Shown here: positions 1 to 64,000 of the stretch, piece by piece
Layout of the letters: each line of letters begins with the position of its first letter
Numbering within the stretch: the stretch's first letter is position 1
Assembly (NCBI GenBank): GCA_950295325.1
Contig: OX485806.1
Coordinates: 33,418,001-33,482,000, forward strand
DNA length: 64,000 nt
Origin: Polytrichum commune
Lineage: Eukaryota; Streptophyta; Polytrichopsida; Polytrichales; Polytrichaceae
Direction of reading: 5' to 3'
Program-made: the position numbers and the translations under genes
The notes under the pieces: generated by a model
The model's database searches: none
Told to the model about the DNA's origin: nothing
The model's input: the letters and a program-made list of their open reading frames with translations, nothing else

Positions 1-171
1 CACTCGGGCATTGACCCAAATTCTTGTGGTGGGCTCTTGCTATTGGTGTAGCAATTCCCGGGTGTAAAAGGTGCCAACCTTCCCAAGCTCATAATGGACT
101 CTCATGGCTTTCTCGCAATTCCTTTGTTGTTTGCCCCTTTGCAACAGATTCATATATGTGTGTGGTCCCCG

Positions 172-612
172 GCTAGATCACATCTTCATTCGGCTGGGTC
201 CCGCCCCCTCCCACGTCTCCTTCACTGCATGGTCTTTCTACATGTACCAGCATGGGAACTTTTCCTTGTTGGGAACTGCTGGGACGAAAGAACCTATACA
301 ATGGTTCCTTGGAGGCAAGAGTTTAGGCATCCAACAAGGAATAGTGTATGAGTTGGTTTGCCCAAATCTTTGGAAACCAATGTGACAATATCCAGTCAAA
401 ATTACAATTATTCAAGTTGACATGACTTTCATTAATCCCAAGTTCATTAATGAAGTTTTTATACATGTCGAAGGAGGTTAATAATTAAAGTGATTGGGTA
501 TTGTTACATTGGTTCCCAACAGGGAAGAGTTCCCATGTAAGTGTGGGTAGGAAGACCGGGCAGTGAAGGAAGCATGGGAGGGGTGGGGCCCAACCGAATG
601 AAGATGTGATCT

Positions 613-614
<2 letters not shown>
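172..614. mobile_element. Fold-back element R1, copy a
   Basis: Long inverted repeat. The left arm begins GCTAGATCACATCTTCATTC and continues into a very GC-rich stretch; the right arm (about 500-614) is its reverse complement, ending GAATGAAGATGTGATCTA. The centre is AT-rich. The same element occurs at 6407-6749. No coding capacity. A non-autonomous fold-back DNA element is likely; superfamily unknown because I see no clear target duplication. Confidence 0.75.

Positions 615-615
<1 letters not shown>

Positions 616-654
<39 letters not shown>
616..654. repeat. (TG)n microsatellite
   Basis: About 19 uninterrupted TG dinucleotides directly beside the right end of the fold-back element at 172-614. 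Confidence 0.95.
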
Positions 655-656
<2 letters not shown>

Positions 657-1639
657 TAATTTGTTATTTAAAGCATGTATTTCATTTGGCCAACCAATGG
701 ATGCTACTCAGATGAGGGTCTCAAGGAAGTACATGCATCTAACCTTGCCATAATATTGCTCATCCATATGGTCGAGTTTGATTTCTATATGTAGCCAGCT
801 AGGGGCCTCCATCATCTTATTTTCATGGAAAGAAATTTGGATATTACGAAGAAATTGTCATTGTTATGAATAGTGAAAAGTGCCAATATGAAGAGAATGA
901 ATATTGTGAACAGTGTCGGTCTTTTCGGTGAATAATGTTGCTATGAATAGTATTTTGAACGAAGAGTGGTGGGAAGAAAAATGTTCCCTATGAATAGGGT
1001 TAGGAATATAACCCCACCCAAATATCCAAGTGTCAACATGTGTGTATGAACAATAACTCAACATTCCTACTTTGTTTGGGGAGCCCAACAAAATATAATA
1101 ATTTTGTCCCAGGGTCTAGTGAATTCACCAAATGGGTGAGTGATGTTATGGCACATCAAAGTCGAATTGAGTAGATTTTTGATTTGGCAAAACATCCCAC
1201 TTGAGTTCATTCCATTGCGATTCGATGTTCACAAGCTTGCTAAGCTTCATGTAGAATTAATACATACATATTCGCAACCTATGGTGAGGGCGAGCGGACA
1301 ACGATACAATCACCATTGTAAAGTTCCGAAATGGTCAGTCGTCAATGGTGGCATGTTGAGGATAGGGTTTGGGCACGGCCTGCAACATTAATTCATATCC
1401 ATGGGTGCAACGCAGTGGACGGAGGAGATCATGGGAGGAGGGTTACATCGGTCAAATCCGACGGTCGAGAAAGCACAGGCAACGTGGCCTCACCAGAAGC
1501 TAGAAGCTGCTTTCATTGCCCATAGACTTCTTCTCGATGAGATGGGATGGATTGGATTCAAATTAATTTTGTACATGGCAACATTCAAATTTGTAAAAGT
1601 GCACAAACAATAACCCACTTAGAAATGAAATTTGTATTT
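655..1639. other. No gene recognised
   Basis: AT-rich DNA. Short open frames around 1140-1613 have no recognisable domain. The stretch at 795-850 resembles 6085-6160, so part of it is repetitive. Confidence 0.5.
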
Positions 1640-2400
1640 AAGTAGATTTGGACATATTTTCAAAATATGGATTTTTTTGTTGTTTCAATTCTATGGGAGG
1701 ACCCATTGATACATTTCTAATATACATAAAATTTAATGGGAGATATGCGAATGCTTAGTGTGTAGGGGGGTGCACCTTTCAATAAAAACAAAGAACCACA
1801 TGCATTCGCGACATACTCTTAAAAACCCTTTATACATTTTTTCATGTTTGTAAAATCAAGTAACACTTGCACAATATGAATGATAAAAATACAAGTGACA
1901 GTATGTATATGTAGTAAAATTTACATTCATATATAGTCATTAACATAATTATACAAATATACTCTGGAATAATAATGAACCCCTATCATATGTATTAATG
2001 TAAAACCCAAGCATTCACTATAAAGTTGTTGAAGACTTTTTCATTCCTTGGATGTAACTCGTAAGCATCTAAGTGTACAATATATGTCATACAAGCTAAT
2101 GCAATTATTGTTTCTATATCTACCATCAAATGATATGTAAGATCGTAAGTCCCCTTATTTTTGTTCTTTTTTTAATACCAACATGAACCAATATCCATGT
2201 TTGGTGGACGGTCCATAAGTCAATTGGACCCCTACACTCCACCCAATGATTACCAAATATTCTATGCATCCCATGAACCCTCCCAACAACCAAACCTTAA
2301 CTGGAGCTACTTTTTTGGTTTACAATGTTTTTTTGACGATTGTAGCTTCATGTGTGTTCAAAAAGCACACTCCACAAAACACAACCAAAACTTAACATAG

Positions 2401-2660
2401 TATCATGATTTGCCATAATGAGGAGTTTAAGCTTTATATATAATGTGTCCGCTTTAATTTGATCTCTAGATAAAGTCGGATTGTCATTCAATTGACTAAC
2501 AAGTGTCCTTTTTAAATTTTAACTTAACATAGTATCATGATTTGCCGTAATGAGGAGTTTAGGCTTTGTATATAATGTGTCCGCTTTAATTTGAGTCAAT
2601 TGATCTTTAGATAAAGTCAGATTGCCATTCAATTGACTAACAAGTGTCATTTTGAAAATT
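2401..2660. repeat. 132-bp tandem duplication
   Basis: TATCATGATTTGCC begins at 2401 and again at 2533; the two units are close to identical through CAAGTGTC. Copy B of the large repeat carries only one unit, so the duplication is specific to this copy. Confidence 0.8.
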
Positions 2661-3045
2661 TAGAGATTCCCCTACCTCTACGTAAGCCATAATGGACTTC
2701 ACAATAGATCGAGAGTGTCACGTTCCTCTTTTACACAAAATAATGCAAGCATGAATGTACATGAGACACAAATATTGAGAACTTTCAAACTTTGTACATT
2801 ATAATATCTTTACAACTTAAACACATTAATTGTGCTTGCTATGAGCTCGAACCACCCGACCGTAGGCGAGACACAAGGTGATCCTAGCATACCTAGCTTT
2901 ATCCATCTTTATCCATAGTATCTAAGAGATTCTTTTAGAAGCCTCAAATTTTATTAAATTTAAACTGAAGTTTCCTTATCTATATACATAGATCATTTCA
3001 CCGCATGATCCTTTCTTATCTTTTGGCTTAATCACAATCCTTTAG

Positions 3046-3265
3046 TTGGAACTGTCTAATTCCAACCATATTTATTCATTGAGAGTTGTCTAGCTCCAAT
3101 GAATAACATCCATCCGTTGGGAGTTGTCTAACTCCAACGCAAAGATCTTTGATCAGGAGTTGTCTAACTCCTGTGCACAATTCCTTTATGGGTTGTCTAG
3201 CCCTTGTACACCATTCGCTCTTGGGTTGTCTAACCTGATTCTTACTTTGGAGTTGTTTGACTCCA
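3046..3265. repeat. Array of seven covarying short hairpins
   Basis: Seven small inverted repeats at 3046-3065, 3073-3105, 3115-3139, 3154-3173, 3190-3203, 3223-3237 and 3248-3265. Five have the loop GTCT closed by T-A; the last has GTTT and the first is a variant. Stems differ but stay paired: GGAGTT/AACTCC, GGGTT/AGCCC, GAGTT/AGCTC, TTGGAA/TTCCAA. The second extends to about 15 paired bases. I do not recognise the family. Confidence 0.7.
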
Positions 3266-4330
3266 TGCACCATCTGCTCACATGCTAAGTTGAATAAAAT
3301 ATAGTTAGTCATTCGTTCCTACATAATTCAAAATTAAATCATTTAATCTGGATATATCACTGAGAGGGCATATCAACATTTTCATGTTCACAAGTTCGAA
3401 TATCCAATGCATGTCAAAGCTCACTTTACAACTCCACATTTTTCACGCAAATCATTTTCAACTTGTGACTACATCAATTCCGTCACTACAACAACAACCT
3501 TGTACATGTCGAATTGTCTTCTCCAACACTATAATTTTCTTTGTCACCATCTTGTGCACTCAACTTATCCATCAATGTTTGATCATAATCATAGTCCTCA
3601 TCTCCCATACTTCCAAGTAAATGAGCCTCAATACGTGACCCTACTATACAAGTACAAATGTTGTATATTTTCGGGAAGTCCTCCATACATGTACATAACT
3701 ATGAGTTATGATTTGTGTAGCATATGTATAGAAAAGTTCAATTACTACCCCTTTTGTGCACTCACATATATTCATATGTGTTATGCAAGGTGCACCCTCG
3801 GGGCTTAGTGAATGCCTGGGGTGTGGACTCTTTATACAATGTATGAACTGACACGAGTGTAAGAAGGGGTATACTTTAAGGCATTAACATACATAATATA
3901 CATAACGAAGAGGTATTGTTTTTCTCTAGTGTGTACTTGTTGAAAGGCTATTTAGATTCTAAAGTAAACATAAATGTACAAAAGAGCCCATAGGTTTAGA
4001 GATTTTTTTAAATTTTTATTTATTATTTATTTATTTGACAATGGGGATGTGTTGGTTTCAACCAATTCATGTTTTCATTCATTGTTGTCATATGATAAAA
4101 ATCCTTAACCACTACCTTATCCTTTCTAGTTACGGAACTTTGCATTTGGGTTCTAGGTTTTCTAAACTAGAAGTTCTTGGAGAGCTCATGGGCTTCCTTG
4201 AATTTTTCTCCTTGGATTGTGGCTAAGTTATTGTGCTTTTGTCTTTGTTTGTTTGTTGCAATCATTGAGTTACATGCTATGGATGAAAAACGTTTAATGA
4301 CTTTCTCATTGGAAAGTGAAAGTGAATTTT

Positions 4331-5037
4331 ATAAGTGATAAAGGCTGATTTAATTAGTTCAAGAATGAAAGAAAGGTACAAAAACGGAAAATGGTGAAAA
4401 CAAGTTGATTCGGCAAGAAAATGTGGCTTGAGATTTGTGCAACTTTTTAGAGATGGAGTAGAGGAATTGTTGAGGAATGCAAGTTGTTTTATAATTTTAT
4501 TCTATGTTAATAATCTGTCACATTTTCCTCAAAACGCAAGTAAGTCAAACCCCTTACTTATACAATAAACTCTACCTAATTTAAGCATCGAAATAACCTA
4601 CTATGCATATAAATGCACACAAAATGTTTGTGATTGTTGGTTTGCCACCCATTTAGTCTCCTTAAATCACATCTTGCCCTTTCGCCTATGGTTGAGGTGC
4701 ACATCCTACCATAACTCCTAGTCCTAACTAACTAAGTACAAGCATATCTCTCATAAAGTCCTAGCATTCTACAACCAAGAGTCATGCCTTCTCTCATTCT
4801 ACTATCGTGCACTTCCAATAACTAACTCCAACTACTAGCTCAAACCACTACACTAACGACTCCTCTAGAGTCCTTTGACTTGACTTATGTAGCAAAACCC
4901 TAAACTTACCCCTAATTGGAAGTTATCCTAGTTAATAGAGATTACCCAAGTAAACCAAGAGTTATCACAATAAAATCAAAAGTTACCGATGTAGTTAACT
5001 AGTAAGTTACTAGTGCAATGTGTATTACACTAAATAT
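4331..5037. other. No gene recognised
   Basis: AT-rich sequence without a long open frame, a domain or an obvious repeat. Confidence 0.5.
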
Positions 5038-5398
5038 GGTATTTAGTGTCACCAATTCTAATTGTCTTGCTCAATACTAATTGTAAATCGTGGTGTAGTG
5101 TCACCCACACTAAATGTTAACCCAACATTATTTGCCATCCCATGTAATAAACTTATGATATTATGGATTTTCAGTGTTGCTATTACTGCCACTTACTAAG
5201 TGATTTTTCATCCAAAGTCTAATCATCCTTGATAATGTTTCATCACAAGTTGTTGACAAGAGTAGGTGGGGTTTTGGCCAATGGATGAACTCATCCATCA
5301 TCCATGACAATATTTGCTCACTTATTCATAAGAAGTGTCATCCGAAAGTTAGCATAGTGACATAAAATGCCATATGACACTATATATCATATTCAGTG
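5038..5398. mobile_element. TA-flanked miniature element R2, copy a
   Basis: A 361-bp element flanked by TA on both sides. Each end is itself a palindrome built on CACTAAATAT and ATATTTAGTG, so each terminus can fold into a hairpin. Interior shared with 19258-19620 (opposite orientation) and 54515-54860. No coding capacity. The TA target suggests Tc1/mariner-type mobilisation, while the CACTA-like start is a competing hint. Confidence 0.8.
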
Positions 5399-6406
5399 TA
5401 GTAAATTCCCACACAATAAACCAACAAGTTACCGCTAATTATAAAACACAAACTGGGCTAAAAACTGCATAGCGGTCCAAACTTTACTAATGAAACATGC
5501 ATTCCTACTAATAGAAGGAAAAGATTCTATAAGTATTCCACCTTTAACAAGGGTTGAGTCAATGGCACCGAAAAGTCATCCCAAGCAATGTTAAACACGA
5601 CCTATTTGACTAATTAATGCATTTGGCATGTCATTGTATCCTTGTCAGGCCACCACTTTTATAATTAACCATTTTGAACCCACATAAAAATCATTTTACT
5701 CTAAGTCTAGTGCACTAGTAGTGGTCATTCAATGTTTTTCATTTTCCCGCCTTATGAAGGAAGTGCACAATGTCATTTTCAGACGTATTTTCTCGATACA
5801 AGAATACATATACGATGGAACCCTCTCTATCTTATAATCACCACAACTACGACTAGTGGTGGTGCATTGTACGCAAGTCCATGCATGAAGATGGTGACAC
5901 GTCTAAAGGATTAGCAATGGTTGATAGAAGATTATTTGTGTGAAGTGAAGAAGGTAAATACCTTAGATATGGAAGAGGTGAAAGGTCATTTGTGTGAATA
6001 GTTTGTTAAATAAAAGAAAAATCCTTAAAGGTTTCACGTAACATTATTCAACTGCATGGTTGTGTTTCATTTTATATTTAGCCTTTGTCATGGGCCTCCA
6101 ATATCTTATTTTCATGGGAAAGAACTTTAGATAATAAAAGAAACGAAGATTCGACTTCAATGACAATTTGTTATATTTCTATGGTTTCTTGAGGCACAAG
6201 CGTTGGGACTTTGCCTCCATGCCGGGACTTGCTAACATGAATGGGACTTGGGACCCCATGTGAACTAGCCCTTATGTAGGTACACACTTTCTACATGTCC
6301 TCACCAAGCCTTAGAAAATGCTTCAAATATTATTTATGTGATTGAGACTTTTATTATTTAATATAGCGTCCGTTAGATGAAAGTACGTGACATTCATGTG
6401 CCCCAT
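5399..6406. other. No gene recognised
   Basis: No supported coding sequence. A short frame at 5732-5914 lacks any domain. 6085-6160 resembles 795-850. Confidence 0.5.
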
Positions 6407-6749
6407 GCTAGATCACATCTTCATTCGGCTGGGCCCCGCCCCTCCCATGCCTCCTTCACTGCCCGGCCTTCCTGCCCGCACCTACATGGGAACTCTTCCT
6501 CATTGGGAACCAATGTGACAATATCCGGTCAAAATTAGAAATATTCAAGTTGACATCACTTTCATTATTCCCAAGTTAATTGATGGAGTTCCTTCACATA
6601 CCAAAGGAGCTTAATGGCTTAAGTGACCGGCTATTGTCACATTGGTTCCTAATGAGGAAGAGTTCCCATGCAGGTGCGGGCAGGAAGGCCGGGCAGTGAA
6701 GGAGGCATGGGAGGGGCGGGGCCCAGCCAAATGAAGATGGTGATCTAGC
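6407..6749. mobile_element. Fold-back element R1, copy b
   Basis: The better preserved copy of the element at 172-614: two arms of roughly 125-150 bp, GC-rich outside and AT-rich inside, starting GCTAGATCACATCTTCATTC and ending in its near complement. A one-base insertion distinguishes the right arm tip. Confidence 0.8.
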
Positions 6750-7775
6750 CCAGGGCCATTAATGTGTTGTAGAGTAAATATTCAACTTCCTTTTTTTTTC
6801 CAATAGCTTCCACTGTATGTATTTGAACCCTATTCTTCAATGATGTTAAGATATTCATATGATTATTAAAGTGCACTCAATGAACAAGTTGATTTTAGAT
6901 TAGTATCTGAGAAGAGTTTTGGGCATAATTGGTCTAAATCTTAATGTTTCCAAGATCAATTGGTCACATATTGACATCTTTTGATTTTTTGATTTTGATT
7001 TTGATTTTATCATTTATTGTAATTTTATTTAGTTATTGAATTGATGATCTTTATAATAATCCTGTAAATGGATTGGTAATTTTCATGAGGTCTTGATTTT
7101 GTTCCAGTTATTTCTCAAACTTGACTGGTTCATTTGTAACTAGCCCCTAGGAGGTGACTCCGTTCACATTAGGAAACTATATGCGGTCAAAGTTTGATAC
7201 TTCTATATTATATGTTACAAATAATTTCAAAAATCATTTTTTACTAGAGATTTAAAAGTATTGATAACATATTTTGTATTTTTTAAATTTACTTATTCAT
7301 ATTCATAGTTGTAGTAATTGTTCTAGTTGAATTGTGCATCATTGTAGTTAGAAACGGCAGTTTTATACAACGAAGAGGTCAACAAATTTAACTATCTTTT
7401 TTTCCTATATAAAAGAAACCGTGTTCGTCTACTCAAAAAAGGAATTGATGAAATTCTAACCCATTTGAGTGGTGTGTCTTAAAAGTATTAGTTTATATTT
7501 TCAACATGTGGTCTTGAACTTGACAAATGGCATGATCCTCTAGGCCAGACTTCTCATTGAAAACTCAAATGGCATGAGTGGGTCACTATGAAATTCAATC
7601 CCCTATATACGAGAGATTTATAAAACAAATGAATATGTACTAATGGTAGGCTGGAAAATGGACTTGTGTATTTAAACCGAGTTTTAAAATTTTAGTGTGA
7701 TAAATGCCTCCACTACATATAAAGAATATTAATTATGAAATAAATAACCTTTTATTATTATTATTATACAATCTT
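6750..7775. other. No gene recognised
   Basis: AT-rich spacer; a short (TTA)n tract lies near 7752. No coding or RNA gene seen. Confidence 0.5.
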
Positions 7776-8060
7776 CTTTGACTTTCCAATGAGAAAGTCA
7801 TTGAACACTTTTTTATCCATAGGCGGGTAACTCAACAATTGCATCAAGCAAATGAAGACAACAACATAATATCCAAGTCACAATTAGGATAGTGAAACCA
7901 AGGGAGCCAACAAATACTCAAAGAGCCTCTAGTTTGTAAACATCTAGGACCCACATACAAATCCTAACAAGAATGGAAATGTTGGGTGTTGAGAAATATT
8001 ATCATATGACAACAATGGATGAAAACATAAATTGGATGAAAATTGAAACTAACATATCTA
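7776..8060. repeat. Partial inverted copy of repeat R0
   Basis: Reverse complement of 4040-4330: the block GACTTTCCAATGAGAAAGTC through CAACAATGGATGAAAAC matches the right end of copy A. Only this end is present. Confidence 0.6.
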
Positions 8061-9039
8061 TTGTTAGTTATTCTCTACACCTAAGGGGCTATTTTAAAAC
8101 ATCTACCATTACTTCATAATTTCAATAGCCTTTTTAAATATTGAAGCACAATAGAGCTAAAGATCATATTGAATAAGCAAATACATATACATAAAGGAAT
8201 ATAAACAATGATTGGAGTGAGAATGTACTTCCATTCCTTGCCTTCCTCTTTATTGCATTTTTTCTCCTTGGTTCATACAATGCATGTAGGATATCTCAGC
8301 TCCCAAATTTCTTAAATCATATGATTTTATTCAAATCTTATTCTTTCTTATACCTCTAACAATCACAATCCAATGACTACGAGCAACCCAATCTAGCATT
8401 GAGAATTAACAACTTAGGCCAATATTTTTCAACAATGAGAGAAAGGCGATCAAATAAGCTTTTGGAGATAACACATTCAAAAGTGTTTGGCTACATTAGA
8501 GATGTTGTGTTCATAGATGATAGTAGGAGTTTTGGGAGTGATTTGAATATGTGTGCAAATGGGAGAAATGAGGATCCATAGTGGTTGGAGTGAACAAATA
8601 TTCCAAATCACCATTATTTGATCTTGGTGAAGGTATATTGAGGAGTATAAGGAGTAAGTGGGAGATAACCTAGTTGTAGTTCAAGGAAAAAAAGGAGGAC
8701 ATGCAAGCAAAGGGTGTTCTTCAATACCTCCATCCCAACATAATTGTAATGATAAAATATGACCTACTCTAGGTGTTCATGAAGGAGGAATCCTTTAGAG
8801 GAGTGAAGAAACCTCCACAAGGGAGTGCCGCCAATTTGGAGAATGGTGGAAGAACCACATATTGCTCCAACATGGTGAAGAAAGGACCAATGTGGCATAT
8901 TTTAGTGATTTTTGGAAATTATCTAAAGCCATGTTATTTAAAAATACGGCACTTGCAAATGTGAGGCAACAATCACTATCAAGGACAATGAAATTGCAAT
9001 TATTTGATTGCTCGTAAACAAAAAGTGTTGAAATTAGAA
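8061..9039. other. No gene recognised
   Basis: Two short plus-strand frames (8399-8581, 8773-8964) have no recognisable domain. Probably decayed transposon sequence next to the copia fossil. Confidence 0.45.
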
Positions 9040-12000
9040 TATTAGATTGTGTTGATTTTCATAAATCGATGAAAATGTGGAACAATGTTTTTGCCAAGGT
9101 TCATGGCGCTCACTATGATTTGAAATGCATGAATACCCTTCACATTCATATCTCCAAACCGACAATGCCCAAGCTCAAATACACCATCTTTCTTCGATGA
9201 TTGTGCAAAATTGGCCGCATCCGCTTCATGCACCTTAGTAGATTTTATTTCGTGTAAATTATCTTTATGTAGATCCATTGCAATTACTTCTCCATCTGGA
9301 CCTCTCACAATACAATCAATTAAGTTTAATTACACTTTCAACCCTTTGGAAAGTTGTGTGCTTTGTTGCTCCTAAATCTATGATCTATTTACATGGCCAT
9401 TAATGTGCTCTATATTGCATTGTAAATGTGTAGTTATCATCTTCTTTGATATTGTTAGCATTCTCTTTATTATTGTTCTTTGCTTTGTAGCAAAAATGTG
9501 GGATGTGCTCTAGTTTGTTGTAATACTAGCACGCCTTGACATCTTTACATGAAAATTGATAGTCCCATTCACCTTGATGCAACACCATTGCGGCATCATC
9601 ACATTGAGTTCCTTCTCCTTCATCTTGGACATCTCATGTATTAAATATGCCGTCACGTACTCTTGTGAGGCCAAACCCCCCACCCTTAAGCGTCCGTAGT
9701 CCGAGTAGTGGGTTTGGGCTCACATTCCTCCGCGGTATTGGATTTGGACTTGGATGAGTCCATAGTGCAAGGTTCACCCTTCAAGTGGTCTTGGATTTAA
9801 CTGGAATTTCACTTTTGACAACTCAATGTACAATTTCAATACGTATGTGGAGAATGCACAAGTTAACTATGTTATTTTAACCTCCTTATGCTCGGGTGCT
9901 ATTTTGTCTTTGTTTGCTTCTAACGTCCATCCGGCCGCTTTAGCTACACAAGCCCTTAAGGACATCCCTCTCCTAAATGGAGTCCGTGCCGTTGACTCTA
10001 TACTACCACTTGAACTATCACTTGTGTATTCCGTATCGCTACTATAAGAGGTCTCACTTGGTGTCTCCATACCGTACATAAGCCTTTAAGTATTAAGAAA
10101 TACTTATGTGACTTATGTCAATCTCTCCCTCGCACCTTTGGTCTTTGCTTCCTTTGTCTTGCCATCGCGAGAGTGCTCCACATTCTCCATTAATTTGTGC
10201 ACGTGGTTTATTTTTAAAGAGAGGATGCAAGTGTTAAAAAAAAACACTATTCTCTATAGTCAATCTCAAATACATTTACTTGTGAAAGCCACCATAACAC
10301 TAACTAGCATAATGTAACTAACTACTTGTCTATGAGCTAATTAGGTAGGCTATCTACTAAGCTCCTTCATGAACCCATCTCTTTACTTTCTAATTACATA
10401 AACCTAGCTCCTTCATAAACCCAGCTCCTTCATAAACCCAGCTCCTTAGCTTCTAACTAAACAAACCCAGGTCCTTCATAAACCCAGCTCTTTACTTTCT
10501 AACTAAACAAACCCAGCTCCTTCATAAATCCAGCTCCTTCATAAACCCAGCTCTTTCATGAACCCACAACTTTGTAGTTGTAATCCCCAACTACCTCACT
10601 AATTATTCAAGCCCTTAACTAATCTTCCTACCTAATTTCCCTAATTCTACTAACAACCCCTTTCTAATCACACAATTCTTCTCTAATCCTAAAATCCTAA
10701 AATCCTAAAATCCTAGAGAGGAGAGGGGGAGAGAGAATTTCCTAACTTCACTAAGACTAACTAATCCACACAAGTATATTTTTGCACTCATCACAACATC
10801 AAGTGCTCAACTCTTAAACATGGAACTTGCAACCACGTGTATTCAAAACATGAACTTTAAGTACCACAAATTGGAATCATGAATTAACTTTAAAATCCTT
10901 CACGTCAACACTAATTCTACCAAGAGGTCAAGCCCTCTTCAAGGCTAACAAGCCTTGGCTCTCAAACTAAAAACTAAGCACACACATGTGCTCCAATATG
11001 GCTTCCCACACCCACACTTATAACTCGTGGGGTGCCTTGGAGCACAAAGGAAAGAGAGGATGAGTGAGGGAAGAATGAGGGATTATATAGTAAGCTTGAG
11101 GGGGTGAGCACCCTCAAGGCTCACGATAAGCCCTTGAGATTTCCTCCTACTTAGTAGGCGCCAATCCTATCTTCTAAGCCTTCCTCCCTCAAATGATCAA
11201 CAAGGATCCTAATTCGAACATTTAACTAGCCTTGGCTTTCTACCTACCACACTTTACCAAACTTGGGATGCTTCAACCCAAACTTAGCCTCCTTCGCTTT
11301 CCGCCGCCATAACTTTCTCCCCTTACTTTCCCAAATCGTCGCTCACCACTTAATTCAAACCACGATGCTTAACTCGTGATTTGATTGGTGTTTTGAGAAT
11401 TTGCTTATCCTCCACCTTGCATTCTTCCTTGGGCCTTCCCCATTAAGTGGCCATGATGAGGTGGTCCACTTGTGCGCTCCATGTGATCCTCCATTCATCC
11501 CAATTCGAATGCACTTGCCTCTTGAGTCACTTTGGTTGTCTCCATCCATTTGTACTAGCCTACTCACTAACTACTCAATCCAAGTTCTCCTTACCTATCC
11601 TCATTCACTCAAATCCTTCCGAAGGTAAAAACACAATAACAACTCACATCCTAGCCTCTTACAACATGGTACTTCTAAGACTAACATTTCACTCTTTTTA
11701 TATTTTTGTGAAGTAACATGCTACTTCAAAGTGCATCAACTAACGTTTCAAGGGTCTAAGACTAAATGTGGGCACCCTTTTGGGCTCACAACTCTATAGT
11801 CGATTTCTTCATTGGCATGGTCTCTAAGGCAATAATCAAACGTTCGTACAAAGGTGGCAAACTCTTGAGCAAAATTATGACAACATCTTCGTTTCTCACA
11901 AGTACTTACAAACAAACAAGTTGATTTGCAAGTTCCTTGACCTTATAAACATGGTCTAACAAGTCATCATCTTTTGCATCTTGCACGTGAAAAGCTCTTC

Positions 12001-12140
12001 GTCTCATAAATGTTGCAAATGGTTTTCTAAACCTTTGTTGGTCCTTTGCAACTCTTAATATGCATACTTTATTTGTCCGCCAAGTTAAATTACCAATGCA
12101 TTTGAATGACAAAAAAAATATTGAACGTTTCATCTTGGGT
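9040..12140 (-). mobile_element. Fossil Ty1/copia retrotransposon (gag and early pol remnants)
   Basis: On the minus strand, 11780-12135 resembles the copia gag core (motif KVKELANQL followed by a LLKSLPP-type segment), 9480-9570 resembles the gag zinc knuckle, and 9040-9310 the GAG-pre-integrase region (CRFGDMNVKG). The element is clearly broken, and roughly 2 kb of unrelated sequence separates the gag part from the rest. I saw no integrase, reverse transcriptase or LTR pair that I could place. An old, decayed copy. Confidence 0.65.
10391..10565. repeat. 17-bp minisatellite
   Basis: Repeats of a unit close to CCAGCTCCTTCATAAAC, interspersed with CTTTCTAACTAAACAAA segments, about eight units, degenerate at both ends. 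It lies in the unrelated block that interrupts the copia remnant. Confidence 0.75.
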
Positions 12141-13526
12141 CAAACTTCGTTGTGTTCAAACTATAATGAATGGACTCACCATTTACCTACTACCATATAG
12201 GGTTCTATAATGCTAATTGGACGAGGGGATAGTGGAAACTAAGCACACATGATTAAAATGACTATAGTCAATATGTAAGGCAATGACTGGGCTCTGACTT
12301 GTTGTCCAAGTTGTCCAAGTTGTCCAAGTTGTCCAAGTTTATTAATTCTACTAGAGAGGTGATACCTCGCTCCTCTTCATGTTTGAAATGAAAAATCAAA
12401 TTTTGATAGGTCATGTGATTGCATGATGCGTCTCTATGGACAAGACCTCATTGGTTACCTTGGTACTCTAATTCACGTGTGGATTGTTTTCATTTTCTTC
12501 TTCTAATAAGTGAATTGGTAGAAGATTTCCTTAGTTCATGGACACATCAACTAAAAAGAAGCTAGATGTAGTGGAACTATGAGTACCAATCCCACTTCAT
12601 TTTACACACAGTCAATAAAAACAAGATGACCATGTAAAAAATGGATGAGGATGTGACATAATTTCCTATATGTCCGCAAACGGAAAATGCTTGGTGGTCA
12701 CCCAAATTTTGTGACGAGACGAACAATTAGGTTGTCTCAACATAATAGGAAGGCCATTGTCAAGATCTAGAATACACATAGTTAACAATCTATTCTACCA
12801 ACATATATGTTTAGCATCATATACATTTTGTAGCATATATTCTCAATATCTCAAATTTTCATTAAAACAACAATACGTCCTAGTCTAAGTCCCCACTACA
12901 CTATGTCCCATGACCAAAGCTTTTGGAGAGTGATTTGATATTTTTCATGGTCATGATCAGCGGTCCTCGGGACCATCGACCATGACCACAAGAAAGCTTA
13001 AATCATGGCCCTTGACCACATATGTAGAATGGCCCTAAAGGTACGTGAGCCTAAAATGGACACCAATTACACAATGGGTTAAAATCTTCTCAATGTTAGG
13101 CACGTCTTCATGTTTATAATGTAAATCTAGGAGTAACATACATTGATATCTACCCATTCAAGAAAAGTGTTTGTTTTACTCTCACACACGTTAATGTCAT
13201 CCGGAGGACACCATACCTCTTCACTCAAGTGTTCCCATGTCATGACCCCTACTTCAAATTTCACAAAAACACATTCCACTATGATTTTGTGCTTCGGTTT
13301 TGTAGAGACACACGGGTTTTATTATAGGTTGAGATGATTTACAAATCGGGGATGCCAAAGTGCATCAGGCTTTTTGCAAGCACAGAATTATTGTAATTTT
13401 TTTAAAATTAAAAAACTCAAGATGACCTGCAGCGGTTTTTTGAGAATTGGTGTAATTTGAACTGCATCGGCAACCAGTTCCTAGTGTGCAATTCTGGCAA
13501 TCCATGTCTCTGTATTCGGCCATTGA
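12141..13526. other. No gene; short 9-bp array and a decayed palindrome
   Basis: TTGTCCAAG is repeated four times near 12300-12338. At about 12905-13030 CCATGACCA-type sequence occurs in both orientations and resembles the ends of the element at 48400-48909, so a decayed relative is possible. No coding sequence supported. Confidence 0.5.
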
Positions 13527-13885
13527 ATTCATTTTTCTGTGCCCATCACATCACATCTATTCAGCAAGCATGTTGTGCTTCGTGAGTCGTAGAGAAATGG
13601 AGGGAATTGTGCTCGAATTCGAAGCTCCGTGATGCTTCGAGTTTTTTAGGGTTTCGAATACGAGAACATTGACGCAGGTGTGGCTGTTCATAGAAAGAGA
13701 GAATTGATTTCTCTGTGCCCATCACATCTATTCAGCAAGCATGTTGTGTTTCGTGGGTTGTAGAGAAATGCAGGGAATTGTGGTCGAATTCGAAGCTCCG
13801 TGATGCTTCGAGTTTTTTTAGGGTTCCGAATACGAGAACATCGACGCAGGTGTGGCTGTTGTTCATAGAAAGAGAGAACGAGCAC
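13527..13885. repeat. 171-bp tandem duplication
   Basis: GCAAGCATGTTGTG occurs at 13564 and 13735, and the two units stay near-identical through CATAGAAAGAGAGAA. GC content is higher than in the surrounding spacer. No convincing gene. Confidence 0.85.
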
Positions 13886-14597
13886 AAAGGAAGCTGAGTG
13901 ATCTTGGGTGCTAGTTTTTGTCACTTGGAGGAGTAAATGTTGCGATCTTGCTTCGACTCGGACATTCAAAACTGTCACCTCAACGGATAGTTGCGAGGAG
14001 GTCGACACCGTGTTGCTGCTCCCTCATCAAAGTAAGTCCGTCCTCAAAGCTCGGATGCTCGTTAACTTAACGACTCTCGAGAATAGCGAGGTGGATTGGG
14101 AGATTCTCATCGTCATAAACAACATGCATTGAGGTGCACTCCGAATGAGGAGTCAACAATTTCTTCAATCCAAGCTCAAAGTTGAAATATTCAAGCAAGT
14201 TGCTGAGAGGAGTAGTTGTATCGTAACACCCGGAACTAATTTTTATCGCGTTTTTGGAACCGGGATGCATGATACAAAGAACAGTCCAAACCCTACTTAC
14301 TGGACAAGAGAGGAACAAGGCCTGAGACACAGACACATACACGTGACTCCCGGATTCAACCATGAATTTGAACTTTTATGGATGTGAACTCTAATTCTAC
14401 TTCAGTGATTGATGTTGCATGCGTTCGGCTGCTCAAATTGGTTTGTGAGGAGTATACAAATCGTCACCAGGAGGTTGACATTTCCGTTACTGCTCCTCGG
14501 AATTGGGTTTTCAACGTGACCCATGCGTAATTTTTTATGTTAAGAAAAGGGCGCAAAAGGGCGCAAAATTTGAGCGACATATCAAATATCAAATATC

Positions 14598-15600
14598 GGA
14601 GGAAGGCTATGGAACAGATGCTATTGCTTCCTCCCAGAGGTGGTCCAGCTGCGGAGCTAAAAGTGTCCATTTAAGGCTGCTCGCTTACGTTCAGTTGCTG
14701 CCCCCAGCGCCAAGATTGCAGGCTCAAGTGCCAACGGTGGTCACGAGGAGGTGGTCGACATTGTGTTCATACTACTCCATCACGTTTATCCTCAAGTCAA
14801 TGGGGGACGCTTCACCTTGATCATAGCCTTGAGCTCATGTGTGAACCCGAAATGGATTTACAGAGGAAGGCTATGGAACAGATGCTATTACTTCCTCCCA
14901 GAGGTGGTCCAACCGTGAAGTTAAAAGTGTCCATTTAAGGTTGCTCACTTACGTTTAGTTGTTTCCCCCAGCGCCAAGATTGCAAGCTCAAGTGCCAACA
15001 GCGGTCACGAGGAGGTGGTCAACATTGTGTTCCTACTACTCCATCACGTTTATCCTCAAGTCAATGGGAGACACTTCACCTCGATCATAACCTCGAGCTC
15101 ATGTGTGAACCCGAAATGGATTTACGGAGGAAGGCTATGGAACAGATGCTATTGCTTCCTCCCGGAGGTGGTCCACCTACGGAGCTAAAAGTGTCCATTT
15201 AAGGCCGCTCGCTTACGTTTAGTTGTTGCCCCCGGCGACAAGATTGTAGGCTCAAGTGCCAACAGCAGTCACGAGGAGGTGGTCGACATTCTGTTCCTAC
15301 TACTTCATCACATTTATCCTGAAGTCAAAGGGGGACGCTTCACCTCGATCATAGCCTCAAGCTCACGTGTGAACCTGAAATGGATTTACGGAGGAAGGCT
15401 ATGGAATAGATGCTATTGCTTCCTCCCAGAGGTGGTCCAGCTGTGGAGCTAAAAGTGTCCATTTAAGGCCGCTCGCTTACGTTTAGTTGTTGCCCCGGCG
15501 CCAAGATTGCAGGCTCAAGTGCCAACGGCGGTCACGAGGAGGTGGTCGACATTGTGTTCTTGCTACTCATCACGTTCCTCCTCAAGTCGTGCCTGCTCGT
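14598..15600. repeat. 264-bp tandem array, about 3.8 units
   Basis: GAGGAAGGCTATGGAA occurs at 14599, 14863, 15127 and 15391, an exact 264-bp period (3 x 88). The units differ by scattered substitutions. The fourth diverges after about 15600. A more distant related segment (GAGGAGGTCGACACCGTG) is at about 13996. Each unit carries stop codons in the frames I checked, so no long repeat protein is encoded as the sequence stands. Confidence 0.9.
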
Positions 15601-16499
15601 CACAATTGTCACGATCTCATCCCTCGAGCCTACGGAGGTGTCCTCGCCCCTCGTCACGAACCTCGTGCTGCGGCCGCTGCTCCTCGTCCTCATTGTCACC
15701 TGCCTGCAGGTCTTGAAGGCCAGTCTTTCCCCTCTTGTCACGGGCGTCACTGATTCCGGTCATGTGGGACGAATCCCTGCAACGCCGGCGTCCTCCGCCA
15801 CGTGGGGTGTCATTTCCCTCCCGGCGGTTGTCCTCGTCCTCCTCGTCCTCCGGTTGTTTGTCTTTGGCGTCCTCGTGTTCCACTACTTTCATGAGTGAGG
15901 TAAGTGTGCGGGTGTAATTCGGTTACTTTTCCTAACCGGACACCTAGAATTGATTCGTGTATGGTTAGGTGAGGATCAAAGAACAAACACCACACCAACA
16001 CATTCAAAATAAAATAAAATGGACCACGTCTTCAGTTTTTATCAAGCACTCCACACTCAGTAGTGAGCACAATGGGGAGGACCTATGTGTTTAGTTAAGG
16101 GATCAACAAATGTGACTTCCGATAACTGTAACTAAATCAGGGAAGGTCTGAACTTCAATCCGATTTTTGTTGATGCTTCATTGTAGATTTGTCGATGCAA
16201 CATAAGTTACGTTGTGTAAGCCTATTTGGGATAACTTAGAGCACATGAAAAATGAACCAAATAACACCCACGGGACTAAGGGTATGTGGGTGTTATTCAA
16301 CTAGTTATTCATGTTCTCCATGCGTTATTGCTTCATCCTAATTGTCTATGGGGCAGTTGAAAAAACATGGGCTCTTAATTTGTAAGTTACATTGTTTTTA
16401 TTTCATAACCAAGTTGGAACCGCATTCCATGATATTAAAAGTGCCCCATGGGCAAAGTCTTGACAACACTGACTTGTCTAAATGTGCTTGAGTTTCTGT
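15601..16499. other. GC-rich tail of the array, then spacer
   Basis: 15601-15900 is unusually GC-rich with CCTCGTCCTC-type repeats; a minus-strand open frame (15617-15892) is rich in Asp, Glu and Arg but low in complexity, and I do not accept it as a gene. About 15915-16000 matches a fragment of the dispersed family R3. Nothing else seen. Confidence 0.5.
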
Positions 16500-16984
16500 T
16501 TAAATACCTGTTCACAACATGGGGGGTACGCCTCTCATTAAAAACCAAGAAGCACATGCATCCGCAACATACTCTTAAAACCCCTTATGTACAAGTTTTT
16601 TTTGGGTAATATTAAGCAATACATGTATAATTGCAATGATAAAAATACAAGTGAAAATGTATATGTATATAAAATTTTACATACATATATAGTCCTTACC
16701 ATAAGCATACAAATATGTTTGTGGATAATAACGAACCCGTGTCATATGTATAATGTAAAATCCTAGCATTCATTAATAAAGTTGTTGAAGAATTTTTTAT
16801 ACCCCAAATGTAACTCATAAGCACCTAATAACTCATTACTCATATTGCATCTTATGCCAAATTAACGATAGAGATACTTGGCTGCACTTACTCTCTCTAT
16901 GCAACAATAAATTTCTTAAAGGCCTAAGAATCACAAAACATAATGACATTGCCCACCAATTCACCAACCTACTAAAATCAAATG

Positions 16985-17490
16985 TATACACTAGACACCT
17001 CACACTTATTAATGCCAGTAACCAACATGGCAACCACCAAGACAACACCATCCCGCCATGAATATTAAGTTGCACATGCAGCACTACACAATGTGAATGC
17101 CTTGCAATACTAAGACCGGACATCGTTTACATACAAGGCATTGCATATGAACAAAATGGTCCACTAATACCTACAGTGGACCTAACCATCCAAGTCATTA
17201 AATTCACCTTTACGCATGATAGATTCCTTGACCCAACCATACAAACAAAAGAAGACAAATACAACATGTTAGTAGACGCAATAAGAACACAAGGCTAGAA
17301 TATTAGACCCCTTATAGTTATCGCCGCAGGTTTAAGGGGAGCCATTCACACATGAAGCATAAAACTCCTTGAGAACCTACATATCCCCACATCACTAATA
17401 AAAAAAGAATGAAAACCATCCACCAAATAGCCATCAAATATCTCACATACCTAGTACTAAATCAAAGAAAACTTGACAATAAACAAGAAC
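16985..17490 (+). mobile_element. LINE-like fragment with restriction-like endonuclease motif
   Basis: Read on the plus strand the segment gives CECLAILRPD, then IQVIKFTFTHDRF, KYNMLVDAI, PLIVIAAGLRGAIH and IAIKYLTYLVLNQRKLDNKQ in one frame, with three in-frame stops. The spacing of RPD, the IQVIK strand and the KY motif fits the PD-(D/E)xK endonuclease found after the reverse transcriptase in some LINE clades. No reverse transcriptase domain or complete ends are visible. The identification is from memory of the motif and is moderate. Confidence 0.5.
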
Positions 17491-17539
17491 CAATGCCCCC
17501 CCACATAGTAAATGGATATCAAAATATTTTTATTTAGAA

Positions 17540-17571
<32 letters not shown>

Positions 17572-17577
17572 TTACAA

Positions 17578-17725
17578 ACAAGAGCCCACCCACCACAAGG
17601 TAGGCAGTAAACCCCACCCTCCACCAAGGGGATTCTTGAGCAGCGTAGGGCCAACGTGCTCAAATTCACATTGGATAGTCCTACCTTTGTTTTTTTCTTT
17701 TTTCTTTTTTCTTTTTCTTATCATG
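17578..17725 (+). mobile_element. 5'-truncated SINE copy
   Basis: Body of the SINE family R8 (AGAGCCCACCCACC through GGATTCTTGAGCA) on the plus strand, lacking the tRNA-like head, ending in a pyrimidine-rich tail. It faces the copy at 17754-18037, so the two form an inverted pair. Confidence 0.65.
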
Positions 17726-17753
17726 ATTTACAATGATAAGGAGTTTAGGCTTC

Positions 17754-18037
17754 AATAAATGTAAATAAACAAATAGACAAATAACCAATGTTGGTCAATC
17801 CAATGTGTATTTGAGCCCGTTGGCCCTATCATGCTCAAGAATCCTCTTGGTGCATGGTGGGGTTTATTACCTACCTTGCAGTGGGTGGGCTCTTGGCTTC
17901 ATACCTACCTACCTACCTAGTTATTTTTTGGTTAAGCAGAGAGAAGATTTCACAACAGGAATCAAACCAATCACTCCATTTAGAAATGGGTACCTCTCCA
18001 CTCCATTCACCCGGTAGTTTAGGGTCATCTCAGACCA
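17754..18037 (-). mobile_element. tRNA-derived SINE with target duplication
   Basis: On the minus strand: head GGTCTGAGATGACCC, a box A-like region, a box B-like GGTTTGATTCC, a body shared with 49269-49550, and an AT-rich (TTATT) tail. It is bracketed by a direct repeat TTTAGGCTTC at 17744-17753 and 18038-18047. The corresponding position in R0 copy A (about 2560-2580) has no insertion, which independently marks both boundaries. Confidence 0.85.
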
Positions 18038-19257
18038 TTTAGGCTTCATACATAACGTGCCAACCTTAATCTGAGTCAATTGATCTTTAGATAAAGTTGG
18101 ATTGCCATTCAATGAATTAACAAGTTTACTTTAGAAAACTCTAGACTCCCTTACCTCTACGTAACCCACAATAGACTTTACATTAGATTGGGAGGGCATT
18201 TCAACATTTTCATGTTCATCAATTTTAACATTCATGGCATTTTGAAGCTCACTTTGCAACTCCATATCTTCATATAAATCAATTTCAACTTGCGACTACA
18301 TCAACTCCGTCTCTATGACAACATCATTGCACATGTTTGAATTGTCTTCTCCAACACTACAATTTTCCTTGTCACCACCCTGTGCACTAGAATCATCAAT
18401 CAATGTGTGATCACAATTAGACTCCTCGTCCTCCTCCATATTTCCAAATAGATGGGCCTCAATAAGTGACCCTACCATACAAGTACGAATGTTATATATT
18501 TTCTAGAGGTCCTCCATATATGTACATTACTGCGACTTATAATCTGTGTAGCATATATATATATATATATATAGTACGTTCAAATTAATACCCTTTTTGT
18601 GCACTCATATGTACTCATACATGTTATGAAAGGTATATGCTCTCCCTCCATGCCACCCTCTTCTCCTATCTCGTATTTAAGTAAGTCTAGACATATTTTT
18701 AGAATCATGACATTTTGGTTGCGTAATACTATGGGTGGATCCATCAGTAAACTTCTAATATACCTGAATTTTATGGGAGATATGCGAATCCTTAGTGATT
18801 ACTTGAATGTTATGCTATTAAAATATGATGGAAAATAAATTTTTTTATGTTACATTAATATAATTAAATGTTGATTAATGAAAATGTGACCAAAACAATT
18901 GCTATAATTTTATCACAATTAACTTTGCATAGTTTGTCAGAGGATCTTACCATATAATCCTATTGTAGGATCCTACGATAGAGTTCAACATTTCATAATT
19001 CTAACTTGGACTTAGTCTAGTTTTACTTAAATATCAGTTATGCCCCCTTGGGTGGTGGACTCTTTATACCACTTATGAACTAATTTGAATGTTATTCGAG
19101 ACATTAGCATGCATTGTGAGCGTGAAGGAAAAATATTGTTCTCTATATTGTATACATTGAAATAGGCTATCAAGAATCTTGAAGTAAAGGTGGATGTACA
19201 AAAAGAAGTCTAAGATTTAAAGAAAGAAATTGACAATACATGTGATACACTAAATAT

Positions 19258-19620
19258 GATATTTAGTGTCATATGGTATTTTAAGTCACTATGGTTTCTT
19301 TATGGATGACACTTCTTATGAATAAGTGAACAAATTATTGTCATGGATGATGGATGAATTCATCCATTGGCCAAAACCTTACCTTCTCTTGTCAACAACT
19401 TCTGATGAAATATTGTCATGGTTGATTGAAATTTGGATGATAAATCACTTGGTAAGTGATAGTAATTGCAATATTGTGAATCTATAATCCCCCCAAAAAA
19501 TTACAAGGAATGACAAATAATGTTGGGTTAACATTTAGTGTTGATGACACTTCACCACAATTTACCAGTAGTATTGAGTAAGACAATCAAAACTGGTGAC
19601 ACTAAATATCATATTTAGTG
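19258..19620. mobile_element. TA-flanked miniature element R2, copy b
   Basis: 363 bp, flanked by TA, with palindromic ends CACTAAATAT...ATATTTAGTG. Inverted relative to 5038-5398. It sits inside repeat R0 copy B at a point where copy A is uninterrupted. Confidence 0.85.
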
Positions 19621-19930
19621 TAGTTTAATCCAATTTACATTTTCATCCATTGTTGTAATATGGTGATTGTTTTCAATGACTTCAATGCTCGGTTTTGCTA
19701 GGTTTTACATTTGGGTTCTAGGTTTTTTCAAATTGGATCAAAGTGGACTTATGAATTAACCGATCATATGATAATGAATTTAGATGCTATTATTGCCTTA
19801 GCTTCAATGACATGTGCTTTAGGGTCAAATCACTACGAGTTATATCCTATGGATGAGGATTTCTTCAATAACTTTCTCATTGGAAAGCGAAAGCGGATTG
19901 TAAATGTATTAAAGACATGTTTATTCATGA

Positions 19931-22221
19931 TTTGTATTGTGTGTATGTAGTGGAGGCATCTTTTGATGTTTTGGGTCTAGAGCCTTTAATATCTTCTCAT
20001 CCTCATATCCAAAATCTGAAATGAATATAGGGAAGTGAAGACTAGGATATAGACTAGAGTTTAACAATAAGCCACCCATCATAAATGTCCATGTTTTTCA
20101 TTAAAACATTGGTTTCATCAAATTGTGCTATAAGCAAACCACTACTTTTGTCATTGATTAAATGTGAGAATGCACTTCTTCTTCTTCTTCTTCTTGAATC
20201 TTCTTGAATGACCACCAATATGTTGTCTTTGAAATTCATAGTCATTTCCATGATGTCTTCATATGGTCATGGTGATGCAAGATCATTGGCACTTGTTGAA
20301 ACATGCTTGAAAACAATACCATTCAAATGCCATCAATTGTCCACCACTTCATAGATCCATGCCTGATATTTTCCATAATAATTGTTGATCATCCTGTCTT
20401 CTTTTATTGCGTGTACCTTGCTTTTACAACCCATTGAACTTCCTTTTGCATATCACAATTGTTCTCTTGAATTGAAGGATTGATGAGACTAGCCTCACAT
20501 GGGGTATGGACTCTAAGCCAAACATCCACACCTAAACATAACAAAAATCTAATGTGAATTTCATGCACACAAGAAAAAATTCTAACACATAATTAATCTT
20601 GCTTCTTATTAAGCATGCAAAAATTGGATGGATCGATGGTCTAGACATTCAATTCCCTTGTGCGTAGGGGGAGGTTGAAACCCCATTTAGCTTGCCTTCA
20701 TTGCAATTGAACCTTGAAACTGCAATCAAGGGTGACCTTCACCAATCTCGTAGGGGAAGGGGCATGGGGACGTATGGAGAAGGCAAAGGCCTTGAAAGAC
20801 CCTAATTGCCTTTGTATAGATCTGCCATTTTGCAAACTTGACAATCAAATAAGCTTTTACAACTATAAATCTAAGGTGTAGGGTGTAGGGTTACCTTTTT
20901 TTCTTCGCATTCTTCAAGCATTTGGCCTTCATCTCTCGTCTAATGGGAATCAAAGTATACACTTTATTTGTCTTGCTAGTTGTTTAGCACATCATCATAT
21001 TTGTTGTCCTCCTTCACACCACAACCTTCTTTGGACAACTGTGTAACTTCTTTGGAGCATTCTTGGTTGTAGGAGCTAGAATCACTTAAACATCCTCATC
21101 ATCTCTTAAAAAAATTGTCTCTTCAATCCTCTCATCTATTCATTCTCCACACTACAACCTAATGAAGTTCTTGTAGCTGTGATTTTCTGCCCTCCTTGTA
21201 CTTCCACTACAATTCGTGATGAAGGTGTGCATTCCATGTGATCCCAATTTACACCTGCCATTTTACAAACCGCAAAATGATAAAAACAAAATGCAGAATT
21301 TGAGTGGGAGGTGGCGGGCTATGGTGGAAGAAGGAACCAAAGGTGGAGAATGTTCATCAAAGGAGAGCAAAAGAATGTAGAAAATGGAGGTGGAGGGTTG
21401 GCCAATAGGATTGCTTGAAAAGAATCAACCATTTATTCAAGCATGCATTGGACCCAACCTTAGAGTTTAGTTTCTGAAACCGGTTGGAGCATTTTCTTGA
21501 GTTGGGACCATAAATTTTCCACCAAAATGGTACCATGTAGGTGTCACTTAGTTTTCACATTCTTTGGAATCGGACGCTCATGGAAATGCCTTGGGACCAA
21601 CTTTCAGCTCTCAACCTATAGAATCGCTCGATTTTGGAGTTTCTTTGGACCCAGACGACCCCTTGTGTAAATTGCTTTAAGCTCAAAAGTCAACATAATT
21701 AGGGGGGGGACCTATATGACCAGTTAATGAGTATGAGAACCTTCATGTTGATAACATATAAGAGATTCATAGGAAAACTCCAAAGATCATAAGGAAAGTG
21801 GCTACGGACTCAAAATATGGATTTGCTAACCATCTTGCTTGAACTATATGCATATCTCGCATTCTAGGAGAAGTGTGCTAGTCGGGATAAATAACCATTC
21901 AAGACCCATCTATCCTTAGTGTGGGTGGATGAGAGGTGGACTGTAGAGCATCTAGAGGAAAGTCCATGGTCATCCACTCTACGCCAATTGTGGAAGTTCA
22001 ATCTCATCATCTCTTCTCACACAGCAGAATGCAACAAGCACACAACATCAGCACAACAAAATAACCAAAACAACGAAACAATATGTGAGTATAGATTCTT
22101 GTCCCACCCACATTGAACGCGAGGAAGAAGCGATTGAGATTCGTATCCCATCTGCACATGAATTGGGAAAATTGGGCGAGGTTGAGCACCGAGACTTAAG
22201 TTAAGTTAGTATTTTGCAAAG
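19931..22221. other. No gene recognised; upstream of the Mpv17-type gene
   Basis: A minus-strand segment at 20054-20251 translates cleanly for 65 residues but has no recognisable domain and I cannot extend it. 21690-21925 is a partial copy of the dispersed family R3. The last 100-200 bases before 22222 should contain the promoter and leader of the next gene; no clear TATA box identified. Confidence 0.5.
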
Positions 22222-25200
22222 ATGGAAGTGCTAGGATACAATGCACAGCTGCATTGCACATGGAGGCAGGCAGGGAGGGCAACAGCTGGAGTGGTGGGAT
22301 CATCATCATCATCATCATCATCATCTGCACACAGATGTGGCTATGGTGGTGGCCACAGGAGGAGGGCAACAACAAGAAGAGGTGGTGCTGTTGTTGCACA
22401 AGTGGGTGCTGCTTGGGGTGTGGGAAGGAGAGGGTTAGGGTTAGAGTTTAAGGATAGGGAGGAGGGTGTCGTGGTGGGGTTGGCCCTGAGTGAAGGTAAT
22501 GGTGGTGGTGACGGTGGAGTTGGAGGGGGAAGGTTTGGAGGTGGTGGAGGTGGAGGGGATGACGAGGAGAGTGATGGAGATGCCGGTGTCCCAGTACCTC
22601 AGCAATCTTCCGGCATCTTGGCCTGGTAAGTCAATTTTGGGCTCCAGATGCCTCTATGGTGTTGTTGATTTTTGGTGACATTTGTATATGACATGTAAGG
22701 TATGCGGGTGTGGTATTATTCCGTTCATTTGTCATGTTCTCCAACTTCTCCCGATTAGATTTACACAATGAGACTTCTGGTGCTTTAGCAAATCTCTGAC
22801 GAAGCATCAGCGAACATGGGATTGAAAATCGGACCGCCCCTGATTGAGTTAAGGTTATCGGAAGTGCAGGTTTTTTGGTTCCATAGCTAAATACATAGGT
22901 CCTCCAACTGTGTTCATTATTGAGTGTGGAGTAGTAAATAAAAATCGAAGGCCCAGTCCAATCTCTTTCTAAAACATGTGTCTTTTTCGTGTTTGTTCTT
23001 TGATCCTCACCTAACCACCAATCAAATATAGGGCTCTGATTAAGAAAAGTCACAGAATAACACCTGCATACCTTGTATGTGCTCGTGAGGTGCCAGCCAA
23101 TTGTGAGTCTCAAGGTTTTGAAATCTTCAGACTCAAAGTCCTTTTTTAAAAATAGTTTGGATTTAGGGAAGTTCCACATGAATTGTTACATGAATGCGGG
23201 GAGGTGAATTTCTATGGACTTGTTCTTTGCTTGGCAGAACTCTAAACTCTAAACCCTAAACCTTAAACCCTAAGCAGATATGAATTTGGTTCAATTTCCA
23301 ATGGAGGTGAATTCTGCCCAATGTATGTGTGTGCATAGGAAGAGAAGGTTATTGATGTCTTCAATTTAGAAGCTGTTTATTATTCCGATTGACGCACAAA
23401 CTAGAAGTTTCACATGAATTTCCAGACGAGTGTGGGGAGGTGGACGTCTGTAGGAATCATCCTTGCTTGGCAGAATCCTAAACCCTAAACCCTAAATCTA
23501 GACATGAATGCGGTCAGTTTGTTGGATGGAATAACACCAATGGACATGAATTCTGCCCATTATGAGGCATTTGTGATCTACAACTTGTGGGCTCTATTTT
23601 TTTCTGTCATAGTGCAATTTGTGCACTTGCTTTGGGGATGGTGCTGCTGCATTGTAAGTAGAGATGGGCAGAGCATACTACCATGAAGTATAATCACACT
23701 TTTATCAAGAAAGACTTCACTCGATATGAATCTGACTTGATTCTGCAGTACCTAAGGTAGATGGGCCTTAAATGGTTACCTTTTCCAAGAAGCCCGCTTC
23801 TCCTACGACATGAAACACGCGATTATAATTCATATTGACTCCTTAGCCACTTTCCTCATAATATTTGGAGTTCATATGAATATCTAATTTTTATCAAAGT
23901 GAAGATTCTCATGCTCATTAAATGGTCATATAGGTTTCCCGCGAAAATTATGTTGACTATTGAGCTTAGAATGGTTATCATATTTTAAGCACGCAGTCTA
24001 ATCTCTTTCAAACACCTCTTACTAGTATTTATTCTTCGAGCCACACCAAACCACCTGCCACTCAAATATAGGTGTCCGATAAAGATAAGTAACCGAAGTG
24101 GGCGGGTCTACCTCAATAAGGTATGTGGGCCTTATGTGGTCACTCTTCTTAATGGGGCACCTGTATATGTGGGTATGGGCAGATACCAAAAGGACTTCAT
24201 GTGTTATGTTGGGATTGGACTCTGTGCTCAAAATATTGACACCATTTCTAGGTTCAATAGCAAACACAATTGAGAGAGTCTATGTGATCACTCAAAAAGT
24301 AAGAGAATTTTCACTTTGGACTCAAATAACTTTTACATCTCTACCCCAATTCCAAAAGTTGAAAGGACAATGTTCGTGGTTTGCAATTGCTAGCTGGATG
24401 AGTTCCCAAGCCGATCCAATTGCCAAAAATATATATGGAGTTGGAAGTGCCTACAATAGGGCCACATTGCAATAAACTTTCAATACACTTGACAGGAATC
24501 TGGGTCGATTCTGTATAGCTCCATCATGTGGAAACAATCAAGCTTTTGTCTTGAGCAATCTAGGTTGGTAACAGTTGGAAAAGTGAGTAAATTTTTGGCT
24601 CTTTGATTAACATCACCAGGGGTGATGGATTCAATGATTTCTAACAGCTTTCAAATCATCACCTTAATATAATGGTGCAAATTGCATAAATAGTCTTGTT
24701 TGTTTTGGGTGTACCTAAATTGGAGAGGTATACCTATGCCTACCTTGTACTGCTTAAGGTTCTGTCTAATCCTACTTACCATCTGAGGATTAGGCTGGCT
24801 GGTGCTTGTGAACATGCTCAATTGCCTGAAAGTATTTGGTCATTTACAGGTGGCTCAAAATTTTCAGTGACTTGACAATTTTTTTTTGTTGGGAGATCTT
24901 GTACTTTAATGGCTACTATTTATCGGTTGGGAGCACAGGTACATGGACCTAACAAGCAGGCATCCAATCAGCACCAAGGCCATTACAGCTGCCATTTTAA
25001 ATTTCTTGGGGGACATCTTCTGTCAGGTGCTGATCTTTTATACATGCTTGTGTACAAACAGGAAAGTCTTCTTAATAAGAGTGGATCTACTCACAGGATT
25101 TGTGTATCCAGCTTAAGGATTCTGACCTTTCCTCTTTAGATGAAGTCTATTGTATAGCAGTATTGTGGTTCATACCAGTACTAATTTCCTAACGGAGCAC

Positions 25201-28200
25201 ACCAATCATGGTTGGTAACACTATTTTTTAACAGAACATTAGAGATATGAGTATTGTTTCGATGTTCTACAAACTGAGTTTCTGTAGGTTCTACAACTCT
25301 CTTAGTACCATTCATGATTTCTCTGCAAAATTTGACAATTTTGCTAAAAAGTTAAATCATTGTGTGATGTTAGGATGGTAATTTACATTATCAATTATGA
25401 TTGGTGTAAATTAAATCATTGCATTGGTGCAAATGTGTAAGCTGTAATTGACCAGTGTCCCTTGGCAGTTAGTTGTCGACAAGTCTGAGAAACTGGATGT
25501 GAAGCGAACTGCAGTGATTACCTTCCTTGGCTTCATCCTCGTCGGTCCAACGCTCCACACCTGGTAAGTATTTGTTGAAGATGGCTTGAGAGGGCATTTT
25601 TGGGCCATCAGATAAAGCAAGAATCTAGGCATTTATTAAGGTCTATGAAAATCTGAAGAAAGGATATTGCTGATTTAGATTGCAGCAACAATGTATATGA
25701 GAGAATGAACAATCTACAGGTCCACTTGAGGTTGCTGATCAGACTTGGTAATCATGACAAGTGGCATGTGGTAAGCTTAGGGCCACTTTACAGTATGACC
25801 AAGGGCTGTGACCGCAAAATTTTGAGGGCCCTTGAAACTCATCCTGAGGCTGTATAATGGAAACTTGAAATAGAACTTTGTGTGGTCACAGGCCTTTGAG
25901 TGTAATGTCACACGCAACTGGGCTCTCAACCAAATGCTATTATTCAGTACCATCCTACAGATGTGGGCCCTTCCACTCAATAAATAGTAACAAATCAAAG
26001 GTTGGGAGATTTGGAAGTGCCATAGTCTCCCTGTTTTGTGTTAAACCCACCTCTTTGAGGTTAGCTTGAAGCAAAATCATGTAGACCATGTAACACTATC
26101 CATTGCATACCATGTAGGATTTTCCATTATTCAAACTTCCTCAGTACCTTGGACCCTGAAGCAATAGTGTAAAGTGAACTGGGACGGTCTTGGCATTCTC
26201 AACCAATCAGAGATTTTAGAATTCCATGGTCATGGCCCCTCAAGCTCTAGTTATAAAATGCCCGTTAGTAGCTTTGGTCATGACTTATTTTCCCTCAGGT
26301 ACTTGGCCCTGAGCAAAGTTGTGACAGCTGGGGGAGTCACAGGTGCTTCTATCCGGCTTGTGCTTGACCAGGTACATTCCCCTTCCACTACACTAAAAAT
26401 CTGATTTAGTGTGTCATAAAAATGACTGTTTCATGTTAATTAGAGTTGTTTTCATAACTTGTCTTATAGCACCAAGTTTCATAGGACACCCACATGAGTT
26501 GCCACCCCCAGTGATTGCAAGACAATTAATGTGGGTCAATGATAAATAGTGTGGGCCACATTATATATAAATAGTGACCTCTTAATATTCTATCCTACCC
26601 AAAATTGTTTGCCACTGGGTTGACCCTATCCCTTGGTACAATGCAAGGAGAGGCTCTTGCTTCAACAATCTCTGTAACTTTGATGTCCCACATCATTTTT
26701 ATATTTTCTATTCATTCCTAATGAAGTTAGTCTCATCACTCCTCTCAACAATTTCAACTCCTGCATTTAATTTAATGAAAAGGTAGACAACTTTTCTTAC
26801 TAAGACATGTCTTTGAGTGGTATGTGCTTTGGTGTGGCTCCAAGGATGGGGACCAAAAAGACATGTGTTCAAAAGAAATCGGGTTGTGTGATCAAAATAT
26901 GATAATCATTCTAGGTTCAAAAATCACCATATTTGGGGGACCTATATGACCATTTAATGGGCACGAGAATCTTCACTCTGATAACGAATGAGATATATGA
27001 CCATTTAATGGGCACGAGAATCTTCACTCTGATAACGAATGAGATATTGATATGGACTCCAAAAGTTATGAGGAATTGACTAAAGCCTCACTTTGTATTG
27101 CTAACCATCTTGTACTGATCGGGTGTTTCCTATCCTAGGAGAGGTGGGCTAGTTGGTAAAAAGTACCATTTAAGATTCATCCACCTTAGCAGTATTCATT
27201 TGAGACTTTTCTCTTGCAGTTCTTGTTCTCTCCTGCATTCATTGCGCTGTTTATCTCATCGCTGTTGACTCTTGAGGGCCGGCCCTCTCACATCATTCCA
27301 AAGCTAAAGCAGGTGTGTACTGGCATTTCCTAGAGTTTCCACTTTTCCGGCATCAAAATGATGTGTATTTGTCTTTCTTGAATAAGTGGATCTTAGATGA
27401 ATTTCTTGGAGTGCATATTTTTCTCATGTCAATATATTAGACAAATGGTTCTCCAGTCAGCAATTTTCTTTGTCTGTTTTGAGTGGTTTGCCTCAAGTTG
27501 GTTACTGCTTGACTACAGGATTGGAAGCCAGCTGTGATTGCAAACTGGAAATTATGGATCCCTTTCCAATTTGTGAACTTTTTGTTTGTACCTCAACAAC
27601 TTCAGGTACCCTCTTATAACTCAAATAATAGAAGCCGCTTGAGTTGAAAATCCTCAGCTTTATTTAGTGATGTATCGTCCTGTGTGAATACTTTATTAAA
27701 GGTCTGGGAGGCCCATTGTTGGCCTCAAGGTGTCATATGAAGCGCTTCAAGATTACTTCCGGATATCTTTAACTCAATCTGTCAAAAGTAAGATTATCTA
27801 ATATCAGCCTATATATCATATGCAATATTTTAATAAGAGCATGCATATATGTAAGTATTGGGAGTATCATTGAGCTCGTATAAATGACCTTGACTCAAAT
27901 ACATACTGTGTATATCTAATCACTGTTGTTACACATGCCTTTACTTTGACTCTCTCTTTTCAATAGCTTGTGCTTAATATGTATTTAATATTATAGATCC
28001 CCCCCCCTTTTAAAGAAACAAACTATTACATTAAGGTAGACCATCCTTATTCGGTTACTTTTCTTAACCAGACATCTACATTTGAGTGGTATGTGCTTAG
28101 GTGTGGCTCCTAGAACACATACCAAAAAGACATGTGGAAAGTGATTGAACTATGTGCTCAAAATATGATAACCATTCTAGGCCTAATAGTCAACCTAATT

Positions 28201-28664
28201 GAGGGGGACTTATAGGACCATTTAGTGAGTACGAGAATTTACACTAAGATTATCAAAGTCGACACGAAGATGTTCGTATGAGCTCCGAAAACTATGAGGC
28301 AAAATATATGGCTATGGTCTCAATTTGGATTTGCTAACCATCTTATCCATTTCAGATGCAACTACCTTACTTCTTGGGAGTTCATACGAATTGTCATGTA
28401 TTTATTATAAACACCACCCTGGTCCTTTTAAGGTTTTACGGAAATCTTGCAGTTCAGTGCCGCACAAATATTATCTGATTGTGTTTGGGTTTGCAGGTGG
28501 CATTCGCCAATGTAGTTGCCCTGGCGTGGAATGTGTATCTTTCGTTTGTAAGTCACACTTCAGTTGCTGCACCTGCTCAGGTTTCAATACCCTCGCCCTC
28601 ACCCTCAGAATCTATTGATCTGGAGATTCCAGAATTTGACGACGAGGAAGACCACACAAAATAG
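22222..28664 (+). CDS. Mpv17/PMP22-family membrane protein, seven exons
   Basis: Exons 22222-22625, 24939-25026, 25469-25563, 26299-26371, 27220-27312, 27519-27605 and 28497-28664; all junctions are GT..AG and in phase, giving 335 residues. The first exon encodes a Ser/Gly-rich leader, then the family core runs continuously: LAWYMDLTSRHPISTKAI, FLGDIFCQ, ITFLGFILVGPTLHTWY, SIRLVLDQFLFSPAF, LEGRPSHIIPKLKQ and WKLWIPFQFVNFLFVPQQ, ending ANVVALAWNVYLSF and an acidic tail. The sequence resembles the plastid-type plant member At5g19750 (from memory), including the Gly-rich N-terminus. Family members are four-helix membrane proteins of peroxisome, mitochondrion or chloroplast; plastid location is inferred. 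Introns 1, 3, 4 and 6 carry transposons. Start at 22222 is the first ATG of the open exon. Confidence 0.93.
22950..23060. repeat. Dispersed family R3, fragment in intron 1
   Basis: TCTCTTTCTAAAACATGTGTC followed by GTTCTTTGATCC and CTAACCACCAATCAAATATA matches part of 24000-24070 and, inverted, 15915-16000. Confidence 0.55.
23170..23575. repeat. Intronic tandem duplication carrying telomere-like tracts
   Basis: Two units about 236 bp apart (CTTGGCAGAA at 23230 and 23466). Each contains a short run of the plant telomere repeat CCCTAAA (23242-23275 and 23471-23492) and ends in GAATTCTGCCCA. The two interstitial telomere tracts therefore arose by duplication, not independently. Confidence 0.75.
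23740..24150. repeat. Dispersed family R3, intron 1 copy
   Basis: Runs from CTAAGGTAGATGGGCC to about GGTATGTGGGCC; the interior matches 26797-27190 and 28015-28350 in inverted orientation. No coding capacity; class unknown. Confidence 0.65.
25780..26264. mobile_element. Tourist-like miniature element R6, copy a, in intron 3
   Basis: Starts GGGCCACTTTACAGTATG after TTA (25777-25779) and ends AAAATGCCCG before TTA (26265-26267). Interior related to 46555-47053. TTA target sites point to PIF/Harbinger mobilisation. The ends are only weakly complementary, so the element is old. Confidence 0.65.
26797..27190. repeat. Dispersed family R3, intron 4 copy with 51-bp exact duplication
   Basis: From TTTGAGTGGTATGTGC to CATCCACCTTAG. 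Positions 26943-26993 are repeated without change at 26994-27044, a recent duplication within an otherwise old repeat. It ends only about 25 bases before the exon 5 splice acceptor. A short R2 relic is at 26393-26412. Confidence 0.75.
28015..28350. repeat. Dispersed family R3, intron 6 copy
   Basis: TTATTCGGTTACTTTTCTTA through ATTTGCTAACCATCTT, same orientation as the intron 4 copy. Confidence 0.65.
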
Positions 28665-30171
28665 AGCAGCCCACAAATTTTCACCTTCTCATAAGCATCT
28701 AGCTTGTAGTGGTCTGTTCCCTTTATGAAAGGCACAAGGTCTAAAAGTCTCTCTCTCTCTCTCTCTGCAGCAGTTGTGCACAATATGTTGTGTGTGGATG
28801 GGGGTCAAGTGGAGTTACGGAAGATAAGAATTTAACCATCCATAAAATTAAGATATTGTCTTAATGGTCTTAAGTTAGACTGCAATTAGTGGATGAGATG
28901 TGGTCCATCCTGTGTGTGAAGATTGAAGAAATTGATCTTCACATTTACAAAATTATGATGAAATTGAGCTTCTCAATGAAGAAGTCAACAGTTTACAGTG
29001 ATGCCTCTTAATGATTTTTAGAGATGTTTGTGGCTGTGACATATTTAGTAAGTTTTAGCACATACTAAGGCTGAGAGCCCTTAAGAGAATTAGGAGTGGA
29101 ATTTGGACAGCTATTATTTTTTGGGGTGGTGGTGGCATGAAGACTGCAAGTTGGTCCTCCATGTTATTTTTGAGTCACTTAAAAAGATCCTCCCCCAAAT
29201 GGGCTCCTTCCAAATAAGGCCTTGCTGGCGAGGTTTGTTTGTTAGGTCCCCTCTTCCATGCCAAAAAGTGAAGTATTCCCTTGGCCACATGGCTAAAGTG
29301 CAAAGTTGTGATTGCACAACACCATTTCTGGTATTAAAGTGTCATGTGCACTTTTTGCGAAGGGCCTAAAGGTCTCAAAGTGTCATGTCTGTTAATTGTC
29401 AATATGATTCTATTCATAAGTAACTTTTCTAAGTGAAATATTCACATTATGACACAATGGGATACTTGAGATGATAGTTTTGCGATTTAGTATGCAAGGG
29501 GAAATATTATTTATGATACTAATTCGAGGTGTCATTTGTGTACACTTTAGTCAACTTGTAGACCATTGTTTAACATCACTGAACACACTCATGCCAAGAT
29601 ATCAATAAGTGCATTTGAACGCCAAGTGACATGAGATGACACTAGTGGTGAAGTTTTTGAAACCTAGCATGTGCTTCAAAATAGGGTAAGTGGCATTATG
29701 CATTTGACAGTAAATAATAAAGAGTTGTACTTGAAAGATCACAGTATATCAAAAAAATGGTATACCAAGTAACCAGAGGTCATAATGAGCTGATACTTGA
29801 TCCTTATTGGAGATGAAAATACCATATCTCTAGAGAACTTTCATAATAGAAGTGTCAAGCAACTCCTAAAATCTCTCCTTGTTCCCACTCATGGCTTGAG
29901 CATTATTGGGCCCGAGTCTCACATACTTAATCATATAGAAGGATTTTTACAAATTGTTTTATTCAGAAAATTTTGTGAAACAGTAAAAATGATATACTTG
30001 AGTTTAAAGTAAAAATTATACACATGGAACTGTATTAAACACAACATTGCAAATTCTTACAGAAAGAAAAATTTACAATTTCTGGAGAGCATGGCAAGCA
30101 TCGATTGGAACATTTGAGAAAGCAAATATGAGAAATAGGTGAATAAGGAAACTGTAAGAACTAAACTTAAG
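28665..30171. other. Convergent intergenic region
   Basis: Between the stop codons of the Mpv17-type gene (+) and the ITPK gene (-). It should hold both 3' untranslated regions. A (CT)n tract lies at about 28748-28768. No further gene seen. Confidence 0.55.
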
Positions 30172-33100
30172 TCAAGCAATAGATTCGCCCTTTGATATAT
30201 ATGCCTCCTGAAGAGCATCCCAGAAGGCAGGTATGGCTTCTGTGTCAGGGACATCCTTGAAAGATGGGAAGTAATTCACATCCACCATCACATGATCCTT
30301 AGTTCCCACTTGCACCTGTTGAGAAGCAGAAAAAAGAACTCTGATGTCAATATAAGTCTGTCTTCTTTACGGTCAAGTTCAAACATCCTTATGTTGTCTA
30401 ATATGTGGGCCTTTTTCTTCCATTTGGGGCTATTAGTGTGCGGAGCCCCATAAATGTTAAGAAATCAAATAGCAGCAACCAATGAGAGCAAGGGGCAAAG
30501 TGGGTATGGAAGCTAGGGATAAAGCTAGGAGACAAGGAATGGCAAATAACACTGAGGTTTACATTTAGTGTTGGTGACACTACACGGGTGGTTTACAGTT
30601 AGTATTGAGCAAGATAAATAGAACTGGTGACACTAAATACAGTATTTAGTGTAGTTGCATGTCAATTATTCTTCTTGAAAAACATAGTCATTATCTTGGA
30701 ACTTTCTAAAACTTGAACAAAATGTATAGAATGAAAAGGGAAGACTCAAGGAATACTTAAGGTGGGGAGAGAGGCAAGAATTACAAGGAAGGAGGAGAGG
30801 AGAGGAAGGATGGATTGGAGGGTTGATTGGTTTACTTGTTCTTGTTAGACTATATGCAATCATCTTTCAAATAATGTTAGTGGGGATCCAATATCATGAG
30901 AGATTTCTTTCTCTAAATATTATGGGATATTGTTATGGGGGTCCACCTTAACTTTACTCAACCTCACTTCTGCTCCCTTTCTAAGAGGGGAGTGTAGCCC
31001 GGGTTTAGCTAACTATCGGTCTTTAAGGACATGTTGTGGATGATACTCAGGCTGAGTATTGTTCATTTTGTAAGGGAAATCTAGAATAAAAAGGGCATGA
31101 CTCCCGGCAAATTCCCAGCCCCACATTGCATCGGCCTACAATTGAGTAATGTTATGACTATTGGAAGTAGAGGTGAAGTTCTTGTCTATTTTCTTACTAG
31201 TCAATCTCCATGATTTTGCATATTAGAGAAAGATCCATTAATTAATCTTTCTCTAGACAATTAAGGGATTTGACGCGTACCACAATGTCAAAGCCAATGA
31301 TGGTGAGACCAAGTTTCTTGCGCAACCAGACAGCTGCTGCTTCCACAGCTTCAATGTCCAGACTTCCATCCCCTTCCACTACTGAGTTTGGCAATGGCTT
31401 GTTCTCCCCCTCTTCAAAACTCGAGGGTAACGATTTCAAGCTGATTTCATTCCCACATTCAAAAGGTCAGGATTACAAAGCACAACTTGAATGCGGACAA
31501 ACTTTGCACACAAGGCAATCCCACAGCATTACAACGAGTACTTGTTTCTACTTTTTCTTTTTTAAGTTTCTGCAAGTTTCCTGTTACCAATGTATTGTAA
31601 ACCTCAAAACCCATGCTGTTGACAAATTATTTTAAAGCAGGACCCAGTCAGAAACTTGAGAGAAACAATTTCAAGCTGATCTCAACCCCACATTCAAAGG
31701 GTTAGGGTTACAAATCATGTTTTGTATCCGGATAGACTTGCATACGAGGTGATTCCACAACATATAATTTATCTGAAAGTTTTTGGTTACTAATAGAGTT
31801 ATCCTTCAATTCCATTGGAGTTTTGGCCAGGAGTCGATTGTTTTGCATACAAGATTTTCCATGTTTGGTAAAATTTTCAGTGAATGCTTGGAGTCAGTGT
31901 GAAGGTTTGAATGAAGAACATTCTAAGTTGGTTCATTGGGGACCAAACTCATTTCAGCACCTCTTGACATGCCAAAATTAGTTTGGTCCTCAATGAACCG
32001 ATAGAGACAGTGCTTTGTTCAAACCTCCACACCGACTCTAAGCATGCACTAAACATGAAAGTTTTGTGCAAAACAACCAACTCCCGACCAAAACTCTGGC
32101 TGACTTAAGGTTAACTCTAATGTATGGCAAACTTCAAAACCCATGCTGCTGATTGTGCATTGGAAAGCAGAACCCAGTCAGAACTCATTCACATGACACT
32201 TCAAACCAAGGGTGCAAAGACACAAATTGTGTTAAAATTTCACCTGTCAAAAACAAGTGCAGGGATGCCTGCAGTGGAATTTCCAGCAGATACAGCAAGG
32301 GAGGCTGCATTTGGCATAGATCTTCTGCACGAGTGAAACACCTTGTTGCCAATCACATAGAATTTGTACACACATGAGCCGTGATCAACATATTCCTGCA
32401 AATCAACAACCCACCCCTTTATTTAATTTGACATAAATAGGATACAAACTTATTATCTGGGGAATAATTTCACAGCTCACATTATCAAAAAAATCACCAA
32501 GAAGCGCAACAAAATATGAGTGGTACAAACAATGCTTATGAACTAGGTAATGGATGCGCCCCTACGGTTCATTGGGGGGCCAACCCTGTCATAGGTTGCA
32601 GGGGGTCACCCAACCTACCGGGCTGCAGTAGCGGCAAGGTAGGTACTAGGTGCCTCTTACAACCAATGGGAGGGTGACACGTGTTCAATACTGGCCATAA
32701 TGGTCAAGCCACCGCAAGGTTATCAATTATAAAGGATAATGTGCCTCCTCCTATCCAATTAGGACTAGAAATGTCAGCGAAAATTGATTGGCCTAACCAC
32801 TATGTTCACCTCAAAGCATGTTGACATGGTAGGGACAAGGTAAATATTGTGTGCCTACTAAAACCAATGGCAGGGCGACGCATGTGCATTACCAGATGTA
32901 ATGGTCATACCATGGCAAAGTTATCAATTACAGGTGATGAATGGGCCTCCTCATATCCAATCAGGAATAGACACATCAGCAAAACCACTTGGGACGACCA
33001 CTACATCAGCAAAACCACCACCTAAAATATCTCTAACGTCTCCATGGCAGTGTATTATTTCAAAGAAACAGATGTGACAACATTTTAGGATGTGCAAGCC

Positions 33101-36100
33101 AGAACCTGAATCACGGCGGGAAGGGGCACTTGCAGATTTGTGTAACCCTCCTCCTTAAATACCACTGCCTGCATTCAGTTCAGTAAATATGTTAGGGTAG
33201 TTCCATTCATACTGTTGAAATTCTGGTGAACTTATCTCCAAATTGACCTAAAAGTGATGAAACAGGTAAACAGGATGAATTACAACCAAATTATCAAGCA
33301 TTTTATAATGAAGCAAACCCACCATTGTGTGTGCATCAGATGTCCCACAAGCCATGAGAGTCTTCACAATTGTAGGAAAGCCGACACTGATCGCCTGCGT
33401 GAGATGGGGTTCCTCCAGATCTTTTACCTGTAGCAAACCAATGAGACTTTCCCTTTTACGTTTGTCTATGTAAAACCGATGTCTTCCAATGCCAAGGCTA
33501 CATTATATTGTCTTATTATTGCGTGTGGAAATAATTGATGTGGGTCACTATAATTGCCTAATCAGAGTGGACATGATTTGGGCCCAAGAACCTGGGTCTT
33601 CCCCTAAGTCTTCCTGGAGACTTCTGATCAACACCTTGAGTATTAGTTTAAGGCCAAAAGTAGCATAATATAAAATAATCACCCACATCAATTTCCTACA
33701 AAAACAGTCAATGTGGCCCACACGAATTTTAGGTTTGGCCTGGGGTGAAAATTAACAGTCAACCTGTAATAGGTAAAAGATCATAATTTAAAAAACTTTT
33801 CACTGGTTGGTCAGTAAAACTCGACTGGTTGATGCTTGTATTCGACTGGAAGATCAACAGTCCAGCAGCCATTTATGAAGACATTTGTCTTCACTTCAAA
33901 AAGAAAGCAAGGGAGAAAGGCAAGGGACCCTCAGATCCTTGGACAGATCATTTGGACACTCTTCACTTCATTTGGTCCACAACCAAGAGTAGCGTTTTAA
34001 CCCACAGGAGTCTTGCAAAATATCAAATAGCTTTCAATTCAGTGGTCTGACATGTGAAAAATTAAGCAGGAAAGCCCTCAGGAAATAGTGTTGTGCTCCA
34101 AATTACCTCCACAGAGCGTGGCGCTCGAACAACAGTCCGCTCGCTAACTTTCATATCTTCCAAATCCTCCAAAAGGGTACGTGTAGCAGATCGATCAAGA
34201 AGGGGTGCAAGTCGGCTAATAGGATCTACCACACATTTATCAGGGTTCTCTGCAATGTACCTGCAACCCATTTTTGGACTAATCAGAACCCTATTTGTTC
34301 TGGACCACCTCTTTGCAAGTGCAACAACCATTCCATATACTGAAGCTGCCTCAACCAGGATAAATTAGAACCAGATATGACTGATCATCACCAAGGCCAA
34401 GAGAATCACATGCTTGGATGTCTTCAAATAGACGAAAGGGACAAAAGTTACTTCAAATTATATATTTGGCCACAGCTGTGCTGAGACGAAAACAATTGCT
34501 CCCTGTGGCTGGTTTACATGCCACTTTTCTCGCAACTAAAAACAAAAAAACCTCTTCACCAAATTAACATGACACCTAAAGCATACACAAAGCCCAGGAA
34601 GGGTAGGTGACATGATTTACGCACTTCTGAAGTCTCTGGATGCCATCAGAATATTGGATGCGGTCTGAGGGAGTTGAGGCCTGTACTTTAGCCACACTCA
34701 CAATCTCGTCCGTTGCTTTGTGCAAAATAACATCCACAACAGCTAATTGAGGCTCCATGGGTCGCTCCAGCTGGAGAGGAATAAAGCTCAAACCATTTTG
34801 TGTCGGGATGGTTGGTAGTGCACCTCTCTGCATATAACATTTATTTTAACAGGAAAGTGTAAGATGTTATGGGTCAAAGGGATATGAAAACGTCCTCACA
34901 ATACAATCACAGATTTCACAACCACTTCGAAATGACAGGTTTATTGACCCAACTCATGTTGAATTGCAGAGAATGACATATGAAAAGTTTGAGGTCTACA
35001 AGCCACCTTCAAGAAATCTTTCTCCCGGCTCCACTTCATGCAATGGCCAACAATTAATATCTTCTCTCCAGGAGCCTGCCCATAAATTGCCAGAAGGAAT
35101 TAGGCAAAATGATATCTACTGGATGAAACCTGATACTCAAAATTGTAATGAGGAAAAAAGTGTGGAGCACGATGAAGAATGTCAACTTGTCTGCACTTTG
35201 CATGTCAACAATCATAGTAACTACCATTGGAAGCCAAGAATGTCAACAACATCGCTCATTGGAGCAGTAACCAAGCAATAATTTCCTACAAGAAATTATG
35301 CTACTAGATATCTAACGCCAAAGAATGCAGAGAAAAGAAAGAGAACAGATGGATTTAAGAAGTTCAAGTGGGTGAACAAACAAGAAAGTTCTAGGCAAAA
35401 TTTCAAAAATCTTCCTACCTTCTTGATAAGTGAAGCTAAAGCTGCAAATAAGTCATCCAGGTGTTCAATCGTAGACGTTTCTTTGATGATTCCCCCTTGC
35501 CCTGCATAATTTCCATGTCAATCCACAAATATTTAAACAAGCAGACAGAAACATCAGAGTGCACTTACACGAAGCTCAAATATAACAAGCATTTGCAGCT
35601 ACTTGTTTTTGTTGCTGAGAGAAATCGCTACATTGTGGAAACCACGCACCATGAAACTTGAAAAGATTCATGCTTAGCATCAGTTCAAGCACAGGTACCA
35701 GATATCACACAATAAAATTAAACTCAATAGTATTCATACACTTCAAGAATCATCAACTTAAAAAAAATTACCTGCCATGAGGGTGGTCCAGCCTAATTGG
35801 GCCAATTTGCTTACTGTGTCACCACCAAGCTTAGTCACAAAAACCGAGCAGGCGGCCTCCAATGGCCAGGCCTGCTTGATGGCTTCAACTACATCCTTCT
35901 CAAACGTCACCAACTTCACTTTTTCTAACAAGCCCCATTGCTTGAGTAGAGCTTCCTGCATATCCCACATTCACCCCATATAAGGTAAGCAGGCCTTAAA
36001 TGAAATGGGTCACCCAAAATATCATATATATCGTAAACAACTCACACAATAACAATCATCAACAAAGGATGGTATGTTTCTTCTAAGCTTGAAAGCTTAA

Positions 36101-37610
36101 TCCACGATCACAGCCGAAATTCCCCCTTTCTGCCTCTGTGGTCATAGCAAAGTCGTCCTTCCTCTTCATGGTTCATTTCTTTTCAAGAACTACCCATTAC
36201 ACTTAATCAAGTACATTCACCTGCTTCTACTTGCAGTTTTAGCTCAGAAACTCAAGATGTAAAATAAAAGCTCAAGTAGTATATAGAAGCAGAGGGTGCA
36301 TAGGTAACATACCGTTCCCGAAATTGTCTGCGTGGAAGCTATCAAGATACCCTGGCGCAGGATGAAACAATGTTCACTGTCAGGTACTTCCATACAAGTT
36401 CCTTCATCATTGTCACTTTTGTTGAATCAGCACAGGTTTGGGTTTATGTACTTATTTGATGATAAAGAGCCAAGCTCAACAAAGTGTAGAACAAATGCAT
36501 CACTCTTTGCTAATCGTACTCATCTCCTATGTGAAGAGGGAAAGTCTGGAATTGAATCACACCCAGTAGGGTGTTTAAAAGATTACACTTCAGAGAGCCT
36601 CAAAGAGATTATTTGGTAAGATCCTGGGATTGTCAAGTTTTAGGGGTTTCCCAAGATACCCTGGTCTAGGACGATGCAATGTTTACTATCAGATGTTTGC
36701 ATACAAGTTCATTCTTCATCGTGACCTCATCATAATTTACACAAAAGACGCTGCATCAAACTTTGCTAATTGTTTACTAGTTTCCTATGTGAAGAGGGAA
36801 GTCCTTCGGGTTGTTGTCACACCCATTAGAGTGTCTAATAATATTCAGAGAGCCTCGAAGAGATTTGTGGATTAAATCCTGGGTATAACAAATCTTGGGT
36901 TGTATCCCAAGATACCCTGCCGAAGGATGATCCATTTTTGCTGCCAGGTGCTTCCATATAAGTTCCTTGTTCATTATGTCCTCATTATAATTTTCACAGT
37001 TGTTCAGTTAGCACAAGATTGGGTTTATCTAATTTTAGACGACACAAAAAGTCGAGCTCAACAAAGTACAGAAGACTTTGCATCAAGCTTTGCTAATCGT
37101 CTGATCGAGTTGATAATTGTCACACCCACTAGGGTATCTGAAAGAGAATTTAAGTTCTGAGAGCCTCAAAGAGCTTTGTGCGTAAGATCCTGGGTATGTC
37201 AAATTTTGGGGATTCTCGGAACATAATAATCATAGGGAGTTAGAATGTGCAGCAATTGTTGACTGTCACATGCACCTTTCTTAAAGCTTAGGCAGTGAAA
37301 ATGGTAAGTGTGCAGATTGCCATGTCAAAGTACGGGAGAGGTGAAGCTCGGAAAGGTCACTCCGAAGATCACTAACAATGTGGTGAGAAATTTGACCCTT
37401 GCCCAAAAACACCCCCAAGTCGATGCATATCGATGAATGAATGAATCACAAGCTTAACCCTGAGCGGATATAATAATCAAGTCCAAACAAGCAACAGAAA
37501 GAAGAACTCACAAGCTCCAGCTTGGAGAAGTGCAGTCGAACCAAGAGCTTCTCCACCGAAACCGCATTCTCCAGCAACGAACTGTCCAGCAGCACGCCTT
37601 TAACCGCCAT
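30172..37610 (-). CDS. ITPK4: Inositol polyphosphate kinase, ITPK4 type, twelve exons
   Basis: Exons (minus strand) 37610-37512, 36351-36313, 35955-35772, 35501-35419, 35075-35007, 34827-34625, 34260-34107, 33427-33323, 33168-33106, 32395-32244, 31440-31281 and 30315-30172: 1455 nt, 484 residues, all phases compatible. Members of this ATP-grasp family phosphorylate inositol phosphates in phytate metabolism. The protein starts MAVKGVLLDSSLLEN, as plant ITPK4 does, and has the same length (Arabidopsis about 488, from memory). Motifs: HKATDEI, VDPISRLAPLLDR, PTIVKTLMACGTSDAHTM, PAVIQEYVDHGS, VYKFYVIGNKVF, WLRKKLGLTIIGFD and VMVDVNYFPSFKDVPD. The Asp of GFD and the Asp and Asn of VDVN match the metal-binding residues of the family. 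Exon 2 is a 39-nt microexon. The exon 6 donor was fixed by phase (CAGAA|GTGCGT); the exon 5 donor GTGGCT is weak. Confidence 0.93.
30533..30651. mobile_element. Partial R2 miniature element in intron 11
   Basis: Right half of the TA-flanked family: matches 19490-19620 and ends in the palindromic terminus ATTTAGTG followed by TA. Confidence 0.6.
31420..31750. repeat. Duplication of the exon 11 splice acceptor region
   Basis: 31425-31525 (exon 11 start plus intron end) is copied at about 31650-31750: GATTTCAAGCTGATTTCA against AATTTCAAGCTGATCTCA, then CCCACATTCAAA in both. A neighbouring block (CAAAACCCATGCTG, 31606) recurs at 32134. The copy carries a second AG acceptor inside intron 10. Confidence 0.7.
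31818..32096. mobile_element. Fold-back element in ITPK intron 10
   Basis: Two arms of about 120 bp: GAGTTTTGGCCAGGAGTCG at the left and CGACCAAAACTC-type complement at the right, with GGTTCATTGGGGACCAAAC facing GTTTGGTCCTCAATGAACC near the centre. No coding capacity; no clear target duplication. Confidence 0.75.
32632..33010. repeat. About 200-bp tandem duplication in ITPK intron 9
   Basis: The unit beginning GGCAAGGTAGGTACTAGG recurs about 200 bp later as GACAAGGTAAATATTG; both continue with ACCAATGG, AAGGTTATCAATTA (AAAGTTATCAATTA) and a GACCACTA-type end. Confidence 0.7.
33512..33780. repeat. Dispersed family R9, copy in ITPK intron 7
   Basis: GTGTGGAAATAATTGATGTGG through CAACCTGTAATAGG resembles 54925-55255, sharing GATCAACA, TAAAATAATCAC and GTGGCCCAC-type blocks. 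Confidence 0.55.
36340..37215. repeat. Three diverged tandem units spanning ITPK intron 1 and exon 2
   Basis: Units start at about 36345, 36651 and 36906, each with AAGATACCCTG and containing TTTGCTAATCG, TCACACCCA, AGAGCCTCAAAGAG and AAGATCCTGGG-type blocks; spacing about 255-310 bp. Read on the minus strand, each unit ends in an AG acceptor followed by GGTATCTT or GGGTATCTT-like sequence; the first unit is exon 2 of the gene, the other two lie in intron 1. Confidence 0.8.
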
Positions 37611-38657
37611 ACCGATCGATGCCAAAATGCCAAACCCTAAACCCACCCAACCTTTGGTACAGAGATGAGAGGTTTGAAATTGGAGAAGTGAATGGACAAC
37701 ACCCCAAAACAAAGACGAATTGAAACCCCTTGGCTCCGAGGGAGAAGCACAGTAGGCACAGATCTGAAAATAGAAAGGAAAGAGGGAAGTGAGCTCGACC
37801 TTCCTCCTTACTAACTTTTAGGCTAATTTGACAGTGTCCCTACCTCTACAGGAGGAGCAGCGACATAATATGTGCCGAAGAATCGGACTGCACGTGTTAG
37901 TTGAAATAAGTCAATGCTCTTCTGCTTATGCTTTTGGAGTTAGTAATTACATCCGACTTTACAAAGTCAACACAATAGACGCTTCGTACGTGATGGGATG
38001 AGATTCGAGAATCTTTGATTCCAACAACTTGTGAATCTATCCCACATGTGACATTGCTATTCTTTTCCTTTTTCGGGGAGTTTCTACAGTTTTACAGTCT
38101 AAGTTTCACCTTGCGCCACATGGCAGGATAGGCTTCTTAAATTCTTGTTTTGTTTAGGTGGGGTATTTAACCATCTTTCTTAGTGTAGGTTGGAGTGAGT
38201 CCTCTGGCAGTGCTAAGTTCCACTGTAAGGTTTCGTTTCGGATTTCAACGAAAGAAACAGGCTGCGGAATGTATCTGATAGTTCGACAACCGAGTAATCC
38301 GAATTTGGTCGTGACAGGTGAGAGACATAAAAATTTGTCAGAGCTTCTTATGGGTTACTTACACAACTTCTCTTGATGTTTTTACCAAGAGTAATAATGT
38401 GTCTATCTGAGCTAGTTGAAATGCAACCGACCTTCTGTTGTTGTTGCATTTGAAAGCTTTGTGATGATACCCAATTTGGTAGAGATTTGACCTGCATTAG
38501 CTCTCTTCGAGTTTCTTCACTGTAGTTCAAGATTGTGAGGATGAGACTTTGTCGTCTATTGCAATTTGCTTCAATTCTATGTGTGGTGTTCTGACGAAGA
38601 ATGTGTGTACTGGATTTGATTTGATTGGATGTTGTATCTTCCTGACAGCAAAAAAAG
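37611..38657. promoter_or_regulatory. Bidirectional intergenic region between ITPK4 and RlmH
   Basis: The two start codons face away from each other about 1.05 kb apart (1.29 kb if RlmH starts at 38896). Leaders of both genes must lie here. I see no TATA box I would defend. Confidence 0.45.
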
Positions 38658-40708
38658 ATGGTGTTTCACAACAAAATCAGCAGATCACTCGGCTTCCACG
38701 CGCCACCGTAAGAATTTGTCGTCTCCTGAATATTGCACTCAGCTGAGAGTATGATTTTGTGGGGATTGTTTGAATTGCACATTACAGCGAAATAAATTGG
38801 AGTGTCTGAAATGTAAAGTTTGACAAGAAATTATTGAGCAAATGTGCAAATGTGTCATAATTTCCTTTGTGCAAATGTGGCAGAGACCCCTGCCAATGAA
38901 ACTGGTGACGGTAGGCAAGGACCGGGGCGTCTCCTTGCAAAGCGTGTCGGTTGAGTACATCAAAAAAATTCAACGGTACTGCACTTTCGAGGAGATTCAA
39001 CTGCGTCCTAATCCCAAAAAGTCGAGGTGCGCAGCAGCAAGCACTCTTTCCTGCTCTTCTTTTCCCTCATTCTAACTTATTTTCCAATCTTTTTAAAAAG
39101 AAGTTTGCTTTCTTTGCTTTTCCCACCACAGGCCATGCTCGAAGATACCCTTTTACAAATGTGCTCTTCGCCGTGGACCTCGAAATTTATGTTTCTTAGC
39201 GTGAACAGAATTTGCCACATGTGATTGAGGGATAGAATGATGCTGCAAACCCTAATTGAAATCTCAATTACAAACCTCGCCTCAACATTCATTCAGTCCT
39301 CTCTTTCTGCACTGGAGAAAAGAACATCTTTTTTTTAAATAGATGTAGCTTCTTCTACAGTTTTGCAATGTAAGCATAACCTTGCTTTGAGGCTCGTTTT
39401 TCTTAGGATGAACAGATTTTGCCAGTTTGTGCAAGTATATTTTCTTCTGAGTAGATTGCATCCTAGGTTATGTCGAATGTGCACAAAATAGCAACAGGAT
39501 AGGCCAAATGTGGACGGATAAAATGATGCTGTAATTCACATTAGGCCTTCACAAAAACTTCCCTGCCATTTAATTATTCAGTCCTCTCTTTCTGCACTGG
39601 AGAGAAGAACCTGTAGTAGCTTCTAATATTTTGTAATGTAAGCCCGTATTAAAGCTGACAGGAAGGTAAGTGGGTTGTGGCAGTGATGTTAGTACACAGG
39701 TATTTAGCGAGGGCAATCAAGTTCTGCGCTCGATCTCTAGCAAGGATTGGGTGAGTCTCGTAACCACAAGTAATCTGAGAGCTGCATTGCTTCCTGGTAA
39801 AGAACCACCTCTGTTCTGTGGCCTAATTCATCAAACACTAAACCCTAAACCTTAATTCCTAAAAACGTAAACCAATCCATCAAACCCTAAAACCTAAACC
39901 CTATGCTTAAATACTAAACCACTGAAGGTGGTCTAGAGGTTAGATTTTGTTTTCATTACATGCAACAAGCAAAGTATGATAGTCGCCATGCTTGGCAGGT
40001 AGTGCTGTTGGATGAGCGTGGGAAAGAGCTCACCTCAGAGAAGTTTGCAGACTTGATTGCTGATGCAGGAGACACTGTAGGTGACAGCGGTAAACCTTGC
40101 AGTCGGTTTGCAATTTGCACATCTAACAAAGTTCAATTTACAACTGAATAATGTGTATTAGCAGTGTGTTGGTTTCACGTCCTGAGATACATAACGATGA
40201 GGTCAGGTTTCTTGGAGTGGAAATAGAAAAGGTTTAGGGTTTAGGGCTCAAGAATGTCATGATATGAATGCAGGGTGCTAGTGCAGTTGTATTTTGCATA
40301 GGAGGACCATATGGGCATGGGCCACAAGTGCATGAACGAGCAAATGTCAAAGTGAAGCTATCTACCATGGTGCTCAATCATCAAGTGGCATACCTTGTGC
40401 TCCTTGAACAGATTTACAGGTGAGAATTCCTTTTGCAACACCAAGTTAGTCCAACCAAACTGTTTCTAAGGATACCAAGGATGGGGCGAAATGTCAAGCC
40501 CCTTCAATAGATTGTTAGCAATATCTTTCTAACCAACTTCAAGATCAACCCTAAAACTCTGAAAGTATCATCGCACCAACATTGCGTTAAGATTCTTTGG
40601 TTTAGTTGCAGAAGCTTGCCTCATCACACTGAAAGCAGTGATTAAACTTTAAGTGTCCTATGGTGCAGAGCATGGACAATTCTGCGAGGGGAGAAATACC
40701 ATCACTAG
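38658..40708 (+). CDS. rlmH: RlmH-type SPOUT rRNA methyltransferase, organelle targeted
   Basis: Core exons 38886-39026, 39684-39750, 39999-40076, 40274-40419 and 40669-40708, all GT..AG and in phase. From the Met at 38896 the product is 153 residues, the length of bacterial RlmH, which methylates pseudouridine 1915 of 23S rRNA (N3). Motifs: MKLVTVGKDRG at the start, VVLLDERGKELTSE, VVFCIGGPYGHG (SAM-binding knot), LSTMVLNHQVAYLVLLEQ and the terminal YRAWTILRGEKYHH. A possible upstream exon 38658-38707 (MVFHNKISRSLGFHAPP) joins in phase only if the second of two adjacent acceptors (CAG|AG|A) is used; it would add a short Arg/Ser leader suited to organelle import. Otherwise translation starts at 38896. 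Plant homologue At5g10620 is recalled from memory. Role in plastid or mitochondrial rRNA is inferred. Confidence 0.9.
39185..39640. repeat. About 285-bp tandem duplication in RlmH intron 2
   Basis: ATTCAGTCCTCTCTTTCTGC occurs at about 39292 and 39577; GATAGAATGATGCTG (39230) matches GATAAAATGATGCTG (39517); TTTCTTAG..GAACAGA occurs at 39192 and 39405. Confidence 0.8.
39838..39925. repeat. Interstitial telomere-like repeats in RlmH intron 3
   Basis: Degenerate run of CCCTAAA/ACCCTAAA units. The complementary motif TTTAGGG recurs at about 40232-40246 in intron 4. Confidence 0.7.
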
Positions 40709-41688
40709 CCCTGAAGTTGATCTTACAGGCAGTTTGTACATTTGAGGTGAAAAAGGCCAAAGCCCAGCTTGTAATTTGCATGTGGACCTCACAGTGCTTT
40801 TCTCGAATCTTCAAACCAAATGATTTAGCAGGTGACTCTGTAGCACACATTTTCATATTGCCATGAAATGAGAGCTGGAGAGGCTCACGCACATCTTCCA
40901 ATGAATCCCATTCTAGACTTTGTTCATAGATGCATGGTGGGTTGGAACCATCGACAGGGCACATCCAAAGAAGACATTCTTTCACATCAAGCACAAAATG
41001 AAGGTGGAAACCTGGGTTTCTTGGGCAATTTTGTAATACCTGGGCATCAAAAATTTAACCATTTGAATTTAGATTATGGGTGCGCATTATATTGCTACCA
41101 CCTTTAAAAACACTTTCATGCATTGGTCTGGTCTCCAGAACCAGCGATTGAAACAACAAGAAAAATCAAGAACTGCACAAATCCCCACTGCTGTAAAACC
41201 TTTCCTTGCCCTCCCAACACACAGTCCACAACTCAAAACGCACCATAGCAACTCAAAAGTCTCTCCACACCCTTTTCAGAAAAAGAAATTCCTATCCTAA
41301 AATCAAATTTATTTTGCTCCAAGTACATCACTTGGATTTGTACAAAGTACACACAAAGATTGCTGACCGTTCTGAAGGCCATTATGTCAGCCAGAAACTA
41401 CCTCGAGCAAATCTTTTAAGTAAAGAAGGATCGCGGGGGTGCTTGCCTAGGTGCCTGGATGTCTTTGCAAGGGAAGATCATAAGAAGCCAAATCCAAGAT
41501 CATCTTGAAGACAGCCCAAGTGTGTTGCGAAAAAGTTATACCTGTTTATATTACAGCAATTTGATGCAGTTGATTCACTGCTGGTATTAATTACAAACCT
41601 CTTCTCAGCACCAGGGGTTCATCAGCCACAGATGATGTGCAGCAATATCAAGTGTGTACACAAGGAGGAATTGGACCTTCACATCTCC
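40709..41688. other. Convergent intergenic region
   Basis: Lies between the stop codons of RlmH (+) and the TMEM230-type gene (-); must contain both 3' untranslated regions. Short frames here have no domain. Confidence 0.55.
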
Positions 41689-43044
41689 TCAGACAGCTGG
41701 TATATTTGAAAAGGAAAATCCTTTGTATCCTTTATACGCATAGTATGCAATTCTCGTGTAGTAAAACCCTGGCATGAATAGAAGTGCTCCAAGAATGGCA
41801 AATGCAATTCCTGTCAGATTCCAAACAATAAACACAGGATTAGTCGGTTGCTGCATGCATTGTTGTGCTGCAACATATGAAGCAGTTCAATAATGTGCTG
41901 GTATCAAAGGACATCAGAAATGTCCAGATGAAGAACATCTGCACAAAATGCACAGTTTATAAGAAACTAGGCCCTGGAGTTCCTCCCTTCCTCAAACCTT
42001 TCATATCTAAGGACCTTTGAACTACCACATCGAGCAGTATGTTACACATCACATCCCTGGTAAAGGATATCTAGAAGGACTTTTCAAGCAGCACCCACAA
42101 CATAGAATTCATTAATTCCAATTTTAGGTTTGGAATACAATTCATGCGCATAATTGGTGGCATGGGGCAATTTCACTTCTGAAAACGACATTGTAATCAA
42201 ACTGGGGGATGTGCTCATTAGTTTAGATAGGTACTTGTGTGACAATAATTATAACAACAGCATCTCTTGTAGTCTAATTACTCCATGTTTAGATGTAACA
42301 TATTTCTCGACACAGGAGGGTTTCTTGTCGTAAAATGCTTCACATGGTAGTAGGTGAAAAACAAGCCAGTCGACATACACAAACCAAGTTCTTCGTTTCT
42401 TAGCTTCTCTTCGCAGATCTAGGGGTTAAGGGTATATGACTGCAAATTATGGGATACTGATAAATACCTATTATGCAGAATAGAACACGATCAGCAATCT
42501 CTTCTACATTCAAATATCGTTACGTCATAAGCAACCACGTCCCGTTGCTAGCAAAGAGGAGAGCGCAGACACAACTAAGCAGTAGTTGGACAAAATAACC
42601 AAATAACATGACCAGAAAATCACAGTTGGATCTTATCAACTAAGAATCGCAGATTACAACCAAATTTGATCCAATTCTCTACCACATGCACCTTCATCAT
42701 CCAGCACCCCGATCACACACACACACACCCCCAAACCAAATGCTTCCCACACCACCACCCTCTAATCCAAAAAACAAACAAATCGATCCAAACCCCAATC
42801 CCGCTCACACTCCTCTCTCACAAACACAAGAAATTTGAAAACAAAGAGACAGAGATCCTTCACCATGGCCACTGTCGCCGCCGACTTGGTAGACCGCCAT
42901 GCCGATCCCGATGACCATGCCAAGCAGGCCGAGGGCGAGGAGCGACACCGCGAGCGCAATCTCCTTGATCGGGGGCCCGTTGTGCACGATGAACGTCCCC
43001 GTGTCGTCGTCCCGGATGGAGAACGTGTGGTCGACATACGCCAT
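41689..43044 (-). CDS. TMEM230: TMEM230-type two-helix endomembrane protein
   Basis: Two exons, 43044-42864 and 41810-41689, joined within a Gly codon (GHG|I), giving 100 residues, the usual plant length. It starts [14 protein letters not shown], then [12 protein letters not shown] leads into helix 1 (about residues 28-52, ending [10 protein letters not shown]) and helix 2 (about 62-86, [15 protein letters not shown]), followed by the conserved tail [16 protein letters not shown] and NIPAV. The family (TMEM230/TMEM134) consists of small proteins of vesicle and endosomal membranes, implicated in trafficking in animals; plant roles are poorly known. Intron about 1.05 kb, free of obvious transposons. 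Confidence 0.95.
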
Positions 43045-43617
43045 TCCGATGTCACTGCCTCGCCGTCCACGGAATTGTTGTGTGCGCGGTGCGCGAGGGG
43101 GCGGCGAGCTCCGAACGTGGAGTCTAGGGTTTAGTTTTCGTGTGGAGGGAGCGAGGGTTTGCGATGGCTATGGAGTCGTCGTGTGTGAAGAGAGGCGTGA
43201 AGGAAGGCCTGACTCAAGACTGTGACTGCAACTGCAGCGTTGGCGTGAGGAAGGCGAAGGGAGCCAACGAAGACTCGGAAACGGAAAGGGGAGCAGACGA
43301 AGCTACGTGGCAGTCTCCCCTTAACGTAGAAACCCGGGCCAAATTTCCCTTCGTAATCTGCACCACACGTATTTCGGAGAGCATCACGCTTCTCAACCAA
43401 TCTGAGCCGTTGAAATCCATCCTTGGGCTTTTACGTCTGGTAATGCATTTGGGGGAGTGCATCATGGGGAACACGGACACTTATGCTTTCCTACTCTCGC
43501 AGGGTGTTCTTATTCCTTGTATTGTACTTCACCAAATGTATTACTTATTATGTAAGCTTTGAGTTCAACCCTCTCTAAGAAGTCAAGAGGAGACTTTACG
43601 GTGGGTTTAGGGAGCAT
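43045..43617. other. Upstream region of the TMEM230-type gene
   Basis: GC-rich up to about 43350, as expected for leader and promoter of the minus-strand gene. A 140-codon plus-strand frame at 43140-43562 has no domain and reads through this promoter; rejected as a gene. Confidence 0.5.
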
Positions 43618-43620
43618 TAA

Positions 43621-44189
43621 GAGCATCTCCACTCATGAAGTTGTAATTGGGTCGCTACCATTGGTTTTCTAACTTAGGTTTTTTTTAAGGCATGGTATGT
43701 CCCATCCATAATGGGTCGCTCTTCCAAGTGGAAGGCACTGCGAACAACTCTCTTGCACTTCTATCCACACATAGGGCATTTCATTCATAACCTATAGTTT
43801 ATGTTCATGTGCATGTGGCTAGCTATATCATGTAAACACACGAGAGTCAATGGATGTCTTGATGTTATTGTAGCTCACCATCCACTCTCATTTCGTCCAT
43901 TATGTAGTTCATAAGCCTCTATATGTAACTAAAAATGCCATTGTCCACCAATTATATTATAGAGGTCCTCTCTCTACTCACCAAGTTTGGCATGTCAAAG
44001 GGCTCTTGAGAGAGGGGTATGTATGTCATAATTAGTGGGCAATAAGAATTTTGAAAATAAATAGATATAGATAGATAGATAGATAAATATAATGGACTTG
44101 GAGGTGGGACATATCATGCGGCCTAATTATAAAAGAGCCAAAGAGTCAATGGTACTGACCCGTTTACAACTCTATAAGTGGAGATGCTC
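43621..44189. mobile_element. PIF/Harbinger-like miniature element with TAA target duplication
   Basis: 569 bp with ends GAGCATCTCCACTCATGAAG and, inverted, GAGCATCTCCACTTATAGAG, flanked by TAA at 43618-43620 and 44190-44192. The GAGCATCTCCA terminus is common in plant miniature elements and the 3-bp TAA/TTA target fits PIF/Harbinger. No transposase. Confidence 0.85.
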
Positions 44190-45893
44190 TAAGGTAGACA
44201 TGAGTTATTTGGATATTTTTTCGCTTTGCACCCACCTCTTGTAGGATATGAAACAAGCCATTGAGCAGTGCAAGATGATTTGCAACCCAAATCATGCCTG
44301 TAGCCACGTGCTTCATTACCAATTTCTCATCCAAGAGAATAAGGGTCAACGGAACTCATGACAATGTTTCATCCATGGAGATGCAAAATTATTCATAATT
44401 CCCAAATCATGTCCATGCCTGATCAGTTATGATTTGGTAACCAACTTGAGTAGGTGGATGACTCGCCACAGGAGTGGCAAGTCACCCACTCTCATCTTGC
44501 AGCATGTAGTTTTCAAAGATCATATGAATATCTTATTCATTGTCAAAGTGAAGAATGTCATACTCATCAAGAGGCCACATAGGTCCCCATACCCATGTTG
44601 ACTATTGAACCTATATTGGTTAGCATATTTTGAGACCTAGTCCATATCTATTTCAAACAAGTGTTTTTTGGTGTCCCTTTTGAGATCCACATATGCCCAC
44701 ATATCACTCAAGTATAGGTGTCCACATTGTTGCTATGATGTTGGATTCAGGGACATCTACTTTACATCATGGTCCAAGTCCAAGAAACTTGGGATCCAAA
44801 ATACCCCTTCATGGACCTTATTTTGGACTCAAGATCGGAGTTGTTTCTCAAACTAAGAGGAGTATTTTGTTGGGTGGGGACCAACGAGACTTAAAAGGAT
44901 AATGATGCCACATTTGCACCACTTCGTAAATTTCATACTTTGGACCCATACCCCATTGTACACTCCTTGGGTCCAAAATGTTGGGTTTTGACCCGACCAA
45001 TAAGAACGCTCAATTTTGGAATTTTTGTAGTTGTGGAGTGTAGTGTAAACCCACCCTTAGGGTGTGTAGTTTCCAAATGGGAACATTAATGTCACCTTGG
45101 TACCACTCCAAGTCGTACCAAACTTCTCCAAGCATGTGACTAAGTTAGGTACACCAAACATGATATTTAGTGTTTGATTATATTTAATGTTGTTACCACC
45201 CTACCTTGCTCAATAATAATTTTCTTTTAAAATTACAAAGTGTTGTATTATTTTAGTAAATATATGTATTCGGCAATCGAGTGTCTAATGTGAGAGGCAA
45301 CTATGCATATCCATAAAGTCGTAAAATGGTATAATACCCAGTATTATGCCCCCTCCCCACACGACTTTACCAAATAACCAAAGTCTTTCCCAAAACCCGG
45401 GTAAAGCTCCCTCGGTTATAGGGGAGGCATCCAACTATCCCAATGCACCTACAAGAATTTGCTTTGGAGATTTTTGAGTAGGTTTTAGTTAAGTAGCTTT
45501 CACACATGTTCATGGTTTTATCTACCAAGCAATGAATGTTGGATAGTTTTTGTCCCATCCCCAAATCCCTTACTACTCGTCTATCTTACCATCGGTTTTT
45601 GTTAATGGAGTTCCTCGTGCCTTCATAGCTAAGACTAAAAAGCAACCAATCACAAGGGCGGGAGACGACACTTTTAAAAGTCCTATATTCTTGCCTCATG
45701 TCCAGGTACCGATGGGAGGGTCGGTGCTTGGGGTTTAAAATCTCCACTTTTAAGCCATGCCACATCATTTGCCAATTGGGCTCGGCACTAGATAATGTCG
45801 ATGGTGTGGAGGCCGTGTTTTTAGAACCAACTTTTAGGCTTCGCTAAAGTCAGGTGGGGAGGGGGACATTAGATAGGTTTGACAAGCAAACTA
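44190..45893. other. Repeat-derived spacer
   Basis: 44500-44870 is a diverged copy of dispersed family R3. 44360-44490 resembles 60900-61010. A half R2-type element starts at about 45151. No gene. Confidence 0.5.
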
Positions 45894-46101
45894 CATTGAT
45901 TATCCCAATTAGTGTCTTACTATTTGGAGTCACACAATGCTATAACTATTCAATAAAAAAGCTAATACTTCACCAAGTGAAGTCATTTATATTCTACAAT
46001 TTCTAAACAACCTTTATTTAGAAACACTTGAACTCATGAGTAAGATGTTATTGTACTGTGTAACTCCAAATAATAAGACATGCTAATTGGAATAATCAAT
46101 G
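45894..46101. mobile_element. Miniature element R7, copy a
   Basis: 208 bp; ends CATTGATTATCCCAATTAG and CTAATTGGAATAATCAATG are inverted copies, with TATTTGGAGT/ACTCCAAATA inside them. Same termini as 50459-51172 and 51693-52061. Confidence 0.8.
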
Positions 46102-46116
46102 CCGGTCCACACGAGG

Positions 46117-46302
46117 TCCCAAGTCCTAAGTCCCAAGTCACTTGAGGTCAATCCATGCAATCTCAACCATTGAGAGCATGGAAGTTGGGACTTACTAGGC
46201 CACATGGGTTCCCAAGTTCTAAGTCCCGAGTCACTTGAGGTCAATACATGCAATCTCAACCGTTGAGAGCATGGAAGCTGGGACTTACCACTTCACATGG
46301 GG
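46117..46302. repeat. 93-bp tandem duplication
   Basis: TCCCAAGTCCTAAGTCCC (46117) recurs at 46210; both units continue through CAATCTCAACC.TTGAGAGC and ATGGAAG.TGGGACTTAC. Confidence 0.85.
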
Positions 46303-46554
46303 GGCCAACTATGACACGGATGTCTACATGGCAACACTTTTTGGAGGCAAGGCTTGGGACATGTGTTGCAAGTTGGGTCAAGCAATTAGCTAGACCCAAC
46401 TCTCAACCCAAGTCCCGCGAATATTTTTGCATAAAATATTCAAGATCTTACTTTAATAATAGCTAACCACATTTTTGTGTTTACTTGAGGCTCACGAGTT
46501 GAGATGTTGCCTCCATGTTGGGACTTCCTAACATAAGTGGGACTTGGGACTTGA

Positions 46555-47053
46555 GGGCCATTGCACACACGAGCCAAGAGCCGTGACCATGAAATTGTGA
46601 GAGCCCAAAAGAAAGTGTCCAAAGGTTGTCCGAAGATACCTTCAAAATCATGTAGTGTGGTCACGGATCCTCAAGTGTAGTGTGAAGTCGTATGTGACCG
46701 GGCCCTCAACCAAATGCTATTTCAATGAATTTCTATTCATGCAGGTCCTCACACATAATTAAATAGAATAAACCAACGATTGTGAGCGTTCGGAGTGCCA
46801 TGGTCTCCCAGTTTTGTGTTAGGCCTACCTCCAAAAGATGGTTTTTGAGAATAGTCCAAGTGACCATGAAACATGACTCATTCAATGCCATGTATGAATC
46901 CATGTAGACTTTACATCCATCTTGCATTCACATACTCCGTTGGTTCCTCGAGCGTAGTGTGAAGCAGACTTGGATCGGCTCCGCCTTTTCCACCAATGAG
47001 AGTGCTTGAAGTGTAATGGTCGTGGGCTCTCAGTCTCGTGTGTGAAGTGGCCC
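46555..47053. mobile_element. Miniature element R6, copy b
   Basis: Interior blocks CCCTCAACCAAATGCTATT, GGAGTGCCATGGTCTCCC and TTTTGTGTTA match 25780-26264. Ends GGGCCATTGCACAC and GTGTGAAGTGGCCC are roughly complementary. Confidence 0.65.
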
Positions 47054-47094
47054 TGAGACCCTGTGTGAATGCAACAACGAGTTGTCAAGCTGAT

Positions 47095-47278
47095 GGTCCG
47101 AGACGACCCTAAATTACCGGATGATGGTGGAGAGATACCTAAATCTCAAGGATGAGGTTGGCGGTTCGATTCTTGGCTGTGAAATCTCCTCTACACTTGA
47201 CGGAAAACTTGTTAGGTGGTCAACTGCCTCTTGCGCTTTGTCGTTGGCCTATCGGCCTTCTGTCTCAAAAAAAAAAGT
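47095..47278 (+). mobile_element. SINE with A-tail and 10-bp target duplication
   Basis: Starts GGTCCGAGACGACCC, has a box A-like GATGGTGGAGAG and a box B GGTTCGATTC at about 47160, and ends in a run of ten A. Directly repeated TGTCAAGCTG flanks it at 47083-47092 and 47279-47288. The short body differs from the longer R8 copies, so it may be a separate subfamily sharing the tRNA-like head. Confidence 0.88.
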
Positions 47279-47379
47279 GTCAAGCTGTGGTAGGTCAAAG
47301 TAATTGGATGTAATTAGAGATTTCTTGGATATTCACAAATATGTAACGTAGGTGGACCAAGGTGGTTCCAAATATCCTC

Positions 47380-47400
47380 TCTCTCTCTCTCTCTCTCTCT
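47380..47400. repeat. (CT)n microsatellite
   Basis: About ten CT dinucleotides. Confidence 0.9.
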
Positions 47401-47829
47401 AAAATGAGCCTTGAGAACATTTTGAAAAGAGGATGGTATTGAGCATGTTTTTCTGGCTAAAGTGTGGAACTATTTCCAGCTCACAAGAAATAAATAAGAT
47501 TACCTTCACCTCAAGGACTTTCTCAACTATGAATGTGAGTTGTACATGAAGTGACCATTGACACCACCCTGACGCAAAATCATTGCAATTTGCCGCACCT
47601 TAAATTTTAGACTTGTCATTGAAATTGGTTGGTGATTGGTTATCCCGATCTCTAGAAATGAAAGATCATGTCACCTCTGCTCTGACAATGTAGTTGAAAA
47701 TGAAGCATATATTTGTCCTAGATTGTCCTCTCTCCAAGTCCATTAGAAATAGGTTTCCTTCCCAACTTGAAATTAAAAACTAGGTGGTCCCAAGTTTTTT
47801 CTTGCAATTGGACCATGAAGTTGGTATTA

Positions 47830-48396
47830 GGGCCGCTTCACACTATGGCCGAAGGTCGAGAGGCCATCGATTTCCACCAATTAGATTGCAAGAAACCAAG
47901 AATTTGGCCTCTCAACCCTTCACACTAGAGGCCAAAGTCCAAAGGCCGTCGCAATTTTAAATGCCTATTTTTTTACCAAGGCGACGGACTCTCAAAGGAA
48001 GTTTGGGTTGGATGGGAATGGAAACCCAAACTATGGTTGAGAGGCCATCAATTTTTTTTCATAAAAAAATCAATCATTGACAAGATCTTGGCTGTTAGAT
48101 TGAGGGGTTATTTTGGGCAAGGAGTAAAGTGGGATGCTCCTTCTTCCTTTGGACTTTGGTCTTGGCCTTTTGATGCTTCACACTATGGCCGTCCAAGTCA
48201 AGAGGCCATGGGAGTTCATGACCAAAGGTTTGGACTTTGGGCTTGGCCTTTGGAGGTTTCACACTATGCCCGCCCAAATGATCCAATTCCTATATTTTAT
48301 TGTCTATTTTCAGCCCATTTATTTGGACTCTCAACAAAGTTTGGCCATTCAATCCCATAGCCTCTCAACTTGGATAGCCATAGTATGAAGCAACCC
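47830..48396. mobile_element. Tourist-like miniature element R4, copy a
   Basis: Ends GGGCCGCTTCACACTATGG and, inverted, GGGTTGCTTCATACTATGG, flanked by TTA at 47827-47829 and 48397-48399. Interior matches 59858-60354 in reverse orientation, plus an internal near-duplicate of the terminus near 48170-48260. Confidence 0.85.
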
Positions 48397-48399
48397 TTA

Positions 48400-48909
48400 G
48401 GGGCGGTTTACACTATGGACCAAGAGCCATGACCAAGAAAATTAAATCATTTTCATGGTCATAGCTCTTGGCCAAGAGCCATGACCATGAAAATTCAAAA
48501 ATGGAATTTTGAGTGGCTTGGTCACTCTTGTAGTGTAAAGTGGATTTGGACCGGGACAACTTTGGGCTGATTTTTTTAATATAAATACAGTAACGTCAAA
48601 AAAACAGGGGAAAAAAAATTTTAATTTTTTTTAAAAAAAAATTCGGCCAATGGCTGATTTTCAGCCTTACGGCTCCCTTGATTTCCGTTGAGTTGAGCAT
48701 TTTGCCTTGCCTCAACGGAAAACCCGTTGGACCATGGCACATTATCCAAATGGCAAATTTTAGTAGTTTTTGGGGACCTCAAAGTTAGTGGTCATTCTCC
48801 TTTTTTCAAGGTAGTGTAAAGCCAAATGGGACCAAGAGCACTTTACTCTCCAATCACAGATTTTAGAATTTCATGGTCATGGCTCTTGGTCCATAGTGTA
48901 AACTGCCCC
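48400..48909. mobile_element. Tourist-like miniature element R5
   Basis: 510 bp with about 38-bp ends GGGGCGGTTTACACTATGG and, inverted, GGGGCAGTTTACACTATGG, both continuing into ACCAAGAGCCATGACCA. TTA at 48397-48399 and 48910-48912. The left TTA is also the right target site of the neighbouring R4 element. Central A/T homopolymer tracts. Confidence 0.9.
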
Positions 48910-49268
48910 TTAGTCTCTATCTTAATGATGCCACTCCACTCCATTACTCTAGGAAATCAACCTCTTTGCCTCCATCTTGATGTACTTCTAGTCCCATAAG
49001 CCCCTTGGCACCCTTGACTTCAAAATCAATTTCATTCTAATTTTGTTTAACACCAAATGCCCCATAGTCCTTCAAGCAGACACCAAATTCCATCTTTGGT
49101 GCATTTTTTGACAACTTCACGTATGACTCAATAATTTCAATATGGGAAGGGTGAAGAAACATGTTAAATCAAGGTATTACTCATGCCATAAATTCTTGAT
49201 GACATCAATATTTCATTTTTGTTTCTCAATGGACTTGCACCCTTAAAGACATTGTTTCATTATCCAAA

Positions 49269-49550
49269 GGTCTGAGATGACCCTAAACTATCAAGTGATA
49301 GTGGAGAGGTACCCATTTCCGAATGGAGTGGTTGGCGGTCTGATTCCCGCTATGAAATCTTCTCTCTGCTTGACATGAAAATTTTAATTAAAAAAAAAGC
49401 TAGGTAGGTAGGAAGCCAAGAACCCACTCACCGCAAAGTAGGCAGTAAAACCAACTCGACACCAAGAGGATTCTTGAGCAGTGTAAGGCCAACGGGCTCA
49501 CATTCACGTCGGATTGCCTGACGTTGGTTATTTATTTATTTATTCATTCA
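49269..49550 (+). mobile_element. tRNA-derived SINE R8, full-length copy
   Basis: Head GGTCTGAGATGACCC, box A-like AGTGGAGAGG, box B-like GGTCTGATTCCC, central A run, body AGGAAGCCAAGAACCCACTC through GGATTCTTGAGCA, and a (TTTA)n tail. Same structure as 17754-18037. No clear target duplication found here. Confidence 0.8.
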
Positions 49551-50458
49551 TTTTCCATAGCAGAAACAAAAAAGACACATGGTGAGTTATGTAGGGAGAA
49601 TTCAATCGTTTACACCGTGTCCAAATGTATAAGTGGAGGGGAGAAGGTCACCCGTAAAGTTCCTTAGATACTTTCACGTTGCGTGTACAATTACCCCAAT
49701 CTTGACACTTGGCTCTTGGGTAATTGAAACCCTCAAAAGCAATTCAAACACATCCCCTCTAGGCTTCCTACTACAATAGTGTACTAGTGTGTCGCCAAGC
49801 TTAGACTTTTTGCTCTTTGAGTCGGTCCCCACCAATCTTACTAAGATAAAAAGTGTGCAATAGAAACATGATTGCACCTCATAGGTTTGTGGTCATTTTA
49901 TCCCAACTGGATTTTTTAGACTAGGTATCTAATCCCAGACGTCTAATGCTAATATCAAAATCAAATCACCTTTAAGAAAAATAAATGTGTGTTGTAACAT
50001 AACTGACTACATTTTCACCTTATGTAAGATTAGTGCAGGTCTGTCTCTAAAAAAAACATGGCCTAAGATATGTACCTATTGTGAGTCTAACCAAACACAG
50101 TGAAATGAAATGAATTCTAGACTTCAGGAAGCCAAAAGGCTCATGGGATTGCAAGCACATCAAGATAGTTTCAAACCGGCTAATTCTCTAGAGTGGCTAA
50201 GTGTGTGTGCCTCCGTGCGATAGAGACTAATGTTAACTCAATGATATTATTGAAATAAACATTGTCTATGGCATTTTTGGATTCTAGACGTGAATTTGAA
50301 CCAATCCTAGATTGTGTCCACTTTGAGTACACTGCCCACAATAGGTGCACACACTTTATACCATGCCCACACTAGGATCAACGATTGTATGCATTGGCAA
50401 AACTACAGTACGTTAAATCCAACAATGTTATTGTGAGTAGGACAAAAAATCCTCATTA
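49551..50458. other. No gene recognised
   Basis: Spacer; the 67-codon minus-strand frame at 49674-49877 has no domain. Confidence 0.5.
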
Positions 50459-51172
50459 CATTGATTATCCCAATTTGTGTGTGGGGTACTAATTCCCAAG
50501 ACACACTATTTTTCCAAAACTCAAAAGTAGCGAGGGCTGAACTTTTTACTGAGTAGTATTAAATTCATGAAGATGTGCGCATTTACCATGCATTTCAAGA
50601 AAATTGGTGTGTGCTCTAAGGTGCTTGTAGAGTGATAAAAAAAAGCTTATAAGCAAACACATGCTTGTCAAGATGAATAGTGTGGTTATGAATAATATTT
50701 TAGTGGATAGAGTTGCCATGAATAGTATTTATAGTGAAGAGTGCCAAGATGAACATTGCTTCCTAGATCTTTTGGTGGCACTATTTCATAGTGTAAAGAA
50801 ATATAGTATCACCTTCACTACACTAAATATGATATTTAGTGTTTGATAATATTTAATGTTGTGATCACCCTACCCTACTCAACATTAATTTTCAATTCCT
50901 TGACAATTAGTGTTAGAAGATATGCTGGAATTCTCCTTTTATCATTGTTTTTTTTTCCATATTATTATTGACACGAAATTCAAACATGTAACCTCCACAT
51001 ATTACCATCATTGATATTTAGTGTTTCAATTTACATTTGATGTTACTTTCATAGGGTTATTAATATTTAGTGTATGCGTTCATATTTAGTGTATCAAACA
51101 CTAAATATCATATTTATTGTAGTTTCCCTCACGCATTATTAGCTCTCCCTCATTAATTGGGATAATCAATTG
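50459..51172. mobile_element. Miniature element R7, copy b, split by an R2 insertion
   Basis: Ends CATTGATTATCCCAATT and AATTGGGATAATCAATTG. The inverted copy at 51693-52061 aligns across it, except for the TA-flanked element at 50821-51119, which is inserted after ATCACCTTCAC. Confidence 0.8.
50821..51119. mobile_element. TA-flanked element R2, subfamily copy d, nested in R7
   Basis: Palindromic ends CACTAAATATGATATTTAG and CTAAATATCATATTTATTG, flanked by TA. The interior differs from the 360-bp copies (TTTGATAATATTTAATGTTG) and includes extra ATATTTAGTGT motifs, so it is a distinct subfamily; the fragment at about 45151 belongs with it. Confidence 0.8.
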
Positions 51173-51692
51173 TGGGCATGACATTAGTTTCAAATGCTAT
51201 CCTCATATTCCATGGCCTAGTTCCACCTTCAAGATGGAATATGGCTTCACAAGGAGGATATGTAGTGAATAATGTTAATAGGAAAATTAGTGATGTGTAG
51301 TTAGGAGGAAACTTAACATACTTACAAGACACTATGTGTAGGAGCTTCCCCAATGGAGTTGTTCTATAATTAAGCCACACTAAGCTTAACCCTAACTTAA
51401 GTTAGCCTTTCTCAAAGCCTCCCAATCATATTTCAACATTGGTCATATTTAAAAGATACACTCTAAGTCTTACCTTGAAGTCACTAGGAACCTTCCTTAT
51501 AAAAAGCTTCCCGGATTTAAGATTGGTGTGTGGCACTAACTTCTTCAAACCTACATCCCATGCATGTCACACAAACATTGTCACGTTGGGAACTTGGGAC
51601 CTTGGGACCTTGGGACGGGTGCTTGGTTTGGAATCGGGGAGAATAAATCGCATGGCAACACAAAAGTCATGAAATTGGACGTGTCTACAATA
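51173..51692. other. No gene recognised
   Basis: Between two R7 elements. GGGACCTTGGGACCTTGGGAC near 51592 is a short tandem motif. Nothing else seen. Confidence 0.5.
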
Positions 51693-52061
51693 CACCGATT
51701 ATCCCAAATACTGAAGGAGGGCTACTAGTGCATGTGTAAAATGAATGAAGGTGATACTACATTTCTTTATCCTATGAAATCATTGTCACCAAAAGATCAG
51801 GGAAGCATTGTTCACTAAAAGAACTAGCACTATTCATCTTGGCATTACTTCACTGACAACACATGTGTTATATGTATATATCATCATACAAACACCTGTA
51901 AAGCATGCACTAATTATCTTGAAATGCACGACAAATGAGCATGTATTCATGACTTTAGTATCACTCAGTACAAATTTCAATCCTTACATATTTTGAGAAT
52001 TGATAGAATAGTGAGTGTTTTGGGTATCAATACCACACGCACTAATTGGAATAATCAGTGT
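51693..52061. mobile_element. Miniature element R7, copy c
   Basis: 369 bp, inverted relative to copy b and lacking the nested element; ends CACCGATTATCCCAAATA and ACTAATTGGAATAATCAGTG. Confidence 0.8.
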
Positions 52062-54514
52062 AATCTCCTAGTGGTTGGTCCATTATATGAGGCGTAACAC
52101 AACATCATATAATAGCCCAATTAGTTACATGATTCTAGATATTAGGCCAAGAGACCTTTCATATGGAAGTAAAAATTGATGAACATTCGCTTGAACGGGT
52201 TCTTCTATGTGGAATGCATTAGAGACAATGCATTGCATTGCACATTTCATTGATGTCGGTACATTATTGTGTGAAAGAATGCTCTTATAATGGCCTTGAT
52301 TATCAATTGTAAATTGGAAATGCATTGCATTCTATTACCTTCTGGCAAAATACTTTTATGATATATATATGTATTTTTTATTTTTTATTTTCTTCTTCTC
52401 ATGCCAATCGTGATTAGTCACGGAGGCCAAATTTCAATGAACACACACCATCAATCGAGGTGTTGGGGAATTACTTCAAGTATATATAGTAACTTCCTAG
52501 GGATGGCTTGGTTCCATCATCCGCGGACCATGACCTAAGTTTGTTGGGAGGCTCCCCTTGACCGGTTCCAAGGGCTTTTGGAGCCATGAGGAGAGAAAAG
52601 TTCATAGCCTAAGATACTCATCCCGCAACCAAGGTGGCTCTAAGTCTACTTCCTCACACGCCACTCCTCAAGGTCCCCCCCTCCAATCAAGAGGATTTCT
52701 TGGTAGATTCCTATCACCGATCGCATGCATGAGGTCTTTATTTAAGTCAATTCTTCTTCCTAGGAAGTTCAAATCATGTTGATATTCTATTAAGATACGT
52801 GGGCTTTATGTGATCACTCGAGTTCTTCGTTGGACGTCTATCTATTTTGAGTGGTATATGTTAAGGTTTGTTGTTGAGAGTGGACACTACAAAGACACGT
52901 CTTACGATGAGATTGGACTATGTGTTTAGACGTAGATGTCATTTTAGGTTCACTAGTTAACATAACATGGTTGGTCTATTATGTGATTGTTTAAAGAGAA
53001 AGAGAATCTTCACTTTGGCATGTCCTTTATTTTATTTTATTTCACCTTTGATTTTGAAACTTGAATTGACAATCTTTTGTGAAAGTAATTGCTAATGTGA
53101 TGAAAGAAAATTGATAAGATTCAACAACATGTAGGCACTCTCCTCAGAGGACAAACAACAATAGCAATAGAAGATGCATGAGCATGAGAAGCCAAAAAAC
53201 ATTGCTTGGGGACAAAAGAAGGAGAGCCTTCCATCAACTCCTTTAGACCCCCTATGCATTGTTGTCTTTAGATGTGATACCATTAATCTTTGTAATGGTA
53301 TATGCGCAATGTATCAAGTAAGTATTTGCTAAAGGAACCCCCTCCGATAGGAGGCAATAGCACTTTTCGCATAGCCCTACTCCGTGAACCCACTTCGGGT
53401 TCATATATGAACTCGCAACTTTACTCAAAGTGAACTCTCTCTCTCTCCTTGGAAGAACAAAAAAGGGGAAAAAGATGCACATGTCGAAAATGAAAAAAAA
53501 TCCACATGCCAAGAAGCAAGAAATGGAGAACCTTTCCGTCAACTCCTCCTCTCCCCTCCTACATGTTGCCAATGTATAGAGACAATTATCATGAATTTTG
53601 CAATGTAAAAAATATCGCGTGGGTATTAGTCTTGGTATTGTAAAGTTTTGATGCTAACTATGTCACGTATCTTATACCCATACACATACCCTCAATGGCA
53701 CCATATCAAACCTAAATACCCACACAACTTTGGTATATGCCAAGGCCACCAACATGCATACAATATTCCCATTGTACACATTTCTACTATGTCGTTGCCA
53801 ATTAGCATTCATGTTGGTTTGCCATGGTGACAATAAGTGTCATAGAAGCATGACAACTGAGGTAAGTGTGTAGGAAATGGAAACCTTTAACATTCCAACA
53901 TATGTAGGGTTTTGACAATCCAAGAAAACTCACGTGAACACATCAACATCCAAACGAGGAACATGATAGTTAGTCTTGCTATTTATGAAAGTGAATATCA
54001 TATGAATTCTTTGAATTGGTGCTCATAGACTTAGTACAAGTGGTTTTCTTTTACATATGTACATTTCACAAGTGAATATGTACTTATATGCTAGAAACCA
54101 TTTAAGATCACAAACCACTTTAGGATTACATACCTTGGGCGCTCTCTAATTCAACTTTGCTTCTGATAAATCAAAACGAGCTTGATTAGTTTTTGTTGAC
54201 TTGGAGGAGTAATAACAACACCAATAACAAAAGCGGCATACTTATGCATGGCATGCAAAGTTGCAGGCCATGGGACAAAAATATGAGAGCCTTCCATGAA
54301 TTCCTTCTCTCTCCACCTACACATCACTAGTGTGTCGAGATGATTTCATGGATTTGTGCAAGGATACATGTGCAAAATATCAAGTGAGTATCAATATTGG
54401 TATCCAAACAAAAATTTAGTACTATAGATTTAATTAGTGTAAGGAGAACGGGCTCCCATTCACGTCGGTGCATGAACATTGACGTTTATGTTTCATTTCT
54501 TTTCTTTGATGCTA
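52062..54514. other. Repeat-rich spacer without a gene
   Basis: 52795-53010 is a diverged R3 copy. Three related segments (53140-53340, 53455-53640, 54200-54410) share GAGCCTTCCAT.AA-type and ATATCAAGT.AGTAT blocks, a low-copy local repeat (R10). A SINE body fragment is near 54430. No supported coding sequence. Confidence 0.5.
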
Positions 54515-54860
54515 CACTAAATATGATATTTAGTGTCACCAATTCTACTTGTCTTGTAGTGTCACCAACACTAAATGTTAACCCAACGTTATTTGTCATT
54601 CCTTGTAAAATTTTGGAAGAATGTAGATTTACAGTGTTGCAATTACTGTCACTTATCAAGTGATTTTTCATCCAAATTTCAATCATCCATGACAATATTT
54701 TAACACAAGTTGCTAATGAGTGAAGGTAGGGTTTTTGGCCAATGGACGAACTCATCCATCATCCATGACAATATTTGTTCACTTATTCATAAGAAGTGTC
54801 ATCCGAAAAGTTACCATAGTGACATAAAATACCATATGACACTATATATCATATTTAGTG
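54515..54860. mobile_element. TA-flanked miniature element R2, copy c
   Basis: 346 bp, same orientation as 5038-5398, TA on both sides, palindromic ends CACTAAATATGATATTTAG and CATATTTAGTG. Confidence 0.85.
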
Positions 54861-54924
54861 TAGCTGGGTTGGATATTGTAGAACCTAGATACCCGCATAA
54901 CATTGGTATCCTAAAATAGTTCTA

Positions 54925-55255
54925 TTAGTGTGAGTGAAAAATTGGAGTGGAAATAATAAGCATGGTCCACCCTATTACTGTAGTTAAGGTGGAGATAACG
55001 TGGTCCAAGACCCCGGATCTTCCCGTAAAGCTCCATGAAGGCTTTCGATCAACATATTAAGTATTAGTTATAAGAAAATAATGGCACAAAATAAAATAAT
55101 CACACACATATAGTCACATATTAATGTGGTCCACACTAATTTTTTACTAAAATTTAACATGGGCTGGAAATTAATATGGCCTGCATTATTTCTCATTATG
55201 AAATTTAGCGTGGGCTCTTGAAAATTACTGTGGCCCACGGTAATAGGACTATTGA
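54925..55255. repeat. Dispersed family R9, second copy
   Basis: Blocks GTGGAAATAATAAGCATGG, CTTTCGATCAACA, TAAAATAATCACACACA and GTGGCCCACGGTAATAGG match 33512-33780. Confidence 0.55.
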
Positions 55256-56229
55256 CTGTGCTTGCCAATGCCACTGTACCATGGCCGCCACCCATTTCCG
55301 CCGCGTCTCTGGCAGGCTGCGTTTGCGTCAGTCTGCGACGGCGGCAGTGAGCGTCAGGGAAGCACGGCATGTAGGCGCTCTCCCTGGAGGATTACCAACA
55401 GTACCTAGCAGGAGAAGAAAGGCAGGCGCAGGAGAAGCAGCCCAATGCGCAGGGGTTGGCAGAAGAAGAAAAAGAAGAAGAAGGATCGGAGAACCGCCTG
55501 GAGTCGATCAACCTCCTCCTTCAGTCATTCCATCATCTGCATTCATTCATTCATTCAGTCAGGCAGGCAGGCAGTCAGTCAGTCAGTCAGTCAGTCGTTT
55601 CTCCCCTCAATTGCTGTGCGCATCATCATTGTACCAGCCTTCAAGCCTGGGTTGCTGCTCGAATTGCTGTTGTGCATGCCATCGCCATCACGGAACATCA
55701 CAAGCTGCCAGGCTCTCTTTAGTGACTCTGTAACTTAGGACTGCATGCACAGGGCATCATCGTATGGGCGCAGGCTCCAGAGCAGAGAAGAGCAGTTGAT
55801 ACGTGCGGGTCAGGCTTTTTGGATGTACATAATTCGGATGTTATTGGAGTTGAGAGTGGGTTGTTTGTTTGTTGGTTGGGCGCCATTTTGGGGTTAGGAT
55901 CCTGACCGGGGCGCAATCAGGAGCCGCGAAGACCTCGTGCATGGGGGAGGTGAAGCTATTTGGGTGTTTGGTGTGTGTGTTTCGGGGCTGAGGTAATTAA
56001 TTGGTGGCATCGTTGGAGGCCGACAGGATTTTCTTCATTATCATCATCACACACATGTGAGTCACTGAGATGTGACCTCATCATTTTTTCCCGTGATTTC
56101 TGTGTAATTTCTGGGCGAGGTTGACTCTTCCGACTTACGAGCCCAATCCGGTTGTTGGCATCATCGGAAGCTTGGACGAGGCAACAACACATGTGGATCG
56201 GTGCGCTATGATCTTGGTTTTGTTGTAAT
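55256..56229. promoter_or_regulatory. Upstream and probable leader region of the EDR2-C gene
   Basis: The base composition changes sharply here: CpG-rich from 55260 to 55500, with CATTCATT and CAGTCAGT tandem tracts at 55540-55596. A 171-codon frame at 55218-55733 is low complexity and not accepted as a gene. The position and composition suit a promoter and long leader for the downstream gene; no TATA box assigned. Confidence 0.45.
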
Positions 56230-56440
56230 TTGCGTGTAATTCGGTTGGGTTGTTTGGTCGGGGGCGGTTTGGGGTTCGGTGGGGGATGGGGAATCGATGG
56301 TGATGGTGATGAGATGGTGGTGAGGAGGCAGCATGAGAGCTGGGGAGGATCAGAGGAGGAGGAGGAGGAGAAGGAGGGCATGGACTGTGGTGGTGGAGGG
56401 CAATTATTAGCAGAGAGCGAGAGGAAAGGGGAAGAGGAAG

Positions 56441-56480
<40 letters not shown>

Positions 56481-57393
56481 TCAAGAGAAAGAGACGATGT
56501 GGAAGGATTGGAAGGAAGAGGTGAAGGAAGGGGGGTCGTTACGGAATGTAGACTTAGAGGAAGGCACTCATGGGTGGGCATCGCCATCGCCACCCTCGTT
56601 TATGGTACGCGGACCGAATTACTTTCAGAAGAAGGTGAAGACAGCGGCCGCAGCGGAGGCGTTGTTGCAACCGTTGGGGGTCGACTGGCTTAAATCGAAC
56701 GGTAAGCTGGACCATGTGCTAGCGCATCCGGGGAACAGGGTGATGCGAGCGCTCGGGGAGGCCAGCGTGGAAGAACAGAAATCCGCGTTCGTGTTGGCGA
56801 TCAATTTGCAAGTGCCCGGGAAGGAGCATCACAGCGCGGTGTTCTATTTTGTCACTGACGATCCTATAGTGGAGGGATGCTTGCTGTACCGGTTCATCCA
56901 CGAGGACGATGCGTTCCGAAATAGCCGGTTTAAATTGATCAATCGGATTGTGCGAGGGCCGTGGATCGTGCGAGCCACGGTGGGGAACCATGCGGCTTGC
57001 TTGCTGGGGAAAGCGCTAACGTGTCGGTATTTGATAGGCCGGAACTACTTGGAAATCGACGTGGATATTGGTTCGTCCGCCGTGGCGCATGCTATCTTGC
57101 ATTTGGCGTTGGGGTATGTGACGTCGGTGTCGGTGGACATGGCGTTCCTCATCGAGTGCCAGTCGGAGGAGGAGTTGCCGGAGAAGTTGCTTGGGGCTGT
57201 GCGAATTGCGCAGATAGAGATGGAGGCCGCTTCTTTCCTGGATGCTCATCACCCTGAGGCTGCCCAACCTCCGCAGCCTATCTTTCAACATGGGCTCTCT
57301 TGGCGTAAACTAGGGAAATCTCTCTCCATGTTAGGTGTTAATGGTAAGAATGGGAAAATTGAGGTAGATGATGATGCCGAAACTAGGTCATAG
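56230..57393 (+). CDS. Stand-alone EDR2 C-terminal (DUF1336) protein
   Basis: One continuous frame of 387 residues. The first 115 residues are low complexity: a Gly-rich start, Glu runs and about 13 consecutive Gln from CAA/CAG repeats at 56445-56480. Residues from about 115 form the EDR2 C-terminal domain: FMVRGPNYFQKKVK, LLQPLGVDWLKS, LDHVLAHPGNRV, FVLAINLQVPGKEHHSAVFY, FIHEDDAFRNSRFKLI, VRGPWIVRATVGNHAACLLG, YLEIDVDIGSSAVA and MAFLIECQSEEELPEKLLG. In EDR2 this domain follows START and PH domains; here it stands alone, as in several plant paralogues. Those are thought to be membrane or lipid associated; the function is unknown. The true start may be the Met at 56314 (MVVRRQHESW), because the first 28 residues look like leader sequence. 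Confidence 0.93.
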
Positions 57394-57429
57394 CGACACT
57401 AAGCCCATCCAGGGAGGTCTGAAAGGAAG

Positions 57430-57430
<1 letters not shown>

Positions 57431-57470
<40 letters not shown>
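57431..57470. repeat. (GA)n microsatellite
   Basis: About twenty GA dinucleotides 38 bases after the stop codon, in the presumed 3' untranslated region. Confidence 0.95.
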
Positions 57471-57475
<5 letters not shown>

Positions 57476-57628
57476 GATCGCATGCTAAGGGCGATAATCA
57501 ACCTTTTGAGGGATGCACTTGCTGCGATTCTCCTGGCTTTATTGCGAAGAGGGTGGGCATTCTATGAGGACATTCTTAATTTTGTAGTTATATACAACAG
57601 CATCGTATTACTTTACACCGTGAGGAAC

Positions 57629-57915
57629 CAATCAAGTCTTGAAGCTTAGGCATGTAAAAATTCACGAATTACATTAGTAGTCGATGATGACAAGGTGGAC
57701 ACGCCTGCAAATCTTAGAAACCGGCTGCAATCAGTTGACGGCTCCCTCGTTCTGGTGTATTGTGGCTCTAACCAATTAAGCCTCGAAGCTTCGGCATGTA
57801 AAAATTCACGAATTATATATTGGTAGTCGATGATGACAAGGTGGACACGCCTGCAAATATAAACCGGCTTATTGCAACCTGTTGACAGATCCTCTTTTCT
57901 GGTGTATTGTGGGTG
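57629..57915. repeat. 144-bp tandem duplication downstream of the EDR2-C gene
   Basis: GAAGCTTAGGCATGTAAAAA (57641) recurs at 57785; both units continue GTCGATGATGACAAGGTGG and end TCTGGTGTATTGTGG. Confidence 0.9.
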
Positions 57916-59857
57916 GTGTTGCTCAAATTTGTCTTTCAGGGTTTTTTGTTGTCAATGCACAACGTATTATTAGCTGTGAAGTATGCGTGTGTGGAAATCT
58001 GCAATCTGAGGGGTATAATTTTGTGCTGTCTCAAGCCATTCAGCTGTTCGCAAAATAGGGATTGTATTTCACAGCATGCAAAATGCGCCTCTCTTTTCTT
58101 TTTCTTGTTGTTCTTTAACCATGTATTCCCTGAAACTCTGATATTTGCAGGGAAGGGAGAAGCTCAGAGTTGGCAGCTCTGGAGAAGTGAGAATGCCAAA
58201 TCAGAGGTCGTATCTTGCAGGTGTTAGGTGGATCTTCGTCAAGTCATGAAAGCATTTTGAGTGTTGTGTCCGTCTCACACACCCTAAGGTCTTTGGATGT
58301 TGGAGCTTTTTAATCCTGTAGAACAATGCGAGTGTTTGCAAATTTAGGCAAATACCCACGCATTTTGCAATTTCTGTCATGTGACAACGGTATGCATTCT
58401 GGTAATAATGGCCCCTCCTGCTCCTTCCAGCTATTCTTTAGCATATATTCAATGACACTTGCAGAACAACAGATTCCAGCCCTCGGGACTGGGAAGGGGT
58501 GAAAGTCATGTGGGTTCTTTAAGTTAAAACAGGTAAAACTTAGAAGTAATAACCTTCAATTTGACACTTTAAACTTTCACTGGAAATTGATGGTACAGTT
58601 TGTAACATCAGTAAGTGAGTTTACCGGAGATACTTATTTTGTGTTGTTAGTATGCTATTGCACACTTCGCCACCAAGTGCCATAGTGGGGAAATGGTTGT
58701 GAAATTCAGTACATTATTTGCGAGATTTAGAATGTGTTTTAAGATGTGACACATGGACATGCAGGTGTTTGGCCACTGACGCCACTGGGGTAAATGATTG
58801 TGAAAATCACTGCAGCATTCATGAGCTTCAGAACATGTGTTAAGTCACGAGGCACATGGGCAGGCAGGTGTTCGTTATCCCCATCCATTTGAATCTAACT
58901 GTATTATTTCTTTCATGAAAACTGCATGCACAACTCCCGTATTTTGTTGTCTACCTTGGTTTATTTGGTACTTTGTTCTTGTTCCTCATCTCCTCTATTG
59001 AGACCTTCCTTTGGTGCACCGAGGGGATTCCATCCTACTTGGATATGAGTTCACCAAAAGTTGGTGTGGCATGAATTATCATACCTACTTGTCTGTGCTG
59101 TCCCTAACCCCCTGTTGGTGAGCCTTACTTGGTCACATATTTGTGAATAAGTTAAGCCCTGCACTGTCTTCATGGAGAACTTACTTCAACAAAAAGCTTG
59201 TGCATATGTTTTTAGCCGGTTGATTTAGTTGTAAGTTGGAGGAGATGGGAAAGGGGGAAACTGGGGGATTGGGATCAACGTGATCTTCAAAAGTTGACCT
59301 CTACAAATCTCTCAGGGTTCTCTTCTGGTCCTTGGTAAATGTTGAATCCTACTCCTTGTCAAGTGACATAAGGTAGAGGCACCTATATTGGACAGTTTTT
59401 TAGCTCTTAGACCCTTAATGTACTTGGAACATTTCACGGAGAATCTCAAAAACTTAGCCAATCCATAAGGAGGAGGTTAATGCAATGGGGTTTATGAATG
59501 TATATTGAGGTTTATGAATTTTTTTCTTCCCCAATCTTATATTGAACCAAATGTGTACTATCCACACCCATTACCTGTCAATTGGATGGTAAAGCTTGAC
59601 AAAAGGCCTCCCATATGTCAAGGGCCTTGGACAAAAATACCCCCAATTTTTTCTATTTGAAACCCGGAAGCAAGGCCACAACATGGCACTTGTGCGACCA
59701 ATCTAGTAGACTTGTGGGCCTCTAGATGTTTCCAATGACCCTCAATTTGTTTTAGCTCTATGGTTTATAGAGAGGGAAAAAAAAGAAGTCAACACTCAAG
59801 AGTCAATACTAGCTTTTGGGGAGGGGACTAGGGGTGGCGGCCATAACATTTTTTCAA
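57916..59857. other. No gene recognised
   Basis: Moderately AT-rich. An AG acceptor-like site precedes GGAAGGGAGAAGCTCAGAG near 58151, which could be a spliced untranslated exon of the upstream gene, but I cannot support it. CACATGG.CA.GCAGGTGTT blocks near 58751 and 58855 form a weak local repeat. Confidence 0.45.
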
Positions 59858-60354
59858 GGCCGCGTCACACTATGGCCGTCCAAGTGGAGAGGCCGTGGGA
59901 GTGAATGGCCAAACTTTTGTTGAGAGTCCAAAGAAATGGGTTGAAAATAGCCAATACAATATGGGAATTGGAGCCTCTGGCTAGGCATAGTGTGAAGCCT
60001 CCAAAGGCCAAGCCCAAAGTCCAAAGGAAGAAGGAGCATCCCACTTTATTCCTTGCCCAAAACAACCCCTCCAATCTGATGGCCAAGATCTTGTTAGTTT
60101 TTTTATTTTTTTATGACAAAAATCAACAGCCTCTCGACCATAGTTTGGGCTTTCATTCCTATCCAACCCAAACTTCCTTTGAGAGTCCGTCGCCTTGGTC
60201 AAAAAGTATTGCCATGTAGGCATTTTGGAGAGCGACAACCTTTGGACTTTGGGCTCCAGTGTGAAGGGCCGAGAGGCCAAATTCTTGGTTTCTTGCAATC
60301 TAATTGGTGGAAATCGATGGCCTCTTGACCTTCGGCCACAGTGTGAAGCAGCCC
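59858..60354. mobile_element. Tourist-like miniature element R4, copy b
   Basis: Reverse orientation of 47830-48396. Ends GGCCGCGTCACACTATGGCC and, inverted, GGGCTGCTTCACACTGTGGCC-like sequence; TTA follows the right end (60355-60357) but is not intact on the left. Confidence 0.8.
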
Positions 60355-60357
60355 TTA

Positions 60358-61577
60358 GATGACTTGCTAAGTAGTTGCGGTAGACTTTGCCAAACATGGG
60401 TATCTTCCACATTTAGATTGAATGTGGTTGCTATTTGGGAATCATTTCCACTAATAAGGGGCCCCATTAAACCCCTTGCATTATCTGAACAGTATTATGA
60501 CTTATATAACCCCTTTTTGATCACAAAAAACCATGACTCTTAACATATATAAACCTAACTTGGACAATATCAAAATTTTATGCACTAAAGTGTGTTAGCT
60601 CTCTGATGGATCTACCATTCTTTTGAGAAAAACAAATCTATGTATTGTTTTAAATATGCCATCAAAGTGTCTAGCATAGGTGCTTCTACCTTTTTAGCTC
60701 TTGTTTTCCGAATGCATTGCTACATGGATGATGTTATTTATGATCAATTAGGTACAATTCTATATTTATGGTAAAAATTGATTCACTCATTCAATTCATG
60801 TGGTGTGAGTTTTCAAATTTTCCAATAAAGGTTGAGATAAATTTAAACAACCTAGTACAAGCTCAACATTCATATGTAATTGATCATGCATCCAAGAGTA
60901 GAATTGTCACACTTTTTCATCTATGGAAATGCAATATCATCCATGATTCCCAAATTTGTTCACGAGCTAATTGGTTATGTTCAACAACCAACTTGAGTCA
61001 TCCACTCTCCTTTCGTTGGTTATATAACTTAACCTCTAACATCATATGCGATTGTAATCTAGTTGTGAACATGTTTGCTCTGACCCCTTTGACACCAATT
61101 TGGATGGTTTCTGGATTGTTTCAACTACTCCTTTTGTTCATGTGTCAAGTTTGCTATGTCTTGCCACGTGGATACTTTGATTCAACATAGTTGGTTATTT
61201 TTGGATTAATTCAAATATGGGAGTGTGCTCTCAATTGGTTTATAGTGGAATTGTTCCACAAATGCTTGCTTGACATTTGTCACCTTTGTATTTTAGGGGG
61301 CAACACATGTTAAACATGTTTATTTGTTGATCCCTATGTGCAAATGATTCCCAATTGATCTAAAAATTTGCATGACATTCAATTGCAACATATTCTAAAT
61401 ATCTACTATTGGAAATTTTTAGTTGGACATGTGTTGGTGGATGCAAATTCATGTTGAAGGCGTGCAGTTGTGGCATTGTTGCCTCAATTTGCAAAGCTTC
61501 CCAAAAAATCACAAAAGAATGGTTTCAAGATTTGTGAGTTGATTTGAGTAGGTACATTGCCCCTCTTTTGAATGCAT
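60358..61577. other. No gene recognised
   Basis: The 140-codon frame at 60768-61190 has no domain; 60900-61010 resembles 44360-44490, so it is repeat-derived. Confidence 0.5.
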
Positions 61578-61720
61578 AGCATTACTCAACTGATGAGTTG
61601 TGTTCAGTTGCCTTGACTTCAAATCCGGTCTGAAGCACTGGGATTTTGACATCCACATGCTTTTTTCCTTGAATTTACTATGCGGGGCCCATGAACACAA
61701 CTCATCAATTGAGTAATGTT
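61578..61720. mobile_element. Short miniature element with 29-bp inverted ends
   Basis: AGCATTACTCAACTGATGAG...TTGTGTTCA at the left faces TGAACACAACTCATCAATTG...TAATGTT at the right. Each arm is itself partly palindromic. No coding capacity. Confidence 0.75.
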
Positions 61721-62519
61721 ACATGAGGGTAACATTTTGTCATTTGGAGATGATTTGAGTGGAGGTTCGATCGAAAAACCGATTGAATTTCTAAACTGCT
61801 GCCCCTCAATACCATTATTGACATTCTTATTACAATTTCCTACATAACACAACTTCAACATTTAAATTTTGTATCGTGAATATTCACTTCTAACTTGCAA
61901 ACATCTATACGGTTGGATTTATCAAAAAAACTTTAGATCTTCAGCCATGGTCGCTGAAATTGAGGTCACATTTTCTGGGCAGATTTTTAGGGAAATTGGG
62001 TGTGCGAAGTTAGGGTTAAGTTAGTCCTTAATCGATCGTCTCATGCAAGTGGAGAACCCCATTTCGAAACAAATCCCATGCGCTTTTTCTACCGGACGCC
62101 GAAAAGATTTCATCCAGAACCTCCGGTTTTGTTCATCCATAAGCAGACTCCCAGTCATAGTGGAGTCGGTGGATGTCTTGAGGTTCTGTAACGGTTTTCA
62201 GGCCGAGATTGGTTGAAACGGAAACACAAAGTTATCCGTGGAGGCATTGCCTCGGAGAGGAAGGCTGCCATAATTAGGGTTCAAGGCTCCAAGGTGATTT
62301 CTCGGTGCCAAGATGTTGTCAGGGTTTTTGCGGCCATTGAGAGATTGCAGGTTGTGTTAAGCGAGCTCGCAATCCCGGGCATGGCTGTCGTCTTGCGGTT
62401 TCTAAGTCCCTCGAAAGCTCGGAATGTGGCCGACGTTGGACTTCTTTGTGTACAGATTGTTGTAAGAGTCTTCGGGGCCTGTGAATGTATGTTTAATTGA
62501 GTGTAGCGACGCTTTGGAG
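61721..62519. other. Upstream region of the PPR gene
   Basis: Composition becomes GC-richer from about 62040, consistent with promoter and leader. A 95-codon frame at 62213-62500 has no domain and ends just before the accepted start; it is probably leader sequence. Confidence 0.45.
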
Positions 62520-64000
62520 ATGGCCGGGTTAACTTCAATGACCGTGGGCTTTGCGTCCTCCTCGCTCTTCCCCGCCCTGCCGGCCTTTTGTGGAGCCTCT
62601 TCTTCTTCTTCTTCTTCGGCCTGCTGCTGTCCTTGTCAGGTTCCGAAGCAGTGGAGGTCTGGAGCTTTCGTGTTTGCTGAGCGGAGGAAGGCGGGGGTTG
62701 GTTCACCTGGAACATTGAAGGACTACAACCATGCGCTCTTGCGATGTGCAAGGTAGGTAGGGCACTTACGCAACAGGGCGAATTAGGGCATATGACTTGC
62801 CAGATGATGTGTAACCCCATCTTGTGAGAACAATTCTATTCTGCCATGCCATTTACATAGGTGGCGAAAGAAATTTGGCAGAATTTGAGTAGTTTGGAGT
62901 TGGCATTCATACCTGTGCATGTGTGAGTTTCTTGTAGGGAGGGACGCATGGTGGATGCAATGAAAATCTTCAAAACCTTGCAAGGAGCAAAGTTCAAACC
63001 GAATGTGGTGTCATACACTGCCCTTATCCAGGGCTTTGGAAAGCAAAGGAGCTTCAACAAAGTGTCGGAGATTTTCAGCGAAATCCAGCGCAGCAGGTTT
63101 TGCTCTTACATAAATCTTCACGTGGTAGAAAGCTGATGCAAGCAGTGAATAATTCTATGTCGCACTTCTGAAGGCACAAATTTTTAGTTTGTCTTCGACG
63201 ATCATTTTCCCCGGACAAGTGAGTAGCTCGAACGAGGGTCGGAGCTTTGAAATCATCCAACACTTATCGAGGTTGTCGTAATTAGTCGATGGAAAATTCT
63301 TACATCTCTTGTCTTTGGTTCTTACAGATATGATATGTTCATATGATAGAATGTTGATGAAAGCAGAGAACAATTCTTATGTTGCGTTTTTAATGCACAA
63401 TTGTAGTTGTCTTCATAGAGCTTTTTCCCTTGAAGTAATGAGCAGCGTGAACCGAGGGCAGCTTTGAAATCACCTTACACTTCTCTAGTTTGTTGTGATT
63501 AGTCAACAGAAAAATATTCTTACATGCCTCTCTTTGGTTCTCGTCAGGTGCCAACCGGATCTGAAGTTGTGTACTGTCTTGATAAGTACTTTCGGTAATG
63601 GAGGATTGCCAGGTTTGGCAGAAAGTGCAATGCAGTATGCTCAAGCTCAAGGCTTGCAACCTGATGCGATTGCATACACAGCTCTGGTCCATGCATATGC
63701 CCAAGGTGGTCTTTGGACAGAGGCTGAGAATGCCATAAGGTGATTATATGCTGAATCTTGAAAATCTGCTTCCTGTGGGATGGAAGGTTGATAGATGTGT
63801 TATTGTTATCAGATTCAAGATGTTTTACCATAGAGTGGACACGTCCTCAGCTACCTTTGGTCCAAAAAATTCTTCATGAGTGTTGATGTGAAAATCTGAA
63901 TTTAAAACCAGGAACAAGTTAAACATGTCACGCATCAATTGACTCTTTGCTTGTCTTTGATATGCATTTTGTTTAAGAGGTGGTTTCCACTGCATTTCTG
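62520..64000 (+). CDS. P-class pentatricopeptide repeat protein, 5' part (runs off the window)
   Basis: Three exons seen: 62520-62752, 62938-63096 and 63548-63739, about 194 residues; the gene continues beyond 64000. All introns interrupt an Arg codon as AG|G (phase 2). The N-terminus MAGLTSMTVGFASSSLFPAL is rich in Ser and Ala with no acidic residue until Glu-54, like a plastid transit peptide. Then PPR motifs follow: YNHALLRCAREGRMVDAMKI, VVSYTALIQGFGKQRSFNKV, LKLCTVLISTFGNGGLPGLA and AIAYTALVHAYAQGGLWTEA, each closed by a KPN/QPD-type end. PPR proteins bind organelle RNA one base per repeat. The upstream in-frame ATG at 62481 is an alternative start. Which PPR orthologue it is cannot be told from this part. 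Confidence 0.9.
63135..63547. repeat. Duplicated 3' half of PPR intron 2
   Basis: Two diverged units of about 200 bp: AGTGAATAATTCTATGTCGC through TCTTTGGTTCTTACAG (63327), and AGAGAACAATTCTTATGTTGC through TCTTTGGTTCTCGTCAG (63547). Both end in an AG acceptor; only the second precedes coding sequence. Confidence 0.8.

Follow-up and report, generated by a model that had tools for sequence, protein, structure and literature searches.

Palindromic repeated motifs (RM) have been described in the long terminal repeats (LTRs) of Sireviruses (Ty1/copia), where they form clusters ahead of the TATA box that have been proposed to be cis-acting; nearly all of them carry a CGG-CCG core, with Tnd-1 listed as the one exception to this signature, and the copies mostly share more than 85% identity (Bousios et al., 2010; PMC2829016). 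Within the set compared in that paper, LTR palindrome arrays were described as specific to Sireviruses. Concerning maize, a further study states that Ty3/RLG elements are generally without an obvious peak of such structure, and that these structures are supposed to be kept for cis-regulation despite attracting small RNAs (PMC10760457).

Here, we describe an array of this sort in a window of 64 kb (the whole stretch of Polytrichum commune DNA that was analysed). Like the Sirevirus RM, it consists of short dyad-symmetric palindromes clustered in the upper half of an LTR, upstream of a TATA-like box, and the motif sequences differ between elements; Sireviruses carry at least eight copies per element. 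Unlike in the Sirevirus RM, its core is GGRRTT-AGAC-AAYYCC and not CGG-CCG, and its stems covary between units, while the pol of related elements is Ty3/gypsy with a chromodomain and not copia. Judged from its sequence, the array appears to work in its anatomy like a Sirevirus palindrome array and is not a member of a Sirevirus family; it looks like a palindrome cluster of a known kind, but in a Ty3/gypsy-related LTR and with a new core. The LTR palindromes of maize Sireviruses are reportedly hotspots of small RNAs, a result said to come from Bousios and colleagues in 2016. The window array shares with them the hairpin-forming cluster in an LTR cis-region, and differs from these copia palindromes, with their motif CACCGGACNNNGTCCGGTG, in its AGAC-type core. 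No chromovirus with such an array was named in the titles and first lines of abstracts among the literature matches listed, a set covering few subscription papers.

The hairpin array

Inspection of the sequence, its inverted repeats and its fold revealed seven short hairpins at 3043-3265 of the window. The features of the locus are as follows.

2711..2715, no strand: GAGAG, left copy of the 5-bp target-site duplication (sequence; family-wide test)
2716..3361, minus strand (sense 3361 to 2716): almost certainly a solo LTR, 646 bp (end alignments, duplication test, primer-binding site, homology)
2974..2986, minus strand: putative TATA box TATATAGATAAGG (motif match; LTR sense position 375, counted from 0)
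3043..3265, minus strand: hairpin array of seven units, probably in U3 (sequence, repeats, fold)
3043..3068, minus strand: hairpin w1, GTTGGAA..TTCCAAC type, loop GTCT at 3054-3057
3072..3106, minus strand: hairpin w2, with extension TTATTCATTG/CAATGAATAA, loop at 3088-3091
3115..3139, minus strand: hairpin w3, loop at 3126-3129
3154..3173, minus strand: hairpin w4, CAGGAGTT/AACTCCTG, loop at 3162-3165
3190..3203, minus strand: hairpin w5, GGGTT/AGCCC, loop at 3195-3198
3224..3235, minus strand: hairpin w6, GGTT/AACC, loop at 3228-3231
3248..3265, minus strand: hairpin w7, TGGAGTT/GACTCCA, loop GTTT at 3255-3258
3362..3366, no strand: GAGAG, right copy of the target-site duplication (sequence; family-wide test)

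In sense, the loop reads AGAC (GTCT on the plus strand) in six hairpins and AAAC in the seventh. A sequence-only reading of the window had placed seven hairpins within 3046-3265 and had listed the stems GGAGTT/AACTCC, GGGTT/AGCCC (with a T-G wobble), GAGTT/AGCTC and TGGAGTT/GACTCCA, all of which were found again. The constant T-GTCT-A that it proposed holds in six of the seven hairpins, the last one having GTTT closed by T-G, and the stem extension, given there as nine pairs, comprises ten exact pairs (3072-3081 with 3097-3106). The hairpin observation is thus confirmed as real, and the reading built on it is partly supported.

Folding of the 231-nt stretch with the array gave a z of -4.5 on the plus strand and -4.6 on the minus strand, with none of 200 shuffles as good on either. 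The motif GTTGTCTARC has five matches in the window, all of them inside the array, where 0.17 would be expected. Additionally, perfect hairpins (stem of at least 6, loop of 3-8) amount to 9.7/kb in 56 array-like regions from the fetched loci, window copy included, vs 2.4/kb in the remaining window, and when hairpins were searched by their stems alone, 74 of 196 loops were exactly AGAC. Chance pairing as the origin of the hairpins was rejected. A scan of the 64-kb window against Rfam 15 returned no match at gathering score. Judged from the repeats in the window, the units of the array appear to be related through tandem duplication.

Borders and copies of the repeat

The window copy starts with TGTCACG at 2716 and reaches ATATCACT at 3361. 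Most family copies end in TG...CA; at the high end most have TATCACA, and the window copy has TATCACT (CT, not CA). These borders were aligned across 20 low-end and 30 high-end loci, some rows stopping short of the border. The flanks agree at 4 or 5 of 5 bases in 9 of 14 copies, vs 9 of 182 pairs taken from different loci, and those of the window copy agree at all five (GAGAG); the test started from 30 loci, 16 of which were dropped since an end was unrecognised or the length out of range.

A partly decayed, near-complete copy of the window type (L082, G000:C6:22314901-22319400) was also fetched. Its LTR ends in sense with GTGTGACA, and three bases on TGGTATCATAGC follows, equal to 11 of the 12 bases of a primer-binding site (PBS); this PBS-like site is at 1055, and a second LTR stands 2.9 kb away in the same direction. 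Examined by eye, L082 is the one same-strand pair at an element-like distance among the candidates listed, and its 5' LTR is alignable in part only. A PBS was present beside none of the 14 solo copies, and a pattern combining the window-type LTR end with a PBS had ten matches, all with 3 mismatches, the inspected ones being AGAC-family or other LTRs and none of them demonstrably of the window type. The longest plus-strand frame of L082 had no Pfam match. A zinc-knuckle-like stretch was seen, by eye only, near 2967, before the 3' LTR, and a tandem repeat occurs near 1907-2265.

Because of the shared borders, the flanking GAGAG, and the PBS and second LTR of L082, the feature is almost certainly a solo LTR of an LTR retrotransposon, 646 bp long and of minus sense. 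The sense was set to minus because two PBS-pattern matches (L031 and L033) were found next to the hairpin core with their sense reversed: the first PBS pattern, which took plus as sense, had eight matches, these two being the ones beside the core. The PBS of the window-type copy L082 and homology to the LTRs of elements with pol give the minus orientation as well. A MITE or a Helitron was ruled out by the TG...CA ends, the 5-bp duplication and the PBS. With the target duplication and the PBS of the window-type copy placing the array inside an LTR, the earlier suggestions of a stand-alone structured RNA and of an unknown repeat are not supported.

Copies are numerous. The 16-mer GGAGTTGTCTAACTCC has 309 exact copies in the 408-Mb genome, the reversed control having 0, and relatives of the array stretch gave at least 60 matches genome-wide (40 scored of 645 candidates); in a further genome search 40 of 262 candidates were scored. 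Core counts vary among the copies. The genome search that the sequence-only reading had named as its check against a single locus therefore found the array dispersed genome-wide. Adjoining the LTR, a direct duplication of ~140 bp with 87% identity lies at window positions ~2389-2521 and 2521-2662.

Related elements with genes

Two further stretches (L069 and L070), in each of which the hairpin core occurs twice with the spacing of an element, were retrieved. Specifically, L069 has protease, reverse transcriptase (RT), RNase H, integrase domains, SH3_Tf2-1 and a chromodomain above cut-off, with the integrase core rve below it, as well as a PBS (TGGTATCAGAGC) 2 nt past the LTR and a PPT-like AAGGGGGAGAT ahead of the 3' LTR, which diverges from its partner LTR after 774 bases. 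Judged from these predicted domains, L069 is a Ty3/gypsy chromovirus, sharing with that group the RT, RNase H, integrase, SH3_Tf2-1 and chromodomain. L070 presents 93-98% identity with it in aligned pieces and has RT, protease and integrase matches, its chromodomain being below cut-off.

The chromovirus LTRs with a matching array hold 9-10 hairpins each, and the core on the sense strand of L069 and L070 is GGAGTT-AGAC-AACTCC. The LTR of the window is 75% identical to that of L069 over 155 bp, the likeness being mainly in the array, and the window and chromovirus LTRs have a hairpin order in common, with the TTCATTG-extended hairpin before the GTTGGAATT hairpins. By this homology, the window element is most likely of Ty3/gypsy origin. 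Unlike a full Ty3/gypsy chromovirus, the window copy is itself a solo LTR without genes, the pol evidence coming from the related L069 and L070 only.

The two LTRs of L070 (538-1492 and 6976-7884) mismatch at 1 of 909 aligned bases, and the 5' LTR lacks exactly one 46-bp hairpin unit that the other has. Replication slippage, one of the origins suggested earlier, is in part borne out by this pair, in that the number of units shifts by whole units.

Concerning the place of the array, the TATA-like box of the window lies 71 bp downstream of the point where the last loop starts. The TATATAGAT motif occurs 72-73 bp after the last core in 4 of 11 window-type copies, window included; the TATA-like pattern had no match in 7 of the 11 copies inspected, and in L069 120 bp separate the last loop from the nearest downstream TATA. 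Since a TATA-like motif follows the array downstream in sense, the array probably sits in U3, upstream of this box. In the 5' LTR it would then belong to the promoter DNA, and in the 3' LTR to the 3' end of the RNA.

Covariation of the stems

Seventeen hairpins, seven from the window LTR and ten from L070, were compared in a gapless alignment with kinship ignored. The core is conserved in 16, 16, 17 and 17 of the 17 units at its four positions and is exactly AGAC in 15. Of the 153 stem cells 79.1% pair, vs 70.4% in shuffles, and 13 cells are double-changed, vs 5.5; none of 500 shuffles reached either value. Counted per pair, neither double changes (5 vs 4.0, reached by 168 of 500 shuffles) nor further pair types (10 vs 10.2, reached by 347 of 500) exceeded shuffles in these 17 units, and the alignment slid by +1 also scored high (0.225 vs 0.299). 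The compensation between units represents a small number of old events.

A wider survey of 88 LTR-like regions detected cores in 80 and yielded 611 distinct 48-mers, off-target matches included. Stem positions 3-8 of these 48-mers pair above column shuffles (position 3: 0.68 vs 0.36), and positions 1 and 2, which had been used in the detection, do not (0.72 vs 0.71 and 0.58 vs 0.63). Detection required an AGAC-like core, and 392 hairpins in six types were used further. Within hairpin types, across old copies, changes of the inner stem are mostly one-sided, the exceptions with double changes being type 23 at position 7 (10 of 42) and type 27 at position 3 (5 of 12). In the mixed type 26, too, double changes affect 45, 21 and 33 of 98 hairpins at the outer positions 7-9, of which 27, 16 and 21 are Watson-Crick, where slid partners reach up to 36. 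The compensatory stem change claimed from the window sequence thus stands mainly between tandem units and is mostly not seen in inner stems within types across copies.

Sense G-U was not preferred over A-C, either in the 392 hairpins of the six types (102 vs 91 of 2,089 cells, p 0.47; stem ranges picked after the within-type result, with type 26 positions 7-9 left out) or in the 17 units (9 vs 9 cells). Changes are mostly one-sided and G-U equals A-C, and there is therefore no sign, for either strand, of an RNA fold kept in the present copies; the wobble test says little on the era when the element was active. We read the whole as pairing that was maintained as the units diverged while the element was active, and that is decaying in dead copies.

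A second hairpin-rich LTR family

A PBS-anchored sample of 18 loci from two patterns, biased and with some places present twice, contained the AGAC family at L031, L033 and L074 (with L031 and L033 corresponding to the L069 and L070 elements) and, at L035, L073 and L080, another LTR family, unrelated in sequence, without the AGAC core and with varied loops. Six copies of this second family were aligned:

L035:1505-2424
L070:5314-6232
L071:116-1034
L069:200-1114
L080:513-1448
L073:564-1436

Each copy holds 5 to 12 perfect hairpins of at least 6 bp. In a 68-pair structure, derived from the very sequences tested, 3 pairs are compensatory, vs 0.7 in shuffles (5 of 500 reach; 0-1 when slid), and the count of further pair types does not exceed that of shuffles (150 of 500 reach it). 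The family is abundant (4,008 candidates, 40 scored), with LTR pairs ~6 kb apart, and one copy has a weak match to RNase H (27.7 bits vs a cut-off of 29.8), a hint of Ty3/gypsy. Few hairpins were found at other loci of the sample: one at L036/L076 (one place), two at L032 and three at L038.

Interpretation

With a probability somewhat better than even, and by analogy with the Sirevirus RM clusters, we regard the window feature as the upstream-promoter palindrome array of an old solo LTR, cis-regulatory and turning over by whole units. Each unit would be a cis-regulatory module of palindromic form, bound by protein as a dyad-symmetric site on double-stranded DNA, located in the enhancer part of U3 and multiplied by tandem duplication. 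The stems would stay palindromic because two half-sites must match, and inverted-repeat copying, perhaps re-matching the arms, could help in this. In the 3' LTR, where it would be transcribed within the RNA 3' end, the array could form hairpins feeding host small-RNA silencing. The fold z, about equal on both strands, and the equal counts of sense G-U and A-C show no strand preference and are in line with this reading. Two points speak against a dyad site, namely that an asymmetric near-constant core is unusual as a spacer and fits loop recognition, and that paired stem changes between units are not predicted by one fixed half-site. The reading as a whole is further weakened by the TATA-like motif, which 4 of 11 copies have and which in L069 is more distant, by the lack of a Pfam match in L082, and by a likeness to chromovirus LTRs that lies mainly in the array.

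A near-constant loop on covarying stems would also suit an array selected as a folded nucleic acid, in which AGAC stem-loops of U3 RNA or single-stranded cDNA bind Gag or another factor by their loops and the stems are free to drift if still paired. The excess of double-changed cells that no shuffle reached, the 3 compensatory pairs of the second LTR family and the strong fold of the array all point this way. We nevertheless consider it unlikely, as sense G-U is not preferred over A-C, inner-stem changes within hairpin types are mostly one-sided, counts of double-changed pairs and of further pair types stay at the level of shuffles, the loops of the second family vary, and the covariation comes down to few independent events in statistics that ignore kinship. 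That the chromovirus-type LTR arrays were selected for their fold, in a packaging-like step, with the second family being hairpin-rich independently, is similarly doubtful.

Equally likely as selection of a folded form is a mutational by-product without function, fold-back template switching in reverse transcription or replication making and re-perfecting the palindromes and slippage multiplying the units. The whole-unit difference of 46 bp between the near-identical LTRs of L070, the variable core counts among copies and the inner stems of present copies, changing mostly on one side, are consistent with such an origin. It has difficulty, however, with a core kept unaltered as AGAC in 15 of 17 units from two distant LTRs whose spacers differ, with the share of exact AGAC among the loops searched by stems alone, and with the retention of the array in a young element as well as in diverged solo LTRs. 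Finally, one tandem unit drifted at a single locus and pairing by chance is highly improbable: the units do look related by tandem duplication, but the 309 exact copies of GGAGTTGTCTAACTCC against none of the control, and paired changes in excess of shuffles, contradict it.

The arrays of the chromovirus LTRs together with the second hairpin-rich family suggest that separate transposon lineages reach the same promoter architecture. These arrays also offer a test of whether such palindromes serve transcription or folding, and of whether or not they are targets of host silencing.

Further hairpins and repeats

Additional hairpin repeats were observed in the fetched loci and in the window. In L037, cctttggAGAccaaagg occurs three times, in an LTR-like setting and with a 65-base spacing, at 793, 858 and 923 when counted along the 1400 bases that precede the PBS. 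In the 1400 bases upstream of the PBS of L077, the hairpin gaccctctcgGAACcgagagggtc is found five times (one of them a base shorter), at 18, 157, 437, 576 and 715, mostly with a 139-base spacing. The window itself harbors a 10-bp hairpin with a changing loop, acactaaata-NNN-tatttagtgt, at 5027, 19247, 19599, 30630, 50820 and 54514, and a related form at 51082; it looks like a dispersed small repeat. A tandem repeat with a 264-bp unit (3.8 copies, 90% matches) occupies 14597-15588, and short runs of AACCCTA and AAACCCT units, which we take to resemble plant telomere repeats, are located at 23238-23273 and 39833-39903.
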